Source: Jilunia laotingensis (GTDB lineage: Bacteria; Bacteroidota; Bacteroidia; Bacteroidales; Bacteroidaceae). From it: 64,000 bases of DNA. Made by a program: the position numbers and the translations under genes. The notes beneath the pieces are model-generated. The model had not been told where the DNA came from. It saw nothing but the letters and a program-made list of their open reading frames with translations, and searched no databases. The stretch is from positions 1,116,001 to 1,180,000 of the forward strand of contig NZ_JACRTF010000001.1 of the NCBI RefSeq assembly GCF_014385165.1, written 5' to 3'. Positions 1-64,000 of this stretch are shown one piece after another; the first letter of the stretch is position 1; each line of letters starts with the position of its first letter.

Positions 1-319
1 GACCAAGTTCTTGGATAATGACATGGAAAAGTGGTTGATGTAATTCGGAGGTTCTAAGGAGAAACAGTTCATCGTCAAGCTTGCTAAGAAGTATATCCCT
101 CTCCCATTCCTTCTCTTTAATGAGTTTTTCCAGATATTCTTCGTTCAATCCTTTTGTTTTGCGCATCTCCCAAAAATGGATCACGCTTTCCTCGTCCAGC
201 ATCACAACATTTTCGATGACCGAAGATGTCACATAGCCTAAACATTTCCATACGCGGAGAGTAGATTCGGAAACACCGTATTTCTCCGAAAGTCGTTTTA
301 GAGTAAGCCAATTAGACAT
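1..319 (-). CDS. Helix-turn-helix regulator, C-terminus beyond left edge
   Basis: Partial gene; about 106 N-terminal residues are visible before the window edge. Residues 5-30 form a MerR/HTH-like helix-turn-helix (LSEKYGVSESTLRVWKCLG) followed by a short beta-type segment (ENVVMLDEE). After that comes a charged, probably coiled-coil stretch (EYLEKLIKEKEWERDILLSKL). I chose the ATG at 319 because an AGGAGGGAGG Shine-Dalgarno stretch sits just upstream. An in-frame ATG at 406 would add 29 residues beginning MNRTIKKALS. A paralogue with about 60% identity by eye lies at the right edge on the opposite strand and has the same promoter and leader. The family is not one I can name. DNA binding is inferred from the HTH alone, and the unseen C-terminus may decide what it is. 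Confidence 0.8.
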   Translation of the reverse strand, partial: MSNWLTLKRLSEKYGVSESTLRVWKCLGYVTSSVIENVVMLDEESVIHFWEMRKTKGLNEEYLEKLIKEKEWERDILLSKLDDELFLLRTSELHQPLFHVIIQELG

Positions 320-402
320 ATGACCTCCCTCCTGCCATTCGTTCACAGAATAGGCACATTTCTTTCATAATGCAGCTTAAAGCCTTCTTGATTGTTCTGT
401 TC

Positions 403-664
403 ATACCTTTTCGAATATTTATGAACGCCCGAATCCTGAGGTATATAGCTTTATATATAAAAGAAGCCGAGCGCTGAGTTCATATTTATCCGACGAAAGG
501 TACTGGTATACCCGAATTGCTAACAAATATGTTCACACGCTCGACTATACAGTCGGTCGCATGAAACAAAAATGTTGAAGCAATTCCCTTTCGGCTTAAA
601 TAAAATTACCAGTTTTTTCGTCGTCAAAAGTTGTTCCATCCTGCCGCATTTCTCTTCGGCTTTC
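403..664 (-). ncRNA. Conserved structured 5' leader of left-edge HTH gene
   Basis: A non-coding stretch between the promoter and the left-edge gene that is conserved in sequence with 63140-63400 on the other strand. Near the 5' end it carries a GCCG/CGGC hairpin inside AAAGCCGAAGAGAAATGCGG, identical in both copies. Its centre is a long-range stem in which 538-545 pairs with 466-473. An inner stem pairs 524-531 with 481-488, and a small GGTA...TACC hairpin lies inside that. A T-rich run follows the outer stem (CTTCTTTTATAT), as in an intrinsic terminator. Just upstream, CGACT...AGTCG (545-558 region) can pair instead, using the same GTCG as the terminator stem. An attenuator or riboswitch is inferred; a ligand is not known. 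Confidence 0.6.
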
Positions 665-670
665 AAAAGA

Positions 671-701
671 CAAAGATAGAAAATCCCATCAGAATGACAA
701 A
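671..701 (-). promoter_or_regulatory. Bacteroides promoter of left-edge gene
   Basis: On the minus strand, TTTG (698-701) and TATCTTTG (671-678) are separated by exactly 19 bp, matching the Bacteroidetes housekeeping promoter. The same box and spacing occur at 63103-63133 in front of the right-edge paralogue. Transcription would start near 664, giving a leader of about 345 nt before the ATG at 319. Confidence 0.75.
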
Positions 702-796
702 GAAGTCAACAAGTAATTTTCCGTTTGTAGAAATATAGTTAACCCGAACACATAGAACACAATTTCTGTGAATCAAACAAATAAGAGAAAAAGATA

Positions 797-827
797 TTTG
801 TTTATTAACCGAATAACCGTACCTTTG
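797..827 (+). promoter_or_regulatory. Bacteroides promoter of the Rpn-like gene
   Basis: TTTG (797-800) and TACCTTTG (820-827) with a 19-bp spacer. This places the start of transcription about 20 nt before the ATG at 856. Between 702 and 796 I see nothing else recognisable. Confidence 0.75.
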
Positions 828-855
828 TTAGAACAATGATTTAATTTATGGTATT

Positions 856-1788
856 ATGGAAGCAATCGACCAATACATAAGATTCGACTGGGCTATCAAA
901 CGCCTTCTTAGGCAGAAAGCCAACTTTGACGTATTAGAAGGATTCCTAAGTGTGTTACTGGATGAAGAAGTAAAAATCATCGAGATACTGGAAAGCGAAG
1001 GCAACCAACTAACCGCTGATGACAAGTTCAACCGAGTGGACATCAAGGCAAAGAACGACAAAGGCGAAATCATCATTGTCGAAATACAAAACACACGTGA
1101 ATTGTATTATCTTGAACGCATCCTGTATGGAGTGGCGAAAGCCATCACCGAACATATCTCCTTGGGCGAACGATACCATGAAGTGAAGAAAATCTATTCC
1201 ATCAGCATTCTCTACTTTGATATCGGCAAAGGAGATGATTACCTCTATCATGGACAGAACCATTTCGTAGGTGTACATACAGGCGATCGCCTCCAGGTAA
1301 GTACAAAGCAGAAGAATGCACTCGTACATAAATTACCCGCTGAAGTCTTCCCTGAATATTTCCTGATCCGGGTCAATGAATTCGATAAACTAGCCGTCAC
1401 CCCGCTTGAAGAATGGATTGACTATCTCAAGACCGGCCGTATCCGTCCCGATACCACAGCCCCCGGATTAAAAGAGGCACGTAAAAAGCTGGTTTATTAC
1501 AATATGACCCCGAAAGAAAGACAAGCCTATGATGAACATCTGAGTGCAATCATGATACAAAATGATGTATTGGATTCTGCCAAACTGGAAGGTTTGATAG
1601 AAGGCAGGATGGAAGGATTGCTGGAAGGTAAAATGGAAGGCAAAATAGAAGGCATACAAGAAGGATTGGAAAAAGGTGAGAAGAAAAAGCAAGTCGAAAT
1701 AGCCCGTAACTTGAAGAAAATGGATTTACCTACCGAAACAATCGTTCGTGCCACGGGACTATCAGTCGAAGAAATTGAGCAGATATAG
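856..1788 (+). CDS. Rpn/PD-(D/E)XK nuclease family protein
   Basis: A 310-residue protein of the Rpn family (PD-(D/E)XK nuclease family putative transposases, PDDEXK_2). The N-terminus 'DQYIRFDWAIKRLLR' is the usual opening of the family. The nuclease core is visible around residues 55-80, with RVDIKAKNDKGEIIIVEIQ giving the D...(E)xQ metal-binding residues. The C-terminal part has a run of EG repeats (about residues 239-275: LEGLIEGRMEGLLEGKMEG...) and then a short HTH-like tail (TIVRATGLSVEEIEQI). Known members promote RecA-independent recombination through DNA cleavage. Many Bacteroides copies are annotated as transposases without evidence of movement. No terminal inverted repeats are seen here, so it is called as a stand-alone gene. 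Confidence 0.85.
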   Translation: MEAIDQYIRFDWAIKRLLRQKANFDVLEGFLSVLLDEEVKIIEILESEGNQLTADDKFNRVDIKAKNDKGEIIIVEIQNTRELYYLERILYGVAKAITEHISLGERYHEVKKIYSISILYFDIGKGDDYLYHGQNHFVGVHTGDRLQVSTKQKNALVHKLPAEVFPEYFLIRVNEFDKLAVTPLEEWIDYLKTGRIRPDTTAPGLKEARKKLVYYNMTPKERQAYDEHLSAIMIQNDVLDSAKLEGLIEGRMEGLLEGKMEGKIEGIQEGLEKGEKKKQVEIARNLKKMDLPTETIVRATGLSVEEIEQI

Positions 1789-1947
1789 TACTTATAAAAA
1801 GAAACCTCTTTATAATATGATCGCCTTATTGCATATCATATCTTCATCCTCTAACATGTCAACATATTTCAGCTTTCACTATTTATTCCACAACATCTAT
1901 TAGAACTATTAATCAACTGATAATCAAGACATATAAGAGACCACTTT

Positions 1948-2057
1948 TACCTCGGTGATCAACGACCTCTTCATCGGTGAGGAAGAGGTCGTTCATCGGT
2001 GCCCTTCGGGGTGTTCATCGGTGAGGAAGGATGCGTTCAGTCGGGAGCCACACCCAT
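1948..2057. repeat. 22-bp-period intergenic array 1 (core TTCATCGGTG)
   Basis: Copies of the core TTCATCGGTG begin at 1970, 1992 and 2014, exactly 22 bp apart. Degenerate copies lie in phase at 1948 (TACCTCGGTG) and 2036 (TTCAGTCGGG). Within it, 1961-1972 and 1982-1993 form a perfect 12-bp inverted repeat (AACGACCTCTTC). It sits between the convergent Rpn-like gene and recO, so it lies downstream of both. An open frame across it (1955-2218) has no family features and is not called. Confidence 0.8.
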
Positions 2058-2138
2058 GTAAAACAAATTCACACAGCTCTTCTACAAAAGGATTCCCCTG
2101 CAATCCTATTTCCAAAAGCATAAAAGATAAACGGAACT

Positions 2139-2867
2139 TTAATCAAACAATTCCTTCAAAATTTCCAATGACTTCAAAACCGGAAAGTCAGGTAGATGCA
2201 ACTGGTAATAATCATTAATGATAGTAAGACAACGTGCCCTTTCCATACGATTCATTGCAAAAAGATGCATCGTCTCATAATTCATACGCATCAGATTTAT
2301 CAACCGGGATGCATCGACAGGAAAAATATACGATGAATGTAACTGGGGACGCTGTGAAGTAAAACAAGCATTCAACATATCAAAATAATCCCCTTCATGA
2401 TAATTCTCCAGATTAGGATATAACCCGAGAAAACGGGAAAGGCGCATTAAAAAGACCAAATGGAAATTAGCAAATCCCGTACGACATTCATCCAACCAAG
2501 TAATAGAATGCACCAAGTATGCAAACAAAGGGCGGTTCTCCGCCTCCTCACGAACAGCCCGATAAAGAAATTCCGCCAGAAACAGCGCGATAGACGATTT
2601 ATAAGGATCATACGGAACGGAAGAAAAAGGATAGAATGATTTCGCCTCTTTTATCTTATATAATGAGCGGTTCGAACGGATATCCGCTTCGAACTCTATC
2701 AGAGAAAGAGGTTGAAACAGAACAGATTTCACGACAGCTTTCCGCGAACGGGGCACAGAAACCAGATAAGAGCCCCGCCCCATACTTTCCGTATACATCT
2801 CCACTATAATGGATGTATCATTGTATTTCAGTGTATGCAGAACAATTCCAACTGTCTTTTGCAACAT
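2139..2867 (-). CDS. recO: DNA repair protein RecO
   Basis: A 242-residue protein matching Bacteroidetes RecO along its length. The N-terminal OB-fold (about residues 1-80) starts [20 protein letters not shown] and includes the usual 'GRGSYLV' segment. The rest is the helical domain ([13 protein letters not shown]... [17 protein letters not shown]). RecO works with RecR and RecF to load RecA onto SSB-coated DNA in gap repair. The four-cysteine zinc motif of many bacterial RecO proteins is absent, which is normal for this phylum. It is convergent with the Rpn-like gene and divergent from the tRNA-Glu/rpsT unit. Confidence 0.95.
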
Positions 2868-3060
2868 ATTCTCTTTCCGGTTTCAATCCAGCACAAAACT
2901 ACGAAAAAAAGCCGAGAACAAACATTAGCACTCTCTTTTATTGAAAAAATTATTTGCCGGACAAAAAAAATACGAACTTATACAACACTGATTATCAACA
3001 ACAAACCAAGCATCAAAAAGAAAAACCATGCTCTTTTTCGAAAAAAATATTCGTCAAATA

Positions 3061-3091
3061 TTTGCTAATTCAAAAAAAGTATCTACCTTTG
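3061..3091 (+). promoter_or_regulatory. Promoter of tRNA-Glu and rpsT
   Basis: TTTG (3061-3064) and TACCTTTG (3084-3091), spacer 19 bp. The tRNA begins about 60 nt downstream, so a 5' leader trimmed by RNase P is expected. rpsT follows without its own clear promoter. Confidence 0.8.
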
Positions 3092-3154
3092 CATCCGCAA
3101 TCGAGAAACAAACTCTCAAAAGCGAAAGAAACGGAAACGTTTCACCCAAAGGAT

Positions 3155-3226
3155 GGCCCGTTCGTCTATCGGTTAGGACGCAAGATTTTCATTCTTGAAA
3201 GGGGGGTTCGATTCCCCCACGGGCTA
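3155..3226 (+). tRNA. tRNA-Glu (anticodon TTC)
   Basis: A complete cloverleaf. The acceptor GGCCCGT pairs with ACGGGCT, including a G-T first pair. The anticodon stem is CAAGA/TCTTG with loop TTTTCAT giving anticodon TTC. The T-arm is GGGGG-TTCGATT-CCCCC. The discriminator is A at 3226 and CCA is not encoded. It lies 40 nt upstream of rpsT and probably shares its transcript. Confidence 0.95.
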
Positions 3227-3266
3227 CAATTAAAAGAATAAAACGAATTAAAAAAGATTAGTCGAG

Positions 3267-3521
3267 ATGGCAAATCACAAATCATCACTCAAGAGAATCA
3301 GACAAGAAGAAAAAAGAAGACTCCACAACAGATATTATGGCAAATCCATGAGAAACGCTGTTAGAAAGCTTCGTTCAACTACTGACAAAGCAGAAGCTAC
3401 TGCAATGTATCCGGGTATCACCAAGATGCTTGACAAGTTGGCTAAAGTGAATATTATTCACAAAAACAAAGCTAATAATCTAAAGTCTAAGTTGGCTATT
3501 TATATCAATAAGCTCGCTTAA
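3267..3521 (+). CDS. rpsT: Ribosomal protein S20
   Basis: An 84-residue, very basic protein starting [21 protein letters not shown], the standard S20 opening, with the three-helix pattern and the conserved [14 protein letters not shown]-terminus. S20 binds 16S rRNA early in 30S assembly. It follows tRNA-Glu and is closed by a clear intrinsic terminator. The gene order recO / tRNA-Glu / rpsT / gyrB is consistent with Bacteroides chromosomes. Confidence 0.97.
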
Positions 3522-3550
3522 TACTAAAGTATAAAAGATATACAAACATT

Positions 3551-3578
3551 AAGGTCGAACTATTTAGTTCGGCCTTTT
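3551..3578 (+). terminator. Intrinsic terminator of rpsT
   Basis: AAGGTCGAAC (3551-3560), loop TATTTA, then GTTCGGCCTT (3567-3576), followed by T residues. The stem has one G-T wobble. Confidence 0.85.
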
Positions 3579-3683
3579 CTGCATTCCCGTTCAAAAAACA
3601 GTATTTTATTGTGCAAAGAGGAGCATCGACCCAATTAGATTGATTTTCCATCACTTATTCTTCCCCAATTCATTTTTTTTTCG

Positions 3684-3691
3684 TATTTTTG
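3684..3691 (+). promoter_or_regulatory. -7 box of gyrB
   Basis: TATTTTTG fits the TAnnTTTG -7 element, 30 nt before the gyrB ATG. I do not see a good TTTG at the usual distance upstream, so the promoter may be non-canonical or supercoiling-sensitive. The latter would fit gyrB but is only inferred. Confidence 0.45.
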
Positions 3692-3720
3692 CTCAGTTAT
3701 TATAACATAGAAAGGCAATT

Positions 3721-5691
3721 ATGAGCGAAGATTTATTCTCCCAGGTTCCCCAAGACAACGGATCGTATTCAGCAGATAGCATTCAGGTACTAGAAGGCCT
3801 GGAAGCTGTGCGTAAACGCCCCGCGATGTACATTGGCGACATCAGTATCAAGGGACTACATCACTTGGTATATGAAATCGTTGATAACTCCATTGATGAA
3901 GCTTTAGCAGGCTATTGCGACCATATCGAGGTAACGATCAACGAAGATAATTCAATCACCGTACAGGATAACGGTCGTGGTATTCCTGTAGATTTTCACG
4001 AAAAAGAACAAAAATCCGCCCTTGAAGTAGCCATGACGGTGCTTCACGCAGGAGGTAAATTCGATAAAGGCTCCTACAAAGTTTCCGGTGGTCTGCATGG
4101 CGTGGGTATGTCTTGTGTAAACGCATTGTCGTCACACATGATCAGCCAGGTTTATCGTAACGGGAAAATCTATCAACAGGAATACGAAATAGGAAAACCT
4201 CTTTATCCAGTCAAAGAAGTAGGTATATCCGATCATACCGGAACCAGACAGCAATTCTGGCCGGACGACAGCATTTTCATTGAAACGGTTTATAAATACG
4301 AAATTCTTGCCAGCCGTATGCGTGAACTTGCCTACCTCAACGCAGGCATCAAGATCACGTTGACAGACCGTCGTGTCGTGAATGAGGAAACCGGTAAATT
4401 CAGACAAGAAGTTTTCTATTCGGAAGAAGGATTGAAAGAGTTTGTCCGCTATCTGGAATCATCCCGTGAGCATCTTATCAACGATGTGATCTATCTGAAC
4501 ACCGAAAAACAAGGCACCCCCATCGAAGTGGCTATCATGTACAATACGGGGTTCTCGGAAAACATCCACTCCTACGTCAACAACATTAATACGATTGAAG
4601 GAGGTACGCATCTGGCAGGTTTCCGCCGTGCCCTGACACGTACATTGAAAAAATATGCCGAAGACAGCAAGATGCTGGAAAAGGTAAAAGTAGAAATCTC
4701 CGGTGACGACTTCCGCGAAGGTCTGACAGCCGTTATTTCCGTAAAAGTAGCCGAGCCGCAATTTGAAGGACAGACCAAGACCAAGTTAGGAAACAACGAG
4801 GTCATGGGAGCCGTAGACCAAGCTGTAGGTGAAGCTCTTTCTTATTATCTGGAAGAACATCCGAAAGAAGCAAAACTGATTGTGGACAAAGTGGTTCTTG
4901 CAGCAACCGCCCGTCACGCTGCCCGTAAAGCACGCGAAATGGTACAACGCAAATCACCGATGTCAGGAGGCGGACTTCCGGGTAAATTGGCTGACTGTTC
5001 GGACAAAGATGCCACAAAATGCGAACTATTCCTTGTCGAGGGAGATTCGGCAGGTGGTACAGCCAAGCAGGGACGTAACCGTGCTTTCCAGGCCATTCTT
5101 CCTTTGCGCGGTAAAATTCTGAATGTAGAGAAAGCCATGTACCATAAAGCACTCGAAAGTGAAGAAATCCGCAATATATACACAGCATTGGGAGTTACCA
5201 TCGGAACGGAAGAGGACAGCAAAGCCGCTAATATTGACAAATTACGCTATCACAAGATCATCATCATGACCGATGCCGATGTCGATGGTTCTCACATCGA
5301 CACACTGATCATGACCTTCTTCTTCCGTTATATGCCGCAGATCATCCAGAACGGATATTTGTACATCGCTTCTCCTCCCCTCTACTTATGCAAGAAAGGG
5401 AAAGTAGAAGAATATTGCTGGACGGACGCACAACGTCAGAAGTTTATCGACACATATGGCGGTGGTTCCGAGAATGCAGTACATACGCAACGCTACAAAG
5501 GTTTGGGTGAAATGAACGCTCAACAGTTGTGGGAGACAACTATGGATCCTGAAAACCGTATGTTGAAACAAGTAAACATTGAAAATGCAGCAGAAGCCGA
5601 TTTCATCTTCTCCATGTTGATGGGCGAAGAAGTAGGGCCACGCCGCGAATTCATTGAAGATAATGCAACGTATGCAAATATCGATGCATAA
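3721..5691 (+). CDS. gyrB: DNA gyrase subunit B
   Basis: A 656-residue type IIA topoisomerase ATPase subunit, which with GyrA introduces negative supercoils. The GHKL ATPase motifs are in order: EIVDNSIDEA (about 52), DNGRGIP (about 83) and GGLHGVG (about 123). The Toprim domain carries EGDSAGG (about 440) and DADVDGSHI (about 518). The C-terminus has YKGLGEMNAQQLWETTMDP and the PRREFIEDNA ending. The protein is about 150 residues shorter than E. coli GyrB because it lacks the proteobacterial insert, as is normal here. ParE is the alternative, but the motif context and ending favour GyrB. It is transcribed alone, with a terminator directly downstream. Confidence 0.95.
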   Translation: MSEDLFSQVPQDNGSYSADSIQVLEGLEAVRKRPAMYIGDISIKGLHHLVYEIVDNSIDEALAGYCDHIEVTINEDNSITVQDNGRGIPVDFHEKEQKSALEVAMTVLHAGGKFDKGSYKVSGGLHGVGMSCVNALSSHMISQVYRNGKIYQQEYEIGKPLYPVKEVGISDHTGTRQQFWPDDSIFIETVYKYEILASRMRELAYLNAGIKITLTDRRVVNEETGKFRQEVFYSEEGLKEFVRYLESSREHLINDVIYLNTEKQGTPIEVAIMYNTGFSENIHSYVNNINTIEGGTHLAGFRRALTRTLKKYAEDSKMLEKVKVEISGDDFREGLTAVISVKVAEPQFEGQTKTKLGNNEVMGAVDQAVGEALSYYLEEHPKEAKLIVDKVVLAATARHAARKAREMVQRKSPMSGGGLPGKLADCSDKDATKCELFLVEGDSAGGTAKQGRNRAFQAILPLRGKILNVEKAMYHKALESEEIRNIYTALGVTIGTEEDSKAANIDKLRYHKIIIMTDADVDGSHIDTLIMTFFFRYMPQIIQNGYLYIASPPLYLCKKGKVEEYCWTDAQRQKFIDTYGGGSENAVHTQRYKGLGEMNAQQLWETTMDPENRMLKQVNIENAAEADFIFSMLMGEEVGPRREFIEDNATYANIDA

Positions 5692-5733
5692 TTAATAATT
5701 ACATTAACCAACCTCGCATCTTACAGCGAAGAA

Positions 5734-5775
5734 ACACCGGCAGAAGAAGGAAAGTCCTTCCGACCGGTGTTTTTC
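5734..5775 (+). terminator. Intrinsic terminator of gyrB
   Basis: The outer stem is ACACCGG (5734-5740) with CCGGTGT (5764-5770), and an inner GAAGGA/TCCTTC stem lies inside it. TTTTTC follows. Confidence 0.9.
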
Positions 5776-6019
5776 TTTTATACAATCAATCATAATTTTT
5801 CCCAGGAAACGGTCTAAACATAATGAAATGGGAATATATCCTTTTGCCATAATCGAAAAAGCTACCTTTGCTCATATAATCTTCTATACATACATTAGAC
5901 TCATTTTCATAATATATAATATTACAAAAATCTAAGTATCAGATATTGCTGTTACTTAACAACAATAAAACAAATAATATTTATGTTCGCCTATTTATAA
6001 AGAATGAACCTATTAAAAT
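5776..6019. other. Gene-free AT-rich gap between gyrB and DUF3109 gene
   Basis: Convergent intergenic DNA with no ORF of substance. The only signal is TACCTTTG at 5863-5870 on the plus strand, preceded by TTTG at 5843-5846. The spacer is 16 bp rather than the usual 19. No gene and no terminator follow it, so an sRNA is possible but unsupported. Confidence 0.5.
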
Positions 6020-6601
6020 TCAAAGCATGTGCTGTTTCTTTAACTCTTCAACAGCCAATTCCAACTCCTGATACCACGCTTCTCCAAATTTACGAATGAG
6101 TGGTTCTTTCAAGAATTTATAAACCGGTAAGTTTTCCTTTTTCCCTAAAATAACAGCAGCCTTACATACATCCCAACGATGATAGTTTACAGCCTTATAA
6201 GGGCCATAGTCTCCGATGCGGATGGGATATAAATGACAAGAAACAGGTTTATAAAAATCGACTTTTCCCTCCCGATAAGCTTTCTCAATAGCACAATAAC
6301 AACATCCCTTTTCATCATAGCATGTAAAAACACAGTCTTTATTGTTCACTATCGAAGTCACCAAGTCACCATCTTGATCCGTATAGACCACTCCTTGCTT
6401 TTCAATAACAGCACGAGCTTCCGGAGAAAGGTCATTCCAAATAATCGGCAGAACCTCTTCCAATTTTTCAACTTCGTCCAGTTCTACCGGCGCTCCGGCA
6501 TCTCCTTCAATGCAACATTCTCCTTTACAAACCCCGATATCGCAAAGGAATTTCTCTCGCAGCACATCAAAGCTTACAACCACATCATCTATCTGTATCA
6601 T
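6020..6601 (-). CDS. DUF3109 family cysteine-rich protein
   Basis: A 193-residue protein of the DUF3109 family, common in Bacteroidetes. Conserved cysteines appear in an N-terminal CDIGVCKGECC cluster (residues 20-30), a central DCVFTCYDEKGCCYC block (about 88-104) and CHLYP (about 121). This resembles the YkgJ-type metal-chelating (Zn/Fe) families. No signal peptide is visible, so it is probably cytoplasmic. The function is unknown. The gene starts only 9 nt after the stop of the pseudo-kinase gene, so it is likely the last gene of the kinase transcript. Confidence 0.85.
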   Translation of the reverse strand: MIQIDDVVVSFDVLREKFLCDIGVCKGECCIEGDAGAPVELDEVEKLEEVLPIIWNDLSPEARAVIEKQGVVYTDQDGDLVTSIVNNKDCVFTCYDEKGCCYCAIEKAYREGKVDFYKPVSCHLYPIRIGDYGPYKAVNYHRWDVCKAAVILGKKENLPVYKFLKEPLIRKFGEAWYQELELAVEELKKQHML

Positions 6602-6610
6602 ATTTGTCTT

Positions 6611-8545
6611 TTATTTTATGGGATATGTAATAATAATCAAACGCTCACCATTTTCTTCACGCACCTGATACCGACCGTTAAAAGATTCCAAATAAAGTCG
6701 ATTAATGGCATGTTTGATCTCAATTTCTTTTTCATCTCGATCTTTTCCTAAAAGCGGACTATTTATGACTGTTATTCTCAAGCTATTATCATCTTCACGG
6801 TGTAAGGTATATTCCACTTTAGGCTCCTCATCACTCATCGATGGCATTATTACAGAAGAAAGTAGTTTCCTGAAACGGACTGTATCCACTGATACGAATA
6901 AAGAGTCCAACTCTGTCCGAAAATCCACAGAAACCTTGTTTCCATCCTTCAATTCTAACATGAGCTTTGCCTCTTTGCACAACTGCACCATGTCATAAAC
7001 TTCTATATTAAACTTCATCATTCCCGACTCCAAACGCGAAAGGTCAAGAATGTCGAATATCAGATTAATCAGTTTTTCAGCATTTTGCTTGATGATTTCC
7101 GAATATCGCTGCTGCTGTTCTGCCTGCAAATCACTCTCCTTGCAAAGACGATCCGAAAGAGTCACTACCAAATTAAGAGGTCCCCGGATTTCATTCGTAA
7201 TATTGTGCAAAAATACATCTTTCATCTTATCTGCAGCTTCCGCCAAAGCATATGACTTACGCATTTCTTTTTCCGACTTCACTAGTTCACGACGAATATG
7301 AAGTAACTGTAACAAACCTATTACTAATAATATAATGAGTAAAGCTCCTCCCACTACCGCTATTTGCCAAAAACGCTTCTCGCCAATTTCCTTTTCAAGC
7401 AAGGCTTTCTTTATTCTATAATTTGCCTGAACCGTTTCTTCGTTCATTCTTAGAGTAGCCTTATTGATGGAGTCGCGTTTTATGGCAACAGCCATATATG
7501 TATTGGCGGCTTCCTTATAACGTCCCGCATCCATGTAGGCATCCCCCATAATTCTACGTATATTGTTCTCGTACATGGGTTGAGCGCCTTTAAATGCTGA
7601 AAGCGAACGTTCAAATTCCGGAAAGCACCTGTCCCAATCCTTCTTCAAAAGATAATAACCTGCCCAATAAAAATGATAGTTGATGGTAACAGTAGAAAAT
7701 GTATCGTCGCTATAAAATTTGGCAGCTTCATCCAAGTAACGTTTCAGATTCTCCGCATCAGACTCTGCTAAATAGACCTTACAATACAACATTTCTATAT
7801 CAAGTAAGGATTTCCTATAAAAGTTGAGCATGTCAGGATTCTTCTTTATCAAATCATCAATAATTTTGCGTTGAGCCTGTAGTTCGTCTCTCATTTCAGG
7901 ATATTTATCCAAAAAATAATAAGAACTTGACAAATAATTATGAACTGTTAATTCATCATTCAATGAAATTCCTGGTATTTCAAGTGCCTTTTTATAGAGT
8001 TCGATTGCCTTTTCCATGTTCTGTGCAAAGGCATTTGACTTTCCTTCAGAAATATACGACAAAAATATACCACGATCCATTTTCAGACGAATTGCTTCTT
8101 CACGCATTTCTTTTGATTTCTGAATAGCGTATTCCGTATTTCCTTCCGAACCTTTAAGTTGAATGAGATAATGCAATGCCTGAAAATACTCATCATACTT
8201 TTTATACCGATAAGATATCTCTTTTAATACATCACATGCTTTTTCCATATCCGCACCATTCAACCGGAAAGTATGATAGCGGAAATATTCATAACGAATC
8301 GATACTTCAGCTTCGCGATCTTTTATATTCATTGCAAGAATTAATGCAGAATCAAGGAGTTCGGCCGACCAGTCCTCACCAATATGTTGCTTGAATGATT
8401 CCTGCATGTACTGCACACGAGCAGAATCTGAAGATAGTGATCGACAGGTTGCAAAGATACTGTCCCGACAACCATCGCTTGAGGCTTGAAGTGAAGTAAT
8501 ATAAACAGCACAGAACAATAACAAAAGAAGTATTTTCTTCATCAT
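6611..8545 (-). CDS. TPR membrane sensor with inactive histidine-kinase-like domain
   Basis: A 644-residue protein. It has a signal peptide (residues 1-21) and a periplasmic helical region with TPR-like repeats (for example AIELYKKALEI about 180 and AGRYKEAANTY about 340). One membrane segment lies at about 393-415, followed by a coiled coil and a HisKA-like domain. The H-box reads FLHNITNEIRGPLN (about 445-458), where the family has ...SHEIRTPLN, so the phospho-accepting His is Asn451. The codon is AAT at about 7189-7191 on the minus strand. The C-terminal region lacks recognisable ATP-binding G1 (DxGxGI) and G2 (GxGLGL) boxes. It is therefore read as a pseudo-histidine kinase. The start is 1 nt after the stop of the intact kinase gene. 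Confidence 0.8.
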   Translation of the reverse strand: MMKKILLLLLFCAVYITSLQASSDGCRDSIFATCRSLSSDSARVQYMQESFKQHIGEDWSAELLDSALILAMNIKDREAEVSIRYEYFRYHTFRLNGADMEKACDVLKEISYRYKKYDEYFQALHYLIQLKGSEGNTEYAIQKSKEMREEAIRLKMDRGIFLSYISEGKSNAFAQNMEKAIELYKKALEIPGISLNDELTVHNYLSSSYYFLDKYPEMRDELQAQRKIIDDLIKKNPDMLNFYRKSLLDIEMLYCKVYLAESDAENLKRYLDEAAKFYSDDTFSTVTINYHFYWAGYYLLKKDWDRCFPEFERSLSAFKGAQPMYENNIRRIMGDAYMDAGRYKEAANTYMAVAIKRDSINKATLRMNEETVQANYRIKKALLEKEIGEKRFWQIAVVGGALLIILLVIGLLQLLHIRRELVKSEKEMRKSYALAEAADKMKDVFLHNITNEIRGPLNLVVTLSDRLCKESDLQAEQQQRYSEIIKQNAEKLINLIFDILDLSRLESGMMKFNIEVYDMVQLCKEAKLMLELKDGNKVSVDFRTELDSLFVSVDTVRFRKLLSSVIMPSMSDEEPKVEYTLHREDDNSLRITVINSPLLGKDRDEKEIEIKHAINRLYLESFNGRYQVREENGERLIIITYPIK

Positions 8546-8546
8546 A

Positions 8547-9638
8547 CTACTCCCCCTTCTGCTTTAACGGATGAGTGAAGGCAAGACGGGCACCTGATGT
8601 ATACGCAGGATCTACCCAAATTTCCCCACCTAAACGATTAATTATCAATTTACATATCGACAGCCCAAGCCCTGTCCCCTGCATTCCTTCATTCAATTTC
8701 TCAAAACGTCCGAATATCGCGCCCTGCTTGTCGAGGGGAATGCCACAACCCGTATCGGCAACAGAAAATTCGGCAAAACCATTCTCATCTGTACGCAATG
8801 CCAGTATGATACTTCCCTCTTTTGTAAACTTTGTAGCATTGACCAACAAATTTATCAACAATTGTTGTAAACGACACTGGTCAGTTTCAATAACCAATGA
8901 AGGTATCTCCGTTTCAAAACGGACGTCGGCTGCTGTCTGTTTTATATTCTCCAACATCTTCACTACATTCCGCGACAGTCCCACAACCTCGACCGGTGCT
9001 ATGCTAAACTGCATGTTCGCAACATCCAGGCATGAGATATCCACTACATCACTGATCAATTTGAGCAGTAGTTCCGAATTCAATTGAATCACATCATTAC
9101 ATTGAATCCGCGTAGCCTCATCGATTCCCGGTGTAATAAGCACCTCCGAAAACCCCGCCAGTGCATTCAAGGGAGTCTTGATCTCATGGCTCATATTCGA
9201 AAGGAACAAACTCTTATTACGAACAGACTCTTCTGCTTGTGTTTTAGCCTTTAGGAGTTCATCCTTAGACTGAATAAGCTTTCGCCTCTCTTTTCCTAAA
9301 TAGAGGAAACCAACCAAAATCAGAATAACAAGAAACAGGATAATAATAAAAATAAGCTTCCATAAATGATTTTGCTGTGCATTGTTCTGCAATTCCAATT
9401 CATCAATTGAATATTTCTCCCGCATATCTTCCACCCGGTCAATGGCATATACGCGAAACAAGGAATCGCCTTTTTCTATCAACTTAACATAAGTCCGGGC
9501 AGCTTCCTCATAATTTCTCTCCTCCACCTCCCGACTTGCTTCAGACCAATATAAACTGTCGATAACTGCCTCTTCAGCCTTCAGAGACAATGACAGCCCA
9601 AACCATACAAATGCTAAAAAAATCAGGAGTCGTTTCAT
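8547..9638 (-). CDS. Membrane histidine kinase
   Basis: A 363-residue sensor kinase. I chose the ATG at 9638 (MKRLLIFLAFVWFGL, a proper signal peptide). The longer frame from 9683 starts upstream of a TATCTTTG -7 box at 9662-9669. The mature N-terminus is short (about residues 21-92) and a membrane segment lies at about 94-114. The H-box is SNMSHEIKTPLN with His151. The ATPase has its N-box (NLLVNATKFT), G1 (VADTGCGIP) and G2 (GTGLGLSICK). No receiver or output domain and no response regulator lie nearby. The next gene downstream encodes a kinase-like partner without the active His, which suggests the two act together. Confidence 0.9.
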   Translation of the reverse strand: MKRLLIFLAFVWFGLSLSLKAEEAVIDSLYWSEASREVEERNYEEAARTYVKLIEKGDSLFRVYAIDRVEDMREKYSIDELELQNNAQQNHLWKLIFIIILFLVILILVGFLYLGKERRKLIQSKDELLKAKTQAEESVRNKSLFLSNMSHEIKTPLNALAGFSEVLITPGIDEATRIQCNDVIQLNSELLLKLISDVVDISCLDVANMQFSIAPVEVVGLSRNVVKMLENIKQTAADVRFETEIPSLVIETDQCRLQQLLINLLVNATKFTKEGSIILALRTDENGFAEFSVADTGCGIPLDKQGAIFGRFEKLNEGMQGTGLGLSICKLIINRLGGEIWVDPAYTSGARLAFTHPLKQKGE

Positions 9639-9772
9639 TCTATCATTTGGTATAATGACAGCAAAGATAATCTTAAAAAGCAAACGTTTATCATTAATCT
9701 ATATAAAAAAGAGGTATTCCAAGCAGATAAAACTCCTTAAAACACCTCTTTATATAAAAATACAAGATATTA

Positions 9773-11287
9773 TTACTTAATCAGTATCTTTCCATTCATC
9801 TCAGCAGGCATTTCCAAGCCCATGATTTTCAAGATAGTCGGTGCAACATCAGCCAAACGACCGTCTTCAACTTTAGCAGAAGAATTTTCCGTCACATACA
9901 CACAAGGAACAGGATTCAAAGAATGTGCCGTATTCGGTGTTCCATCTTCATTCAAAGCGTGGTCAGCATTTCCATGATCGGCAATGATAATCACTTCATA
10001 CCCTTGTGCCTTGGCAGCTTCAACCGTATCTTTCACACAAGCATCCACAGCAGTAACCGCCTTTTCAATAGCTTCGTAAATACCGGTATGTCCTACCATA
10101 TCACCGTTGGCATAGTTCACTACAATGAAATCGTATCTGTTTTCATTAATAGCTGCCACCAACTTGTCTTTTACTTCATAAGCGCTCATTTCCGGCTTCA
10201 AATCATAAGTGGCCACTTTGGGAGAAGGAACCAAAATACGGTCTTCATTCTCATACGGAGTTTCACGACCTCCATTGAAGAAGAAAGTAACATGAGCATA
10301 TTTCTCAGTTTCAGCAATGTGGAGCTGATTCAATCCTTTTGCAGCGATATACTCACCCAACGTATTCATCACATTTTCCTTGTCGAACAGGATGTGTACT
10401 CCCTTGAATGAAGCATCATACGGAGTCATGCAGTAATACTGCAATCCGGGGATAGTATGCATGCCTGCTTCCGGCATATCTTGCTGGGTCAAAACAACGG
10501 TAAGTTCCTTGGCACGGTCGTTCCGGTAGTTAAAGAAGATCACCACATCGCCTTCTTTAATCGTACCGTCCACGCTTGCGTTTACAATCGGTTTGATGAA
10601 TTCGTCCGTCACACCTTCATCGTATGATTCCTGCATAGCCTGAACCATATCCGCAGACTTCTTCCCAATGCCGTTTACCAACAAGTCATAAGCTTCTTTT
10701 ACGCGTTCCCAACGTTTGTCACGATCCATCGCATAGTAGCGTCCGATAATAGAAGCCACTTTTCCAGCTGATTGGGCACAATGAGCTTCAAGCTGTTCGA
10801 TGAATCCTTTTCCACTCTTCGGATCGGTATCGCGACCGTCCATGAAGCAATGTATAAATGTATTAGCGATTCCGTATTCTTTCGATATGTCACAGAGTTT
10901 GAACAAATGATCCAGTGAGCTGTGAACACCGCCATCGGAAGTCAATCCCATAAAATGAATATTCTTTCCGTTCTCTTTTGCATAAGTGAAAGCAGAAACA
11001 ATTTCCGGATTCTTCATGATGCTGTTATCGGCACATGCACGGTTGATCTTCACCAAATCCTGATATACCACCCGTCCGGCACCGATATTGAGGTGTCCTA
11101 CTTCTGAGTTACCCATCTGTCCATCGGGCAAACCAACGTTTTCACCACTTGCCTGCAACTGAGAATGAGGATAGGTTGCCAACAGATAATCCCAATAAGG
11201 AGTGGGTGTATTGAAAATTACGTCATCTTTCCCGTGGTCGCCTATTCCCCAACCATCCAGGATCATTAAAAGGGCTTTCTTACTCAT
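9773..11287 (-). CDS. gpmI: 2,3-bisphosphoglycerate-independent phosphoglycerate mutase
   Basis: A 504-residue enzyme interconverting 3- and 2-phosphoglycerate in glycolysis/gluconeogenesis. The alkaline-phosphatase-like core begins [11 protein letters not shown] with the metal-binding Asp. The phosphoserine nucleophile is in [14 protein letters not shown] (Ser61). Later metal ligands are in [12 protein letters not shown] (about 441) and [14 protein letters not shown] (about 458). The length is normal for the Mn-dependent family. The gene is monocistronic on the minus strand, divergent from corA, with a TACCTTTG -7 box (11328-11335) upstream. Confidence 0.97.
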
Positions 11288-11327
11288 AATATCTAAAATT
11301 AATTAATTGACTTCTCGATTTCGGCCG

Positions 11328-11335
11328 CAAAGGTA
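11328..11335 (-). promoter_or_regulatory. -7 box of gpmI
   Basis: TACCTTTG on the minus strand, about 40 nt before the gpmI ATG. No TTTG at the 19-21 bp position was found. Confidence 0.55.
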
Positions 11336-11412
11336 CGAAAAAGATAATTAGGAAGAGATTTAATCTATGTTAAGCCTCCGGTACAATAAGATTCATTCTC
11401 AGATTATTTACG

Positions 11413-11420
11413 TACTTTTG
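11413..11420 (+). promoter_or_regulatory. -7 box of the corA leader
   Basis: TACTTTTG fits TAnnTTTG. The predicted start of transcription is near 11427, about 22 nt before the leader ORF and 140 nt before corA. Confidence 0.55.
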
Positions 11421-11448
11421 CACCGCTTTTAAAAAATTTAAAACAAAT

Positions 11449-11490
11449 ATGGACGATTCAAACCCGCGAACGTGCAACAGTATTAACTAA
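11449..11490 (+). CDS. Putative corA leader peptide
   Basis: A 13-codon ORF, MDDSNPRTCNSIN, directly after the predicted transcription start of corA. It ends 4 nt before a strong hairpin. It begins with two Asp residues and contains one Pro. In Salmonella, the mgtA and corA leaders carry short ORFs (mgtL, corL) whose translation sets transcription into the Mg2+ transporter gene; acidic and proline residues matter in mgtL. Whether this peptide is translated is not shown. It is called on position, context and the adjacent hairpin. Confidence 0.4.
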   Translation: MDDSNPRTCNSIN

Positions 11491-11493
11491 AAG

Positions 11494-11534
11494 CGAACAG
11501 AGAGCCACGGTGAGCGTCACAAAGTCTCTGTTCG
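11494..11534 (+). promoter_or_regulatory. Hairpin in the corA leader
   Basis: CGAACAGAGA (11494-11503) pairs perfectly with TCTCTGTTCG (11525-11534). A smaller GTGA/TCAC hairpin sits in the loop. There is no T-run after it, so an intrinsic terminator is unlikely. A translational or Rho-linked switch behind the leader ORF is the simplest reading. Confidence 0.55.
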
Positions 11535-11564
11535 GTTTAAAAATCAACGAAAGGAGACAATAAG

Positions 11565-12491
11565 ATGAGAACGTATCTCTATTGTGAGGCTGGCTTTGTG
11601 GAAAAATCACAATGGCTGCCCAACAGCTGGGTAAATGTAGTATGCCCCGATGCAGATGACTTTGAATTTCTGACAAAGGAACTGCAAGTCCCCGAATCTT
11701 TCTTAACGGACATCGCCGACACCGATGAACGCCCCCGTACCGAAAACGAAGGCAACTGGCTGTTAACCATCCTGCGTATTCCGATACAAAACCAACAGAA
11801 CGGCATTCCCTTCAGTACGGTTCCTATCGGTATTATCACCAATAACGAGATCATTGTTTCGATCTGTTACTACCACACCCAATTATTGCCCGATTTCATA
11901 GAGCATACCCGTCGCAAGGGTATCGTGGTACGCAATAAGCTCGACCTCATCCTCCGGCTCATCTATTCATCGGCCGTCTGGTTTCTAAAATACTTGAAAC
12001 AGATCAATATCGATATCACTGCTGCCGAAAAAGAGCTGGAGAAGAGCATCCGTAACGAAGACCTCCTGCGCCTGATGAAGTTACAGAAAACGCTGGTCTA
12101 TTTCAATACCTCCATCCGTGGCAACGAAATCATGATCGGCAAACTGAAAACGATCTTTCAGGACACGGACTACTTGGATCAGGAACTGGTTGAAGACGTT
12201 ATCATCGAGTTAAAGCAAGCGTTCAACACGGTGAATATCTATAGCGACATTCTCACCGGCACGATGGACGCATTCGCTTCTATCATTTCGAACAACGTGA
12301 ATGCCATCATGAAACGTATGACCAGCCTCTCGATCACCCTGATGATTCCTACATTGATTGCAAGTTTCTACGGGATGAACGTTGACATCCATCTGGATGA
12401 GGTGCCACATGCTTTCGCATTGATCATAATAGCTTCAGCTATGCTGTCGGCACTCACGTTCGTTATCTTCAGAAAAATCAAATGGTTCTAA
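11565..12491 (+). CDS. corA: CorA-type magnesium/divalent cation channel
   Basis: A 308-residue protein of the CorA family, which forms pentameric Mg2+ (Co2+, Ni2+) channels in the inner membrane. The large cytoplasmic domain occupies about residues 1-245 and ends in the long stalk helix. The selectivity motif GMN is at about 270 (ASFYGMNVDIHLDE), between two C-terminal membrane helices. The protein ends with the basic tail FRKIKWF. The start is supported by AAAGGAGA 8 nt upstream. A 138-nt leader with a short ORF and a hairpin precedes it, and a terminator follows. Confidence 0.93.
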   Translation: MRTYLYCEAGFVEKSQWLPNSWVNVVCPDADDFEFLTKELQVPESFLTDIADTDERPRTENEGNWLLTILRIPIQNQQNGIPFSTVPIGIITNNEIIVSICYYHTQLLPDFIEHTRRKGIVVRNKLDLILRLIYSSAVWFLKYLKQINIDITAAEKELEKSIRNEDLLRLMKLQKTLVYFNTSIRGNEIMIGKLKTIFQDTDYLDQELVEDVIIELKQAFNTVNIYSDILTGTMDAFASIISNNVNAIMKRMTSLSITLMIPTLIASFYGMNVDIHLDEVPHAFALIIIASAMLSALTFVIFRKIKWF

Positions 12492-12580
12492 ACAGAGACT
12501 ATGAAATGAAATAAATGATCCCTGCCGATTCGTTTCGTGAAAATAAAAGAGAGGGAAATAAAATACGCATAAGCATTAAA

Positions 12581-12624
12581 AAAGAGCGTCTAAACTTCTA
12601 TTACAGCAGTTTAGGCACTCTTTT
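12581..12624 (+). terminator. Intrinsic terminator of corA
   Basis: AAAGAGCGTCTAAACT (12581-12596) pairs with AGTTTAGGCACTCTTTT (12608-12624), an almost complete 15-bp stem ending in T residues. Confidence 0.8.
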
Positions 12625-12743
12625 CGCATCATATAAGCAGACTCTTAGTACAAAACTTTTTTACCTCAAAATTTGTAACATTCAGAACCGTTGTTTACAT
12701 TTGCAAAAAGATACTACATTTGTGTTAAAACAAAACATGCCTT

Positions 12744-14540
12744 ATGAAGAAGAGACACTTAAAGTTTATTCCAATCGTTCTTGCAGCTCCATTGTTTACA
12801 CTTACCTCCTGTGTGGATAATGATTACGATTTGGACGACAACATCGATTTAACCATTCAGGTAGGGGGAAGTGAATTTGCCATCCCAGGTGGGGAAACAG
12901 AACCCATTCCACTTAGCAAAATTCTGGACATAGAAGAAGACGGTGTTGTAAAAACCACCCCCTCGGGAGATTATTATTTATTACAGGAAGGTTCGGAAAA
13001 GACAACCAACATTTTTGTAAACGGTTTTGAAGTGAACAGCCCAAATATCAATCCGATAGACCAGGAACTTAGTTTCACTATACCGGAACAACTATCGTCC
13101 ATCCCTCCGCAAGAGATCTCTGCAGAACTTCCCGAGAAAAAGACAGAATTCGATATAAAAGGGGAAAACCTACCTTCGGATATCAAAAACCTCTCTGTCA
13201 TCAAAATGGACATGGAAGCCAAGATACACTTCTCATTTACTCCAGCGGTGGCTAGTAAGCTCAGTCTGAAAGGGGTGGTTCTAAACTTCCCGGAATTCAT
13301 CATTTCTTCCAAGCTCACCAATGGAATGCTGAAACTGAAAGACCAGGAAGTGCATACTGCAACCAGCACCGGTGGATTGACACTTATCGTTCCGATAGAA
13401 GGTATTGACTGCAACAAAAACGGAGTGTTTTTTGATGAAACCAGCCATACACTTTCCATTCATGGAGATATCGTCCTGAACGGAGAAGTAAGCATTAATA
13501 CCGGTGATGTAGACCAAAGATACGAAGGAACTACTACATCGGTAACTTTATTAGCAGAAATCAATTTAGAAGATGCCAATACAAAGGAATCAATCGTCAA
13601 TGTGAATAGCGTGACAGGTATTGTAAAACCTGACATCGACATCACTTTAGATCCTGTCACCTTAACAGGGCTACCCGATTTTCTGAGTGATGAAAAAGTA
13701 ACATTATCCGTAGAAAACCCAATGGTATTCTTTACCGCTGATAACAAGACACCCGTAGCAGCGGGAATAAACGGTAATATCACCTCTTATATTTACAATG
13801 ACAATGGTGAAAAAATACCTTTGTTAAAACCGGAAGACCCTGCCGTATTATTTAATTTTACAGTTGCCAAAGAGAAAAAGCAAGAATTCTGCTTATCCCC
13901 CATTGCACCGACCGGTATGGAAGACGTGATCCACGTCGAAGTACCCAACATGCCTTCACTTATCACCAAGATTCCCGACCTATTCGAGTTTGATGTGATA
14001 ACCGAAGCAACTGATGAAGAAACGGAAATCGAATTGAATAAAACATACACCATCACTACCGACTATAACGTAAACGTACCTTTCGTTTTCGGACCGAAAA
14101 TCACGACCATCGTTTACAAAGACTCTGTAGACGGTTGGTATGACGATTTGAAGGATTATGAAGTAAAACAGATAAATGCCACTGCCGCAGCAATCAATAA
14201 GATTCCATTAGGTCTGAACTTTACAGCCGAAGCATTAACGGTGGATGATCAGGGCAAGTCCAAAATACTTGACGGTGTAGTCGTTACAGTGATCGTTGAC
14301 GGTGAGAAAGACGGCATCATCAAAGCCGGCAATAACAACACGGCAACCGAGAGTTCGCTTGTTATCGAAATCGTAGAGAAGACTCCGGGAGCAGTCAAGA
14401 TGCTCGATGGACTCGCTTTCGAGGTGGTAGCTGCATCGACAACAGGAGCCGAAGGCCAACAACTGAACGAAAACCAAACATTACAGTTGAAAAACGTACG
14501 TCTGAAAGTTCCAGGAGGCGTGATTGTAGATTTAAATTAA
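12744..14540 (+). CDS. Large surface lipoprotein, unknown function
   Basis: A 598-residue exported protein. The signal peptide ends in a lipobox-like TLTSC (Cys at residue 23), followed by acidic residues (VDNDYDLDD). That pattern resembles the Bacteroides lipoprotein export signal that sends lipoproteins to the cell surface. The rest is beta-rich and acidic with no catalytic motif I recognise. It contains repeated 'LxxVxLNFP', 'VTLxVENP' type strands. A TACATTTG -7 box lies at 12715-12722. The next gene, 25 nt downstream, encodes a DUF5723 beta-barrel-type protein, so the two probably form an outer-membrane pair. I do not recognise the family by name. Confidence 0.75.
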   Translation: MKKRHLKFIPIVLAAPLFTLTSCVDNDYDLDDNIDLTIQVGGSEFAIPGGETEPIPLSKILDIEEDGVVKTTPSGDYYLLQEGSEKTTNIFVNGFEVNSPNINPIDQELSFTIPEQLSSIPPQEISAELPEKKTEFDIKGENLPSDIKNLSVIKMDMEAKIHFSFTPAVASKLSLKGVVLNFPEFIISSKLTNGMLKLKDQEVHTATSTGGLTLIVPIEGIDCNKNGVFFDETSHTLSIHGDIVLNGEVSINTGDVDQRYEGTTTSVTLLAEINLEDANTKESIVNVNSVTGIVKPDIDITLDPVTLTGLPDFLSDEKVTLSVENPMVFFTADNKTPVAAGINGNITSYIYNDNGEKIPLLKPEDPAVLFNFTVAKEKKQEFCLSPIAPTGMEDVIHVEVPNMPSLITKIPDLFEFDVITEATDEETEIELNKTYTITTDYNVNVPFVFGPKITTIVYKDSVDGWYDDLKDYEVKQINATAAAINKIPLGLNFTAEALTVDDQGKSKILDGVVVTVIVDGEKDGIIKAGNNNTATESSLVIEIVEKTPGAVKMLDGLAFEVVAASTTGAEGQQLNENQTLQLKNVRLKVPGGVIVDLN

Positions 14541-14565
14541 CTGAAACGTAAAAACGAATAGAACA

Positions 14566-16029
14566 ATGAAACACTATAAATTAAAGGTCGCATTAGCTTT
14601 ACTCATCGTCCTTTATCCTGTATTTGCAGGAGCGCAGAATCTCAATTCGAGCTATTTCATGGAGAGCATGATTCATCGCCACCGACTCAATCCTGCTTTC
14701 ATGGGCGAAACCAACTATGTAGACATCCCCGTTATCGGCAATCTCAATGCCGGACTGCAAGGAAACATCGGTGTGAACGATTTCTTGTATAAATACAACC
14801 AAAACGGACGTAAGTTGACCACATTTATGAACCCGAGTGTCAATGCCAACGAGTTCTTGAACAATTTGCACAATAACAATCACTTGAATGTAAATGCGAG
14901 TCTACCGATCATTGCTTTCGGTTTCTGTAAATGGGGAGGATTCAATACTTTCGAAATAAGTTTCCGTTCCAACACTTCCATCAACCTGCCCTATGAATTG
15001 TTTGATTTCATGAAGACGGGTATGAGTGAGGCAGGAGGTAACCACTATATGGTAAAAGACCTCACCGTACGATCCAACAATTACTTCGAGGTAGCCATGG
15101 GACACTCCCGTGAAATCATCGAAAACCGGCTGACAGTAGGTGCCAAAGTGAAATTCCTTATCGGTGGAGGAAATGCAGATGCTAAAATCAAAAAGATGGA
15201 TATCACCATGGGGCAAGACGAATGGATTATCGATGCCGAAGGTAGTGGCCAGGGTTCATTGAAAGGCGGTTACTTCAAAAGCAAAGCCTCCGACGAACAA
15301 GGCAAACCGGGAGAGATAGACGGATTCGATGTAGATAAAATCGGAGTAGCAGGTTATGGTCTGGGAATCGACCTCGGTGCTGCTTACAAAATGGATGATT
15401 TTGTAGAAGGTCTGACGCTCTCGGCCGCATTGCTCGACCTCGGTTTTATCCGGTGGAATAATGCCCTGAATGCGGAAATGAAACACAATTACACCTTCAA
15501 AGGTTTTGAGAACCCGATTGCTGTAAAACCGGAAGAGGGAGCCCCGGGCGACATTGACGATGAGTTGGACAATTTAGGTGATCAATTTGAAGAGTTCATC
15601 AAATTCTACGACAAGGGAAATACAAGCGGTCGTACCACAGCTTTGGCTGCAACAATGAACATCGGTGCCGAATATACTCTGCCCTATTATAAGAAATTGA
15701 GATTCGGACTTCTGTCGTCCACGCATTTTAACAAACCTTTCACTTGGTCGGAAGCACGCATTTCTGCCAATGTGGCTCCGGTGGATTGGTTTGAGGCTTC
15801 GGTGAACTATGCATACAGCAGCTTCGGCTCTTCATTGGGATGGGTATTGAACTTCCATCCGAGCGGTTTCAACTTCTTTATCGGAACAGACCACATGATC
15901 ACTAAAGTAACCCCGCAATATGTTCCGGTAGGCAATGCGAACGCCAACGTATGTTTGGGATTCAATATTACCTGGGGAAAAAAGAAATGTAAGAAAGTGG
16001 TAAGTACTACGACTGTAACACAGTTTTAA
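14566..16029 (+). CDS. DUF5723 family outer-membrane protein
   Basis: A 487-residue protein with a clear signal peptide (MKHYKLKVALALLIVLYPVFAGAQ). It has many alternating aromatic/glycine strands typical of an outer-membrane beta barrel, such as GYGLGIDLGAAYKM and GLTLSAALLDLGFIRW, and it ends in a short basic tail. The sequence opening NLNSSYFMESMIHRHRLNPAFMGE matches the DUF5723 family of Bacteroidetes, whose function is unknown. It follows the lipoprotein gene after 25 nt, in the same transcript. Confidence 0.8.
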   Translation: MKHYKLKVALALLIVLYPVFAGAQNLNSSYFMESMIHRHRLNPAFMGETNYVDIPVIGNLNAGLQGNIGVNDFLYKYNQNGRKLTTFMNPSVNANEFLNNLHNNNHLNVNASLPIIAFGFCKWGGFNTFEISFRSNTSINLPYELFDFMKTGMSEAGGNHYMVKDLTVRSNNYFEVAMGHSREIIENRLTVGAKVKFLIGGGNADAKIKKMDITMGQDEWIIDAEGSGQGSLKGGYFKSKASDEQGKPGEIDGFDVDKIGVAGYGLGIDLGAAYKMDDFVEGLTLSAALLDLGFIRWNNALNAEMKHNYTFKGFENPIAVKPEEGAPGDIDDELDNLGDQFEEFIKFYDKGNTSGRTTALAATMNIGAEYTLPYYKKLRFGLLSSTHFNKPFTWSEARISANVAPVDWFEASVNYAYSSFGSSLGWVLNFHPSGFNFFIGTDHMITKVTPQYVPVGNANANVCLGFNITWGKKKCKKVVSTTTVTQF

Positions 16030-16055
16030 AGCTACAGTCATTGAAGAAATGGGCT

Positions 16056-16165
16056 ATTAATAACCCATTTACCAATCATTAATACCTATCGTGATGACCA
16101 TTAATACCCATCGCGATAGGTATTAATAGTTATTGCGCTAGTTATTAATATCCTGCAAAATCAGA
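16056..16165. repeat. 22-bp-period intergenic array 2 (core ATTAATA)
   Basis: The core ATTAATA starts at 16056, 16078, 16100, 16122 and 16144, every step exactly 22 bp. The two middle units share ATTAATACC(T/C)ATCG(T/C)GAT. The array also contains a perfect 14-bp inverted repeat (16078-16091 with 16114-16127), and AAATGGG/CCCATTT (16047-16053 with 16064-16070) overlaps its start. It lies between the convergent DUF5723 gene and rnhB. Confidence 0.85.
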
Positions 16166-16214
16166 AACGTACAAAAGGAGATCACATAAAATGCAGTGAC
16201 GGGAAATGTCCTTT

Positions 16215-16820
16215 CTATTCAAAACTCAACTTCAACTGCCCGTCTCCCAAAAGATTGAATGTCATCCGGTGATAAGGAGTCGTCCCACGTTCCGAGATGG
16301 CTGCACGGTGTTTGCGCGTAGGATATCCTTTGTTATGATCCCAGTCATAATAGGGAAATTCGTCATGCAAGCGATTCATATAGTCATCGCGATATGTTTT
16401 TGCAAGAATGGATGCAGCAGCGATCGAAAGATATTTCCCATCCCCCTTGATGACAGTCGTATGAGGTATGTCAAGGTACTTTTTAAACCGGTTGCCATCA
16501 ATGAGCAAATGTTGCGGGCGAAGTTTCAGTTGATCGATTGCCCTGTGCATGGCAAGAAAAGAAGCATTAAGAATGTTTATTTCATCAATTTCTTCCGGAG
16601 ATACAATTCCTACCGCCCATGCGACGGCTTCTTTCTCTATGATTTCACGCAAAGCATACCGTTGTTTTTCGGTCAACTGTTTCGAATCGTTCAAAAGCTC
16701 ATTCTTAAAATCCTTGGGAAGAATAACGGCAGCAGCATACACAGCCCCTGCCAGACATCCACGGCCGGCTTCATCACAACCGGCTTCTATCAGTTCTTTA
16801 TTCAAATACGGTAGTAACAT
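16215..16820 (-). CDS. rnhB: Ribonuclease HII
   Basis: A 201-residue enzyme that nicks RNA-DNA hybrids and removes single ribonucleotides from DNA. The active-site motif [13 protein letters not shown] lies near the N-terminus (DE..G). Further conserved blocks are [18 protein letters not shown] (third acid) and [13 protein letters not shown] (fourth acid region). I prefer the ATG at 16820 ([17 protein letters not shown]). The frame is also open to 16847 (MSRFINGEI), which is possible but adds residues not usual in the family. The gene is monocistronic and convergent with the DUF5723 gene. Confidence 0.95.
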
Positions 16821-17144
16821 AATTTCTCCGTTTATAAAACGGGACAAAGATAGTTGATATAATCCTTATATTATATTCATGGTACAAAATATATAAAAAT
16901 TCATATCTATGCACATATAGAACACCAATTTGCAGAATTATTAATTTCGCTTTTTCAGTTTAACTGCCTTTTTCCAATTGTTCCTATTCCATATCAAATT
17001 GAGCCCCTTGATATCCAATGTGTCTTGTAATGATACATAATTGAAAAATAGGAACTTTATTAAATATCAAAAGCTGAAAATGGGGAATGAGTCTACCATC
17101 CGATAGCACTGCACGATCTCCAATTTTCAGCTTTCGTTCTTCAC
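16821..17144. other. Gap between rnhB and hppA with a long dyad
   Basis: Non-coding. AAAGCTGAAAAT (17070-17081) and ATTTTCAGCTTT (17123-17134) form a perfect 12-bp inverted repeat. The pairing extends further through GGGGA/TCTCC, with about 30 nt between. It lies just after the hppA stop and is probably the 3' end structure of that transcript, though only a weak T-run follows. Nothing else is visible. Confidence 0.5.
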
Positions 17145-19349
17145 TTAGAACAAACTCCAAGCAACGGTCAATCCAGCCATAACAATGGCAACCATGCTCA
17201 TAAGTTTTATAAGGATATTCAAGCTCGGACCGGAAGTGTCTTTAAACGGATCGCCTACCGTATCACCCACTACCGTAGCTTTATGTACTTCGCTCCCTTT
17301 ACCACCGAAGTGTCCTTCTTCCACGTATTTCTTTGCATTATCCCAGGCTCCTCCGGCATTAGCCATGAATATAGCAAGGACAAAACCACTGCTTAAGCCG
17401 CCTATCAGCAAACCCACCACTCCGGTCACACCGAAAATGAGTCCGGTAATAATCGGAGCAACGATTGCAATCAATGAAGGAACTACCATTTCGCGCTGTG
17501 CCCCCTTAGTAGAAATAGCCACACAACGCTCATAGTCCGGTTCTGCCTCCCCGGTCAGTATGCCTTTAATTTCACGGAACTGGCGGCGTACCTCGTCCAC
17601 CATATGTCCGGCAGCACGTCCTACAGCGTTCATAGTCAATCCACAGAAAAGGAATGCCATCATCGAACCTATAAAGATGCCGGACAGCACTTTAGGATTC
17701 ATCAGAGTCACATCATAATAATTCATGAAATCGACAAAAGTCGCATTCGCTGTAGCTATCACATCACCGTTAGGCATGTTCAATTCTATAATATCCAACC
17801 GTGTCAATCCGATACGGATCTCTTCAATATAAGATGCAAGGAGTGCCAAACCGGTCAAAGCGGCCGAACCGATAGCAAAACCTTTCCCCGTAGCTGCCGT
17901 AGTATTGCCCAGTGAATCGAGAGCATCCGTACGTTTACGCACCTCTTCACCCAGACCGGACATTTCAGCATTTCCTCCGGCATTATCCGCTATCGGCCCG
18001 TAAGCATCCGTTGCAAGCGTAATGCCCAATGTCGAAAGCATACCTACTGCGGCAATTCCGATACCGTAAAGTCCCATACCTACATTATCAAAATCAAATC
18101 CCGATGCAAACAGGAAAGAGGCAATGATGCCCACAACGACTGCCAATACCGGAATAGCCGTGGAGAGCATGCCCAGGCCTATACCGGAAATGATAACCGT
18201 AGCAGGGCCGGTCTTACCGCTTTCACTCAACTTCTGGGTAGGACGATAAGATTGGGAAGTATAATATTCGGTCGAACGCCCGATCACAATACCAACTATC
18301 AGCCCTACGACAACAGCGCAGGATATCCAAACCCAATTATCAAGTTGTAAAAGCCAAAGAATAAAGAAAGTAGCTATCACAATCAGCACAGAACTCAAGT
18401 TGGTGCCGAAAGCCAATGAATTCAGCAAGTCCTTCATCTTTGCATTCTCCTTTGTACGCACGGAGAAAATACCGATTATAGAAAGGATTATCCCAACAGC
18501 GGCAATCAGCATCGGGGCTATAACCGCTTTAAATTGCATGGCCGTATCACCCGTATGGATAAAGGCGGCCGCACCCAATGCAGCAGTTGCCAAAATAGAG
18601 CCGCAATAAGATTCGTAAAGGTCGGCACCCATACCGGCAACGTCACCTACATTATCTCCTACATTATCGGCAATCGTAGCCGGATTACGCGGATCGTCTT
18701 CCGGGATTCCTGCTTCCACTTTACCTACCAAGTCGGCTCCCACATCGGCAGCTTTGGTATAAATACCGCCTCCTACACGTGCAAACAACGCCTGCGTAGA
18801 AGCACCCATACCAAAAGTCAACATGGTTGTTGTGATCATACACAGCTTATGAGTTGGTGTCAGCGCATCTGCCGGAATCGCCCAGTTCAATAACAGATAC
18901 CAAAATGAAATATCCAGCAGCCCGAGGCCTACCACCACCAGTCCCATCACCGCGCCACTGCGAAAGGCGATGCGCAGACCGGCATTTAATGAATTGCGGG
19001 CTGCATTTGCCGTACGAGCAGAGGCATACGTTGCCGTCTTCATACCCAAGAAACCGGAAAGCCCCGAAAAAAATCCACCTGTCAGGAAGGCAATAGGCAC
19101 CCATGCATTTTGTACTTGAAAGCCATAAGCCATAATCGAAAACAGGATTACCAAACCCAGAAATACCCAGCCGACAATCTTATACTGCTGTTTCAGATAA
19201 GACATTGCACCTTTGCGCACAGCAGCAGCAATTTTCACCATTTGAGGAGTACCTTCACTCTCTTTCATCATCTGCTTATGAAAATAATAAGCAAAGCAGA
19301 GAGCCAAAACAGAAGCGGCTGGAATCAGCCAGAAAAGCATACTATCCAT
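17145..19349 (-). CDS. hppA: Ion-pumping membrane pyrophosphatase, K+-dependent type
   Basis: A 734-residue polytopic protein (about 16 membrane helices) that couples hydrolysis of pyrophosphate to export of Na+ and/or H+. Pyrophosphate-binding motifs are all present: [57 protein letters not shown] and [17 protein letters not shown]. The segment [10 protein letters not shown] has Ala where K+-independent enzymes have Lys, so the enzyme should need K+. K+-dependent forms are generally Na+ pumps, and a Bacteroides vulgatus member is reported to move both Na+ and H+. Which ion this one pumps cannot be read with certainty. The gene is divergent from the GLUG operon. Confidence 0.95.
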
Positions 19350-19443
19350 AGAATAAATATAAGAGGTTAAACGAAGGGCTAAAAATATTAATTTAAGATG
19401 AAATAAGCAAGAAACTGAGGGAAATGTTTTTGCAGAGAGAGTT

Positions 19444-19457
19444 TTTATCCGGATAAA
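19444..19457. promoter_or_regulatory. Perfect 14-bp palindrome upstream of the GLUG operon
   Basis: TTTATCCGGATAAA, fully symmetric, about 75 bp upstream of the likely -7 box of the operon. A second palindrome follows 5 bp later. It is a plausible operator. Confidence 0.5.
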
Positions 19458-19461
19458 TCAG

Positions 19462-19479
19462 ACTAATTCTGGAATTAGT
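19462..19479. promoter_or_regulatory. Second palindrome upstream of the GLUG operon
   Basis: ACTAATTC-TG-GAATTAGT, 8-bp arms with a 2-bp centre. It is a candidate operator for a dimeric regulator. It also lies upstream of hppA on the other strand, so either gene could be the target. Confidence 0.5.
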
Positions 19480-19523
19480 TGAAGCGAGCATTTAATTTAT
19501 TATGTTTTTCTCCTTTTTCCTGC

Positions 19524-19531
19524 TAATTTTG
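19524..19531 (+). promoter_or_regulatory. Likely -7 box of the GLUG/M6 operon
   Basis: TAATTTTG fits TAnnTTTG and lies 28 nt before the first start codon. A clear TTTG at 19 bp is missing, which would fit an activated promoter. Confidence 0.45.
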
Positions 19532-19558
19532 TTAATGTCTTACTAAAAATGTAACACT

Positions 19559-22500
19559 ATGAAACATTTAAGATTCTCATTCGCCATGGCGATTCTATGG
19601 ATGCCATTGGTATTGTTCGCTCAGTATCTACCGCTGACAAAGACGAACAAGATTGAAATGCCCAAAGCTGGAATCAGCAAGTTACAAACCGGAGAACTTC
19701 CCACATTGGACAGAGAGAAGTTCCCCGTCCTGCAACGGGTTCCCCAAACGAAAGCACAAGCTTTCAGCACCATTGACGAACTATCGGGATTCTACATTCA
19801 GAGGAACTATGATCTCAGCGGGAACACCCGGAATCCGTCCGTCAGTATCAACCCGGCAAGCGAGACTACTATTACTATAGAAAACTTCAGTGGATTGGGA
19901 AAAGATATCACCGCTACTGTAGATTTGGAAAATAATAAGATATCTATAGAACCACAGATCGTATATGAAAGTAATAACACTACACTCTACCTTTATACAT
20001 TCAACGCAGAAACAGGCGTAATCAGTAAAACCGACCCACTCGAAGGAAGCATCGGCAAAGATGGAATTACCTTGGGAACATGGGGCTGTTTCAGCAAAGA
20101 TGCGAGATCGTATGCCAACCTGTATGCCATGTCTCAGTTATTGCCTTCCAATGGTATCATGACTACTGTTGATTATAAGGATAAAACTGAAAACGAATTC
20201 CCAGTTTATATCGAACAACCCTTCGACAACATACTCAAAATAGCCAACTTCGGTAATACCGGATCAGATATTACCGTCAACCTCTACCCGGACAAAACAT
20301 TCAGTATTACTCCGCAATTCATGTTCACTGCGTCCGGCTACGGAGACTTTTATTGCTACTATACAGAATGGAAAACCGAAAAATTCAGTAAAACGTATCC
20401 TATTCAAGGAACAGGAACGGATAAAACAATGAAACTCGGAAACTGGGGAATCCTCTTCGCAGGCCAACGCCAAACTGTTATAGCCGGAGGGTTCGAATCT
20501 TCTACAATCACCTTAGACGGCATTACGATCACCTATCCTCAAGGGAAGGAAGCAGCATTCGAAGGAGAAGGTACGGAAGCCAGCCCATATCTTATTAAAA
20601 CAATGGATCAACTGATTGCATTGGAACAGTCTGTCAACAAAATAACGGGTACACCCAATGACTACAAAGGGAAATTCTTCCGTCTTGAAAACGATCTGGA
20701 TGCAAAATCTCATGGAAGCACACAATTGTTACCCATCGGTAATTCTATTAATTACTGCCGATTTGCCGGAACATTCGACGGCAACGGGAAGAAAATATCC
20801 AATCTTACGTTGAACGTGCCCGAACCGGGACTTTGCGGTCTGTTCGGAATCATTGATCCCGCAGGTTCCGTCAAGGACCTGACTCTTGAGAACATAGACT
20901 ACACGGCATCGGGAGAAAATGTAGGTGGAATTGCCGGAGCCAGCTTCGGTGCCATTACCCTGTGCAAGGCCAGCGGGAAGATAACCGCCAATGCGAAAAA
21001 TGTAGGCGGCATAGTAGGTTATCTCGAAAATGAAGTCAGTCAATCTTCCTTCGAAGGAACCATTACCTCTAATGGAAATGTGGGAGGAATAGTCGGGCTG
21101 ACCTACGGCAACGTCAACAAATGCTGGGCACGCGCCAATATAGGTTGCTCGTATGCCTCACAAACTCGTTACATGGGAGGCGTTGTCGGTGGTATCTATG
21201 GCAGTCAAACCGGTGCAAAGATAAACGATTGTTACTTTTCCGGAATGATAGTCGATTATGTAGATCAAGTTACGGACAACGGAACGATCTCTTACCAAGG
21301 CGGAGTAGCCGGATTAATATACAAAAGTGAAATGAGACGTTGTTTCAACGCAGGTCACATCATCGGTACAGCCGCCACCGGGCAAACCGCCGGAGTAGTA
21401 GGCATTTTGATGAGTTCCGAAATAATCGATTGCTATAATGCAGGAAGTGTCAGCAATACGAATTCCGAACATACAGGCGGAATCGTAGGCTACTCCATAA
21501 ATATAACGTCTACCGAGTTCTCAACCATTAAGAATGTATATAGTTCCGGTAATGTCGCCACCAAATCGACTTTCAAGTATAAAGAGATTATCGGTGAAAT
21601 GAAGGAGGGCGACACATTGGAGAATTTCTACTTTGACGGTCGCAACTACGGAACAGCCATTCCTGAACACGGGCTGACAACCTCACAAATGACCCAAGCA
21701 AAATATTTGGAAGGATTCGATACTTCCGTATGGAATTTTAGTACAAACGTCTATCCACGTCTGAAAGGCATCGACAATAATAATGCTGCCTATCTGTCGA
21801 TGGCTACCATTCTGTTATCAGAGAATGAATTCCTTTCCAAAGTGAAAACTCCTTTCCGGATCACTACCGACAATACCACTTGGAGCGTCCTGAAAGACGG
21901 TAAACAAGGTAATGAAGGCCACGGAATCATCATTAATGGCAGTAAGATCGAGATAAAGCCGGTATTTGCCACAGATACGATTTATGCGTTCAATGCCGAC
22001 AAAGAATATAAGAGTTATCTTATATCAATCGTCCCGAAAGTATTCGATGGTGACGGAACGGCAGACACACCTTACCTGATCAGAAATCTGGATGATTTGA
22101 AAACACTGGCAAATGCCACCGTGGAACATACACAACATTTCGAAGGAGACTATTTCCTGATGATTAATGACATAGATGTTGCAGGAGATGAAACATTTAC
22201 AGGTATCGCTGCCGATGGTAAATCTTCCCATTATTTCTCAGGCACGTTCAACGGAGGAAAACATACGATTCATAATTTCAAACTGAAATCGGTAGAATAT
22301 CTCTCATCCGGCAAAGTAGACATGGAGAAATCACGTTCGGGAGTAGGCTTCATCGGATACTTGTCACCAACGGGAACCTTGAAAAACCTGACGATTGCTG
22401 ATGACTGTTCATTTGAGTTCTATGCTTTCTCGGCTCCATTGGTAGGATACAACGGAGGAACCATCGAGAATTGCAAGAATTATGCCGATGTAAAAGGTGC

Positions 22501-25500
22501 GAGTGCCCATATCGGTGGTATCACGGGATATTCTGAAAATAATAAGGCACTGATTCGGAACTGTCTCAATTCAGGAAATATCAACGGAGGATATTATAAC
22601 ACGGGAGGCATTGCCGGTATCAATCTGGGTATCATCGAGATTTGCCAGAACAACGGTAACATAACAGGCAACAGTGTCAGCAAACAATATAAAGACGGTG
22701 AACAATTCAATGTAGGAGGTATCACCGGAGCTAATTACGGAGAAATATATGATGCGCTAAACACCGGCAACGTGGCTTCTTACAAAGCCATCGGTGGTAT
22801 AGCAGGAGTGAACTATGCCCGTAATACAATAGGTAGCATCATGCGTTCCGTCAACTATGGTTATATTAATCCGTTAACAGACATATCGACTTGCGGTTCC
22901 ATCGTAGGTGATCTGGAAAGCAAGACCGAACTGAAAGATAATTATTACGATTTGCAAATTGTGCTGACCGAAGGAGCCAATGATGGACCAACAACCGGTT
23001 GCAGTGGAGTCAATACCAGTGTATTGACCGGAGGCACGCTCGACGGTTTGGATTCAGAAGACATCTGGTATATACAGGCAGGTGCATATCCATTGTTGAA
23101 AGTATTCAAAGACGATCCGAAATCGGTAGCCGCTTCCCATATGTTCGTAACCTTCACTGATGGGGAGAACAGAATAAGTATAAAAACAAATGCTACCTTA
23201 AATAAATACAGCGGATTAGGTTGGAAATTATCAAAATCCGAGCAATTTAAGATAAACGAGCAAGTTCTTAATCTGACTCTGCCGGAAAACGATATCGCTC
23301 TCGACACGCTGACTGCAACTTATGGAAATTATCACAAAGAGTTCTACTTAAGAGCCGTACCTCCCATTCTGCCGGGTAAAGGGACTAAGAACGAACCTTG
23401 GTTGGTAAAGACTGCTGCCGACATGGATAAGATCTACAAATTCGCAGCCGATAAAGTGGACTTCAACCATGAATATTTCCGGGTTGAAAACGATATAGAC
23501 TTCACGGGAATAGAGTATCACCCGATAGCTGCCGAAGCCGATGTTCTCAAATTCCAAGGCTACTTTGATGGAAACGGCAAGAAATTCACAAACCTGAAAT
23601 ACGTATCTTCAGATCCTCTGGAATTCAAAACAGGAAGATATAAAGGACTGTTCGGCATTGTAGGCAGCAACGGAACGATTGCTAACCTGACAATTGAAAG
23701 CAACTCTTCATTTACGGCATTCGGCTACTCCGGTGCATTTGCCGGCGGATTGCGCGGAAAAATCATTAACTGTGTAAACAAGGCTCCCGTATCGACCGTA
23801 GGAGGTGCCAACAATATCGGTGGTATTGCCGGTTATGTATATGAAGGAGGTATCATTCAAAAATGTTCCAACTATGCCGATATCACTTCCAATACAGGAA
23901 CAACAGCCGGTATCACCGGCAAGACGGAAGCTAATACATTGATTGACGAATGTTTCAATTCCGGTACGATTTCTGCAGCAGGTGCCAGTAGCGGAACCAA
24001 TGGAGGCATCGTAGGCGTAAATGGCGGAACCATACAGAACTGTACGAACGAGGGCACTATCAACGCCAACAGTTCGAACGTTGCAGGTATCGCAGCTAAA
24101 AACAACGCCAACGCAGCTATCATCAATTGTGTCAATAAAGGCACCATCACGGGAAACAGCAATTACGCAGCAGGTATCGTTTCTGCAACACTGGCAGACA
24201 ATGTGGTCAAAGACTGTGTCAACAGCGGTGAAGTTAACGTGCCGACTATAGCAGGTGGTATAATCGGGCAATCCAGAAACGGTGCTGTACTGACTGTAGA
24301 CAATTGCCATAATACAGGTAAAATTACGACCACCAAAACAAATGCCGGAGGTATCATCGGTTCTTTAGGTGCCGGTACAATCATGCGCGATTGTTGGAAC
24401 GAGGCAGACATCACCGGGACAGGTACAATCGGTGGTGTTGTCGGAACTTCAAGCGGTATGGATACATTCACGACTCTCATCAAGAGATGTTATAACACGG
24501 GTAAGGTGATTTCCAACAAAGACAATGCAGGCGGTGTAGTAGGAAATATCGGTTCCAATGTAGATGCAGATAGCCTCTATAATATAGGTGAAGTGTATGC
24601 AGCTGCCAGTTATGCCGGAGGTATCACAGCTTCCAACGGTTTATATCTCTCCAATTGTTGGAACTCGGGTAATGTGACTGCCGGAGAATCTCATAGTGGA
24701 GGTATCTGTGCCTTAGGGCTCGGTGATATTGTGAATTGCGTCAATTTGGGTAATGTTACAGTCGAAGGCAATACCGACAAAAATATCAATGCCGGAGGAA
24801 TCATCGCCAAAACACGTGCCATACTTACCAATTGTTACAACATGGGTAACGTGACCGCGTACAATCAGGCAGGTGGCCTTTACGGACAAATCTTCGATAA
24901 CGGAGCAAAAGCGGAAGCTTACCGGTGCTATAATACGGGTAAAGTGACGATCACCAATCCGGAAGGAACGGCAGTAGGCAACATCGTAGCTTTGAATCCC
25001 GACTTCCTGGTTTGCGAAGATGTGTACTATGACAAAGAACTCGTTGCAAAAGAATATGAAAATGACAAAGATGCCACAGGCTTGACAAGCCGTGAAATGA
25101 TCGCTCTCGACCTCGGAGAAGACTGGCTTGTACAGACTGCCACTTATCCTACACTGAAAACTCTCAAGGATTATGAAGCCACCAATCTGTCGGCAGCAAG
25201 TATCCTTTTGACGGAAAGCGATACCCCCGAAAAAGTCACGGAAGACTTCTTGGTTGGCACACCGGCAGGTGTAAGCTGGAGCGCTTCCGACCATATCACA
25301 TTCAACGGGAATGATGCCATAGTGGATCCGGACACAAAGGCAACGGTTACTTTAACCGCCACCGCAGGAGATTATCAGAAGAGTTATACCCTGGTACTCG
25401 AAACCAAGAAAGTAGGAATCGCTTCTGAAAACATCGGTAAAGTCATCGTTGAGCAGTTCTATTACACGACCAACGGTGTAAAAATTGAGAAACCGGAACA

Positions 25501-25582
25501 AGGAATCAACATCGTTGTAACCATTTACGATGACGGATCAGTTGAAAACAGCAAGGTTCTCATCAATGAAAATACGAAGTAA
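19559..25582 (+). CDS. Giant GLUG-repeat surface protein 1
   Basis: A 2007-residue exported protein (signal peptide MKHLRFSFAMAILWMPLVLFAQ). Residues about 75-330 form two related beta domains. Three modules follow, each opened by a G-x-GT-x(3)-P-(Y/W)-L-(I/V) header at about 335 (GEGTEASPYLIKT), 829 (GDGTADTPYLIRN) and 1271 (GKGTKNEPWLVKT). Each module continues with a 'FDGNGKKISNL' block and a run of GLUG motifs (GGI(A/V)G...NC.N.G), about two dozen in all. GLUG repeats occur in streptococcal IgA1 protease and in adhesin-like proteins, and probably form a beta-solenoid. The last 45 residues (VIVEQFYYTTNGVKIEKP...DDGS) resemble a type IX sorting domain. It is the first gene of a five-gene run. 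An adhesin or a scaffold for the neighbouring proteases is inferred. Confidence 0.85.
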   Translation: MKHLRFSFAMAILWMPLVLFAQYLPLTKTNKIEMPKAGISKLQTGELPTLDREKFPVLQRVPQTKAQAFSTIDELSGFYIQRNYDLSGNTRNPSVSINPASETTITIENFSGLGKDITATVDLENNKISIEPQIVYESNNTTLYLYTFNAETGVISKTDPLEGSIGKDGITLGTWGCFSKDARSYANLYAMSQLLPSNGIMTTVDYKDKTENEFPVYIEQPFDNILKIANFGNTGSDITVNLYPDKTFSITPQFMFTASGYGDFYCYYTEWKTEKFSKTYPIQGTGTDKTMKLGNWGILFAGQRQTVIAGGFESSTITLDGITITYPQGKEAAFEGEGTEASPYLIKTMDQLIALEQSVNKITGTPNDYKGKFFRLENDLDAKSHGSTQLLPIGNSINYCRFAGTFDGNGKKISNLTLNVPEPGLCGLFGIIDPAGSVKDLTLENIDYTASGENVGGIAGASFGAITLCKASGKITANAKNVGGIVGYLENEVSQSSFEGTITSNGNVGGIVGLTYGNVNKCWARANIGCSYASQTRYMGGVVGGIYGSQTGAKINDCYFSGMIVDYVDQVTDNGTISYQGGVAGLIYKSEMRRCFNAGHIIGTAATGQTAGVVGILMSSEIIDCYNAGSVSNTNSEHTGGIVGYSINITSTEFSTIKNVYSSGNVATKSTFKYKEIIGEMKEGDTLENFYFDGRNYGTAIPEHGLTTSQMTQAKYLEGFDTSVWNFSTNVYPRLKGIDNNNAAYLSMATILLSENEFLSKVKTPFRITTDNTTWSVLKDGKQGNEGHGIIINGSKIEIKPVFATDTIYAFNADKEYKSYLISIVPKVFDGDGTADTPYLIRNLDDLKTLANATVEHTQHFEGDYFLMINDIDVAGDETFTGIAADGKSSHYFSGTFNGGKHTIHNFKLKSVEYLSSGKVDMEKSRSGVGFIGYLSPTGTLKNLTIADDCSFEFYAFSAPLVGYNGGTIENCKNYADVKGASAHIGGITGYSENNKALIRNCLNSGNINGGYYNTGGIAGINLGIIEICQNNGNITGNSVSKQYKDGEQFNVGGITGANYGEIYDALNTGNVASYKAIGGIAGVNYARNTIGSIMRSVNYGYINPLTDISTCGSIVGDLESKTELKDNYYDLQIVLTEGANDGPTTGCSGVNTSVLTGGTLDGLDSEDIWYIQAGAYPLLKVFKDDPKSVAASHMFVTFTDGENRISIKTNATLNKYSGLGWKLSKSEQFKINEQVLNLTLPENDIALDTLTATYGNYHKEFYLRAVPPILPGKGTKNEPWLVKTAADMDKIYKFAADKVDFNHEYFRVENDIDFTGIEYHPIAAEADVLKFQGYFDGNGKKFTNLKYVSSDPLEFKTGRYKGLFGIVGSNGTIANLTIESNSSFTAFGYSGAFAGGLRGKIINCVNKAPVSTVGGANNIGGIAGYVYEGGIIQKCSNYADITSNTGTTAGITGKTEANTLIDECFNSGTISAAGASSGTNGGIVGVNGGTIQNCTNEGTINANSSNVAGIAAKNNANAAIINCVNKGTITGNSNYAAGIVSATLADNVVKDCVNSGEVNVPTIAGGIIGQSRNGAVLTVDNCHNTGKITTTKTNAGGIIGSLGAGTIMRDCWNEADITGTGTIGGVVGTSSGMDTFTTLIKRCYNTGKVISNKDNAGGVVGNIGSNVDADSLYNIGEVYAAASYAGGITASNGLYLSNCWNSGNVTAGESHSGGICALGLGDIVNCVNLGNVTVEGNTDKNINAGGIIAKTRAILTNCYNMGNVTAYNQAGGLYGQIFDNGAKAEAYRCYNTGKVTITNPEGTAVGNIVALNPDFLVCEDVYYDKELVAKEYENDKDATGLTSREMIALDLGEDWLVQTATYPTLKTLKDYEATNLSAASILLTESDTPEKVTEDFLVGTPAGVSWSASDHITFNGNDAIVDPDTKATVTLTATAGDYQKSYTLVLETKKVGIASENIGKVIVEQFYYTTNGVKIEKPEQGINIVVTIYDDGSVENSKVLINENTK

Positions 25583-25624
25583 AAAGACGTATTTTGACGC
25601 ATATTTAATGTAAATATCCTGTAG

Positions 25625-25708
25625 AGAGGATGAGGCATCGTTTGAAATGCCCCAAAAGTTAGACAATAATACTTTTAGTGTGCATATTGAACTTTTACCT
25701 CATCCTCT
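25625..25708 (+). promoter_or_regulatory. Intercistronic hairpin between GLUG1 and M6a
   Basis: AGAGGATGAGG (25625-25635) pairs perfectly with CCTCATCCTCT (25698-25708). An inner dyad has AAAAGT/ACTTTT and ATGC/GCAT arms. TTT follows, so it may be a partial terminator that lowers expression of downstream genes, or an mRNA-stabilising 3' end. Confidence 0.5.
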
Positions 25709-25770
25709 TTATGAATCAGAAAGAGAATTATCATCTGAAAGAACGTTTTCCGAACCAATACAAGAATATT

Positions 25771-28308
25771 ATGAAGAGAATCATTACCACCTTACTTTTA
25801 TTTTTCGTTTTATTGGAAGGTACGATCCAAGCCATCCCCGCCAAACGTACCCCCCAAACGATAACCCAACCGGACGGTACAACCCTTACCACCCTTCTGC
25901 AAGGTGATGAGAATTTCCATTACCTCACCACCACTGATGGCATCATGTTACAGGAAGCAGCAGACGGCTTTATGAAATATGCCACTGTCAACACTTCAGG
26001 AGTACTCACTGCTAGTGAATACACCGCTCATGATCCCGGGAAACGAGGGGAACCGGAAAAAGCATTTATTAAAGGAATCAATACCGCGCAGATAAACAAT
26101 GCCGTCCAAAAGATAAGGGTGCAGGAAAGCAATCCACGTTGGCTAGCCGATACGGATAAGCCTAAATTTCCCAATCAGGGAACCGTCCGTGGACTGATCA
26201 TCTTGGCCCAATTCAAGGATGTCAAGTTCGCTGCCGAGAACACACCGGAAGAATTCCGGAAAATGATGAATTCCGAAGGCTATTCTGCCAATGGTGCCAC
26301 CGGAAGTGCCCGCGACTATTTCATTGACCAGTCCTCCGGTGTATTTACCCCTGAATTTGATATTGTCGGTCCGGTTACTCTACCGGAGAACATGAGCTTC
26401 TACGGAGGCAATAACATCTACGGCAAAGACCAGAATCCGGCTCAAATGACCGTAGATGCCTGTTATGCCGCTGACACCCTTCTCAATGTAGATTTTTCGC
26501 AATACGATTCCGACAATGATGGAAAAGTAGACTTGGTTTTCATCATCTATGCCGGTTATGCAGAAGCACAGGGAGGTCCAGCCGCCAGCGTATGGCCACA
26601 TGCCTGGAACCTTGAGTATGCAGGATTTAAAGATATCAAAATGGATGGTAAACAGATCTATAGCTATGCCTGCTCTTCCGAACGGCACGGCAAAGCCGGA
26701 ACCACCATGGACGGCATCGGGACTTTCTGCCACGAATTCAGCCATTGCTTGGGCTTACCTGATATTTACGACACCCGTTATACCGGTATGGTAGGTATGG
26801 GATCATGGAGTCTGATGGACTATGGGGCTTACAACAACGAAAACAGAACCCCCGCTGGATATTCCGCCTACGAACGGTACAGTGTCGGATGGCTCAACCC
26901 GGTTGTACTTAAAGATCCCCAAAAAGACATCGAACTAAAAGCGATGGACACTGCCAACCAAGCTTATCTGTTAGTCTCCGATCAGAACCCCAATGAGTAC
27001 TACACGATCGAGAACCGACAACAAAATAAATGGGATGCTTACCTTCCGGGACATGGAATGATGATCGTCCATGTAGATTATGTACCTTCATTATGGGAAA
27101 GCAACGTTATAAACAGTAGTGTTGCCGGACATCCTCACTTGCAGATAGTGCCTGCGGACAACGAATTCGATGATTACGCTGGTGACTTATTCCCCGGAAC
27201 CACTCAAAACACCTCATTCACGGATGAAAGCGAACCAGCGTCCACACTATACAGTGGCGGATTCCTGAGTAAACCATTAAGCAACATCCGTGAGAAAGAC
27301 GGAACCATAACATTCGATTTCATGCACTTTGTCGGTACTCCGGTAGCTACCGAGGCAACGGACATCACTGAAGATAGTTTTACCGCCAACTGGGACCCGG
27401 TCAACAATGCCACTTCCTATACCTTGGAAGTTTCCTCCTGCATGACGGGAAGAAAGAATATCTCCGAAGAGTTCGGTAAGTTTACCAAAGGTAGCCCGGA
27501 AGAAGCAGATGAGCAAGACATCTCCAATGCATTAAGCACCTATACCGAAACGGACGGTTGGACTGGAAGTGAAATCTACCAAGCCGGTGGTCATGCCCGT
27601 ATGGGAAATAAGAACACAGGCGGTAGTCTCACTACTCCCCTCCTCGACCTTACCTGGGAAAAAGAATTCACCTTGTGTTGCAGTGTAAAGGGAAGCAAAA
27701 GCCTCATCAGCGGTTTCATCTTCCAATTATTGGATGCCAACGGAAAAATCCTACTCGATAAAACAATGATGATGAATGCTTCGGAAAAGACACTCTACTG
27801 GGTAGTGAACACAGATGCCCCGGCAGGATACATCCGGATAGCAACCAAGGCTGCCGCCACATTCGACTACATACATATCTACGATGGAGATGTAAAAGAA
27901 CAATTGGAGAAGAATGAAACCTTGACCACACCTGAAGAATACAAGAACAGTAAAGCCGATATCACCGATAATTCTTTCAACTTCACCGGATTAATCAGCG
28001 ACAAGAAATATATTTATAATGTATACGCAAAGATGAACGAAGAAGTTTCACAGAAATCCAATAAGGTAGTGGTACAAACCCTGAAATACTCAGGCATAGA
28101 AACCTCGTCCGCTTCAAGAGGAATATATACGCAAAAGGGTAGCCTTCGTTTTACATCGGATATTCAGGAAACTATCCATATTTACACAGCAAACGGAATG
28201 AATATACATACCGGAATAAGCCGGGAAGGAACAAACGAAATTGCTTTACCGAACGGTTTCTACATTGTGATCATCGGCAAGGATAAGTACAAAATACATA
28301 TCCCTTGA
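25771..28308 (+). CDS. M6-family zinc metalloprotease a
   Basis: An 845-residue secreted protease. I chose the ATG at 25771, which begins a proper signal peptide (MKRIITTLLLFFVLLEGTIQA). The frame is open to 25678 but that would bury it. The N-terminal propeptide-like region has QPDGTTLTTLLQGDENFHYLTTTDG. The zinc site is HEFSHCLGLPDIYD (His321), i.e. HExxHxxGxxD, and the Met-turn region is MGSWSLMDYGAY. After the catalytic domain comes a fibronectin-III-like segment (TEDSFTANWDPVNNATSYTLEV), then a lectin-like beta domain. The C-terminus IHIYTANGMNIHTG...NGFYIVIIGKDKYKIHI is like a type IX sorting domain. M6 enzymes include Bacillus immune inhibitor A. The substrate is unknown; host or mucosal proteins are possible. 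Confidence 0.9.
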   Translation: MKRIITTLLLFFVLLEGTIQAIPAKRTPQTITQPDGTTLTTLLQGDENFHYLTTTDGIMLQEAADGFMKYATVNTSGVLTASEYTAHDPGKRGEPEKAFIKGINTAQINNAVQKIRVQESNPRWLADTDKPKFPNQGTVRGLIILAQFKDVKFAAENTPEEFRKMMNSEGYSANGATGSARDYFIDQSSGVFTPEFDIVGPVTLPENMSFYGGNNIYGKDQNPAQMTVDACYAADTLLNVDFSQYDSDNDGKVDLVFIIYAGYAEAQGGPAASVWPHAWNLEYAGFKDIKMDGKQIYSYACSSERHGKAGTTMDGIGTFCHEFSHCLGLPDIYDTRYTGMVGMGSWSLMDYGAYNNENRTPAGYSAYERYSVGWLNPVVLKDPQKDIELKAMDTANQAYLLVSDQNPNEYYTIENRQQNKWDAYLPGHGMMIVHVDYVPSLWESNVINSSVAGHPHLQIVPADNEFDDYAGDLFPGTTQNTSFTDESEPASTLYSGGFLSKPLSNIREKDGTITFDFMHFVGTPVATEATDITEDSFTANWDPVNNATSYTLEVSSCMTGRKNISEEFGKFTKGSPEEADEQDISNALSTYTETDGWTGSEIYQAGGHARMGNKNTGGSLTTPLLDLTWEKEFTLCCSVKGSKSLISGFIFQLLDANGKILLDKTMMMNASEKTLYWVVNTDAPAGYIRIATKAAATFDYIHIYDGDVKEQLEKNETLTTPEEYKNSKADITDNSFNFTGLISDKKYIYNVYAKMNEEVSQKSNKVVVQTLKYSGIETSSASRGIYTQKGSLRFTSDIQETIHIYTANGMNIHTGISREGTNEIALPNGFYIVIIGKDKYKIHIP

Positions 28309-28383
28309 CACCATAAAAAGGACAATACATCGAATCCTTAACAAAACATTCACTCTAATGATTTAATTAAATAAGAATAACGT

Positions 28384-31300
28384 ATGAAGAAAAATATACT
28401 CCTATGCATATTCCTGTCACTAGGTACATTGACGGCATGGGCACAAGAACAGACATCTTTGCTTCCGACCAACGAAATGAAGGGAATCATAACGGGTACC
28501 CCTCAAGAAAAGATTAAGGATACAAACTTACCGGGTACACCGGTTCAGCAACAACGCCAATTCAAGAAAAGTACGTCTCCGGCTTCCATATCTGATTATG
28601 AAGGCACATTCATACAAATAAGCGAAGATAGCAACGGCAAGGAAACCGGTTATGCTGTCGAAATAAGTGTTGTTGACAACCACACGTTAGCCATTACGAA
28701 TTTCTGGAATGGCGAGAAAACGATAAAAGCTTCTATCAACCTTGAAGAAGGCACTTTGAAGATTGATCCCCAAGAGATTGCAGTTCATTCCACCTATGGA
28801 AGCATCTTTATATATAGTTACGATTTTGAGACGAACAGATATAACTCCCAGGTTCCCATCCAGGGAACAATAAATGATGGAGTGATAACGATAGACTCAT
28901 GGATCGCATTAATCAACGAAGGAGAATATAAGAGTTACAGCTTGGGCGTTTATAGAGGATCGGAACTGATTATGCCCAACAGCAATATGACGGAAACGAC
29001 ACTTGAATCCAATGGGGAAAAAGTGACCACCGTCTATCCTGTTTACTTAGAACAGAGTAGTCCGAACGAACTATCCATGTATAATGCAGCCAATATAGGA
29101 GTGAAAATCAACCTACAACTCAATTCGGACAAGACAATTGCCATTCCTCCTCAAACCTTCCTGAGCAATGCCATGTATGGCAAATTCAATTGTTATCCGT
29201 TGAAGACGGTTTCGGCAACCAATCCGGAATTCTATACAGACCGAATGATTAAAGGCACAATTTCCGGTACGGACCTAAGCTGGGAGAATTGGGGCATCTT
29301 CTGCCCGAAAGCCGGCATAGTAGCTTCTTTATATACATCTTCCGTATTAAACACCCTTCTGGAAATAAGTTTCCCGAAACCGGTCGTAGCCGACTTCGAA
29401 GGGAAAGGTACACCGGAGGCTCCTTATCTGATCAAAACAATGGAAGATTTATATATGCTTTCGGAAGTAGTCAATTCTGACAAAACGCTCAATGGCGATC
29501 ATACCAGCACTTATGCAGGACAATATTTCCGTCTGGAATCAAACTTGGACGCAACAACGCTAAGTCCGACATTGCATCCGATCGGAAACAATGCGATCCA
29601 ACGTTTTGCCGGAATCTTTGACGGCAACAATAAAACGATCCGTAATCTGACAATGGACGAAGGAATGGGTTATTGCGCATTGTTCGGCCACATCGACACC
29701 GATGGTGTCATAAAGAATCTGAATCTGGAAAACTACACTTGCGAAACACTCGGGAGCTATGGAGGAAGTATCGCAGGATATGTCTGGGGGAAAATAGAGA
29801 ACTGCCATACAACGGGAGCTATGAGTTTCGGAAGTGCATATACCGGTGGCATCGCCGGATATTCTTATGGTGCGGAAATTATCAACTGTTCTTTCAAGGG
29901 AACAATGACAGGAACAGACTATATGGGTGGCATTGTGGGTACATCTTTTGGCAATATCAAAAAGTGTTGGGCAGATGCAACGATCAATTTTTCCAATAAT
30001 AATCCCAATACCACCTGCGGAGGCATTACAAGTTCTATGTTCGGTACAAAGTTCCCGGATGCCACCATATCCGATTGTTATTTCACAGGAAGAATCAATG
30101 CTACCAATAACGAATGTACGGTTGGAGGTATTGCCGGCAGCACTAATAAAGCCATAATTCTACGTTGCTTCAATACGGCTATGATAAGCGGTACAGGAGC
30201 AAATGTCAATATGGGAGGTATCCTTGGCTTTACTTGGAACACGACCATCCGCGATTGCTACAACAGCGGACTTATCGGGAATAACCTATCACCCAAAGTA
30301 GGCGGTGTGATAGGCAGTGTTCTGGATATGAGTGACGAAGAACGGTCAAACATAGAAAACTGTTATAACTCCGGATTGGTCTACACAGCCAGCAAAGAGG
30401 AAATGCGTTACATCGTTGGCCGTCCACTTCCAAGATTGATTATAAAAAACACTTTCTATGACCAACAAATAACGGGAGTTCCCTCTCCAACTTACGGACT
30501 GTCAACCGCACAACTTACCGATGCCGGAGGAATAAAAGACTTTGACCCCGCCATATGGAACTTCACAGCCAGTCACTACCCCCGTCTAAAAGGTATCGAT
30601 GAAAACAATGCTGCTTATCTGTCGTCCGCCTGCATGTCACTTGACGAAAGCAGTAGCACGTTGGAGATACGCAAAGATTTCGACCTGACAACCGATAACC
30701 TGATAGAGTGGAAAGCAGTAATGAATACACTTTTCACTGACCAAGGACATGGCTTCTCTATCAAGGGTAATAAAGGCATCTTGAATGGTGAAGTTACACA
30801 AGATACGATCTTTGCATTCAATGCCGACAAGAATTATAAATATTACATTCTCTCTATTTCACCGATTCTATGGAAAGGGAAAGGAACGGCAACAGACCCG
30901 TTTCTAATAGAGACGAAGGCAGACATGATGAACCTGGGAATAGCAACTAATGATGCCCAACAAACCTTTGAAGGCATGTACTTTAAAATGACAGCCGACA
31001 TAGATATGGAATATGATGAAGCCTTCATAGGATTGGGAAGAGACAATACAGGCAAACTCCGGTTCGCAGGTGTCTTCGATGGAAACGGTCATACAATCTC
31101 CAAGATGAAAATTACATCCGTCGTATTTGATGATAATGGCAAACTGGCTTCGGCTTCCCGCAAATTTACCGGATTCATCGGCAGCGTGGCAGAAACCGGA
31201 GTTGTGAAGAACCTGACCATCGCGGCAAATTGTGAATTCGACCTATACGTCAATGCAGGCGCCATAGCCGGATACAACTACGGACTCATCGAAAATTGCA

Positions 31301-34300
31301 GGAACTACGCTACCGTAAAAGGATATATGAATTATGTAGGCGGCATTACCGGATATAATGCACCCACGGGAATCCTTCGTGGTTGCTTCAATACAGGAGC
31401 CGTTTATGCCGGAACAGAGTCGGTCGGTGGCATAGCCGGAGCAAACAACGGACTCATTGAGAATTGCCAAAACTGCGGATATGTCAGTGCGCTTTCACTC
31501 AGCCTATCTTATAAACCCGGAATGCAAGGTTCGGCCGGAGGCATTGTCGGTTTGAACAGCGGTATCCTCAGAAATGTAATCAATACAGGAAAAATAGCCA
31601 GTTATAAAAACATCAGCGGCATAGCAGGAAAAACACAGAAAGTCAGTGGACAAGGAGGCTCTATAGTAAATGCCATCAACTATGGTAAAGTGGAGATATG
31701 GACGGACAGAAGTACTTCCGGACAAATCATCGGTGACAACATGGGGGCAACCGAAATCATCGACAGTTACTACGACATTCAGTTGCAAACTTTAGCAGCC
31801 GCAAACAATCAGGTTAAAGAGGGAGCGTCCGGTTGTAAAACAAGAGGGCTGATCAACGGTAAGTTAAACCTGCCCGATTCGGCCTGGGTGCAAAAGGAAA
31901 ACACATATCCCATGCTCATTTCATTCAAGAATGAAGCGCAAGCTTTGGTCGATTCACGCGCTGTAATCGTATTGGACGATGCCAGTACGATTGCCAACAT
32001 GAGTAAAGAAGGAGCTAAATTACAAAACAATACGGAAGTCACTTGGGAACTCCTTCACAATACGGAAAATTTCAGGATTGAAGAAGGTCTGTTGAAAGTT
32101 ACAATGCCAACCGACCAAATCGCAACAGACACACTTGTTGCGACCTATGGCACAGTGAAACGTACCATTCCGATCATGGCTCTTTATAATATTCTGGAAG
32201 GTAAAGGCACCCAAGAAGAACCTTGGCTAATAAAGAGTACTTCCGATATGAATAAACTATCCGATTTTGTAATGAACACCAAGCATGAGTATAAAGGAGA
32301 GAATTTCAAAGTAATGGAAGACCTTGACTTCTCCGGTATCAATTACACACCGATAGCCATTGAAGATGTTATTTTCCAAGGATATTTTGACGGCAATGGG
32401 AAAACAATCAAGAATATCACTTATGCCGTGGCTGATTCATCAACCGTCAAAGAGCGAGGACTATTCGGTGTTATCGGTTCTGACGGTACCATCGCCAACT
32501 TGACCCTCTCCAATTGTAAATTCCAGACTTACCAAAGGTGCGGAGCTTTCGCAGGAAGCCTTTATGGGACGATCACGAACTGCACAAACGATCATACGGA
32601 AGTATCCACCACCGGTACCATGCATGCCGGAGGTATTGCCGGCTTCGGCTATTTGGGTGCTGCAATCGAGAATTGCAAAAATAATGGTAATGTAACAGCA
32701 GCGAGTGTACACGCAGGAGGTATATTAGGAGGTTCGGATGCCGAACAAACCGTGAAGATCAGCAAATGTTCCAATGAAGGCAATATAAATGCCAAGACAT
32801 CCCAGGTCGGTGGTATCATCGGTCGCGGAGCTGCCAATATTGAAGATTGCTATAACACATCAGCCATTACCATCTCCTCCTCCAATGCAGGTGGTATTGC
32901 CGGAGATTTGTTAAAGGGATCTTATATCAACAAATGTCATAACACGGCTAATATTATTGCCAATACTTGTGCGGGAGGCATCGTAGGAACCATAGAGAAT
33001 CATTCCGAAGACATGCCGTTCATACTGGAGAATTGCTATAATACGGGAGAAGTTTCAACTACGTATTCCGTGAAATCCACAAGCAATGCAGGAGGGATCG
33101 TGGGCAAAGCAGGAAATGCATGTGCCATCCGCAACTGTTACAACACGGCACCAATCACCACCACTACCGGCAATGCCGGTGGAATTGCCGGTGGAATCAC
33201 CGGTTCCGCAACAGCACCTTCAATCATCGAAAAATGCTATAATGCCAAAGAAGCCACCATTCTGGCAAATACGAACTATGCAGGAGGCATTGCAGGCAAT
33301 GCAACCTACACTTACATACAGGAGACGCATAATGAAGCGGATGTCACCGCTGGTGAGGACAAAAAAGTAAGTTATGCAGGAGGTATTGCAGGTGGTTGTA
33401 CAGGCTATATGGATAAATCATGGAATAGTGGAAAAGTAACCGCCAAATACAGTCTGGCAGGTGGAATAGCAGGAAATGCCGTAGCTACCATCGACCGTTG
33501 TTACAATCGCGGAGAGGTCATCAGCGAAGGGATCGAACCCAAAAAGAGCGTAAGTACAGGCGGCATCTTGGGCAAAGGCAATTCAATGTTGACAAACTGT
33601 TATAACACGGGGACAGTCACAGGCTTCAGCGAAGTTGGCGGAATCATCGGAAGCATGGTTGCCGGCAGCAAGACAGAACCAGGTACAACCGTCACCGGTT
33701 GTTACAATCTGGGTACAATCAATGCCACGTCTACCGACAGCATTGGAAACATTACCGGACTGGCAGCAAACTACACTCATGTATCCGCTTCCTTCTATGA
33801 TAAAACGCTATGTTCAACACATGTCCTGGACACTTGTGCCACCGCCCTGACCAGTGAAGAAATGGTTAACGCCCAATTAGGAGATGCTTTCCTGTATGGA
33901 GTAGCTACCTATCCGCGCATCGATGCATTCGAAAAAGATACGGTTGCCAACTTCTATGCAACAATGATCATACTTGCCGAGGGAGACGAGATGGATGATA
34001 TCAAGAAAAATATCCAAATCGGAACACCCGAAGGAGCCGAATGGACAGCAACCTCCAATCTTTCTATTGATGGTAATACCGTTTCTCCTAAAAACAGTGA
34101 AATCGGTGAAGAGGCTACACTCACCCTGACAGCCGGGGATTTAGAAAAAGCTTATCACCTGATACTGAACGTCATTCCGGATGGCATCGATAAGAATGAA
34201 ATGACAAAAGTTGTTGTAGAACGTACCTACTACACTGTCACAGGCATCCGGGTAGCTAAACCTGCAAAAGGCCAGATTAACATAGAGAAACGGATATACG

Positions 34301-34344
34301 ATGATGGTACCTCCGAAGTTGTGAAAACTATGCCGGAAAAATAA
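28384..34344 (+). CDS. Giant GLUG-repeat surface protein 2
   Basis: A 1986-residue exported protein (signal peptide MKKNILLCIFLSLGTLTAWAQ). An N-terminal pair of beta domains carries the paired phrases 'KIDPQEIAVHSTYGSIFIYSYDF' and 'IPPQTFLSNAMYGKF'. Then come three GLUG modules with headers at about 338 (GKGTPEAPYLIKT), 829 (GKGTATDPFLIET) and 1271 (GKGTQEEPWLIKS). The modules share phrases such as CYNTG.V and AGGIAG. The C-terminus is VVVERTYYTVTGIRVAKPAKG...YDDGTSEVVK, a sorting-domain-like motif. The architecture and module spacing are the same as GLUG1. Length and wording are nearly the same as GLUG3, which follows after about 45 nt, so the two look like a tandem duplication. Function is inferred from repeats only. 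Confidence 0.85.
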   Translation: MKKNILLCIFLSLGTLTAWAQEQTSLLPTNEMKGIITGTPQEKIKDTNLPGTPVQQQRQFKKSTSPASISDYEGTFIQISEDSNGKETGYAVEISVVDNHTLAITNFWNGEKTIKASINLEEGTLKIDPQEIAVHSTYGSIFIYSYDFETNRYNSQVPIQGTINDGVITIDSWIALINEGEYKSYSLGVYRGSELIMPNSNMTETTLESNGEKVTTVYPVYLEQSSPNELSMYNAANIGVKINLQLNSDKTIAIPPQTFLSNAMYGKFNCYPLKTVSATNPEFYTDRMIKGTISGTDLSWENWGIFCPKAGIVASLYTSSVLNTLLEISFPKPVVADFEGKGTPEAPYLIKTMEDLYMLSEVVNSDKTLNGDHTSTYAGQYFRLESNLDATTLSPTLHPIGNNAIQRFAGIFDGNNKTIRNLTMDEGMGYCALFGHIDTDGVIKNLNLENYTCETLGSYGGSIAGYVWGKIENCHTTGAMSFGSAYTGGIAGYSYGAEIINCSFKGTMTGTDYMGGIVGTSFGNIKKCWADATINFSNNNPNTTCGGITSSMFGTKFPDATISDCYFTGRINATNNECTVGGIAGSTNKAIILRCFNTAMISGTGANVNMGGILGFTWNTTIRDCYNSGLIGNNLSPKVGGVIGSVLDMSDEERSNIENCYNSGLVYTASKEEMRYIVGRPLPRLIIKNTFYDQQITGVPSPTYGLSTAQLTDAGGIKDFDPAIWNFTASHYPRLKGIDENNAAYLSSACMSLDESSSTLEIRKDFDLTTDNLIEWKAVMNTLFTDQGHGFSIKGNKGILNGEVTQDTIFAFNADKNYKYYILSISPILWKGKGTATDPFLIETKADMMNLGIATNDAQQTFEGMYFKMTADIDMEYDEAFIGLGRDNTGKLRFAGVFDGNGHTISKMKITSVVFDDNGKLASASRKFTGFIGSVAETGVVKNLTIAANCEFDLYVNAGAIAGYNYGLIENCRNYATVKGYMNYVGGITGYNAPTGILRGCFNTGAVYAGTESVGGIAGANNGLIENCQNCGYVSALSLSLSYKPGMQGSAGGIVGLNSGILRNVINTGKIASYKNISGIAGKTQKVSGQGGSIVNAINYGKVEIWTDRSTSGQIIGDNMGATEIIDSYYDIQLQTLAAANNQVKEGASGCKTRGLINGKLNLPDSAWVQKENTYPMLISFKNEAQALVDSRAVIVLDDASTIANMSKEGAKLQNNTEVTWELLHNTENFRIEEGLLKVTMPTDQIATDTLVATYGTVKRTIPIMALYNILEGKGTQEEPWLIKSTSDMNKLSDFVMNTKHEYKGENFKVMEDLDFSGINYTPIAIEDVIFQGYFDGNGKTIKNITYAVADSSTVKERGLFGVIGSDGTIANLTLSNCKFQTYQRCGAFAGSLYGTITNCTNDHTEVSTTGTMHAGGIAGFGYLGAAIENCKNNGNVTAASVHAGGILGGSDAEQTVKISKCSNEGNINAKTSQVGGIIGRGAANIEDCYNTSAITISSSNAGGIAGDLLKGSYINKCHNTANIIANTCAGGIVGTIENHSEDMPFILENCYNTGEVSTTYSVKSTSNAGGIVGKAGNACAIRNCYNTAPITTTTGNAGGIAGGITGSATAPSIIEKCYNAKEATILANTNYAGGIAGNATYTYIQETHNEADVTAGEDKKVSYAGGIAGGCTGYMDKSWNSGKVTAKYSLAGGIAGNAVATIDRCYNRGEVISEGIEPKKSVSTGGILGKGNSMLTNCYNTGTVTGFSEVGGIIGSMVAGSKTEPGTTVTGCYNLGTINATSTDSIGNITGLAANYTHVSASFYDKTLCSTHVLDTCATALTSEEMVNAQLGDAFLYGVATYPRIDAFEKDTVANFYATMIILAEGDEMDDIKKNIQIGTPEGAEWTATSNLSIDGNTVSPKNSEIGEEATLTLTAGDLEKAYHLILNVIPDGIDKNEMTKVVVERTYYTVTGIRVAKPAKGQINIEKRIYDDGTSEVVKTMPEK

Positions 34345-34394
34345 CCGGTCAAAAGTATGTCACACGATCATTGTTTTACTAAATAATTATGCTC

Positions 34395-37300
34395 ATGAGA
34401 AAGATTACATTTCTTTGGATATTCCTGTTACAAGGGATATTAGTGACTTGGGCGCAAGAGAAAATCTCTACGCTACCTGCAATCGAGATGAAAGGAATCT
34501 TAGCAGGTACTCCACAGGAAAAGGTTAAAGCAGCCGACATTCCTGGTGCAATGATAACCACGCACCGCATCAAAACGAATGCACCTACGGTTTCCGCCTC
34601 CGATTTCGAAGGTACATACATGCAAATCAGTGAAGACCGTGATGGCACGGAAACAGGTTATGCCCTTGAGATCAGTGCTACGGATAATACGACTTTATCC
34701 ATCAGTAATTTCTGGAACGGTGATAAGACAATAAAAGCCATTCTCCATCCGGAAGATAATACGATAAAGATTGATCCACAGGAGATTTCCGTTCATCCCA
34801 CCTACGGTAGTATCTTTATATACAGCTATGATTTCAAGACAAATACCTACAACCCTAACGTACCGGTCATGGGTATTGTCAAAGACGGAGCAATCACTTT
34901 CGATTCCTGGATCGCCCTTATCAACGAAGGAGAATACAAAAGTTACAGTCTAGGCATATATAAAGGATCGGAACTTACCCTTCCCAATAGTAACATGACG
35001 GAAACATCCCTCACGTCTAAAGATGAGGAAGAGACCCTTGTTTATCCGATACTCCTGAAACAGATAAATGCGAATACACTTGCCATGTATAATACATCGA
35101 ATATCGGTGTGAAAATCGACATACAGTTAAACCCGGATAAGACCTTTACCATTCCTCCCCAAGTCTTTCTGGCAAATTCTCTGTATGGCAGTTTCATCTG
35201 TTATCCGCTGAAGAAGGTTTCCGGAACCAATCCCCAGTTCGACCGCAATCAAACGATTACCGGAAAAACAGCGGGATCAGACCTGAGTTGGGAAAACTGG
35301 GGAGTATACAGTCCGTCATCAGGAATGCTACTGGGAGTATACAAATCTTCCGTTTTGAATACTCTTCTGGAAATAGATTACCCCAAGCCTGTCGAAGCAA
35401 ATTTTGAAGGGAAAGGTACTCCGGAGAGTCCGTATCTGATCAAAACGATGGAAGATCTCTATATCTTCTCGGAAACGGTGAATGCAGACAAGACATTAGT
35501 CGATGACCATACCAGCAGCTATGCCGGGAAGTATTTCCGTTTGGAAACCGACCTGGATGCATCCACACTCACCACTACCCTTCATCCTATCGGCTGTAAC
35601 GCCACACAACGCTTTGCGGGAGTTTTTGATGGAAACAATAAAACGATCAGAAACCTGACAATGAAGGAAGGGATGGGTTATTCCGCCTTATTCGGAAATA
35701 TCGGTTCGGAAGGAGTCGTAAAGAACCTGAGACTGGAGAACTACACTTGCGAAACCCTCGGATATTATGGGGCAGGCATTGCCGGATATGCTTACGGAAG
35801 AATCGAAAATTGTCAGGTCGAAGGCACTATTCTTTCCGAAAGCACCTATTCGGGAGGGATTGCCGGATACTCCGACACCGCAGACATCATCAACTGCTCC
35901 TTCAAAGGAACCATGACGGGAGGTGATTATATGGGAGGCATCGTAGGCACTTCTTTCGGCAATATCAGAAAGTGCTGGGCAGATGCAACTATCACCTTTG
36001 CGAACACCGGATCGTTTACGTCATGCGGAGGTATCACAAGTGCCATGTACGGCACCAAAGCCGATATAAAAATCAGTGACTGTTATTTCACGGGACAGAT
36101 CAAGGCACTCAACAACGAATATACGGTGGGAGGTATCGCTGGATGTACCAAAGTGACCAAGATCGTACGGTGCTTCAATACGGGTACAATAACCGGGACC
36201 GGTGCTTCCGTCAACATGGGAGGTATATTAGGTTATATCTGGGATAGTACGGTTCAAGATTGCTACAACAGCGGTATGATAGCCGATGCCTACTCCGAAC
36301 GGGTAAGCGGCATCGTAGGAAACACGCTGGACATGAAAGAGGAAGAGAAATCATTGATAGAGAACTGTTACAATACAGGAATCATTTACACGAAAAGTAA
36401 AGAAGAATCCTGTTACATCATCGGGCGGACCCTTCCCGCCGTAACCATCAAGAACAGCTTCTACGACCAACAAATCCTGGCTGTACCGTCCACGACCTAT
36501 GGCATTTCAACCGCACAACTCACGGATGCCAAAGGCATAAAAGACTTTGATGCTTCTGTATGGAACTTTACGGCAGGACACTATCCCCGCTTGAAAGGCA
36601 TTGACGAGAATAATGCGGCATACCTGTCGGCAGCTTGCCTCTCTCTGGACAAGATGGGTACAGCCAAAGAAGTCCGCAGGGATTTCACACTGACCACGGA
36701 CAATCAGATTCAATGGAAAGCCGTTTTGAACGAATACTTCGGGAATAACGGTCACGGTTTCTCCATCGAAGGCAACAAAGGGGTGCTGAATGGAGAAGTC
36801 ACTCAGGACACGATATTTGCCTTCAACGCAGATAATAAATTCAAATACTATATCTTGTCCATATCTCCTGTCCGCTGGAAAGGAGAAGGCACAGCCGATG
36901 ACCCGTTCCTTATTGGGAACAAAGAAGATATGATGAACCTGGCTGTTGCAACCAATGATGCCAAACAGACGTTCAATGGTTCACACTTCAAGATGACGGC
37001 TGATATCGACATGGAATATGATGAGAACTTCACCGGACTGGGAAAAGATAACACCGGAAAAATACAGTTCGGAGGTATCTTTGACGGGAACGGGCATACG
37101 CTCTCCAAAATAAAAATCAATTCCATCGCCTTTGATGACAACGGGAAGATCAACACCAACGGCTCCCGGAAATTTACGGGCTTCATCGGATGCCTAGCTG
37201 AGTCGGGTGTGATCAGGAATCTGACCATAGCTGCCGATTGCGATTTCAACATGTACTCCAATGCCGGAGCCATAGCAGGATATAGCTACGGACTGATCGA

Positions 37301-40300
37301 AAACTGTAAGAATTACGCCACGGTGAAAGGATACATGAACTATATTGGTGGAATCGTTGGCTATAACGGGCCTTCGGGAAGAATACGAAACTGTTTCAAT
37401 TCCGGTACCGTCTACTCCGGTTCGGAAGCAGTCGGTGGAATAACCGGTGCAAGCAACGGCATCGTGGAAAGCTGCCAGAACACCGGACTTGTCAGCGCAC
37501 TTCCGCTCAGCATTACTTATAAAGCCGGCTCACAAGGTTCAGCGGGCGGCATCGCTGGCTTGAACAGCGGCATTATAAGAAACGTACTCAATACGGGAAA
37601 AGTAGCTACCTATGACAACGTAAGCGGTATCGTCGGTGGCACACAGAAAGTAAGCGGTTCGGGCGGTTCGGTCATCAACGCAATTAACTACGGAGAGATA
37701 GAGATCTGGTACGACAGAAGCACCTCCGGTCAGATTATAGGCGACAACTCGGGAGCGACTGAAACCACCAACAATTATTATGACATTCAGATACAGGCAT
37801 TAGCTGCCGTAAACAATCAAAAGAGAGAGAACAACAACGGTGTGAATACCAAAGACCTAATTGCCGGAAAACTGGCTCTGCCCGATTCGGCATGGATACA
37901 AAAAGAGAATATGTATCCCATGCTGATTGCTTTCAAAAACGAGCCACAAGCCCAACTGGATGCACGTGCTGCTATCGTATTGGACACTGCAAGCAGCCTT
38001 GCCAATATCAGTAAAGAAGGGGGTAAACTACAAAACTCCTCTGAAATACAATGGCAACTGACTAAAAAGGCTTTCTTCCGGATTGAAGAAGGGACACTGA
38101 AAGTCACGATGCCTACGGATCAGGTGGTAACAGACACTTTAGTGGCGACCTATAATAACGTAAAACGTATGATTCCCATCCGGGCACTTTACAACATCCT
38201 TGAAGGCAAAGGTACTCAAGAAGAGCCTTGGTTGATCCGGACTCCCAATGACATGGCGAAGTTGTCCGATTTCGTCCATAAGACGGGGCATGAGTACCGA
38301 GGAGAGTATTTCAAGGTAATGGAAGACCTTGACTTTGAAGGTATGGAGTATACTCCAGTTGCTTTTGAGAACAAAATATTCCAAGGATACTTCGATGGTA
38401 ACGGCAAGACCCTGAAGAACATCACGTATGCCATCGCAGATTCTACAACGGTACAAGAAAGAGGGCTATTCGGGGTAGTAGGTGCTGACGGTACGATCGC
38501 CAACCTTACCCTGTCGAATTGCAAGTTCCAGACTTACAAGAAATGCGGAGCGTTCGCTGGAGGATTATACGGTAAGATCATCAACTGTGTAAACGATCAT
38601 ACGGACGTACTCACGACAGGTCTTATGTATGCAGGTGGTATTGCCGGATTCGGTTATGACGGTGCCAGTATCGAAAACTGCAAAAACAGCGGCAATGTGA
38701 CGGCTGGAAGTGTAGGTGCCGGAGGCATGTTGGGTAGTTCTGAAGAAGGTCAGTTAGTCAAGATCCTTTCTTGCAGCAACGAAGGTACGATCAGCGTCAA
38801 GAGTTCCCAAGCGGGAGGTATCGTTGGCCGGGCAATGGCATACATTTCGGACTGCCATAACACAGCCAATATCAAAATCTCATCGTCCAATGCAGGCGGT
38901 ATTGCGGGAAATCTGTTAACCGGTTCGTACGTAGGTAAATGCTACAACACAGCCAGCATCATTTCCAATACTTTTGCCGGTGGCATCGTCGGAACAGTCG
39001 GGAATCATACCACTGATGCCCCGTTTATTCTGGAAGACTGTTACAATACCGGTGAAGTATCGACAACCTATACGCTGAAATCAACCACCTATGCAGGAGG
39101 AATCGCTGGAAAGACCGGGAACGCTTCTATCGTACGCAACTGTTACAATAAAGCACCCATTCTGGCAAATACTTCCTATGCAGGCGGAATCGTAGGAACG
39201 ATCGCAGGAACAGTTGCCGATCCTTCCCGCATAGAAGATTGCTACAATGCCAAAGAAGGTTTGATCACCGCCAATGAAAGTTATGCCGGAGGTATTGCAG
39301 GGAGTGCCGCCAATACCATCCTCCTGAGAACTTACAATGAAGCCGACATCACAGCGCATGGAAACACGGCTCTCAATTATACAGGGGGTATCGTGGGGAA
39401 TTGTACGGGTTCTGTAGAAAAGTCATGGAACAGCGGTACGATAACTGTCGAATTCGGTTTGGCAGGCGGGATTGCCGGAAACGGCACGGGTACTATCGAC
39501 CGTTGCTACAACCGAGGTGAAGTGATCAGTCAGGGAACGGTTGCCAAGAAGAGTGTCAGTGCAGGCGGTATCCTAGGTAAAGGCAAATCCGTACTTACCA
39601 ACTGTTACAATACAGCCAAAGTATCCGGTCTCAGCGAAGTAGGCGGGATTATAGGAACCACCGTTGCCGGTACTAAGTCGGAAACAGGTACGAGCGTTAC
39701 TGCTTGCTACAATCTGGGTGAAGTCGCAGCGACTTCCGCAGACAGCCTAGGAAACATTGTCGGTCTTGCCGCAAAGTTCACCGAAGTCAGTTCGTCTTTC
39801 TACGATAAGAACTTATGCAATACGTACGTCCTCGATACTTGTGCCACCGCCCTGACCACCGCAGAGATGGTGGAAGCACCATTGGGAGATGCGTTCAAAT
39901 ACAGCGTAGCCACTTATCCGCGCATCGATGCATTCGAGAATGATGCTGCAGCCAACTTCCATGCCACCTTGATACTCTTTGCCGAAGGTGATGAAATGAA
40001 TGACGTCAAAAAGCCCATCCAAATAGGAACCCCCGAGGGTGTGGAATGGACTGCCTCTTCCAATCTCGCAATTGATGGGAACACCGTCACGTTAAAGAAT
40101 TCCGTAATCGGTGAAGAAGCTGTAATTACTTTAACAGCCGGTGATCTACAGAAGGCTTATAAGTTAATATTAAACGGTGAACCGGTAGGCATCGGCAATA
40201 CTGAAACGTCTAAAGTCATCCTGAGCCGTACGTATTATACGACCGATGGTATCCGTGTAGCCGAACCGGTGAAAGGCAGGATCATCATAGAAAAACGTAT

Positions 40301-40349
40301 CTATGAAGACGGGACTTCCGAAACCGTAAAAGTATGGACTGAAGACTAG
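34395..40349 (+). CDS. Giant GLUG-repeat surface protein 3
   Basis: An exported protein of 1984 residues from the ATG at 34395 (MRKITFLWIFLLQGILVTWAQ), or 1986 from 34389 (adds ML). It is collinear with GLUG2 along the whole length. It has the same two N-terminal beta domains (IDPQEISVHPTYGSIFIYSYDF, then IPPQVFLANSLYGSF) and the same three GLUG modules. The same C-terminal motif is present (VILSRTYYTTDGIRVAEPVKG...YEDGTSETVK). No indel of any size separates GLUG2 and GLUG3, while amino-acid changes are spread throughout. This points to duplication followed by divergence under constraint. M6b follows after 112 nt. Confidence 0.85.
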   Translation: MRKITFLWIFLLQGILVTWAQEKISTLPAIEMKGILAGTPQEKVKAADIPGAMITTHRIKTNAPTVSASDFEGTYMQISEDRDGTETGYALEISATDNTTLSISNFWNGDKTIKAILHPEDNTIKIDPQEISVHPTYGSIFIYSYDFKTNTYNPNVPVMGIVKDGAITFDSWIALINEGEYKSYSLGIYKGSELTLPNSNMTETSLTSKDEEETLVYPILLKQINANTLAMYNTSNIGVKIDIQLNPDKTFTIPPQVFLANSLYGSFICYPLKKVSGTNPQFDRNQTITGKTAGSDLSWENWGVYSPSSGMLLGVYKSSVLNTLLEIDYPKPVEANFEGKGTPESPYLIKTMEDLYIFSETVNADKTLVDDHTSSYAGKYFRLETDLDASTLTTTLHPIGCNATQRFAGVFDGNNKTIRNLTMKEGMGYSALFGNIGSEGVVKNLRLENYTCETLGYYGAGIAGYAYGRIENCQVEGTILSESTYSGGIAGYSDTADIINCSFKGTMTGGDYMGGIVGTSFGNIRKCWADATITFANTGSFTSCGGITSAMYGTKADIKISDCYFTGQIKALNNEYTVGGIAGCTKVTKIVRCFNTGTITGTGASVNMGGILGYIWDSTVQDCYNSGMIADAYSERVSGIVGNTLDMKEEEKSLIENCYNTGIIYTKSKEESCYIIGRTLPAVTIKNSFYDQQILAVPSTTYGISTAQLTDAKGIKDFDASVWNFTAGHYPRLKGIDENNAAYLSAACLSLDKMGTAKEVRRDFTLTTDNQIQWKAVLNEYFGNNGHGFSIEGNKGVLNGEVTQDTIFAFNADNKFKYYILSISPVRWKGEGTADDPFLIGNKEDMMNLAVATNDAKQTFNGSHFKMTADIDMEYDENFTGLGKDNTGKIQFGGIFDGNGHTLSKIKINSIAFDDNGKINTNGSRKFTGFIGCLAESGVIRNLTIAADCDFNMYSNAGAIAGYSYGLIENCKNYATVKGYMNYIGGIVGYNGPSGRIRNCFNSGTVYSGSEAVGGITGASNGIVESCQNTGLVSALPLSITYKAGSQGSAGGIAGLNSGIIRNVLNTGKVATYDNVSGIVGGTQKVSGSGGSVINAINYGEIEIWYDRSTSGQIIGDNSGATETTNNYYDIQIQALAAVNNQKRENNNGVNTKDLIAGKLALPDSAWIQKENMYPMLIAFKNEPQAQLDARAAIVLDTASSLANISKEGGKLQNSSEIQWQLTKKAFFRIEEGTLKVTMPTDQVVTDTLVATYNNVKRMIPIRALYNILEGKGTQEEPWLIRTPNDMAKLSDFVHKTGHEYRGEYFKVMEDLDFEGMEYTPVAFENKIFQGYFDGNGKTLKNITYAIADSTTVQERGLFGVVGADGTIANLTLSNCKFQTYKKCGAFAGGLYGKIINCVNDHTDVLTTGLMYAGGIAGFGYDGASIENCKNSGNVTAGSVGAGGMLGSSEEGQLVKILSCSNEGTISVKSSQAGGIVGRAMAYISDCHNTANIKISSSNAGGIAGNLLTGSYVGKCYNTASIISNTFAGGIVGTVGNHTTDAPFILEDCYNTGEVSTTYTLKSTTYAGGIAGKTGNASIVRNCYNKAPILANTSYAGGIVGTIAGTVADPSRIEDCYNAKEGLITANESYAGGIAGSAANTILLRTYNEADITAHGNTALNYTGGIVGNCTGSVEKSWNSGTITVEFGLAGGIAGNGTGTIDRCYNRGEVISQGTVAKKSVSAGGILGKGKSVLTNCYNTAKVSGLSEVGGIIGTTVAGTKSETGTSVTACYNLGEVAATSADSLGNIVGLAAKFTEVSSSFYDKNLCNTYVLDTCATALTTAEMVEAPLGDAFKYSVATYPRIDAFENDAAANFHATLILFAEGDEMNDVKKPIQIGTPEGVEWTASSNLAIDGNTVTLKNSVIGEEAVITLTAGDLQKAYKLILNGEPVGIGNTETSKVILSRTYYTTDGIRVAEPVKGRIIIEKRIYEDGTSETVKVWTED

Positions 40350-40372
40350 CCCCCATCGTCCGTCACTGATAA

Positions 40373-40416
40373 TTGCAGTCTTCCGTATCACCCGGCAAAT
40401 GTGCGGAAGGCTGCAA
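40373..40416 (+). promoter_or_regulatory. Intercistronic hairpin between GLUG3 and M6b
   Basis: TTGCAGTCTTCCG (40373-40385) pairs with CGGAAGGCTGCAA (40404-40416), with one T-G wobble near the middle. There is no T-run. It is probably an mRNA processing or stability element, matching in place the hairpin ahead of M6a. Confidence 0.5.
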
Positions 40417-40461
40417 ATGATCATCTGACCAACAAAACAGTTTATTTAAAAGAGATTTAAT

Positions 40462-43029
40462 ATGAAACATTCAAGAAGATTTGCAAAGCAGGGCGTACTA
40501 TCCCTAGCTCTATGGCTGTTTCTTTCCTGCTGGATGACGACACTTCAAGCCGTACCCGCCAAAAGGATTGTCCGGACAGTGATGCAACCCGATGGTTCAA
40601 CCATCAGCACAGTCTTACAGGGCGATGAACTTTTTCATTACCTGAGTACCACTGACGGGATCATGATACAGAAGGCCCCCGACGGATTCATGAAATACGC
40701 CACCGTCAACTCCCGGGGATTACTTTCCGCGGGCGAATTCATCGCACATGATCCCACCGAAAGGACCGAAGCCGAAACAGCCTATATCGAAAAGATAGAT
40801 AACACCCGCATAGAAAATGCCGTGACCCAAATGCGCAGCCGTCCTTACATGCCCCCATGGCAAACGGAAGCCCAAAAATCCAAATTCCCCAATCAGGGAA
40901 CGGTCAAAGGACTTATTATCCTGGCGCAATACCAGGACGTGAAGTTCTCCGATGGGAACACCAATCAGGAATTTCACGATATGATGAACGTCGAAGGCTA
41001 TTCCAAGAACGGAGCCAGCGGAAGCGCGCGCGATTATTTCATGGATCAATCATCCGGATTGTTCACCCCCGAATTCGATGTTGTCGGCCCTGTTACCCTT
41101 CCCAAGAAAATGAGCTATTACGGGGCAAACAGTTATACAGGACAAGATCAGAACCCCGCAGAAATGGTTGTGGACGCTTGCTATATAGCCGATACATTAT
41201 TAAACGTGGACTTCTCCCAATACGATTTCGATGATGATGGGAAAGTGGATCTCGTTTTCATCATCTACGCAGGATATGCAGAAGCACAGGGAGGCCCTGC
41301 CAACAGCATATGGCCCCACGCATGGACATTGGAAAATGCCAAGATCAGAAATGTCCGGATGGACGGCAAACTGATCAACAGTTATGCCTGTACAGCCGAG
41401 CTGAGCGGCAGCACCGGAACAACGATGGATGGCATCGGAACATTCTGCCACGAGTTCAGCCATTGCCTGGGACTACCGGACATTTACGATACCCGTTATA
41501 GCGGACTGGTCGGCATGGGAGCCTGGAGTCTGATGGACTACGGTGCCTATAATAACAGATCGAGAACACCTGCCGGATATTCAGCCTACGAACGGTACAG
41601 TGTGGGATGGTTAACCCCTACTGAACTGACGGAACCGCAGAGAAACCTTCAACTCTCTCCGATGAATACCACCAACAAGGCATACATGATACGATCGGAC
41701 GAAAACCCCGATGAGTATTATACGATCGAGAACCGCCAGAACACCGGATGGGACAAGCACCTTCCGGGGCATGGAATGGTCATCGTACATGTCGATTATG
41801 TACCCTCCATATGGGAGGACAATGTAGTGAACAGTGCCACTTCTAAATATGCCCACCTCCAGATAGTCCCGGCAGACAACGAATTGGTTGACTTTACAGG
41901 CGATGCCTTCCCCGGCAAAAACAAGAACACGGCTTTTGCAGACGATACCCGTCCGGCAGCAAAGCTCAATACCGGTGAATATCTCGGCAAACCGATCAGC
42001 AAAATAGAAGAAAAGGACGGTATCATCACTTTCGACTTCATGTATTATGTAGCCACTCCGGTTGCCCAGGAGGCAACAGACATTGAAGGCGACCATTTTA
42101 CCGCCCATTGGACACCTGTGAAGTTAGCCACCGAGTATACCCTGAAAGTCGCGGCAGGCAGGACGGGAAAAGCCGCTATCAAGGAAGACTTTTCCAAATG
42201 TATCGAAGGAAGCATAGAAGTACCGGACGGACAGGACATCGCTTCCTCTCTGGACAAATACACCTCAACCCCGCAATGGACAGGCGAAGAGATCTATCAG
42301 GCGGGAGGCTATTGCCGGATCGGCAGCAAAGAGTCGCAAGGGAAACTGATCACACCTTTGTTGGACTTCTCCGGAGAAAAAGAGTTCACCCTATGCTGTA
42401 ACGCCATCGGAAGCAAGAATCTATTCAACGGATTTGAATTCGGCATTTTAGATACGAACGGGAACGTCTTGCAAAGCAAGATCGTAATAATGAACACCAA
42501 AGAGCAAAAGATATACTGGATACTCAATGTCGAAGGACAGACAGGTTACGTTTATATCAAAACTAAAGCGCCCGCCTATTTCAATGAAATAAGCATTTAC
42601 AACGGAAATGTAAGGGAATCGTTGGAAAAGGAAGAGCCGCTGCCCGAACCGGAAGAATTCAGCAAAGAGATAAAAGGAATCACCGAAACCTCCTGTGTGG
42701 TAACCGGACTAAAAGGCAATAAGAGATACATCTACAACGTGATTGCCCAATCCGGAGAAGAAACCTCGGCATTGTCCAACAAGGTGATGCTTCAGACCAC
42801 GGAATTCTCTGGCATCGCGTCCGCATCAGCTACCGACAGAGAAGTACATACGCAAAAAGGAGCCGTACGCTTTGTCACAGACAGTGCGGAAACAGTGCGT
42901 ATCTGCACGATTAGCGGTATGCCTGTATATTCAGGTACCAGCCACGAAGGGGCAAACAACATTCCATTACCCGAAGGGCTGTATATCCTGAGCATCGGAA
43001 CAGAACGGTATAAAATATTAATTCTGTAA
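40462..43029 (+). CDS. M6-family zinc metalloprotease b
   Basis: An 855-residue paralogue of M6a. Signal peptide (MKHSRRFAKQGVLSLALWLFLSCWMTTLQA), then the same propeptide-like opening VPAKRIVRTVMQPDGSTISTVLQGDELFHYLSTTDG. The zinc site is HEFSHCLGLPDIYD (His330) and the Met-turn region is MGAWSLMDYGAY. A fibronectin-III-like segment (EGDHFTAHWTPVKLATEYTLKV) and a beta domain follow. The C-terminal VRICTISGMPVYSG...EGLYILSIGTERYKILIL is sorting-domain-like. All catalytic residues are kept, so both proteases should be active. It is the last gene of the run, closed by a strong terminator. Confidence 0.9.
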   Translation: MKHSRRFAKQGVLSLALWLFLSCWMTTLQAVPAKRIVRTVMQPDGSTISTVLQGDELFHYLSTTDGIMIQKAPDGFMKYATVNSRGLLSAGEFIAHDPTERTEAETAYIEKIDNTRIENAVTQMRSRPYMPPWQTEAQKSKFPNQGTVKGLIILAQYQDVKFSDGNTNQEFHDMMNVEGYSKNGASGSARDYFMDQSSGLFTPEFDVVGPVTLPKKMSYYGANSYTGQDQNPAEMVVDACYIADTLLNVDFSQYDFDDDGKVDLVFIIYAGYAEAQGGPANSIWPHAWTLENAKIRNVRMDGKLINSYACTAELSGSTGTTMDGIGTFCHEFSHCLGLPDIYDTRYSGLVGMGAWSLMDYGAYNNRSRTPAGYSAYERYSVGWLTPTELTEPQRNLQLSPMNTTNKAYMIRSDENPDEYYTIENRQNTGWDKHLPGHGMVIVHVDYVPSIWEDNVVNSATSKYAHLQIVPADNELVDFTGDAFPGKNKNTAFADDTRPAAKLNTGEYLGKPISKIEEKDGIITFDFMYYVATPVAQEATDIEGDHFTAHWTPVKLATEYTLKVAAGRTGKAAIKEDFSKCIEGSIEVPDGQDIASSLDKYTSTPQWTGEEIYQAGGYCRIGSKESQGKLITPLLDFSGEKEFTLCCNAIGSKNLFNGFEFGILDTNGNVLQSKIVIMNTKEQKIYWILNVEGQTGYVYIKTKAPAYFNEISIYNGNVRESLEKEEPLPEPEEFSKEIKGITETSCVVTGLKGNKRYIYNVIAQSGEETSALSNKVMLQTTEFSGIASASATDREVHTQKGAVRFVTDSAETVRICTISGMPVYSGTSHEGANNIPLPEGLYILSIGTERYKILIL

Positions 43030-43055
43030 TCTCTCCTCTTCCCTCTGGTTTCGAC

Positions 43056-43099
43056 AAGGCTGCCTCCACACAAAAAGACGAGGCAGCCTTACTTTTATT
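43056..43099 (+). terminator. Terminator of the GLUG/M6 operon
   Basis: AAGGCTGCCTC (43056-43066) pairs perfectly with GAGGCAGCCTT (43080-43090), then a T-rich stretch (ACTTTTATTC). Confidence 0.9.
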
Positions 43100-43213
43100 C
43101 TGTAATACAAGCATCAAAAACTTTGCCGGATACCTTTTTTATCATACTGTTGCAGCATTCATCTAATACTCAACATCCGATATGCCTCTTATTCACCGTA
43201 CCATGAATACAGA

Positions 43214-43229
43214 TTTTTCACGTGAAACA
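43214..43229. promoter_or_regulatory. parS-like site
   Basis: TTTTTCACGTGAAACA matches the ParB-binding consensus TGTTTCACGTGAAACA at 15 of 16 positions, with a perfect 12-bp palindromic core TTTCACGTGAAA. It lies in the gene-free stretch 43100-43612. Confidence 0.5.
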
Positions 43230-43323
43230 CCGGCCGAATCCCGTCCTCTCAATCATCGGACACAACTATCCATCAAAAAGATTATCCCTACCGTAATATT
43301 AAGTTTGTCTTCCGGCAACGACA

Positions 43324-43461
43324 CTGTAAAGCAATGCAGAATCGCTGCAAAGGTTATGCAGTACCACTGCAAGCGCAATACAGCACTACTGCAAAGGGAG
43401 CGCAGTGTCACTGCAAAGGCAATGCAGTAATGCTGCAAAGGCAATGCAATAAATTTGCAAT
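43324..43461. repeat. 22-bp-period intergenic array 3 (core CTGCAAAGGCAATGCAG)
   Basis: Six consecutive units and a partial seventh. After a slightly shorter first unit, CTGCAA-type starts fall at 43345, 43367, 43389, 43411 and 43433, each step 22 bp, with TTGCAA at 43455. Each unit can fold as CTGCA-N7-TGCAG. It lies between the GLUG/M6 operon terminator and the zinc exporter promoter. Confidence 0.9.
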
Positions 43462-43579
43462 AGTTATAACGAAACTAATTGCCTAGACTCTATCATTTTA
43501 ACGAAAGCTCTCAAGAGCCTTACATAGCTCAAAAGCTTACTCCGACAAAAGTTGCAACACAGTTGCACCCCAAATGCCC

Positions 43580-43587
43580 TATCTTTG
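43580..43587 (+). promoter_or_regulatory. -7 box of the zinc exporter operon, with TTGCAAC repeats
   Basis: TATCTTTG 26 nt before the ATG at 43613. TTGCAAC (43552-43558), TTGCACC (43563-43569) and TTGCAAC (43585-43591) surround it, and GTTGCAAC (43551-43558) is palindromic. The arrangement could be the operator of the metal-sensing regulator encoded downstream. Confidence 0.5.
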
Positions 43588-43612
43588 CAACAGAATCAAA
43601 AAGGAAAAAGAT

Positions 43613-45529
43613 ATGGGATGTAATTGTTGCAATCATTCCGGTTGCCAACCGGAAAAGAAAAAGAATGAATATCTTCCGGGGATCATCAGCCTTTCGATGC
43701 TGATAGCCGGAATGCTGATTAACCATTTCGGAGGGTTTGTCTGGAGGGGAAGTGCCCTTATCTGGTATACGGCCGCCTATCTTCCGGTTGGCCTCCCGGT
43801 ATTGCGGGAAGCGTTCAACAGGCTTCGCCAAGGCGAGTTTTTCAATGAATTCATGCTGATGGGCATTGCCACCATCGGTGCGTTTTGTATCGGGGAATAT
43901 CCCGAAGGGGTGGCAGTCATGCTGTTCTATGCCATCGGGGAAGCCTTTCAGGACCGTGCCGTAGGAAATGCCAAACGGAATATTAAGGCATTGCTCGATG
44001 TGCGCCCTGCCACTGCAACCGTGATCCGGGAAGACAGACCGGAAATGGTTTCTCCCGAAACGGTACGGGTAGGAGAAGTCATCGAAGTCAAATCGGGAGA
44101 ACGTGTCCCACTCGACGGCCACTTATTAAGCAAACAGGCAGCTTTCAATACTTCCGCTCTGACGGGCGAAAGCCGTCCGCGGAACATCCGCGAAGGAGAA
44201 ACGGTATTAGCAGGGATGATCGCCACCGACCGGGTGGTCCGGATAGCCGTCAGTAAACCGTTCAACGACAGCGCGCTGGCCCGCATCCTTACACTGGTAC
44301 AGGAAGCGAATGAACGGAAAGCTCCCGCTGAACTATTCATCCGCCGGTTTGCCCGCATCTATACCCCGATCGTCACCGGGCTGGCGGTACTGATCGTCCT
44401 GTTACCCTTCCTCTATTCACTGGGGGTGCCGGGATTCGAATATGTGTTCAAGGATTGGCTTTACCGCAGCCTTGTATTTCTGGTGATCTCCTGCCCTTGT
44501 GCCCTGGTAGTAAGCATCCCGCTGGGATATTTCGGAGGCATCGGTGCGGCATCGCGTGCAGGAATTCTGTTCAAGGGTGGAAACTATCTGGATGCCATCA
44601 CTCAGGTCAACACGGTCGTTTTTGATAAGACGGGAACATTGACCAAAGGTGTCTTTGAAGTGCAGAAAATAGAGAGCGAGCTATCATCCGATGAAAAATT
44701 ACTGCAATACGTCGCCTCTGCCGAAGGGCAAAGTACGCACCCGATAGCCAAAGCCATCTGCGAGTATGCCGGCAAAAAAGGGATAGACCTTCTTCCGGTG
44801 GCAGATGCCAAAGAGATAGCGGGACACGGCTTGCAGGTACGGATCGGTGATCAGGAAGTCTTGGTAGGCAGCCCGCGTCTGCTGGTACGTTATGACATCG
44901 CATTTCCTGCTACGTTGAACCGTTCACCGGACACAGTGGTCGTTTGTGCAACGAACGGGAAATATGCCGGCTACCTGTTGCTCTCCGACACGCCCAAAGA
45001 AGATGCAATAAAGGCTATCAATGCCTTGAAAGCATTAAATATTGATAATATACAGATCCTTTCCGGAGATAAACAGGCAATTGTTTCTAAATTAGGCGAA
45101 GAATTGGGGGTATCCCAAGCATACGGTGATCTGTTGCCGGAAGGAAAAGTAGCCCACATCGAAGCCTTGAAAGCTGTTCCGGGCAACCGGATTGCTTTCG
45201 TAGGGGACGGCATCAATGATGCGCCCGTACTTGCCATGAGTCAAGTGGGCATCGCGATGGGCGGATTGGGAAGCGATGCCGCCATCGAGACGGCAGACGT
45301 AGTCATACAGAACGACCAACCGTCAAAAGTAGCTACAGCGATCCGCATCGGCAAAGCCACAAAGCGCATCGTTTGGGAAAACATCTTACTGGCATTCGGT
45401 GTTAAATTGGCAGTACTGTCGTTGGGAGCTATCGGTATGGCTACCATGTGGGAAGCCGTCTTTGCCGATGTAGGTGTGGCTTTGCTCGCCATCCTGAACG
45501 CCATAAGGATACAGAAAAAGGAATTCTGA
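43613..45529 (+). CDS. P1B-type zinc/cadmium/lead-exporting ATPase
   Basis: A 638-residue ATPase. I chose the ATG at 43613 because a longer frame from 43574 would begin before the -7 box. It opens with a Cys-rich tip (MGCNCCNHSGC) instead of a full heavy-metal domain. The TGES motif is at about 184-187 (A-domain). The metal site CPC is at 294-296 in TM6 (ISCPCALV). Phosphorylated Asp338 is in DKTGTLT, with STHPIA (nucleotide) and GDGINDAP after it. The last helices carry MWEAVFADVGVALLAILNA, whose Asp is typical of the Zn/Cd/Pb group (ZntA/CadA). The ATPase exports metal from the cytoplasm. The Fur-family gene 23 nt downstream is probably co-transcribed and may control it. Confidence 0.93.
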   Translation: MGCNCCNHSGCQPEKKKNEYLPGIISLSMLIAGMLINHFGGFVWRGSALIWYTAAYLPVGLPVLREAFNRLRQGEFFNEFMLMGIATIGAFCIGEYPEGVAVMLFYAIGEAFQDRAVGNAKRNIKALLDVRPATATVIREDRPEMVSPETVRVGEVIEVKSGERVPLDGHLLSKQAAFNTSALTGESRPRNIREGETVLAGMIATDRVVRIAVSKPFNDSALARILTLVQEANERKAPAELFIRRFARIYTPIVTGLAVLIVLLPFLYSLGVPGFEYVFKDWLYRSLVFLVISCPCALVVSIPLGYFGGIGAASRAGILFKGGNYLDAITQVNTVVFDKTGTLTKGVFEVQKIESELSSDEKLLQYVASAEGQSTHPIAKAICEYAGKKGIDLLPVADAKEIAGHGLQVRIGDQEVLVGSPRLLVRYDIAFPATLNRSPDTVVVCATNGKYAGYLLLSDTPKEDAIKAINALKALNIDNIQILSGDKQAIVSKLGEELGVSQAYGDLLPEGKVAHIEALKAVPGNRIAFVGDGINDAPVLAMSQVGIAMGGLGSDAAIETADVVIQNDQPSKVATAIRIGKATKRIVWENILLAFGVKLAVLSLGAIGMATMWEAVFADVGVALLAILNAIRIQKKEF

Positions 45530-45552
45530 CAATAGGGAAAGGAATATAGGTT

Positions 45553-45969
45553 ATGGAAGAAAACATTTATCTTAAAAAACTTGCACAACGGGACATCAAA
45601 CCGACTGCGATGAGGCTATTGATACTCCGTGCCATGATGCAGTTCGAGCGCGCTTTCAGCTTGCTCGACTTGGAAACTTATCTGGATACGGTCGATAAAT
45701 CCACACTTTCCCGCACCATCAATCTGTTCCTGAAACATCATCTCATACACGGCATAGATGATGGTTCAGGTTCACTAAAGTATGCCGTATGCGGGAACGA
45801 GTGCAATTGCGACATCGACGACCTCCATGTACACTTCTATTGCACCCAGTGTCAAAAGACGTATTGCCTGCGGAACATCCACATCCCGATGGTTTCGCTG
45901 CCGCAGCATTTCACGGCAGATAGCATCAACTATGTGATAAAGGGGTTATGTGACCATTGCTCGCATTGA
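45553..45969 (+). CDS. Fur-family metal-responsive regulator
   Basis: A 138-residue winged-helix regulator of the Fur/Zur family. The DNA-binding half is at about residues 1-85 (IKPTAMRLLILRAMMQFERAFSLLDLETYLDTVDKSTLSRTINLFLKHHLIHGI). The dimer/metal half has the histidine-rich HVHFYCTQCQKTYCL, with a structural CxxC, and a second CDHCSH pair at the end. Four Cys give the usual structural zinc site. Being downstream of a Zn-type exporter suggests zinc sensing, but the metal cannot be fixed from sequence. Confidence 0.9.
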   Translation: MEENIYLKKLAQRDIKPTAMRLLILRAMMQFERAFSLLDLETYLDTVDKSTLSRTINLFLKHHLIHGIDDGSGSLKYAVCGNECNCDIDDLHVHFYCTQCQKTYCLRNIHIPMVSLPQHFTADSINYVIKGLCDHCSH

Positions 45970-45987
45970 GCGAAGACAGACAGTTAT

Positions 45988-46566
45988 CTATCTTTTTCGG
46001 CAGATGCAGTCCGTCAAATGATCATTAATAAACCCCGAAGCCTGCAAGTGAGCGTAACAAATCGTAGTACCGAAGAACTTAAATCCCCGCTTCTTCATAT
46101 CTTTGCTCATGGCATCGGACTCGGGAGAGGACACCGGAATCTCGCTCATTGACCGAAAAGTGTTGATAATCGGTTTGCGATCAGGGAAGAAGGAAAGCGT
46201 GTAGTCATAAAAACTGCCGAACTCCTTTTGTACGGCAAGGAATTGCCTTGCGTTTGTGATTGTCGATTTGATTTTCAGGCGGTTTTTCACAATACCCTCA
46301 AAATGCATCAACCGTTCAACGTCTTCATCGGTCATCTGTGCCACCGACTCGGCATCGAAATTACAAAAGGCTTTGCGATACCCTTCACGCTTTTTAAGGA
46401 TGGTAATCCAACTCAACCCGGCTTGGGCACTCTCCAGTACAAGAAACTCGAACAGTATCTTATCATCCGTCACCAACTTCCCCCACTCTTGATCATGGTA
46501 TTTCACATACAGTTCGTCTGTCCCGCACCAACCGCAGCGTCCGTCTATTATATCTTGCATAATCAT
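45988..46566 (-). CDS. tag: DNA-3-methyladenine glycosylase I
   Basis: A 192-residue enzyme that removes 3-methyladenine from alkylated DNA. The N-terminal zinc-site Cys and substrate region are GRCGWCGTDELYVKYHDQEWGK. The core is FEFLVLESAQAGLSWITILKKREGYRKAF, with the catalytic-site Glu in LE. The C-terminal zinc residues are in GTTICYAHLQASGFINDH. I chose ATG 46566; ATG 46560 is equally possible. The frame runs open to 46626, but a TATCTTTA-like -7 box near 46582-46590 lies inside that extension. The gene is convergent with the Fur-family gene. Confidence 0.93.
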   Translation of the reverse strand: MIMQDIIDGRCGWCGTDELYVKYHDQEWGKLVTDDKILFEFLVLESAQAGLSWITILKKREGYRKAFCNFDAESVAQMTDEDVERLMHFEGIVKNRLKIKSTITNARQFLAVQKEFGSFYDYTLSFFPDRKPIINTFRSMSEIPVSSPESDAMSKDMKKRGFKFFGTTICYAHLQASGFINDHLTDCICRKR

Positions 46567-46656
46567 AACATTTGTAATACGGTGTAAAGATAGCCGATTC
46601 ACTGTACCGTGCCAAAGTTCAAGCAACTTATTATTTCTTTAAAGCCCCTTTTATGC

Positions 46657-46941
46657 CTATCGTTTCCGATCGGTTAATTCCAAAGCATTGAATTTGCATG
46701 CTGCGACACAATCTCCACAAGCAGTACATCTTTCGGGAGATTTTACTGTTATATGTCCACCTTCACCATCGGCCACCATTTCCAATACTCCGCGATGACA
46801 TTTCTTTAGACAACATCTACATCGGGCGCAATTATCATCAACGATATGAATAACTTTATTCCTTGCACGCTTACATCTAGTGACATGACCGAGTATAAAA
46901 AACAAGAACAGGCTTGCCAAAACAATATATAATATATTCAT
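46657..46941 (-). CDS. Membrane-anchored 2x[4Fe-4S] ferredoxin-like protein
   Basis: A 94-residue protein with an N-terminal membrane helix (about residues 3-20). Two ferredoxin motifs follow: CARCRCCLKKCH (about 38-49), and CTACGDCVAACK (about 72-83), i.e. CxxCxxCxxxC. It probably passes electrons at the inner membrane. Its start overlaps the stop of the DUF4405 gene by 4 nt (ATGA type), so the two are translationally coupled and likely act as a pair. Confidence 0.88.
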   Translation of the reverse strand: MNILYIVLASLFLFFILGHVTRCKRARNKVIHIVDDNCARCRCCLKKCHRGVLEMVADGEGGHITVKSPERCTACGDCVAACKFNALELTDRKR

Positions 46942-47177
46942 CTCCTTCTCAAATAGTGTTTTAGCGTTTGCCAGTTATATACAATATGACATACCCCGAG
47001 AATGGCGAATAGCAGTCCTAATAAGGAATGAATGCCGCCCCATACATACACAGCTTCGAGATCGCATCTCATAACTCCAACCATTTCCCCTGAAATTAGT
47101 AATAAGATAAACATTGTAAACAGTGCAATTGAAACGACTGCACGTTTATTGAGCATTTTTTTGTTGTTTGAGTTCAT
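46938..47177 (-). CDS. DUF4405 small membrane protein
   Basis: A 79-residue protein with two membrane helices (about 14-33 and 43-67). The second ends HSLLGLLFAILGVCHIVYNWQTLKHYLRR. The spaced histidines (HSLLG... and CHIVYNW) are those of the DUF4405/cytochrome-b561-like family, where they could bind haem. It overlaps the ferredoxin gene by 4 nt. It follows the AraC-type regulator after 107 nt, with a TAATTTTG -7 box at 47229-47236. A small membrane redox module is inferred. Confidence 0.8.
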   Translation of the reverse strand: MNSNNKKMLNKRAVVSIALFTMFILLLISGEMVGVMRCDLEAVYVWGGIHSLLGLLFAILGVCHIVYNWQTLKHYLRRR

Positions 47178-47284
47178 ATTCTGTTTCTAAATAATTTGAC
47201 ATCTGTAATAATGCTTCTGTTTCGCCTGCAAAATTACAGATATACGCTTCACCGGGAAATAGAAAAAACGGAGAGAACATTGGA

Positions 47285-48160
47285 CTATTCATGGAATTTC
47301 TGCCGGAATGCACCGGGAGACATTCCAGCAACTTTAGAAAACAGACGCGAGAAATAAGTATGATCTTCATATCCCAGAAAGAAGGCGATCTCTCTGACAC
47401 TCATATCAGTGTAATAGAGCAAGCGTTTCGCTTCCAGAATTATCTGTTGATGTATCCAATAACTTATCGGGAAACCGGTGACGCTCTTTACCGATTCATT
47501 CAGATATGAAAGCGAGTAGTTCAGTTTGTCAGCATATTGGCATGGACTTTTCATCGTCCTGAATTTATCGGATAGTAACGCCTTAAACTGATGAGCCATT
47601 ACTAATGACCGGGATTGGGAAAGATGTGATTCGATTTGCCGTCCTGAATATTGCTCAGCTATAATCCCGATGAATGCATTTGCCAAATTGAGTATCACTC
47701 CCTTGCCGAAAGCCGTAGGGCTTCCTTGTAGGGCGACTTGTAGCAAGCAAGCTGTTTGCGTGAGCTTTAATGAAACATCTGCGTCCGAAGGCATTGGTTT
47801 TTGTGTTGCAAATTGCTTCTCGAACAGGTTTTTGCAGTTGTTATCGACCAATACCGGATCAATGGCTAAGAACCAACCTTTCATCTTTCGCATCACAGGC
47901 GTAAAATGCACCTGATCGGGGCGCACATAAAACAATTGTTTTCCTTGCACCTGTATCGTCTCAAAATCAATTGTAAAAACCGTTTTCTCTGTATCCATGA
48001 ACAGGAATAAATAATAGTCATCGCGATGAGCCATGTATTTCTCCGGTTTTGTATTACCAGTACACTCGCTATCAGTTTCATAATAGTCGAATTGGATGCC
48101 GAGCGGTATGTGAACATCCATTCGGTGAAAAGGGATAACTTGTGGTTTCGTTTTATTCAT
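47285..48160 (-). CDS. AraC-family transcriptional regulator
   Basis: A 291-residue regulator. The N-terminal half is cupin-like (YLFLFMDTEKTVFTIDFETIQVQGKQLFYVRPDQVHF). The C-terminal AraC domain (about 190-290) has two helix-turn-helix units (YADKLNYSLSYLNESVKSVTGFPISYWI and SVREIAFFLGYEDHTYFSRLFSKVAGMSPGAFRQ). A TACTTTTG -7 box at 48165-48172 is so close to the ATG at 48160 that Met14 could be the true start. It is next to the DUF4405-ferredoxin pair on the same strand, its most likely target. Confidence 0.9.
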   Translation of the reverse strand: MNKTKPQVIPFHRMDVHIPLGIQFDYYETDSECTGNTKPEKYMAHRDDYYLFLFMDTEKTVFTIDFETIQVQGKQLFYVRPDQVHFTPVMRKMKGWFLAIDPVLVDNNCKNLFEKQFATQKPMPSDADVSLKLTQTACLLQVALQGSPTAFGKGVILNLANAFIGIIAEQYSGRQIESHLSQSRSLVMAHQFKALLSDKFRTMKSPCQYADKLNYSLSYLNESVKSVTGFPISYWIHQQIILEAKRLLYYTDMSVREIAFFLGYEDHTYFSRLFSKVAGMSPGAFRQKFHE

Positions 48161-48273
48161 AATACAAAAGTATCCATTCTAATATATATTACCTATATCC
48201 AAATGATTTTATCGCTTATACAACACACCATTTGCGTACAAGTCGTGCGTGAATCAATAATTAGTGTTTACTC

Positions 48274-48317
48274 AAAAAAAGCACCCCACAAAGTCAGACA
48301 CAAAACTTTTGGGGTGC
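48274..48317 (-). terminator. Intrinsic terminator of the ybjQ-like gene
   Basis: On the minus strand GCACCCCA (48310-48317) and TGGGGTGC (48281-48288) pair, followed by seven T residues. The loop contains AAAAGTTTTGTGTCTGAC, a phrase I associate with Bacteroidales IS-like ends. Confidence 0.8.
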
Positions 48318-48345
48318 AGTCCATAAATCAAAAGGCTCAAAAAAG

Positions 48346-48666
48346 TTATTCCATCTTTACCGCTGTTCCCGTAGCTGTCACCATCAGCATACTGCCGCTG
48401 CTTCCTACAGTTTCATAATCAAGGTCAACGCCTATCACCGCATTTGCACCCAATCGTGCAGCATGGTCTTCCATTTCTTTAATGGCGGTATCTTTGGCCT
48501 GACGCAACACCTCTTCATAAGAACCAGCGCGTCCGCCTACAATATCACGGATGCTGGCAAACAGATCACGAAACACGTTGGCACCGATAATTGTCTCGCC
48601 CGAAACTATTCCGTAATAGTGAATTATTCGTTTCCCTTCAATAATGGGAGTGGTGGTTACTAACAT
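48346..48666 (-). CDS. YbjQ/UPF0145 family protein
   Basis: A 106-residue protein of the YbjQ (UPF0145, 'heavy-metal-binding domain') family: [34 protein letters not shown]..., [29 protein letters not shown], and the closing VTATGTAV. The family forms pentameric rings and its function is not established. It has its own terminator and is not coupled to neighbours. Confidence 0.9.
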
Positions 48667-48785
48667 AATTTTGTCCTTTCTTTATTTAGTTATTCATAAC
48701 TATTAGACGCAGGAGGCAATAAAAAGTTGCACTCCTGAACCTTTTTTATTGGAATAATCATGTGAAGCAACATCGTATTATTGAT

Positions 48786-50615
48786 CTATTTCTTCCGGGT
48801 ACTCTTGATTACTTCCTGATTAATCTGCCGTACTTTCTCCAAATCCATCTTCTCCACCCAACGGTCGTATGTTACCAGACCGTTAATTTCATGCTCCACA
48901 TCCGTAGTCTGGGTATAGATGGCTGTACTCAATCCGAAATAACGGATCATCTGTTCCAGTTCGTTGAGCATTAATACATAAGTATCGCTAAGAACATCTT
49001 TATTTATCATCATCTCATAGGCATCATTGCGTACCGGCCACATGTGGTCACGCACAAACAAGCCTTTTCCACCGAATTCTCCCAAAGATGCTGCTCTCTT
49101 TTCGTCCGGGCGGGGCATTGCCTGAGGTTCTATCTTACCATAATGATGCATGTCGACAAAATCACCATTGCCCGGATCACCGTAAGCAGGGCGGTAACCG
49201 GGGGCATAATTGTATCCGGACAGTCCGTTTACCAAACGGTGTGGGTCATAATCTTTCACCCATGCCGTAATATCTGTCGCCTCAAAAGCTCCCCAGTTCT
49301 CATTGAAAGGTACCCACATCACGATGCTGGGCGAGCTGATATGCTGATCGATCATCGTCTTTAATTCTTCACGGAATTGACGGCGCACAGCTACGGAATC
49401 GTTCCCATCGGGTTCCCATAAGTTGGGCATATCCTGCCACACCATCAATCCCAACCGGTCGCAATGATAATACCAACGCTGAGGTTCTACTTTGATATGC
49501 TTGCGTATCACATTGAAGCCAGCGCGTTTCGCCAATTGGATGTCATAAAGCAATGCTTCGTCCGTGGGTGCGGTGAATATTCCATCCGGCCAATAGCCTT
49601 GATCCAAAAGACCAATCTGGAAGACGAATTCCCCATTTAACAAAGGACGGTTCACACCATCTACCTTGCCGATACCCACGGAACGCATACCGAAATAAGA
49701 ACCGATTTCGTCCAGTACTTTTCCTTTCCGGTCTTTCAGTTGCAGTGTCAGGTCATACAAAAAAGGATCTTCCGGACTCCAAAGCCGGGGAGACGGGACG
49801 GGGATATAAAAACGATTGCCGGACATACCGTCTGCCTTTGCGACTTCGGTAGAACCGTCCTTGGCAATTGCCGTCACTTTCAACCCCGGACGAGCGGTAT
49901 AGGCGATGACTTCCAACCGGTTGTTCTTCACATCGGGAACAATTTTTATTTGAGAGATGTATTCTTTCTCTACCGGTTCAAGCCAGACGGTCTGCCAAAT
50001 GCCGGATGTATACGTATAATCACCTCGAGGGCCGTTTTTGCCACAGGCAGCTTTGCCGTCATTCGGGTCATATGCCCCAACGATAAGCTGATTCTCTCCC
50101 TGTTTGAGGTAAGGAGTGATATCAAATGTGAAAGCATTGTATCCGCCCGTGTGTGTTCCCGCTTTCCTGCCATTTACAAAAACAGTGGAAATGCGGTCTA
50201 CCGCACCGAAGTTGATGAGAACGCTCTTTCCTTTCCATTCTTTGGGAAGAACAAATTTCCGCTGATACCACAAATTACATTCGTCCTTACGGGCGATGCC
50301 GGACAATTCCGCTTCGGGCGGGAAAGGAACACGTATCTGCTCCGGACGAGCCGGGAATACGGGAGGAATCGTGGCTGTTACGGGATCAGGGCAGTTCTTA
50401 CCACCCATATAATCCCACGTTCCGTTCAGGTTTAGCCATTCGGAACGTACCATTTGAGGACGTGGATACTCCGGCAGCGGAGTTTCTGCTTGTAGGGCTG
50501 TTTCAGTCCAAGGAGTGGGCAGGGTAAACTTTTTGACTGTTTGTGCTTTTGTACAGGTAGTTCCTCCCAGAAAGAGAAACCCCATGAGAAAATAAACAAG
50601 GACATTCTTTTTCAT
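48786..50615 (-). CDS. Glycoside hydrolase family 2 enzyme
   Basis: A 609-residue secreted glycosidase with an N-terminal signal peptide. The sugar-binding jelly roll (about 55-215) contains [12 protein letters not shown] and WYQRKFVLP. The immunoglobulin-like middle domain is about 215-320 and the TIM barrel about 320-600. The acid/base Glu is in VPFNENWG (about 438) and the nucleophile Glu is in GEFGGKG (about 511). GH2 covers beta-galactosidase, beta-mannosidase, beta-glucuronidase and related activities, and I cannot pick one. There is no SusC/SusD neighbour, so it is not in a classic polysaccharide-use locus. Confidence 0.9.
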
Positions 50616-50651
50616 AACGTTTTATTTTATAGTTTTGTAGTAGTCGTGTCG

Positions 50652-50677
50652 TTCGCCTGCATCTCCATGCAGGCGAA
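50652..50677 (-). terminator. Hairpin after sufS
   Basis: TTCGCCTGCAT (50652-50662) pairs perfectly with ATGCAGGCGAA (50667-50677). There is no T-run on the minus strand, so it is a 3' end structure more than a proven terminator of the suf operon. Confidence 0.5.
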
Positions 50678-50703
50678 TATATATTCATTCTATTGTACCG
50701 GCT

Positions 50704-51915
50704 TTAAAACATTTTGCTCACGCGCTCTATACCGGCTACCAGCGCATCTATTTCTTCTTTTGTATTGTAAATTGCCAAAGAGGCACGAACCGTGCCTTCA
50801 ATGCCAAGACGCTGCATCAACGGCTGGGCGCAATGATGCCCCGTACGCACGGCAATCCCCAGCCTGTCGAGCAAAGTTCCCATATCGAAATGATGGATAT
50901 CGCCCATAAGGAAAGAGATGACACTACTCTTATGGGGGGCTTCGCCAAAGATACGGAGGCCGGGTATTTCCTTCATTCGCTGCATGGCATAAGCGGTCAG
51001 TTCATGTTCGTGAGCGGCAATATTCTCTATGCCAATGCCCGTCACATAATCGAGTGCTTTTGCCAGTCCGGTGGTACCGATATAATCAGGAGTACCGGCT
51101 TCAAACTTGAATGGCAGTTCATTAAATGTGGTCTTCTCAAAAGATACATGCTGGATCATCTCTCCTCCTCCCTGATAGGGTGGCATACGATCCAGCCACT
51201 CTTCTTTTCCATAGAGGACACCCACACCGGTCGGTCCATAAACTTTATGGGCGGAGAAAACAAGGAAATCGGCATCCAAGTCCTGTACATCCACTTTGAT
51301 ATGGGGTATGGATTGTGCTGCATCCACAAGAAAAGGAACTCCATGTGCATGGGCGGTCGCAATCATCTCTTTGATAGGGTTGACGGTTCCCAACACATTG
51401 GATACCTGAGTTACACTAACGATCTTCGTCTTTTCAGAGAAGAGTTTTTCGTATTCATCCAGCAGAAGTTCGCCTTTATCATTCATTGGAATGACTTTGA
51501 TAGCAATCCCTTTGCGGGCAGCCAGCAATTGCCAAGGGACAATGTTGCTATGATGCTCCATCACGGACAGGATCACTTCATCGCCTTCCTGCATGAACTC
51601 TTCACCAAAGCTCGATACAATCAGGTTGATGCTTTCGGTCGTCCCCCGTGTGAAAATTACTTCGTTGGTACTGCGGGCATTGATGAACTCACGCACGGTA
51701 GCACGTGAACCTTCGTGCAATTCGGTAGCCTGTTGCGACAGATAGTGTACCCCCCGATGCACATTCGCATTGACGGAATAATACTCATCGACTAAAGAAT
51801 CGATTACCAGCCGCGGCTTCTGGGTAGTTGCCGCATTATCCAAATAAATCAAAGGCTTCCCGTACACCTTACGGCTCAGAATGGGAAAATCTTCACGTAT
51901 CTTATGTATATCCAT
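50704..51915 (-). CDS. sufS: Cysteine desulfurase SufS
   Basis: A 403-residue PLP enzyme that takes sulfur from cysteine for Fe-S assembly. I chose ATG 51915 (MDIHKIREDFPILSRK). A longer frame from 51945 overlaps sufD and is less likely. PLP-Lys is in FSAHKVYGPTGVG (about 223) and the persulfide Cys is in RTGHHCAQPL (about 361). It is last in the sufB-sufC-sufD-sufS order. No SufE or SufU partner lies in the window. Confidence 0.95.
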   Translation of the reverse strand: MDIHKIREDFPILSRKVYGKPLIYLDNAATTQKPRLVIDSLVDEYYSVNANVHRGVHYLSQQATELHEGSRATVREFINARSTNEVIFTRGTTESINLIVSSFGEEFMQEGDEVILSVMEHHSNIVPWQLLAARKGIAIKVIPMNDKGELLLDEYEKLFSEKTKIVSVTQVSNVLGTVNPIKEMIATAHAHGVPFLVDAAQSIPHIKVDVQDLDADFLVFSAHKVYGPTGVGVLYGKEEWLDRMPPYQGGGEMIQHVSFEKTTFNELPFKFEAGTPDYIGTTGLAKALDYVTGIGIENIAAHEHELTAYAMQRMKEIPGLRIFGEAPHKSSVISFLMGDIHHFDMGTLLDRLGIAVRTGHHCAQPLMQRLGIEGTVRASLAIYNTKEEIDALVAGIERVSKMF

Positions 51916-51928
51916 TTTCCACTTCTCC

Positions 51929-53275
51929 CTATTTACATATCGCACATCCTTGGCATTTGTTCAGTTCACCCCGGAAGCGTTTTTCCACTAACAGGTGCAA
52001 ACGATCTTTCAAAGCTTCCAGACGGATGGTATCGATTACTTCGTTCACAAAAGCAAACATGAGTAACAGACGAGCTTCTTTCTCGGCAATTCCACGGGAG
52101 CGCATATAGAATAGCGCATTCTCATCCAACTGCCCGACCGTAGCACCGTGGGAACACTTCACATCGTCCGCATAAATCTCAAGCTGCGGCTGCGTGTACA
52201 TACGTGCATCACGGGTGGCACAAAGATTACGATTCGTCTGTTGGGAACTTGTATGTTGTGCGTCCGGACGCACCAGCACCAGTCCGGCAAAAGCACCGAC
52301 CGCCTGATCATCCAGCACATATTTAAACAACTCATTGCTGGTGCAGTTAGGTACGGCATGGTCGATCATTGTATTATTGTCCACATGTTCGTTCTTATCG
52401 GCAATAGCCATACCGCACAAGTTTATTTCGGCACCCTCGCCGGCAAGCGTAACTTCCGTCGTATTACGGGTCGTACCGTTATGCAGGGTCATGCCGTTCA
52501 GTAAGACATTGCTATTCGCCTCCTGACGGACATAAAGATTGCTGATGCGTACCGTGCTGGTATGTGTTTCTTCCAGTTCATACAGATCGAAGACCGAATT
52601 CTCTCCGGCAAACACTTCAATGACCTGTGTAGCTAGGAAATTCACATTATCCACCGCATGGTCGCAAATCAATAAACGTGCCTGCGATCCCTCTTCAAGG
52701 ATTATCAATACACGGCGGTTCACCATGAAATTGACATCTGCACGAAGAATGTTTATCAGTTGAATAGGCTTTTCCACAACCACATTCTTCGGTACATATA
52801 GGATGACTCCATCTTGGGCAAAAGTCGTATTAAAGGCTGTCACCCCGTCTTTGGAAGTATCCGCCAACTGACCGTAGTACTTCTTTACCAGTTCCGGATG
52901 CTGTTCCGAAACCTCTTTCAAACTGCCGAAGACAACTCCTTCCGGCAATTGCGATTTCGGAAGAGCTTTATTATAGAAAGCATCGTTCACCACAAAGAAC
53001 AGGGAAGTACTCATATTGGGCACATCGCACTTGAACACTTCGTAGGGATTGACAGGAATGGGCAGACGGTTCAAATTGAGTCCGTAATCAGGCTCAAAGA
53101 ACTTACTGATATCAGTATATTTATATTTCTCCTGTTTACGTGTCGGCAGACCCAACCGTTCGAAATCGGCAAAGGCGGCAGCACGCCGGGCATTCAAGAC
53201 CTCGGAACTATGCCGGCAAATCATTGCTTCATATTGGGAAAAAAGATCTATATACTGTTGTTCTACACTATTCAT
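51929..53275 (-). CDS. sufD: Fe-S assembly scaffold protein SufD
   Basis: A 448-residue SufD, partner of SufB in the SufBC2D scaffold. The helical N-terminus is followed by the beta-helix core with the C-terminal motif YADDVKCSHGATVGQLDENALFYMRSRGI. The last ten residues end in CQGCAICK, a CxxCxxC motif which E. coli SufD does not have to my knowledge. It lies between sufC (40 nt upstream) and sufS (13 nt downstream). Confidence 0.95.
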   Translation of the reverse strand: MNSVEQQYIDLFSQYEAMICRHSSEVLNARRAAAFADFERLGLPTRKQEKYKYTDISKFFEPDYGLNLNRLPIPVNPYEVFKCDVPNMSTSLFFVVNDAFYNKALPKSQLPEGVVFGSLKEVSEQHPELVKKYYGQLADTSKDGVTAFNTTFAQDGVILYVPKNVVVEKPIQLINILRADVNFMVNRRVLIILEEGSQARLLICDHAVDNVNFLATQVIEVFAGENSVFDLYELEETHTSTVRISNLYVRQEANSNVLLNGMTLHNGTTRNTTEVTLAGEGAEINLCGMAIADKNEHVDNNTMIDHAVPNCTSNELFKYVLDDQAVGAFAGLVLVRPDAQHTSSQQTNRNLCATRDARMYTQPQLEIYADDVKCSHGATVGQLDENALFYMRSRGIAEKEARLLLMFAFVNEVIDTIRLEALKDRLHLLVEKRFRGELNKCQGCAICK

Positions 53276-53315
53276 AATTACTATCTTTTTTAGACACGGA
53301 TTACACTTCTAAATC

Positions 53316-54068
53316 TTATTCCCCTAGTTCTTTCTTGATCCAATCATATCCTTTCTCTTCCAGTTCAAGAGCTAATTCCGGTCCGGCAGTCTTCACAATA
53401 CGGCCTTGATAAAGCACATGCACGATGTCCGGCTTGATATAATCCAACAAGCGTTGATAGTGGGTGATAACGATGGTGCTTGTATCCGGAGTTTTAAGCT
53501 TGTTGACCCCTTCCGCAACGATACGGAGGGCATCGATATCGAGTCCGGAATCTGTCTCGTCAAGTATACTGAGACGTGGTTCCAGCATTGCCATCTGGAA
53601 AATCTCGTTACGCTTCTTCTCACCACCGGAGAAACCTTCGTTTACCGAACGGTTCGCCAGTTTATTATCCAATTCCACCACCGCACGCTTCTCACGCATC
53701 AGTTTCAGGAACTCACTGGCGGACAATGCAGGCAAACCCTTGTATTTACGTTGCTCGTTCACAGCGGCACGCATGAAGTTCACCATGCTTACTCCCGGAA
53801 TCTCTACCGGATACTGGAAACTCAGGAAGATCCCTTCATGGCTACGGTCTTCCGGACTCAGTTCCAAAAGATTCTTCCCGTCGAAAGTCACACTGCCCTT
53901 CGTCACTTCAAATGCAGGGTTGCCGACCAGTACAGAAGAAAGTGTACTTTTACCGGAACCGTTAGGCCCCATAATGGCGTGTACTTCGCCCGGCTTCACC
54001 GTCAGGTTGATGCCTTTCAATATCTCTTTGCCGTTAATGCCGGCATGCAGGTCTTTTATCTCTAACAT
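53316..54068 (-). CDS. sufC: Fe-S assembly ATPase SufC
   Basis: A 250-residue ABC ATPase. Walker A is GPNGSGKST (about 34-42), the signature is FSGGEKKRNE (about 150), and Walker B is LSILDETDSGLD. The closing region KPDIVHVLYQGRIVKT is typical of SufC. It drives shape changes of the SufBC2D scaffold. It is 49 nt downstream of sufB. Confidence 0.97.
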   Translation of the reverse strand: MLEIKDLHAGINGKEILKGINLTVKPGEVHAIMGPNGSGKSTLSSVLVGNPAFEVTKGSVTFDGKNLLELSPEDRSHEGIFLSFQYPVEIPGVSMVNFMRAAVNEQRKYKGLPALSASEFLKLMREKRAVVELDNKLANRSVNEGFSGGEKKRNEIFQMAMLEPRLSILDETDSGLDIDALRIVAEGVNKLKTPDTSTIVITHYQRLLDYIKPDIVHVLYQGRIVKTAGPELALELEEKGYDWIKKELGE

Positions 54069-54117
54069 AACTTCTGAAATTCTCTACACCGTTATATTTT
54101 AATTCTTCATTCTTACT

Positions 54118-55623
54118 TTATCCGACGCTTCCCTCTAAAGAGATGGTCAGCAACTTTTGTGCTTCGACGGCAAACTCCATCGGTAGCTTATTCAACACTT
54201 CTTTGGCATATCCGTTCACAATAAGACCGATGGCATCCTCCGTGGAAATACCCCGCTGATTGCAATAGAAGATTTGGTCTTCACTGATCTTGCTGGTAGT
54301 AGCTTCATGTTCCACCACCGCCGTTTCATTGTGGATGTCCATATACGGGAACGTATGCGCCCCGCATTTGTCTCCCAGAAGAAGTGAGTCGCACTGGCTG
54401 TAATTGCGGGCATTATCCGCTTTCTCCGCCACACGCACCAATCCACGGTAGGAGTTTTCACTCTTTCCTGCGGAGATACCTTTGCTTACGATCGTACTGC
54501 GAGTGTTCTTTCCCAAGTGTATCATCTTCGTTCCCGTGTCCGCCTGCTGGTAATGGTTGGTCACTGCAACCGAATAGAATTCCGCTGTGGAATTGTCTCC
54601 GGTGAGGATACAGGAAGGATATTTCCATGTGATAGCCGATCCGGTTTCCACCTGCGTCCATGAAAGTTTGCTGTTCACCCCTTTGCAATTTCCACGTTTC
54701 GTCACAAAGTTGTATACGCCTCCCCTACCTTCGGCATCACCGGGATACCAGTTCTGCACGGTGGAATATTTCACTTCGGCACGATCGTGTACCACAATCT
54801 CCACAATAGCGGCATGAAGCTGGTTTTCGTCACGCATCGGTGCCGTACATCCTTCCAGATAGGATACGTAGGAATCGTCATCGGCAACGATCAACGTCCG
54901 CTCGAACTGTCCCGTGTTACGGGCATTGATGCGGAAATACGTCGAAAGCTCCATCGGACAGCGAACGCCTTTGGGTATATATACGAAAGAACCGTCGGAA
55001 AAGACTGCCGAATTCAGTGCAGCAAAGAAATTGTCACGATAGCCCACCACCGATCCGAGGTATTTCTTTACCAGATCGGGATGTTCGCGCACAGCCTCAC
55101 TGAACGAACAGAAAATGATTCCTTTTTCCAACAGCGTCTCTTTGAATGTAGTCTTCACCGAAACGGAGTCCATCACGGCATCCACAGCCATACCGCTCAA
55201 TGCCATCTGTTCTTCCAACGGAATGCCCAGCTTATTGAACGTTTTTATCAGCTCCGGGTCTACCTCATCCATACTTTTCGGGCCTTCCTTCTTCTTCGTA
55301 GGATCGGCATAATAAGAGATTGCCTGATAATCGATCTCCGGAATACGAAGATGCGCCCAAGTAGGCATCTCCAGCGTCAGCCAATGGCGGTATGCTTTCA
55401 AGCGGAAATCCAGCAACCACTCCGGTTCGTCTTTCTTGGACGAAATAAGGCGAACGACCTCTTCATTGAGTCCTTTCTCAATGATATCCGTATGCACCTC
55501 CGTAGTGAAGCCATATTTATACTTTTCTTCCGCAAACTTCCGAACGTACTCATTGGAAACCTTCTTTTCCGGTTCCTTCCGAGGTTCGTCTATGTTAGGC
55601 TTATTGAGTTCTTCCTGTTGCAT
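54118..55623 (-). CDS. sufB: Fe-S assembly scaffold protein SufB
   Basis: A 501-residue SufB, the cluster-building subunit of SufBC2D. The N-terminal region has [27 protein letters not shown], and the beta-helix core has [19 protein letters not shown] and the late [15 protein letters not shown] block. The C-terminal part is [25 protein letters not shown]. The start codon overlaps the stop of cvpA by 1 nt, so suf genes are translationally tied to the upstream operon. Confidence 0.97.
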
Positions 55624-56129
55624 TATTTATTGAGTATATATTGTTGAGTCACTTCTTTTGCCGCCGGAAAGAATATCCCGGCAAACTTCCCCATCGGATA
55701 ATATAACACAGATTCCTCCTTTTTAGTTTGATTAATCAAGGTATTATCCGGATCGATAAATTCTATCACGCAAATCACCAAGCTGGCAAGCAAAAGGAAC
55801 TTCAATGCTCCCAAGCCACTTCCCAGAAAGCGATTCAACCATCCCAGGGAGACAGCTTCCATCGCTTTTGTCAGCAAGGATGCCACCAAAGTAAAAATCA
55901 GCGGCACGGCAATCCAGATGATGACAAAAGCAAGTATCTGGGCTACGGTCATCGAATCAGTTATCGTAGGACAAAATTTTTCTGCCAAAGAGGTATATAA
56001 AGCCTTGGCTGCCAGCAAGCCGACAATCAAGCCCAAAATGGAAGCCAACTGCCTGATAAAGCCTTTCATGAAGCCCAATATGGCACCGGCACCCACAATA
56101 ACCAGAATTATAATATCGATCGTAGTCAT
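55623..56129 (-). CDS. CvpA family membrane protein
   Basis: A 168-residue protein with four membrane helices. I chose ATG 56129 ([33 protein letters not shown]), the classic CvpA opening. A longer frame from 56183 runs into a hairpin. The family is linked to colicin V production, envelope stress and intracellular survival, but its biochemical role is not settled. It lies between infB (after a long hairpin) and sufB (1-nt overlap). Confidence 0.88.
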
Positions 56130-56138
56130 ATAAAAAAA

Positions 56139-56224
56139 GTTGAGAGCTGAATGTTGAAAGTTGAAAGTCTGCTGCGCTATCACACTGCATGGAAACTTTC
56201 AACTTTCAACCCTCAACTCTCAAC
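56139..56224 (-). promoter_or_regulatory. Long hairpin between infB and cvpA
   Basis: GTTGAGAG (56139-56146) pairs with CTCTCAAC (56217-56224). Inside, TGTTGAAAGTTGAAAGT pairs with ACTTTCAACTTTCAAC, so about 27 bp are nearly all paired. The sequence is like a dispersed repeat that fills operon gaps in Bacteroides. It may terminate part of the transcripts, or protect the upstream mRNA. Confidence 0.65.
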
Positions 56225-56228
56225 TAAC

Positions 56229-59200
56229 TTATAGCGTTTGCTTTACTTCTACTTCTTCATAGGTTTCGATCATATCGCCTACTTTCAGGTCGTTCGTACC
56301 CACAAGGCTGATACCGCATTCGAAATTGGTTCCGACTTCTTTCACATCGTCTTTGAAACGTTTCAATGCGTTGATTGCACCCGAGAAGATCACAATACCG
56401 TCGCGGATCAGACGAGCCTTGTCGCTGCGTTTCACCTTTCCGGTCTTCACCATCGCCCCGGCAACCGTACCGACCTTGGTAATATTGAATACTTCGCGTA
56501 CTTCAATGGTTGCAGTTACCACCTCTTTCACTTCCGGTGCCAACATACCTTCCATAGCCGCTTTCACCTCTTCGATAGCATCGTAGATCACCGAATACTT
56601 GCGGATATCCACTCCTTCTTTCTCCGCCATTCTGTCGGCAGCACCCGAAGGACGTACCTGGAAACCGATGATAATGGCATCCGAAGCGGCAGCCAAGGAT
56701 ACATCGGACTCTGAAATCTGTCCCACACCCTTGTGAATAACATTCACCTGAATCTGTTCCGTAGACAACTTGATCAACGAGTCACTCAATGCCTCTACCG
56801 AACCGTCCACGTCACCTTTGACGATCACATTCAATTCCTGGAAGTTACCCAATGCGATACGGCGACCCAACTCATCCAATGTAAGGATCTTCTGCGTACG
56901 CAGTCCTTGTTCGCGTTGAAGTTGTTCACGCTTATTGGTAATCTCACGTGCTTCCTGATCGGTCTCCACTACATGGAATGTATCACCAGCGGCCGGTGCG
57001 CCATTCAGACCAAGGATCAATGCAGGTTCTGACGGACCGGCTTGTTTGATGCGTTGGTTACGTTCGTTGAACATTGCCTTTACACGGCCATAGCTGGTTC
57101 CTGCCAAAACAATATCACCAACCTTCAGCGTACCGTTGGATACCAATACGGTAGCGACATAACCACGTCCTTTGTCAAGGGTAGACTCAATGATAGAACC
57201 GGTAGCATTACGATTCGGATTCGCTTTCAGCTCAAGCATTTCCGCTTCGAGCAACACTTTCTCCATCAAATCATTAACACCGATACCTTTCTTGGCAGAG
57301 ATATCTTGTGACTGATACTTACCTCCCCATTCTTCAACAAGGAAGTTCATAGCTGCCAACTCTTCTTTTATCTTGTCCGGATTAGCAGTCGGCTTATCCA
57401 CTTTATTGATTGCAAACACGATAGGAACACCCGCAGCCATTGCATGGTTGATGGCCTCCTTCGTCTGCGGCATCACATTGTCATCAGCGGCAACAATGAT
57501 GATGGCAATATCCGTAACCTTCGCTCCACGGGCACGCATGGCCGTAAACGCCTCATGTCCCGGAGTATCAAGGAATGTTATCTTACGTCCGTCTTCCAGC
57601 GAAACGTGGTATGCACCAATATGCTGCGTGATACCTCCGGCTTCACCTGCAATAACGTTGGCCTTACGGATGTAGTCGAGCAATGATGTCTTACCATGGT
57701 CAACATGTCCCATCACCGTAACGATGGGGGCACGTGGTTCCAAATCTTCTTCATTATCTTCCTCTTCCACGATTGCCTGGGCAACCTCGGCACTTACATA
57801 TTCTGTTTTGAAGCCGAATTCTTCTGCTACCAGATTGATTGTCTCCGCATCCAAACGTTGGTTGATGGAAACCATCATACCAATGCTCATACAGGTAGCG
57901 ATAACCTGGTTGACAGATACATCCATCATGGTTGCCAACTCATTGGCAGTCACAAATTCGGTCAACTTCAATACTTTGCTGTCTGCCATTTCCTGGTCTT
58001 CCAACTCCTGCATACGGTTGGAAACCATTTCACGTTTCTCTTTACGATATTTGGAAGCTTTATTCTTTCCTTTTGTAGTCAGACGAGCTAATGTCTCTTT
58101 TACCTGCTTAGCTACATCTTCCTCGCTCACTTCCTGTTTTACAACCGGCTTCTTGAAACGGTCTCTGTTGTTATTGTTACGATTCCTGTTTTGTCCACCA
58201 CCCTGGTTGTTTCCACCACGGTTATTGTTCGGGCGTTCACTGTTAGGAGTAGGATGGGCAAAATTGGAAGCAACATTGTTCACATCGACTTTCTCCTTAT
58301 TGATACGTGTACGCTTTTTCTTTGCATTTGCATCTGCAGAAGCATCCTTAGGTCCTCCCTTCGCAGCCTTGTTATCATCTTTGCGAATTTCCTTGATGAT
58401 AGCATCTTTCATCTGCTTTCTCTGATCCTGCCGAACCTTTTCTTTCTCTTCCCGCTCTTTCCGCTTCTCTTCTTTCGATTTCTTCTTCGGACGAGTAGAC
58501 TGATTCAACGCAGCAAGGTCGATTTGTCCGATTACATTAATCTTAGAGACAAACTCCGGTTGACGGATTTTAAACACATCGTCTTCCTTTTTCTCAGGTT
58601 CAGTTACCTCGGGAGCAACAGGCTTCTGTTCTGTTTTCTCCTCTTTTATCACAGGGGTAGGTTCCACTTTAGGCTCTTCTTTTTTTACTTCTTCCACCTT
58701 TTTTTCTTCTATGACCGGCTTCGGTTGTTCCATAGCCGACTTGGGTTGTTCAGCAACCACAGGTTGCGGTTCTTTTACCGGCTCCGGTTTGGGAGCAGGA
58801 ACAACCACTTCTTCCTTCTTAGTTTCTACAACAACTGGTTTCACCACATCTGCTTTTTTCTCCTCAGCCACGGCAACAGGCTGTTGTGGCTTCGGTTGCG
58901 GTTGTGGTTTCGATTCCTTTGCAGGTTCTTTTACAGATTCCTTTTCAGTTCTCCGGTTATTCAGTTTATCCAAATCAATTTTTCCGACAGGTTTAAACTT
59001 CGGGCGTGCATCTTCAGGAACAACCGTCTTGATAACATCCTCCGCCTTCGGCTTCTCGGGCTGTTTCTCATAACCATCGATAGATACCGATGCCTTGTTA
59101 CGATCCTTGTTCTGACGCTCCTGGATAAAACGCTCCGATTCAATCCGAAGGTTTTTGTCAGTGCTGAACTCTTTCACGAGTACAGCATACTGCTCCTCGG

Positions 59201-59315
59201 TAATTTTGGTATTGGGGTTTGCCTCAACGGTATACCCCTTCTTTTGCAGGAATTCAACTACCGTTGAAATACCTACGTTCAAATCTCTTGTAACTTTGTT
59301 TAACCTTATCGTCAT
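56229..59315 (-). CDS. infB: Translation initiation factor IF-2
   Basis: A 1028-residue GTPase that brings initiator tRNA to the 30S subunit. The N-terminal IF2 domain is at about 1-55 ([28 protein letters not shown]). A long linker (about 90-400) is rich in Pro/Lys/Glu and then Asn/Arg/Gly ([23 protein letters not shown]). The G domain has GHVDHGKTS near 535, DTPGHEA and NKVDKP. Domains 2-4 end in [17 protein letters not shown]. The linker explains the length beyond E. coli IF-2. It is the third gene after rimP and nusA. Confidence 0.97.
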
Positions 59316-59360
59316 ACTTTAATTTAATGAATAAATGGAGCTTATTGAAAGAAGGATTTC

Positions 59361-60620
59361 TTATTCTTCTTCAAACTCCGATTTCAAAATACGTAATACC
59401 TCGTCCACCGTCTCTTCTTCCAGGTCCGTCTTTTCAATCAACATCTCGCGAGGTGCATTCAATACAGCTTTTGCCGTATCGATACCGATAGCTTTGATAG
59501 CATCGATTACCCATCCGTCGATTTCATCTTTAAATTCGTCCAGATAGATATCTTCATCCTGCGCAGCTTCATCCAATTCGCGGAACACGTCGATGGTGTA
59601 CTCAGTCAACATACTGGCCAGTTTGATATTCAAACCGCCTTTACCAATAGCCAGCGAAACCTCTTCCGGACGGAGGAAAACCTCTGCTTTGCGTTCTTCT
59701 TCGTTCAGACGGATAGAAGAAACTTTTGCCGGACTAAGGGCACGCTGAATAAACAAAGAGATGTTTGACGTATAGTTGATCACGTCAATATTCTCATTGC
59801 GAAGTTCACGTACGATACCATGGATACGACTTCCCTTCACACCTACACAGGCTCCTACGGGGTCGATACGATCATCATAAGATTCAACGGCAATCTTCGC
59901 ACGTTCGCCCGGAATACGGGCAATCTTCTTTATGGTGATCAGGCCATCGTTAATTTCAGGCACTTCCATTTCAAACAGACGTTGCAGGAAAACCGGAGAG
60001 GTACGCGAAAGGATAATCTTAGGATTATTGTTCTTATTGTCCACACGAGCCACTACGGCACGGGCAGTTTCGCCTTTGCGATAGAAGTCTGCCGGAATTT
60101 GTTCTGTCTTAGGCAGCAACAATTCATTTCCTTCATCGTCCAGCAGCAGCATCTCTTTTTTCCATATCTGGTATACTTCTGCGTTGATGATGGTACCTAC
60201 CTTATCAATATATTTATTATAAATACTGTCTTTCTCAAGCTCAAGAATTTTAGAAGCCAATGTCTGGCGAAGATTCAAGATGGCACGACGACCGAATTTG
60301 GCAAAGATCACTTCATCCGTCACCTCTTCACCCTCTTCGTAAGAAGCATCGATCTTCTGAGCTTCCGTCAAGGAGATCTGCATATTCGGGTTGGTCAAAT
60401 CTTCGTCTGCCACTACCTCACGGTTACGCCATATTTCAAAGTCACCCTTATCCGGGTTCACAATTACGTCGTAATTTTCATCAGTGCCAAACATTTTCGC
60501 GATCACACTACGGAACGACTCTTCGAGTACGCTTACCATCGTTGTTCTATCGATATTTTTCAGTTCCTTAAATTCCGAAAATGTATCAATCAAGCTGATT
60601 GTTTCTTCTTTCTTGGCCAT
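59361..60620 (-). CDS. nusA: Transcription factor NusA
   Basis: A 419-residue NusA. The N-terminal RNAP-binding domain comes first (ETISLIDTFSEFKELKNIDRTTMVSVLEESFRSVI). Then come the S1 domain (about 135-200), the KH domains (ERAKIAVESYDDRIDPVGACVGVKGSRI and SLAIGKGGLNIKLASMLTEYTI), and an acidic tail. It lacks the two C-terminal acidic repeats of E. coli NusA, as is usual outside Proteobacteria. It starts 2 nt after rimP stops. Confidence 0.96.
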   Translation of the reverse strand: MAKKEETISLIDTFSEFKELKNIDRTTMVSVLEESFRSVIAKMFGTDENYDVIVNPDKGDFEIWRNREVVADEDLTNPNMQISLTEAQKIDASYEEGEEVTDEVIFAKFGRRAILNLRQTLASKILELEKDSIYNKYIDKVGTIINAEVYQIWKKEMLLLDDEGNELLLPKTEQIPADFYRKGETARAVVARVDNKNNNPKIILSRTSPVFLQRLFEMEVPEINDGLITIKKIARIPGERAKIAVESYDDRIDPVGACVGVKGSRIHGIVRELRNENIDVINYTSNISLFIQRALSPAKVSSIRLNEEERKAEVFLRPEEVSLAIGKGGLNIKLASMLTEYTIDVFRELDEAAQDEDIYLDEFKDEIDGWVIDAIKAIGIDTAKAVLNAPREMLIEKTDLEEETVDEVLRILKSEFEEE

Positions 60621-60622
60621 AA

Positions 60623-61090
60623 TTATTTAAAACTAATTAAGTATTTAGTGTATTTTACATCATCATAACGGAAGGTTTCATCCTCTTCAACTATTTTCGG
60701 ACGTTTCGCTCCTTCTGCTTTCACCTTCTTTGGTACAGCCACGACAAACTTATCTTCATCGGCATCTTTCAACACACCGGTCAGCTTACGTCCGTCTTTC
60801 GTAAGAACCTCCACTTCTCTGTCGATATGGTTGTAATATTGCTGTACTACTTTGAATGGCTGTCCGATTCCTGCTGAACCGACCTCCAGTTCATAATCCT
60901 CCTCTTCGCGGTTTAGCTTCGATTCGATGAAGCGGCTCAGCTCCACGCAATCTTCAATCCAAACACCTTCTGCATGGTCAATTTCGACCACAATCTTGTC
61001 ATCCGGGCTTACGGTTACTTCGACCAGAAAATAATCTTTCCCCTTCAGCCACTCTTCAACAATCTGACAAACAGTTTTTTTTTCTATCAT
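60623..61090 (-). CDS. rimP: Ribosome maturation factor RimP
   Basis: A 155-residue protein needed for 30S subunit maturation. The N-terminal alpha/beta domain holds VEVTVSPDDKIVVEIDHAEGVWIEDCVELSRFIESKL and EVGSAGIGQPFKVVQQYYNHIDREVEVL. The C-terminal SH3-like domain follows. It is the first gene of the rimP-nusA-infB-cvpA-suf series, behind a strong promoter. Confidence 0.95.
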   Translation of the reverse strand: MIEKKTVCQIVEEWLKGKDYFLVEVTVSPDDKIVVEIDHAEGVWIEDCVELSRFIESKLNREEEDYELEVGSAGIGQPFKVVQQYYNHIDREVEVLTKDGRKLTGVLKDADEDKFVVAVPKKVKAEGAKRPKIVEEDETFRYDDVKYTKYLISFK

Positions 61091-61155
61091 TGATTAGCTA
61101 TTAAGAACAAAAAAAGGAGCTTAATCGCCCCTCCACCTTTCATCCGTTTCGGGTG

Positions 61156-61186
61156 CAAAGATATAAATAATCTATTCGACTACAAA
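61156..61186 (-). promoter_or_regulatory. Promoter of the rimP operon
   Basis: On the minus strand, TTTG (61183-61186) and TATCTTTG (61156-61163) are 19 bp apart. The leader (about 60 nt) has GGAG...CTCC followed by seven T residues just before rimP, a weak attenuator-like shape. Confidence 0.8.
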
Positions 61187-61342
61187 ATATTAGAGAAAAA
61201 AAGATAGATTTAACGACTATATGGCAATGATATTACTGTTTTACATGAATGCCATATACAAGAGACCAAGTTTTTATTGGCCCTTTTACTGCTCTTAATA
61301 TCCATGCTTTCACCTAAAATCATAAAAAGACATTCAGCCTCC

Positions 61343-62029
61343 TTATTTCTTTCTTGCAGCAATTGCCAACAACACTCCCAATATGATGCCCAAGAAGGCT
61401 GCAAACAACACTCGTGTATCCGAGGGCAACAGGAAAGTGATGGTATGTGCCGGATACCAAAACAAAGGAATGGTCTTCTTGAATACAAAGCCCCACAAGA
61501 CCGCCCAATTCAGTCCTGTGATAATGCGTGTCATAGGAATGGGGGTGACGAGGGTCCTGATGGAACCGCCACAATCTTTGATGTGGGTATCCGTTATTTT
61601 ATGCAATGTCATAAAGACAGGGGCAAAGATGGAATTCATGGCCACGGATATGGCGAGCGCCACAAGGAATTTAGGGAAACAAAGTTCACCGTTCATAAGG
61701 CTGGCAGCATGATCCATACCTAAATACTCCAAGAACACAGGAGTACCTTTCGAGAAAATAATCATTGCCATATTGATGCCCATACCTAAAAATCCCCAAA
61801 CGACCATGCGGGGGATAATGCCGAAAGTACGGTTGTAATATGCTCCCGTGCTGATGCGCAAACCGAGTGACTCTCCTAAAGTAGAGAGGATGGCGAACTT
61901 GATGAAACTCATCAACATGCCGTGCGAAGCGTTGAATGACTTATACCACTCATAAATGGTATCACTGAGGATGAATGGCAGGAATAGGGCTACCACTAAC
62001 AAAATGAATAGGGCATCGCTCTTTTTCAT
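61343..62029 (-). CDS. Mpv17/PMP22-like integral membrane protein
   Basis: A 228-residue protein with four or more membrane helices. The C-terminal block TIPLFWYPAHTITFLLPSDTRVLFAAFLGIILG follows the pattern of the eukaryotic Mpv17/PMP22 signature (W-P...NF...VP...R..). The upstream NWAVLWGFVFKK also fits. The role in bacteria is unknown; Mpv17 relatives are thought to be channel-like. It has its own promoter, and a hairpin (61218-61226 with 61250-61258) lies after the stop. Confidence 0.7.
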   Translation of the reverse strand: MKKSDALFILLVVALFLPFILSDTIYEWYKSFNASHGMLMSFIKFAILSTLGESLGLRISTGAYYNRTFGIIPRMVVWGFLGMGINMAMIIFSKGTPVFLEYLGMDHAASLMNGELCFPKFLVALAISVAMNSIFAPVFMTLHKITDTHIKDCGGSIRTLVTPIPMTRIITGLNWAVLWGFVFKKTIPLFWYPAHTITFLLPSDTRVLFAAFLGIILGVLLAIAARKK

Positions 62030-62114
62030 GGGATAAAAATGTGTTTTTCAATGAAAAAAGCTTCTCCGGAACGGACCTTTGCAATCCAATAACAATGGAA
62101 AAGCTTTAGGTGTG

Positions 62115-62145
62115 CAAATATAAGGCTAAAAAACGATAAGTCAAA
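62115..62145 (-). promoter_or_regulatory. Promoter of the Mpv17-like gene
   Basis: On the minus strand, TTTG (62142-62145) and TATATTTG (62115-62122), spacer 19 bp. Confidence 0.75.
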
Positions 62146-62239
62146 ATCAAAGAGAAGGGCGTACACTTTTGAAAGCGTACGTCCTTCATTCTTAAATTAC
62201 CGTTTTTTTCATATCACCTATAATAAACAACCGCGTCGC

Positions 62240-62341
62240 TTAAAGGTTCATCGCGTTACCGCCTAAGATACCCATTACAGCCGAAGCTACAGCGATAATC
62301 ACTTTCAGGAGTACATCCCATACCGATTTCTTTATTGCCAT
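62240..62341 (-). CDS. Smalltalk family small protein
   Basis: A 33-residue ORF beginning MAIKKSVWDVLLKVIIAVAS and ending in GGNAMNL, with one hydrophobic helix. It matches the very short 'smalltalk' proteins annotated throughout Bacteroides. An AGGAGGT Shine-Dalgarno stands 8 nt before the start, which is strong for this phylum. It is downstream of an HU-like gene (gap 120 nt). The usual third member, an N-acetylmuramoyl-alanine amidase, is missing. The function is unknown. Confidence 0.85.
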   Translation of the reverse strand: MAIKKSVWDVLLKVIIAVASAVMGILGGNAMNL

Positions 62342-62461
62342 AAATCACTTACCTCCTTTCTGATTCTAAATTATAAAATATTTCCACGTTTTCTTCATAC
62401 GAGTCCGATACCGATTTCGACAGACCGTCTTAGATTTCTTCTCCTATCAAATCACAGGAGG

Positions 62462-62920
62462 CTATACAGTCGGGTCTTCTCCGTGGTCGCCCCCATCACT
62501 GCCCGTCTCGGCACGGTCGAAACGAAGACATTTCACACCCGTCACCAATGAGCGAGTAGCCATGCTACGATCCGGATTGCGGGTAGATGCCGGTTGGAAG
62601 CAAACGGTGAGGGAAGCTTGCGCTGCGGATACTTCATCGGATGTATCCACGCCTTTTCCCCGCGATCTCATGACCATGCGGAAAGTTCCGAAGCCGTCCA
62701 ATGTCACGCTTTCCGAAGATTGCAGATGCTGCGTCATGACTGTTACCAAGTTTTCAACGGTGTTTTTCACATCACCGGGAGAAAGGGAGGAATAAGCGGA
62801 TATCTCTTTGGCTATCTGCGAGATGTTGACAGTTCCCGTACGAACTACGCGGGGATGGAATAGTTGTTTTCCGTTTTTGTCTTTCAAAGAGGACTGAAAT
62901 GGTTGATACAATACTGGCAT
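62462..62920 (-). CDS. HU-like DNA-binding protein
   Basis: A 152-residue protein of the Bacteroides HU-related family. The HU/IHF-like core is at about 1-125 (GTVNISQIAKEISAYSSLSPGDVKNTVENLVTVMTQHLQSSESVTLDGFGTFRMVMRSRG). A non-conserved acidic tail (DRAETGSDGGDHGEDPTV) follows. A TATCTTTG -7 box lies at 62983-62990 on the minus strand. Such proteins usually stand next to a smalltalk peptide, as here. Confidence 0.88.
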   Translation of the reverse strand: MPVLYQPFQSSLKDKNGKQLFHPRVVRTGTVNISQIAKEISAYSSLSPGDVKNTVENLVTVMTQHLQSSESVTLDGFGTFRMVMRSRGKGVDTSDEVSAAQASLTVCFQPASTRNPDRSMATRSLVTGVKCLRFDRAETGSDGGDHGEDPTV

Positions 62921-63102
62921 AATAATACATGTTTTTTTGTGTGAATAAATCAGTTAGTTATGTCTTAAGCTTAATGACAATACAAAGATACGGGTATGCG
63001 CCCATATAGCCTATCGTTTCAAAGAAAGTGCCTTAATGAGTTTATTAATTCGGTAATACAGAAAAGAATCAAGGCAGTAACCCACTCATTTCCATCGTTT
63101 TT

Positions 63103-63133
63103 TTTGCAATCTCCAATAAATCACTTATCTTTG
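63103..63133 (+). promoter_or_regulatory. Bacteroides promoter of right-edge HTH gene
   Basis: TTTG (63103-63106) and TATCTTTG (63126-63133), spacer 19 bp. The sequence just downstream (TTGAAAGCCGAAGAGAAATG) is the same as behind the promoter at 671-701. The stretch 62991-63102 holds no gene I can support. Confidence 0.8.
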
Positions 63134-63139
63134 TCTCTT

Positions 63140-63410
63140 GAAAGCCGAAGAGAAATGCGGCAGATTGAAACGTTTTTTGCAGACAAAAAAACTACCAACT
63201 TTATTATAAACAAAAAACATGGTTTCAATAAATCTGTTTCATGCGTGCGACGTAGGGTCGGGCGTGTGAACATATTTATTAAACCATGGGGTATTGGTAG
63301 TACCTTTTGTCTGGATAAATATGAACTCAGCGCCCGACTTCTTTTTTATGTGCGGCACACATTAGAAAGCGGACGGTCATTAATATTCAAAAGGAATGAA
63401 AAGGCCAAAC
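63140..63410 (+). ncRNA. Conserved structured 5' leader of right-edge HTH gene
   Basis: The paralogous copy of the left-edge leader. The outer stem is GTCGGGCG (63257-63264) with CGCCCGAC (63331-63338), followed by TTCTTTTTT. The inner stem is CATATTTA (63271-63278) with TAAATATG (63316-63323), and GGTA (63290-63293) pairs with TACC (63301-63304). In the left copy the outer stem reads GTCGAGCG/CGCTCGGC. One position is changed on both sides (G-C to A-T) and another from A-T type to a G-T wobble, so pairing is kept. Upstream CGAC (near 63248-63251) can pair with the GTCG of the outer stem, giving an alternative fold that would break the terminator-like stem. Confidence 0.65.
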
Positions 63411-63716
63411 AAAAAAACATTGTACAGCGTTGTAAGAACAATGTACGAACAAAGTGATCATGAAAAAATCGTGAAACCAACAGCCAGCTTGACCGGTGCG
63501 GCTTTAGGAACCAATCATTACATTGCGGAATCACTTACCGAGATTCCTTGCTATCCTTTCTCCCCCCACTTAAAGAATCTTCACCGCATGGTGAAGAAAA
63601 AGATGAGACAGCTTCTAAACCATTGCAAACAAAATACTCACAATTTAATACAATATATATCTTATGGCAAACTGGCACTCAATATTGCAAATGTCGCAGA
63701 AATACGGCATTCCTGA
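63396..63716 (+). CDS. Possible upstream ORF, overlapping the right-edge gene
   Basis: A 106-codon frame starting MKRPNKKTLYSVVRTMYEQ. Its first residues resemble MNRTIKKALSCIMKE, encoded at 406 and down on the minus strand before the left-edge gene. On the left that ORF is in frame with the HTH gene. Here it is out of frame and overlaps the HTH gene by 53 nt. The remaining sequence shows no family. It could be a leader ORF, or the remains of an N-terminal extension after a frameshift. Confidence 0.3.
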   Translation: MKRPNKKTLYSVVRTMYEQSDHEKIVKPTASLTGAALGTNHYIAESLTEIPCYPFSPHLKNLHRMVKKKMRQLLNHCKQNTHNLIQYISYGKLALNIANVAEIRHS

Positions 63717-64000
63717 ATCCACTCTGCGTGGATGGAAATGTTTAGGTTACATCACATCGTCAACCGTAGACAATGTCGTGATGCTCGATGAAGAGGACTT
63801 GATCCGCTTTCTGGATATCAAACGGACTAAAGGAATGAAAAGCGATTCTTTAGAAAAAATGATCAAAGAAAAGGAACAGGAACGAGACATCCTCCTCTCA
63901 CAACTTGATGATAATCTTTATCTGCTAAAAACCCAGAAACTTTTTGAACCGCTTTACAAAATCATCATCAGGGAACTCGGTGGACTGATTACGGATGGTT
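63664..64000 (+). CDS. Helix-turn-helix regulator, C-terminus beyond right edge
   Basis: Partial gene; 112 residues are visible: an HTH (MSQKYGIPESTLRGWKCLG), a DNVVMLDEED segment, and the charged stretch SLEKMIKEKEQERDILLSQL. It aligns without gaps to the left-edge gene, with about 64 of 106 positions identical by eye. No in-frame start lies upstream of 63664 (a TAA is at 63646). No strong Shine-Dalgarno is present, unlike the left copy. DNA binding is inferred; the family is not one I can name. Confidence 0.8.
   Translation, partial: MANWHSILQMSQKYGIPESTLRGWKCLGYITSSTVDNVVMLDEEDLIRFLDIKRTKGMKSDSLEKMIKEKEQERDILLSQLDDNLYLLKTQKLFEPLYKIIIRELGGLITDG

Follow-up and report, generated by a model that had tools for sequence, protein, structure and literature searches.

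A conserved rod-forming RNA family of Bacteroidota with a mutually exclusive terminator hairpin: a candidate attenuator of diverse genes

We analysed a stretch of 64,000 nt from Jilunia laotingensis (NZ_JACRTF010000001.1, positions 1,116,001-1,180,000; assembly GCF_014385165.1), referred to below as the window. At each end of the window lies a regulator-like gene, cut by the window boundary, and each is preceded by a copy of the same RNA element, the right copy on the plus strand and the left copy on the minus strand. The TAnnTTTG motif named in the following list is the consensus of the Bacteroides -7 box; S1 denotes the leader segment that carries the 5' strands of the rod helices, and S2 the segment that carries their 3' strands.

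63126..63133, plus strand: TATCTTTG, match to the Bacteroides -7 box TAnnTTTG in front of the right copy (sequence)
63144..63161, plus strand: 5' hairpin GCCG[AAGAGAAATG]CGGC at the leader start (kept in the 18-sequence alignment)
63153..63364, plus strand: whole right element (covariance model R2 built from other genomes, E 1.3e-6)
63180..63188, plus strand: 5' strand of rod helix A, pairing with 63305-63313 (column counts)
63191..63198, plus strand: 5' strand of rod helix B, ACTACCAA, pairing with the loop at 63294-63301 (column counts)
63218..63225, plus strand: 5' strand of rod helix C, CATGGTTT, pairing with 63281-63288 (column counts)
63227..63233, plus strand: 5' strand of rod helix D, AATAAAT, pairing with 63274-63280 (column counts)
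63248..63260, plus strand: small hairpin CGAC-GTAGG-GTCG (column counts)
63257..63279, plus strand: 5' arm of the terminator, outer 63257-63264 and inner 63271-63279 (sequence, shuffles, column counts)
63274..63313, plus strand: segment S2, the 3' strands of rod helices D, C, B and A, which is the loop half of the terminator hairpin
63315..63338, plus strand: 3' arm of the terminator, inner 63315-63323 and outer 63331-63338 (sequence, shuffles, column counts)
63339..63347, plus strand: T-run TTCTTTTTT (sequence)
63396..63716, plus strand: small ORF of 106 aa, MKRPNKKTLY..., 48 nt past the T-run
63664..64000, plus strand: regulator-like gene cut by the window end, the start of a family of about 263 aa
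671..678, minus strand: TATCTTTG, -7 box match of the left copy (sequence)
436..678, minus strand: whole left element (covariance model R2 built from other genomes, E 3.5e-11)
579..623, minus strand: left S1, with helix A at 616-623, B at 607-613 and C at 579-586
491..521, minus strand: left S2, with C' at 514-521, B' at 502-508 and A' at 491-498
466..545, minus strand: left terminator hairpin, outer stem 538-545 / 466-473 (sequence, shuffles)
452..465, minus strand: left T-rich tail TTCTTTTATATATA (sequence)
1..319, minus strand: left regulator-like gene cut by the window, ATG at 319, with a short ORF from 404

In the window and its closest relatives, the element is followed by a small ORF or its remnant and then by a member of the regulator-like family; ORFs that start similarly to the 106-aa ORF were also found behind some other copies. 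The sequence-only reading had called the downstream gene a regulator, and the protein does look like one: its N-terminus gave weak matches to an HTH-bearing model, and a full-length homologue gave weak MerR/BldC/Xis-type and other fold matches (model pLDDT 78.5, pTM 0.45). No PDB match at E<=0.001 was obtained in the fold search with this model, and the full regulator had no Pfam match above the cut-off. Among 57 database homologues, three matched PF03118, which we take to be the RNA polymerase alphaCTD. Searches for the regulator matched 5 of 100 relatives (E<=1e-10) and none of the plasmids or viral contigs examined; among phages there was one distant match (22.8%). Several neighbours were also recorded. 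A gene for an HU-HIG DNA-binding protein (62200-62920) lies divergent from the right regulator, and the small ORF behind it looks similar to 'smalltalk' proteins; a gene for an Rpn/PDDEXK_2 transposase-like nuclease (856-1788) adjoins the left copy; and two neighbouring ORFs at 28384-40349, each exactly 1986 aa long, may be a duplication.

The right stem (63257-63264, GTCGGGCG, with 63331-63338, CGCCCGAC) is paired at 8 of 8 positions and is directly followed by the T-run at 63339-63347, and the left copy forms 8 pairs, one of them G-U, between 538-545 and 466-473 of the minus strand, in agreement with the earlier description of two copies of a terminator-like stem. Compared with dinucleotide shuffles, the hairpin region was unusually stable on both sides (right, z -4.1, 0/200 shuffles equally stable; left, z -2.8, 1/200), and a gapped pattern built from the motif matched the window twice and 100 shuffled sequences not once. 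Of the T-runs, that of the right copy is good, the left one (TTCTTTTATATATA) is weaker, and those of B. fragilis copies (TTCTTATATAT) are poor.

We then counted pairs in A4, a plain MAFFT alignment of 18 window-type leaders from which a degenerate copy lacking S1 (L035) was left out. The stem had been said to keep pairing despite base changes on both sides; in A4 its outer part is paired in 161 of 162 cells, only 1 of 9 pairs has changed on both sides, and 69/1000 block shuffles reach this result, so that the claim of covariation did not hold for the stem itself. The inner stem is paired in 205 of 216 cells, a value reached by 0/1000 shuffles, with 0 of 12 pairs changed on both sides. The CGAC proposed as an alternative partner of the stem is present (63248-63251), but none of its 4 pairs with GTCG changes on both sides (64 of 72 cells paired; 1000/1000 shuffles reach it; n=18), and the small hairpin that the two form sits within the rod described below. 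The loop residues described as nearly invariant, TGTGAA and GAACTCA, occur in 11 and 10 of the 18 rows, respectively (counted by eye), and the argument from them for a ligand-binding site fails once more homologues are included.

The partner of the terminator hairpin is instead a long 5' segment, 63180-63233. This segment, S1, can pair in nested fashion with the loop half of the terminator hairpin, forming helices A-D, and the letters vary between copies with complementarity kept; helix B, for example, reads ACTACCAA/TTGGTAGT in the right copy and ACTGGTA/TACCAGT in the left. In A4 (n=18), helix A was paired in 137 of 146 cells, with 5 of 9 pairs changed on both sides, and helix B in 136 of 138 cells, with 5 of 8 pairs changed; for helix C the counts, made after one gap block had been shifted by hand, were 117 of 147 cells and 8 of 9 counted column pairs. 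For each of these three helices, 0/1000 block shuffles reached the observed value. Helix D was paired in 115 of 126 cells, with 1 of 7 pairs changed on both sides, and 69/1000 shuffles reached it. The S1 x S2 duplex gave the strongest signal in the window (z -7.7 right, -4.7 left; 0/2000 shuffles each). Two exclusive folds ahead of a regulator gene therefore stand as the best reading of the locus, although covariation of the stem is minimal, CGAC/GTCG shows none, and the exclusive partner is S1.

The same relationship was examined in a broader type of the element, for which 49 of 66 sources of the R2 search (the search that matched both window copies) were carried forward; identical rows or segments were dropped before counting, leaving 46, 42 or fewer of the 49, and 17, 15, 13 or fewer of the 18 window-type leaders. 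In swap tests, which like the shuffles take all rows as independent, uncorrected for relatedness, broad-type S1 bound its own S2 at -31.5 kcal/mol and those of other copies at -16.3 (0/5000 permutations; 42 distinct of 49), the own S2 being the best in 33 of 42 rows and 38 of 42 columns. For the window type the values were -31.6 and -15.1 (0/5000; 17 distinct of 18), with the own partner best in 17 of 17 rows and 14 of 17 columns. The remaining broad-type pairings gave the same result: terminator arms, own -16.3 and swapped -13.6 (36 distinct of 49); 5' end with 3' arm, -8.9 and -7.2 (34 distinct); apical hairpin, -11.4 and -8.9 (37 distinct); each with 0/5000 permutations. The terminator arms of the window type gave a weak result (-17.8 versus -17.3; 262/5000; 13 distinct of 18). 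We also matched the letters of three strands, the 5' end, the central arm and the 3' arm, in 46 broad-type rows, and found T/T/A in 28, C/C/G in 9, T/C/G in 3, T/T/G in 2, C/T/A in 1 and no 5' anchor in 3; a later site had served as anchor for both T/T/G rows (L076, L084) and for the A of L101, which by eye read T/T/A, T/T/A and G. Results from alignment A7 lean toward the rod, because A7 was fitted to a model that holds part of it.

The S1:S2 rod was the lowest-energy fold in 46 of 46 broad-type copies, and also, by eye, in all 19 leaders folded earlier; the predicted ground state is thus a rod of about 205 nt that holds the terminator arms apart. In the right copy the rod was predicted at -66.2 versus -58.6 with the terminator enforced, and in the left copy at -60.4 versus -54.3; in the 44 of 46 broad-type copies that have a 6-bp terminator stem, it was ahead of the best terminator fold by 6.0-21.9 kcal/mol (median 15.0). 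In 76 of 78 sequences, S1 could close a hairpin of its own with three or more pairs in the stem, a count in which the register was picked to maximise pairing and some helices were misplaced (B missed in L113 and L030 and put elsewhere in L020, L025, L031 and L039), so that its shuffle result is biased; the correct helix B pairing of L020, L025 and L031 was seen in a separate pairing listing.

The element has the placement of a leader, since it lies between a promoter motif and a gene on the same strand. TAnnTTTG occurs 12-18 nt before the conserved 5' hairpin (AGCCGAAGAG) in 18 of 18 window-type leaders (0.036 in shuffled sequences). Of the broad-type copies with sufficient sequence context, 45 of 45 have it no more than 110 nt from the rod (0.07 in shuffles and downstream windows), and 12 of 16 copies of an order sample have it at a distance of up to about 100 nt, L113, L116, L120 and L128 being the ones without; this evidence is a motif match rather than a mapped promoter. 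A T-rich tail (at least 7 T of 12) was present in 43 of 46 copies, and the remaining three were, by eye, wrongly anchored. In 45 of 46 copies, the first downstream ORF of 60 aa or longer shares the strand of the RNA, and 23 of these 45 begin 46-65 nt past the approximate end of the T-run; L061, the exception, is followed at 57 by an ORF of 52 aa on the same strand. However, upstream genes likewise share the strand in 40 of 44, so that co-direction alone is no proof of a leader. Two exclusive conserved folds, one of them an intrinsic terminator, were found, the covariation of the terminator being weak in the window type.

To describe the distribution of the element, we used the motif pattern and two covariance models. 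The pattern matched two B. fragilis genomes, one of which has two matches and a third, divergent copy in tandem; in B. fragilis Q1F2 (L001:377-1014), three tandem copies stand in front of one regulator, and a second same-strand match lies within about 500 nt near L066, L067, L091 and L094. Model R1, built from seven sequences, matched at least 18 of 158 genus genomes at E<=0.01 and at least 3 of 399 in a family sample, and its weak matches led to the second, broader type. Model R2 was built from seven broad-type sequences, none of them from the window, and it recovered both window copies (436-678, minus strand, E 3.5e-11; 63153-63364, plus strand, E 1.3e-6). R2 matched at least 117 of 158 genus genomes at E<=0.01, and, at E<=1e-6, at least 128 of 251 genomes in a family sample, 64 of 247 in an order sample and 19 of 296 in a phylum sample, where the three samples overlap, all include G001 and had 7-13 candidates scored per genome. 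Across the large genome searches 7-22 candidates were scored per genome, and the tallies are therefore lower bounds. All 45 matches inspected by eye (20 from the genus, 16 from the order including weak ones, and 9 more including 3 from the phylum) had complementary S1 and S2, and in L118 helix B is absent from the predicted fold despite this complementarity. The near-palindromic rod lets R2 match many strong members on the antisense strand as well, and match counts per genome overstate the copies: the 12 matches in G157 are not 12 copies, and G135 has 7 separate places among the matches listed. Matches to the rteR sRNA (L143:689-761) and to abiF RNA (L139:2279-2315) were seen near, not on, family members. 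From the structure, covariation and distribution, we regard it as nearly certain that the element is a real RNA family.

Outside the window type, the RNA precedes many other kinds of gene with no obvious common theme. Among 10 downstream proteins scanned against Pfam, 4 were above the curated cut-off (restriction-endonuclease family, RibD_C/DHFR-like, DUF4595 and WG repeats), 2 were below it (GIY-YIG-like and FlgO-like) and 4 gave nothing; a number of other downstream proteins look lipoprotein-like by eye. In L048, L051, L052 and L099, a gene that we take to be WYL-type and an ORF of 79-127 aa lie directly upstream of the broad-type RNA, and the ORFs on its downstream side are varied. A regulator homologue at L011:1250-1501 has a different leader, with a hairpin and T-run, by eye, directly at the start codon, which suggests that the regulator family has been placed under attenuation more than once.

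We consider that most copies are probably cis-acting attenuators of diverse genes, in which the rod would permit read-through and the terminator would be the off state. The leader would be made from its own promoter, with S1 transcribed first. S1 would then pair with the emerging S2 into a rod of about 200 nt, placing the terminator arms at opposite ends, and RNA polymerase would read into the gene, which often starts about 50-60 nt downstream. If S1 were held from S2, by a candidate ligand, an RNA-binding protein or another RNA, it might close its own small hairpin; S2 would be left in the loop, the terminator stem would form beside the T-run, and transcription would stop. In the window the genes under such control would be regulator-like, with a small ORF in front, and elsewhere they would be very varied. 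Conditional termination is what we infer from the structure, the promoter motif, the T-run and the gene placement; that termination takes place at all, and in this direction, is part of the same proposal.

The attenuator is favoured by the swap tests, the column counts, the three-strand matching, the S1 hairpin, the promoter motif and the ORF placement. Several observations count against it: the rod, whose strands are transcribed first, is by far the more stable fold, and S2 would have to be freed for the terminator to form; the T-run is poor in B. fragilis copies, and covariation and the swap test of the window-type terminator are weak; 4 of 16 order-sample copies have no TAnnTTTG within 100 nt, and the degenerate L035 has no S1; and the downstream genes share no obvious theme, while upstream genes are co-directional too. 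The main rival is a standalone small RNA family with promoter, rod and terminator, in which the rod would be the working form, binding a protein or a target, and the downstream gene would be incidental. Such a family would account for the promoter motif (18/18, 45/45, 12/16) and T-rich tail (43/46), for the great diversity of downstream genes and for a rod that is the predicted ground state in 46/46, and Bacteroides has multi-copy sRNA families, FopS among them, according to the accessible part of PMC11697453. However, the next ORF is on the same strand in 45/46 at clustered spacing, and 44/46 have retained a terminator stem that cannot coexist with the rod, the 3' arm of this stem taking part in the three-strand matching; we therefore regard the standalone small RNA as possible but rather unlikely.

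The other explanations are much weaker and were rejected. Attenuation by a leader peptide, in which the fold would depend on a ribosome translating a short ORF over S1, would be in line with the ATG in GAAGAGAAATG of 14 of 18 window-type copies and with a short open frame over S1 in the copies inspected, but the remaining 4 have ATA, so that the ATG within the 5' hairpin is not a conserved start codon, and the frames and stops differ, by eye, with indels shifting the frame. A conserved start codon and reading frame over S1 were thus not found among the 18 window-type leaders, and we rejected this very improbable explanation. A palindromic DNA element (MITE, REP or recombination site) spread by transposition might be multi-copy, patchy and sometimes tandem as this family is (three copies in L001; near L066, L067, L091 and L094), and some neighbouring genes are, we presume from their appearance, mobile; compensatory changes across divergent copies, a near-constant spacing of the promoter motif and a position before genes would nevertheless be unexpected of transposon copies, and we give this explanation hardly any credence. 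Least credible is an ordinary intrinsic terminator with the long pairing as a by-product, since helices A-C covary far beyond the terminator itself, although a terminator-like hairpin and T-rich tail are indeed present in many copies.

Returning to the attenuator, we tentatively propose a broader possibility, that the copies form a phylum-wide, hitherto undescribed class of switching leaders. One rod/terminator switch, possibly with one shared cue or factor, might place unrelated, fast-changing genes (surface lipoproteins, WG-repeat proteins, nucleases and regulators) under common control of termination, and the private loop-to-leader pairing of each copy might prevent cross-pairing between paralogues. 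If true, this would subject surface and accessory genes of a dominant gut phylum to a new level of control. RNA-based regulation in Bacteroides is described as little explored in the accessible parts of PMC7366714 and PMC11697453.

No Rfam family lay on the element at the gathering threshold, and relaxed thresholds were also tried; HIV GSL3, whose match coincided exactly with the hairpin (E 2.6), and rliD (E 0.16) scored far below their gathering scores and were taken as chance matches. The family is apparently undescribed, as judged from Rfam and the accessible literature, with supplements and most subscription papers outside this scope. UpxY-controlled capsule leaders lie upstream of upxY and depend on it, and inspection of the listed neighbours by eye revealed no upxY gene. 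In the accessible parts of PMC11109978 and PMC8632094, no Bacteroidota terms were found. The palindromic Bacteroidetes candidates with predicted terminators of Fremin and Bhatt 2021 resemble the element, but they are 40-132 bp long and no such rod is described in the part of PMC8040213 available; a fragment of the rod family could be among its 3161 entries, which were compared by description rather than by sequence. FopS, a set of paralogous sRNAs in Bacteroides thetaiotaomicron, is likewise a multi-copy Bacteroides family with a terminator. FopS has a single-stranded 5' stretch and a terminator hairpin and is stated to be deposited in Rfam (PMC11697453, accessible part); identity with FopS was rejected on the grounds that no Rfam match fell on the element and that the 5' part of the element is paired in predicted folds.

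The element also resembles 6S RNA (RF00013, RF01685), which is rod-like with internal loops, in its length of about 200 nt, its rod with internal loops and its own promoter, but it differs in having several copies per genome, a terminator stem exclusive of the rod and a gene a short way downstream. No Rfam match to the element was obtained at E<=1 in 9 loci, and the 6S models themselves matched 0 of 10 (RF00013) and 0 of 11 genomes (RF01685, a search without a positive control), G001, G002, G014 and G116 among them. A 6S RNA is reported in Bacteroides thetaiotaomicron in the accessible part of PMC7366714, and the Rfam 6S models may miss it, which makes the comparison with 6S a weak test. With transcription-attenuating riboswitches and leader attenuators, the element shares the leader position, the promoter motif in front, folds that compete for the same strands and a T-run after one of them, and it differs in that the alternative fold is a rod of about 200 nt made by loop-to-upstream pairing and that the genes are diverse, with no metabolic theme. 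In its predicted working, the element, known here from sequence and predicted folds, may thus be likened to an attenuator or a riboswitch platform.
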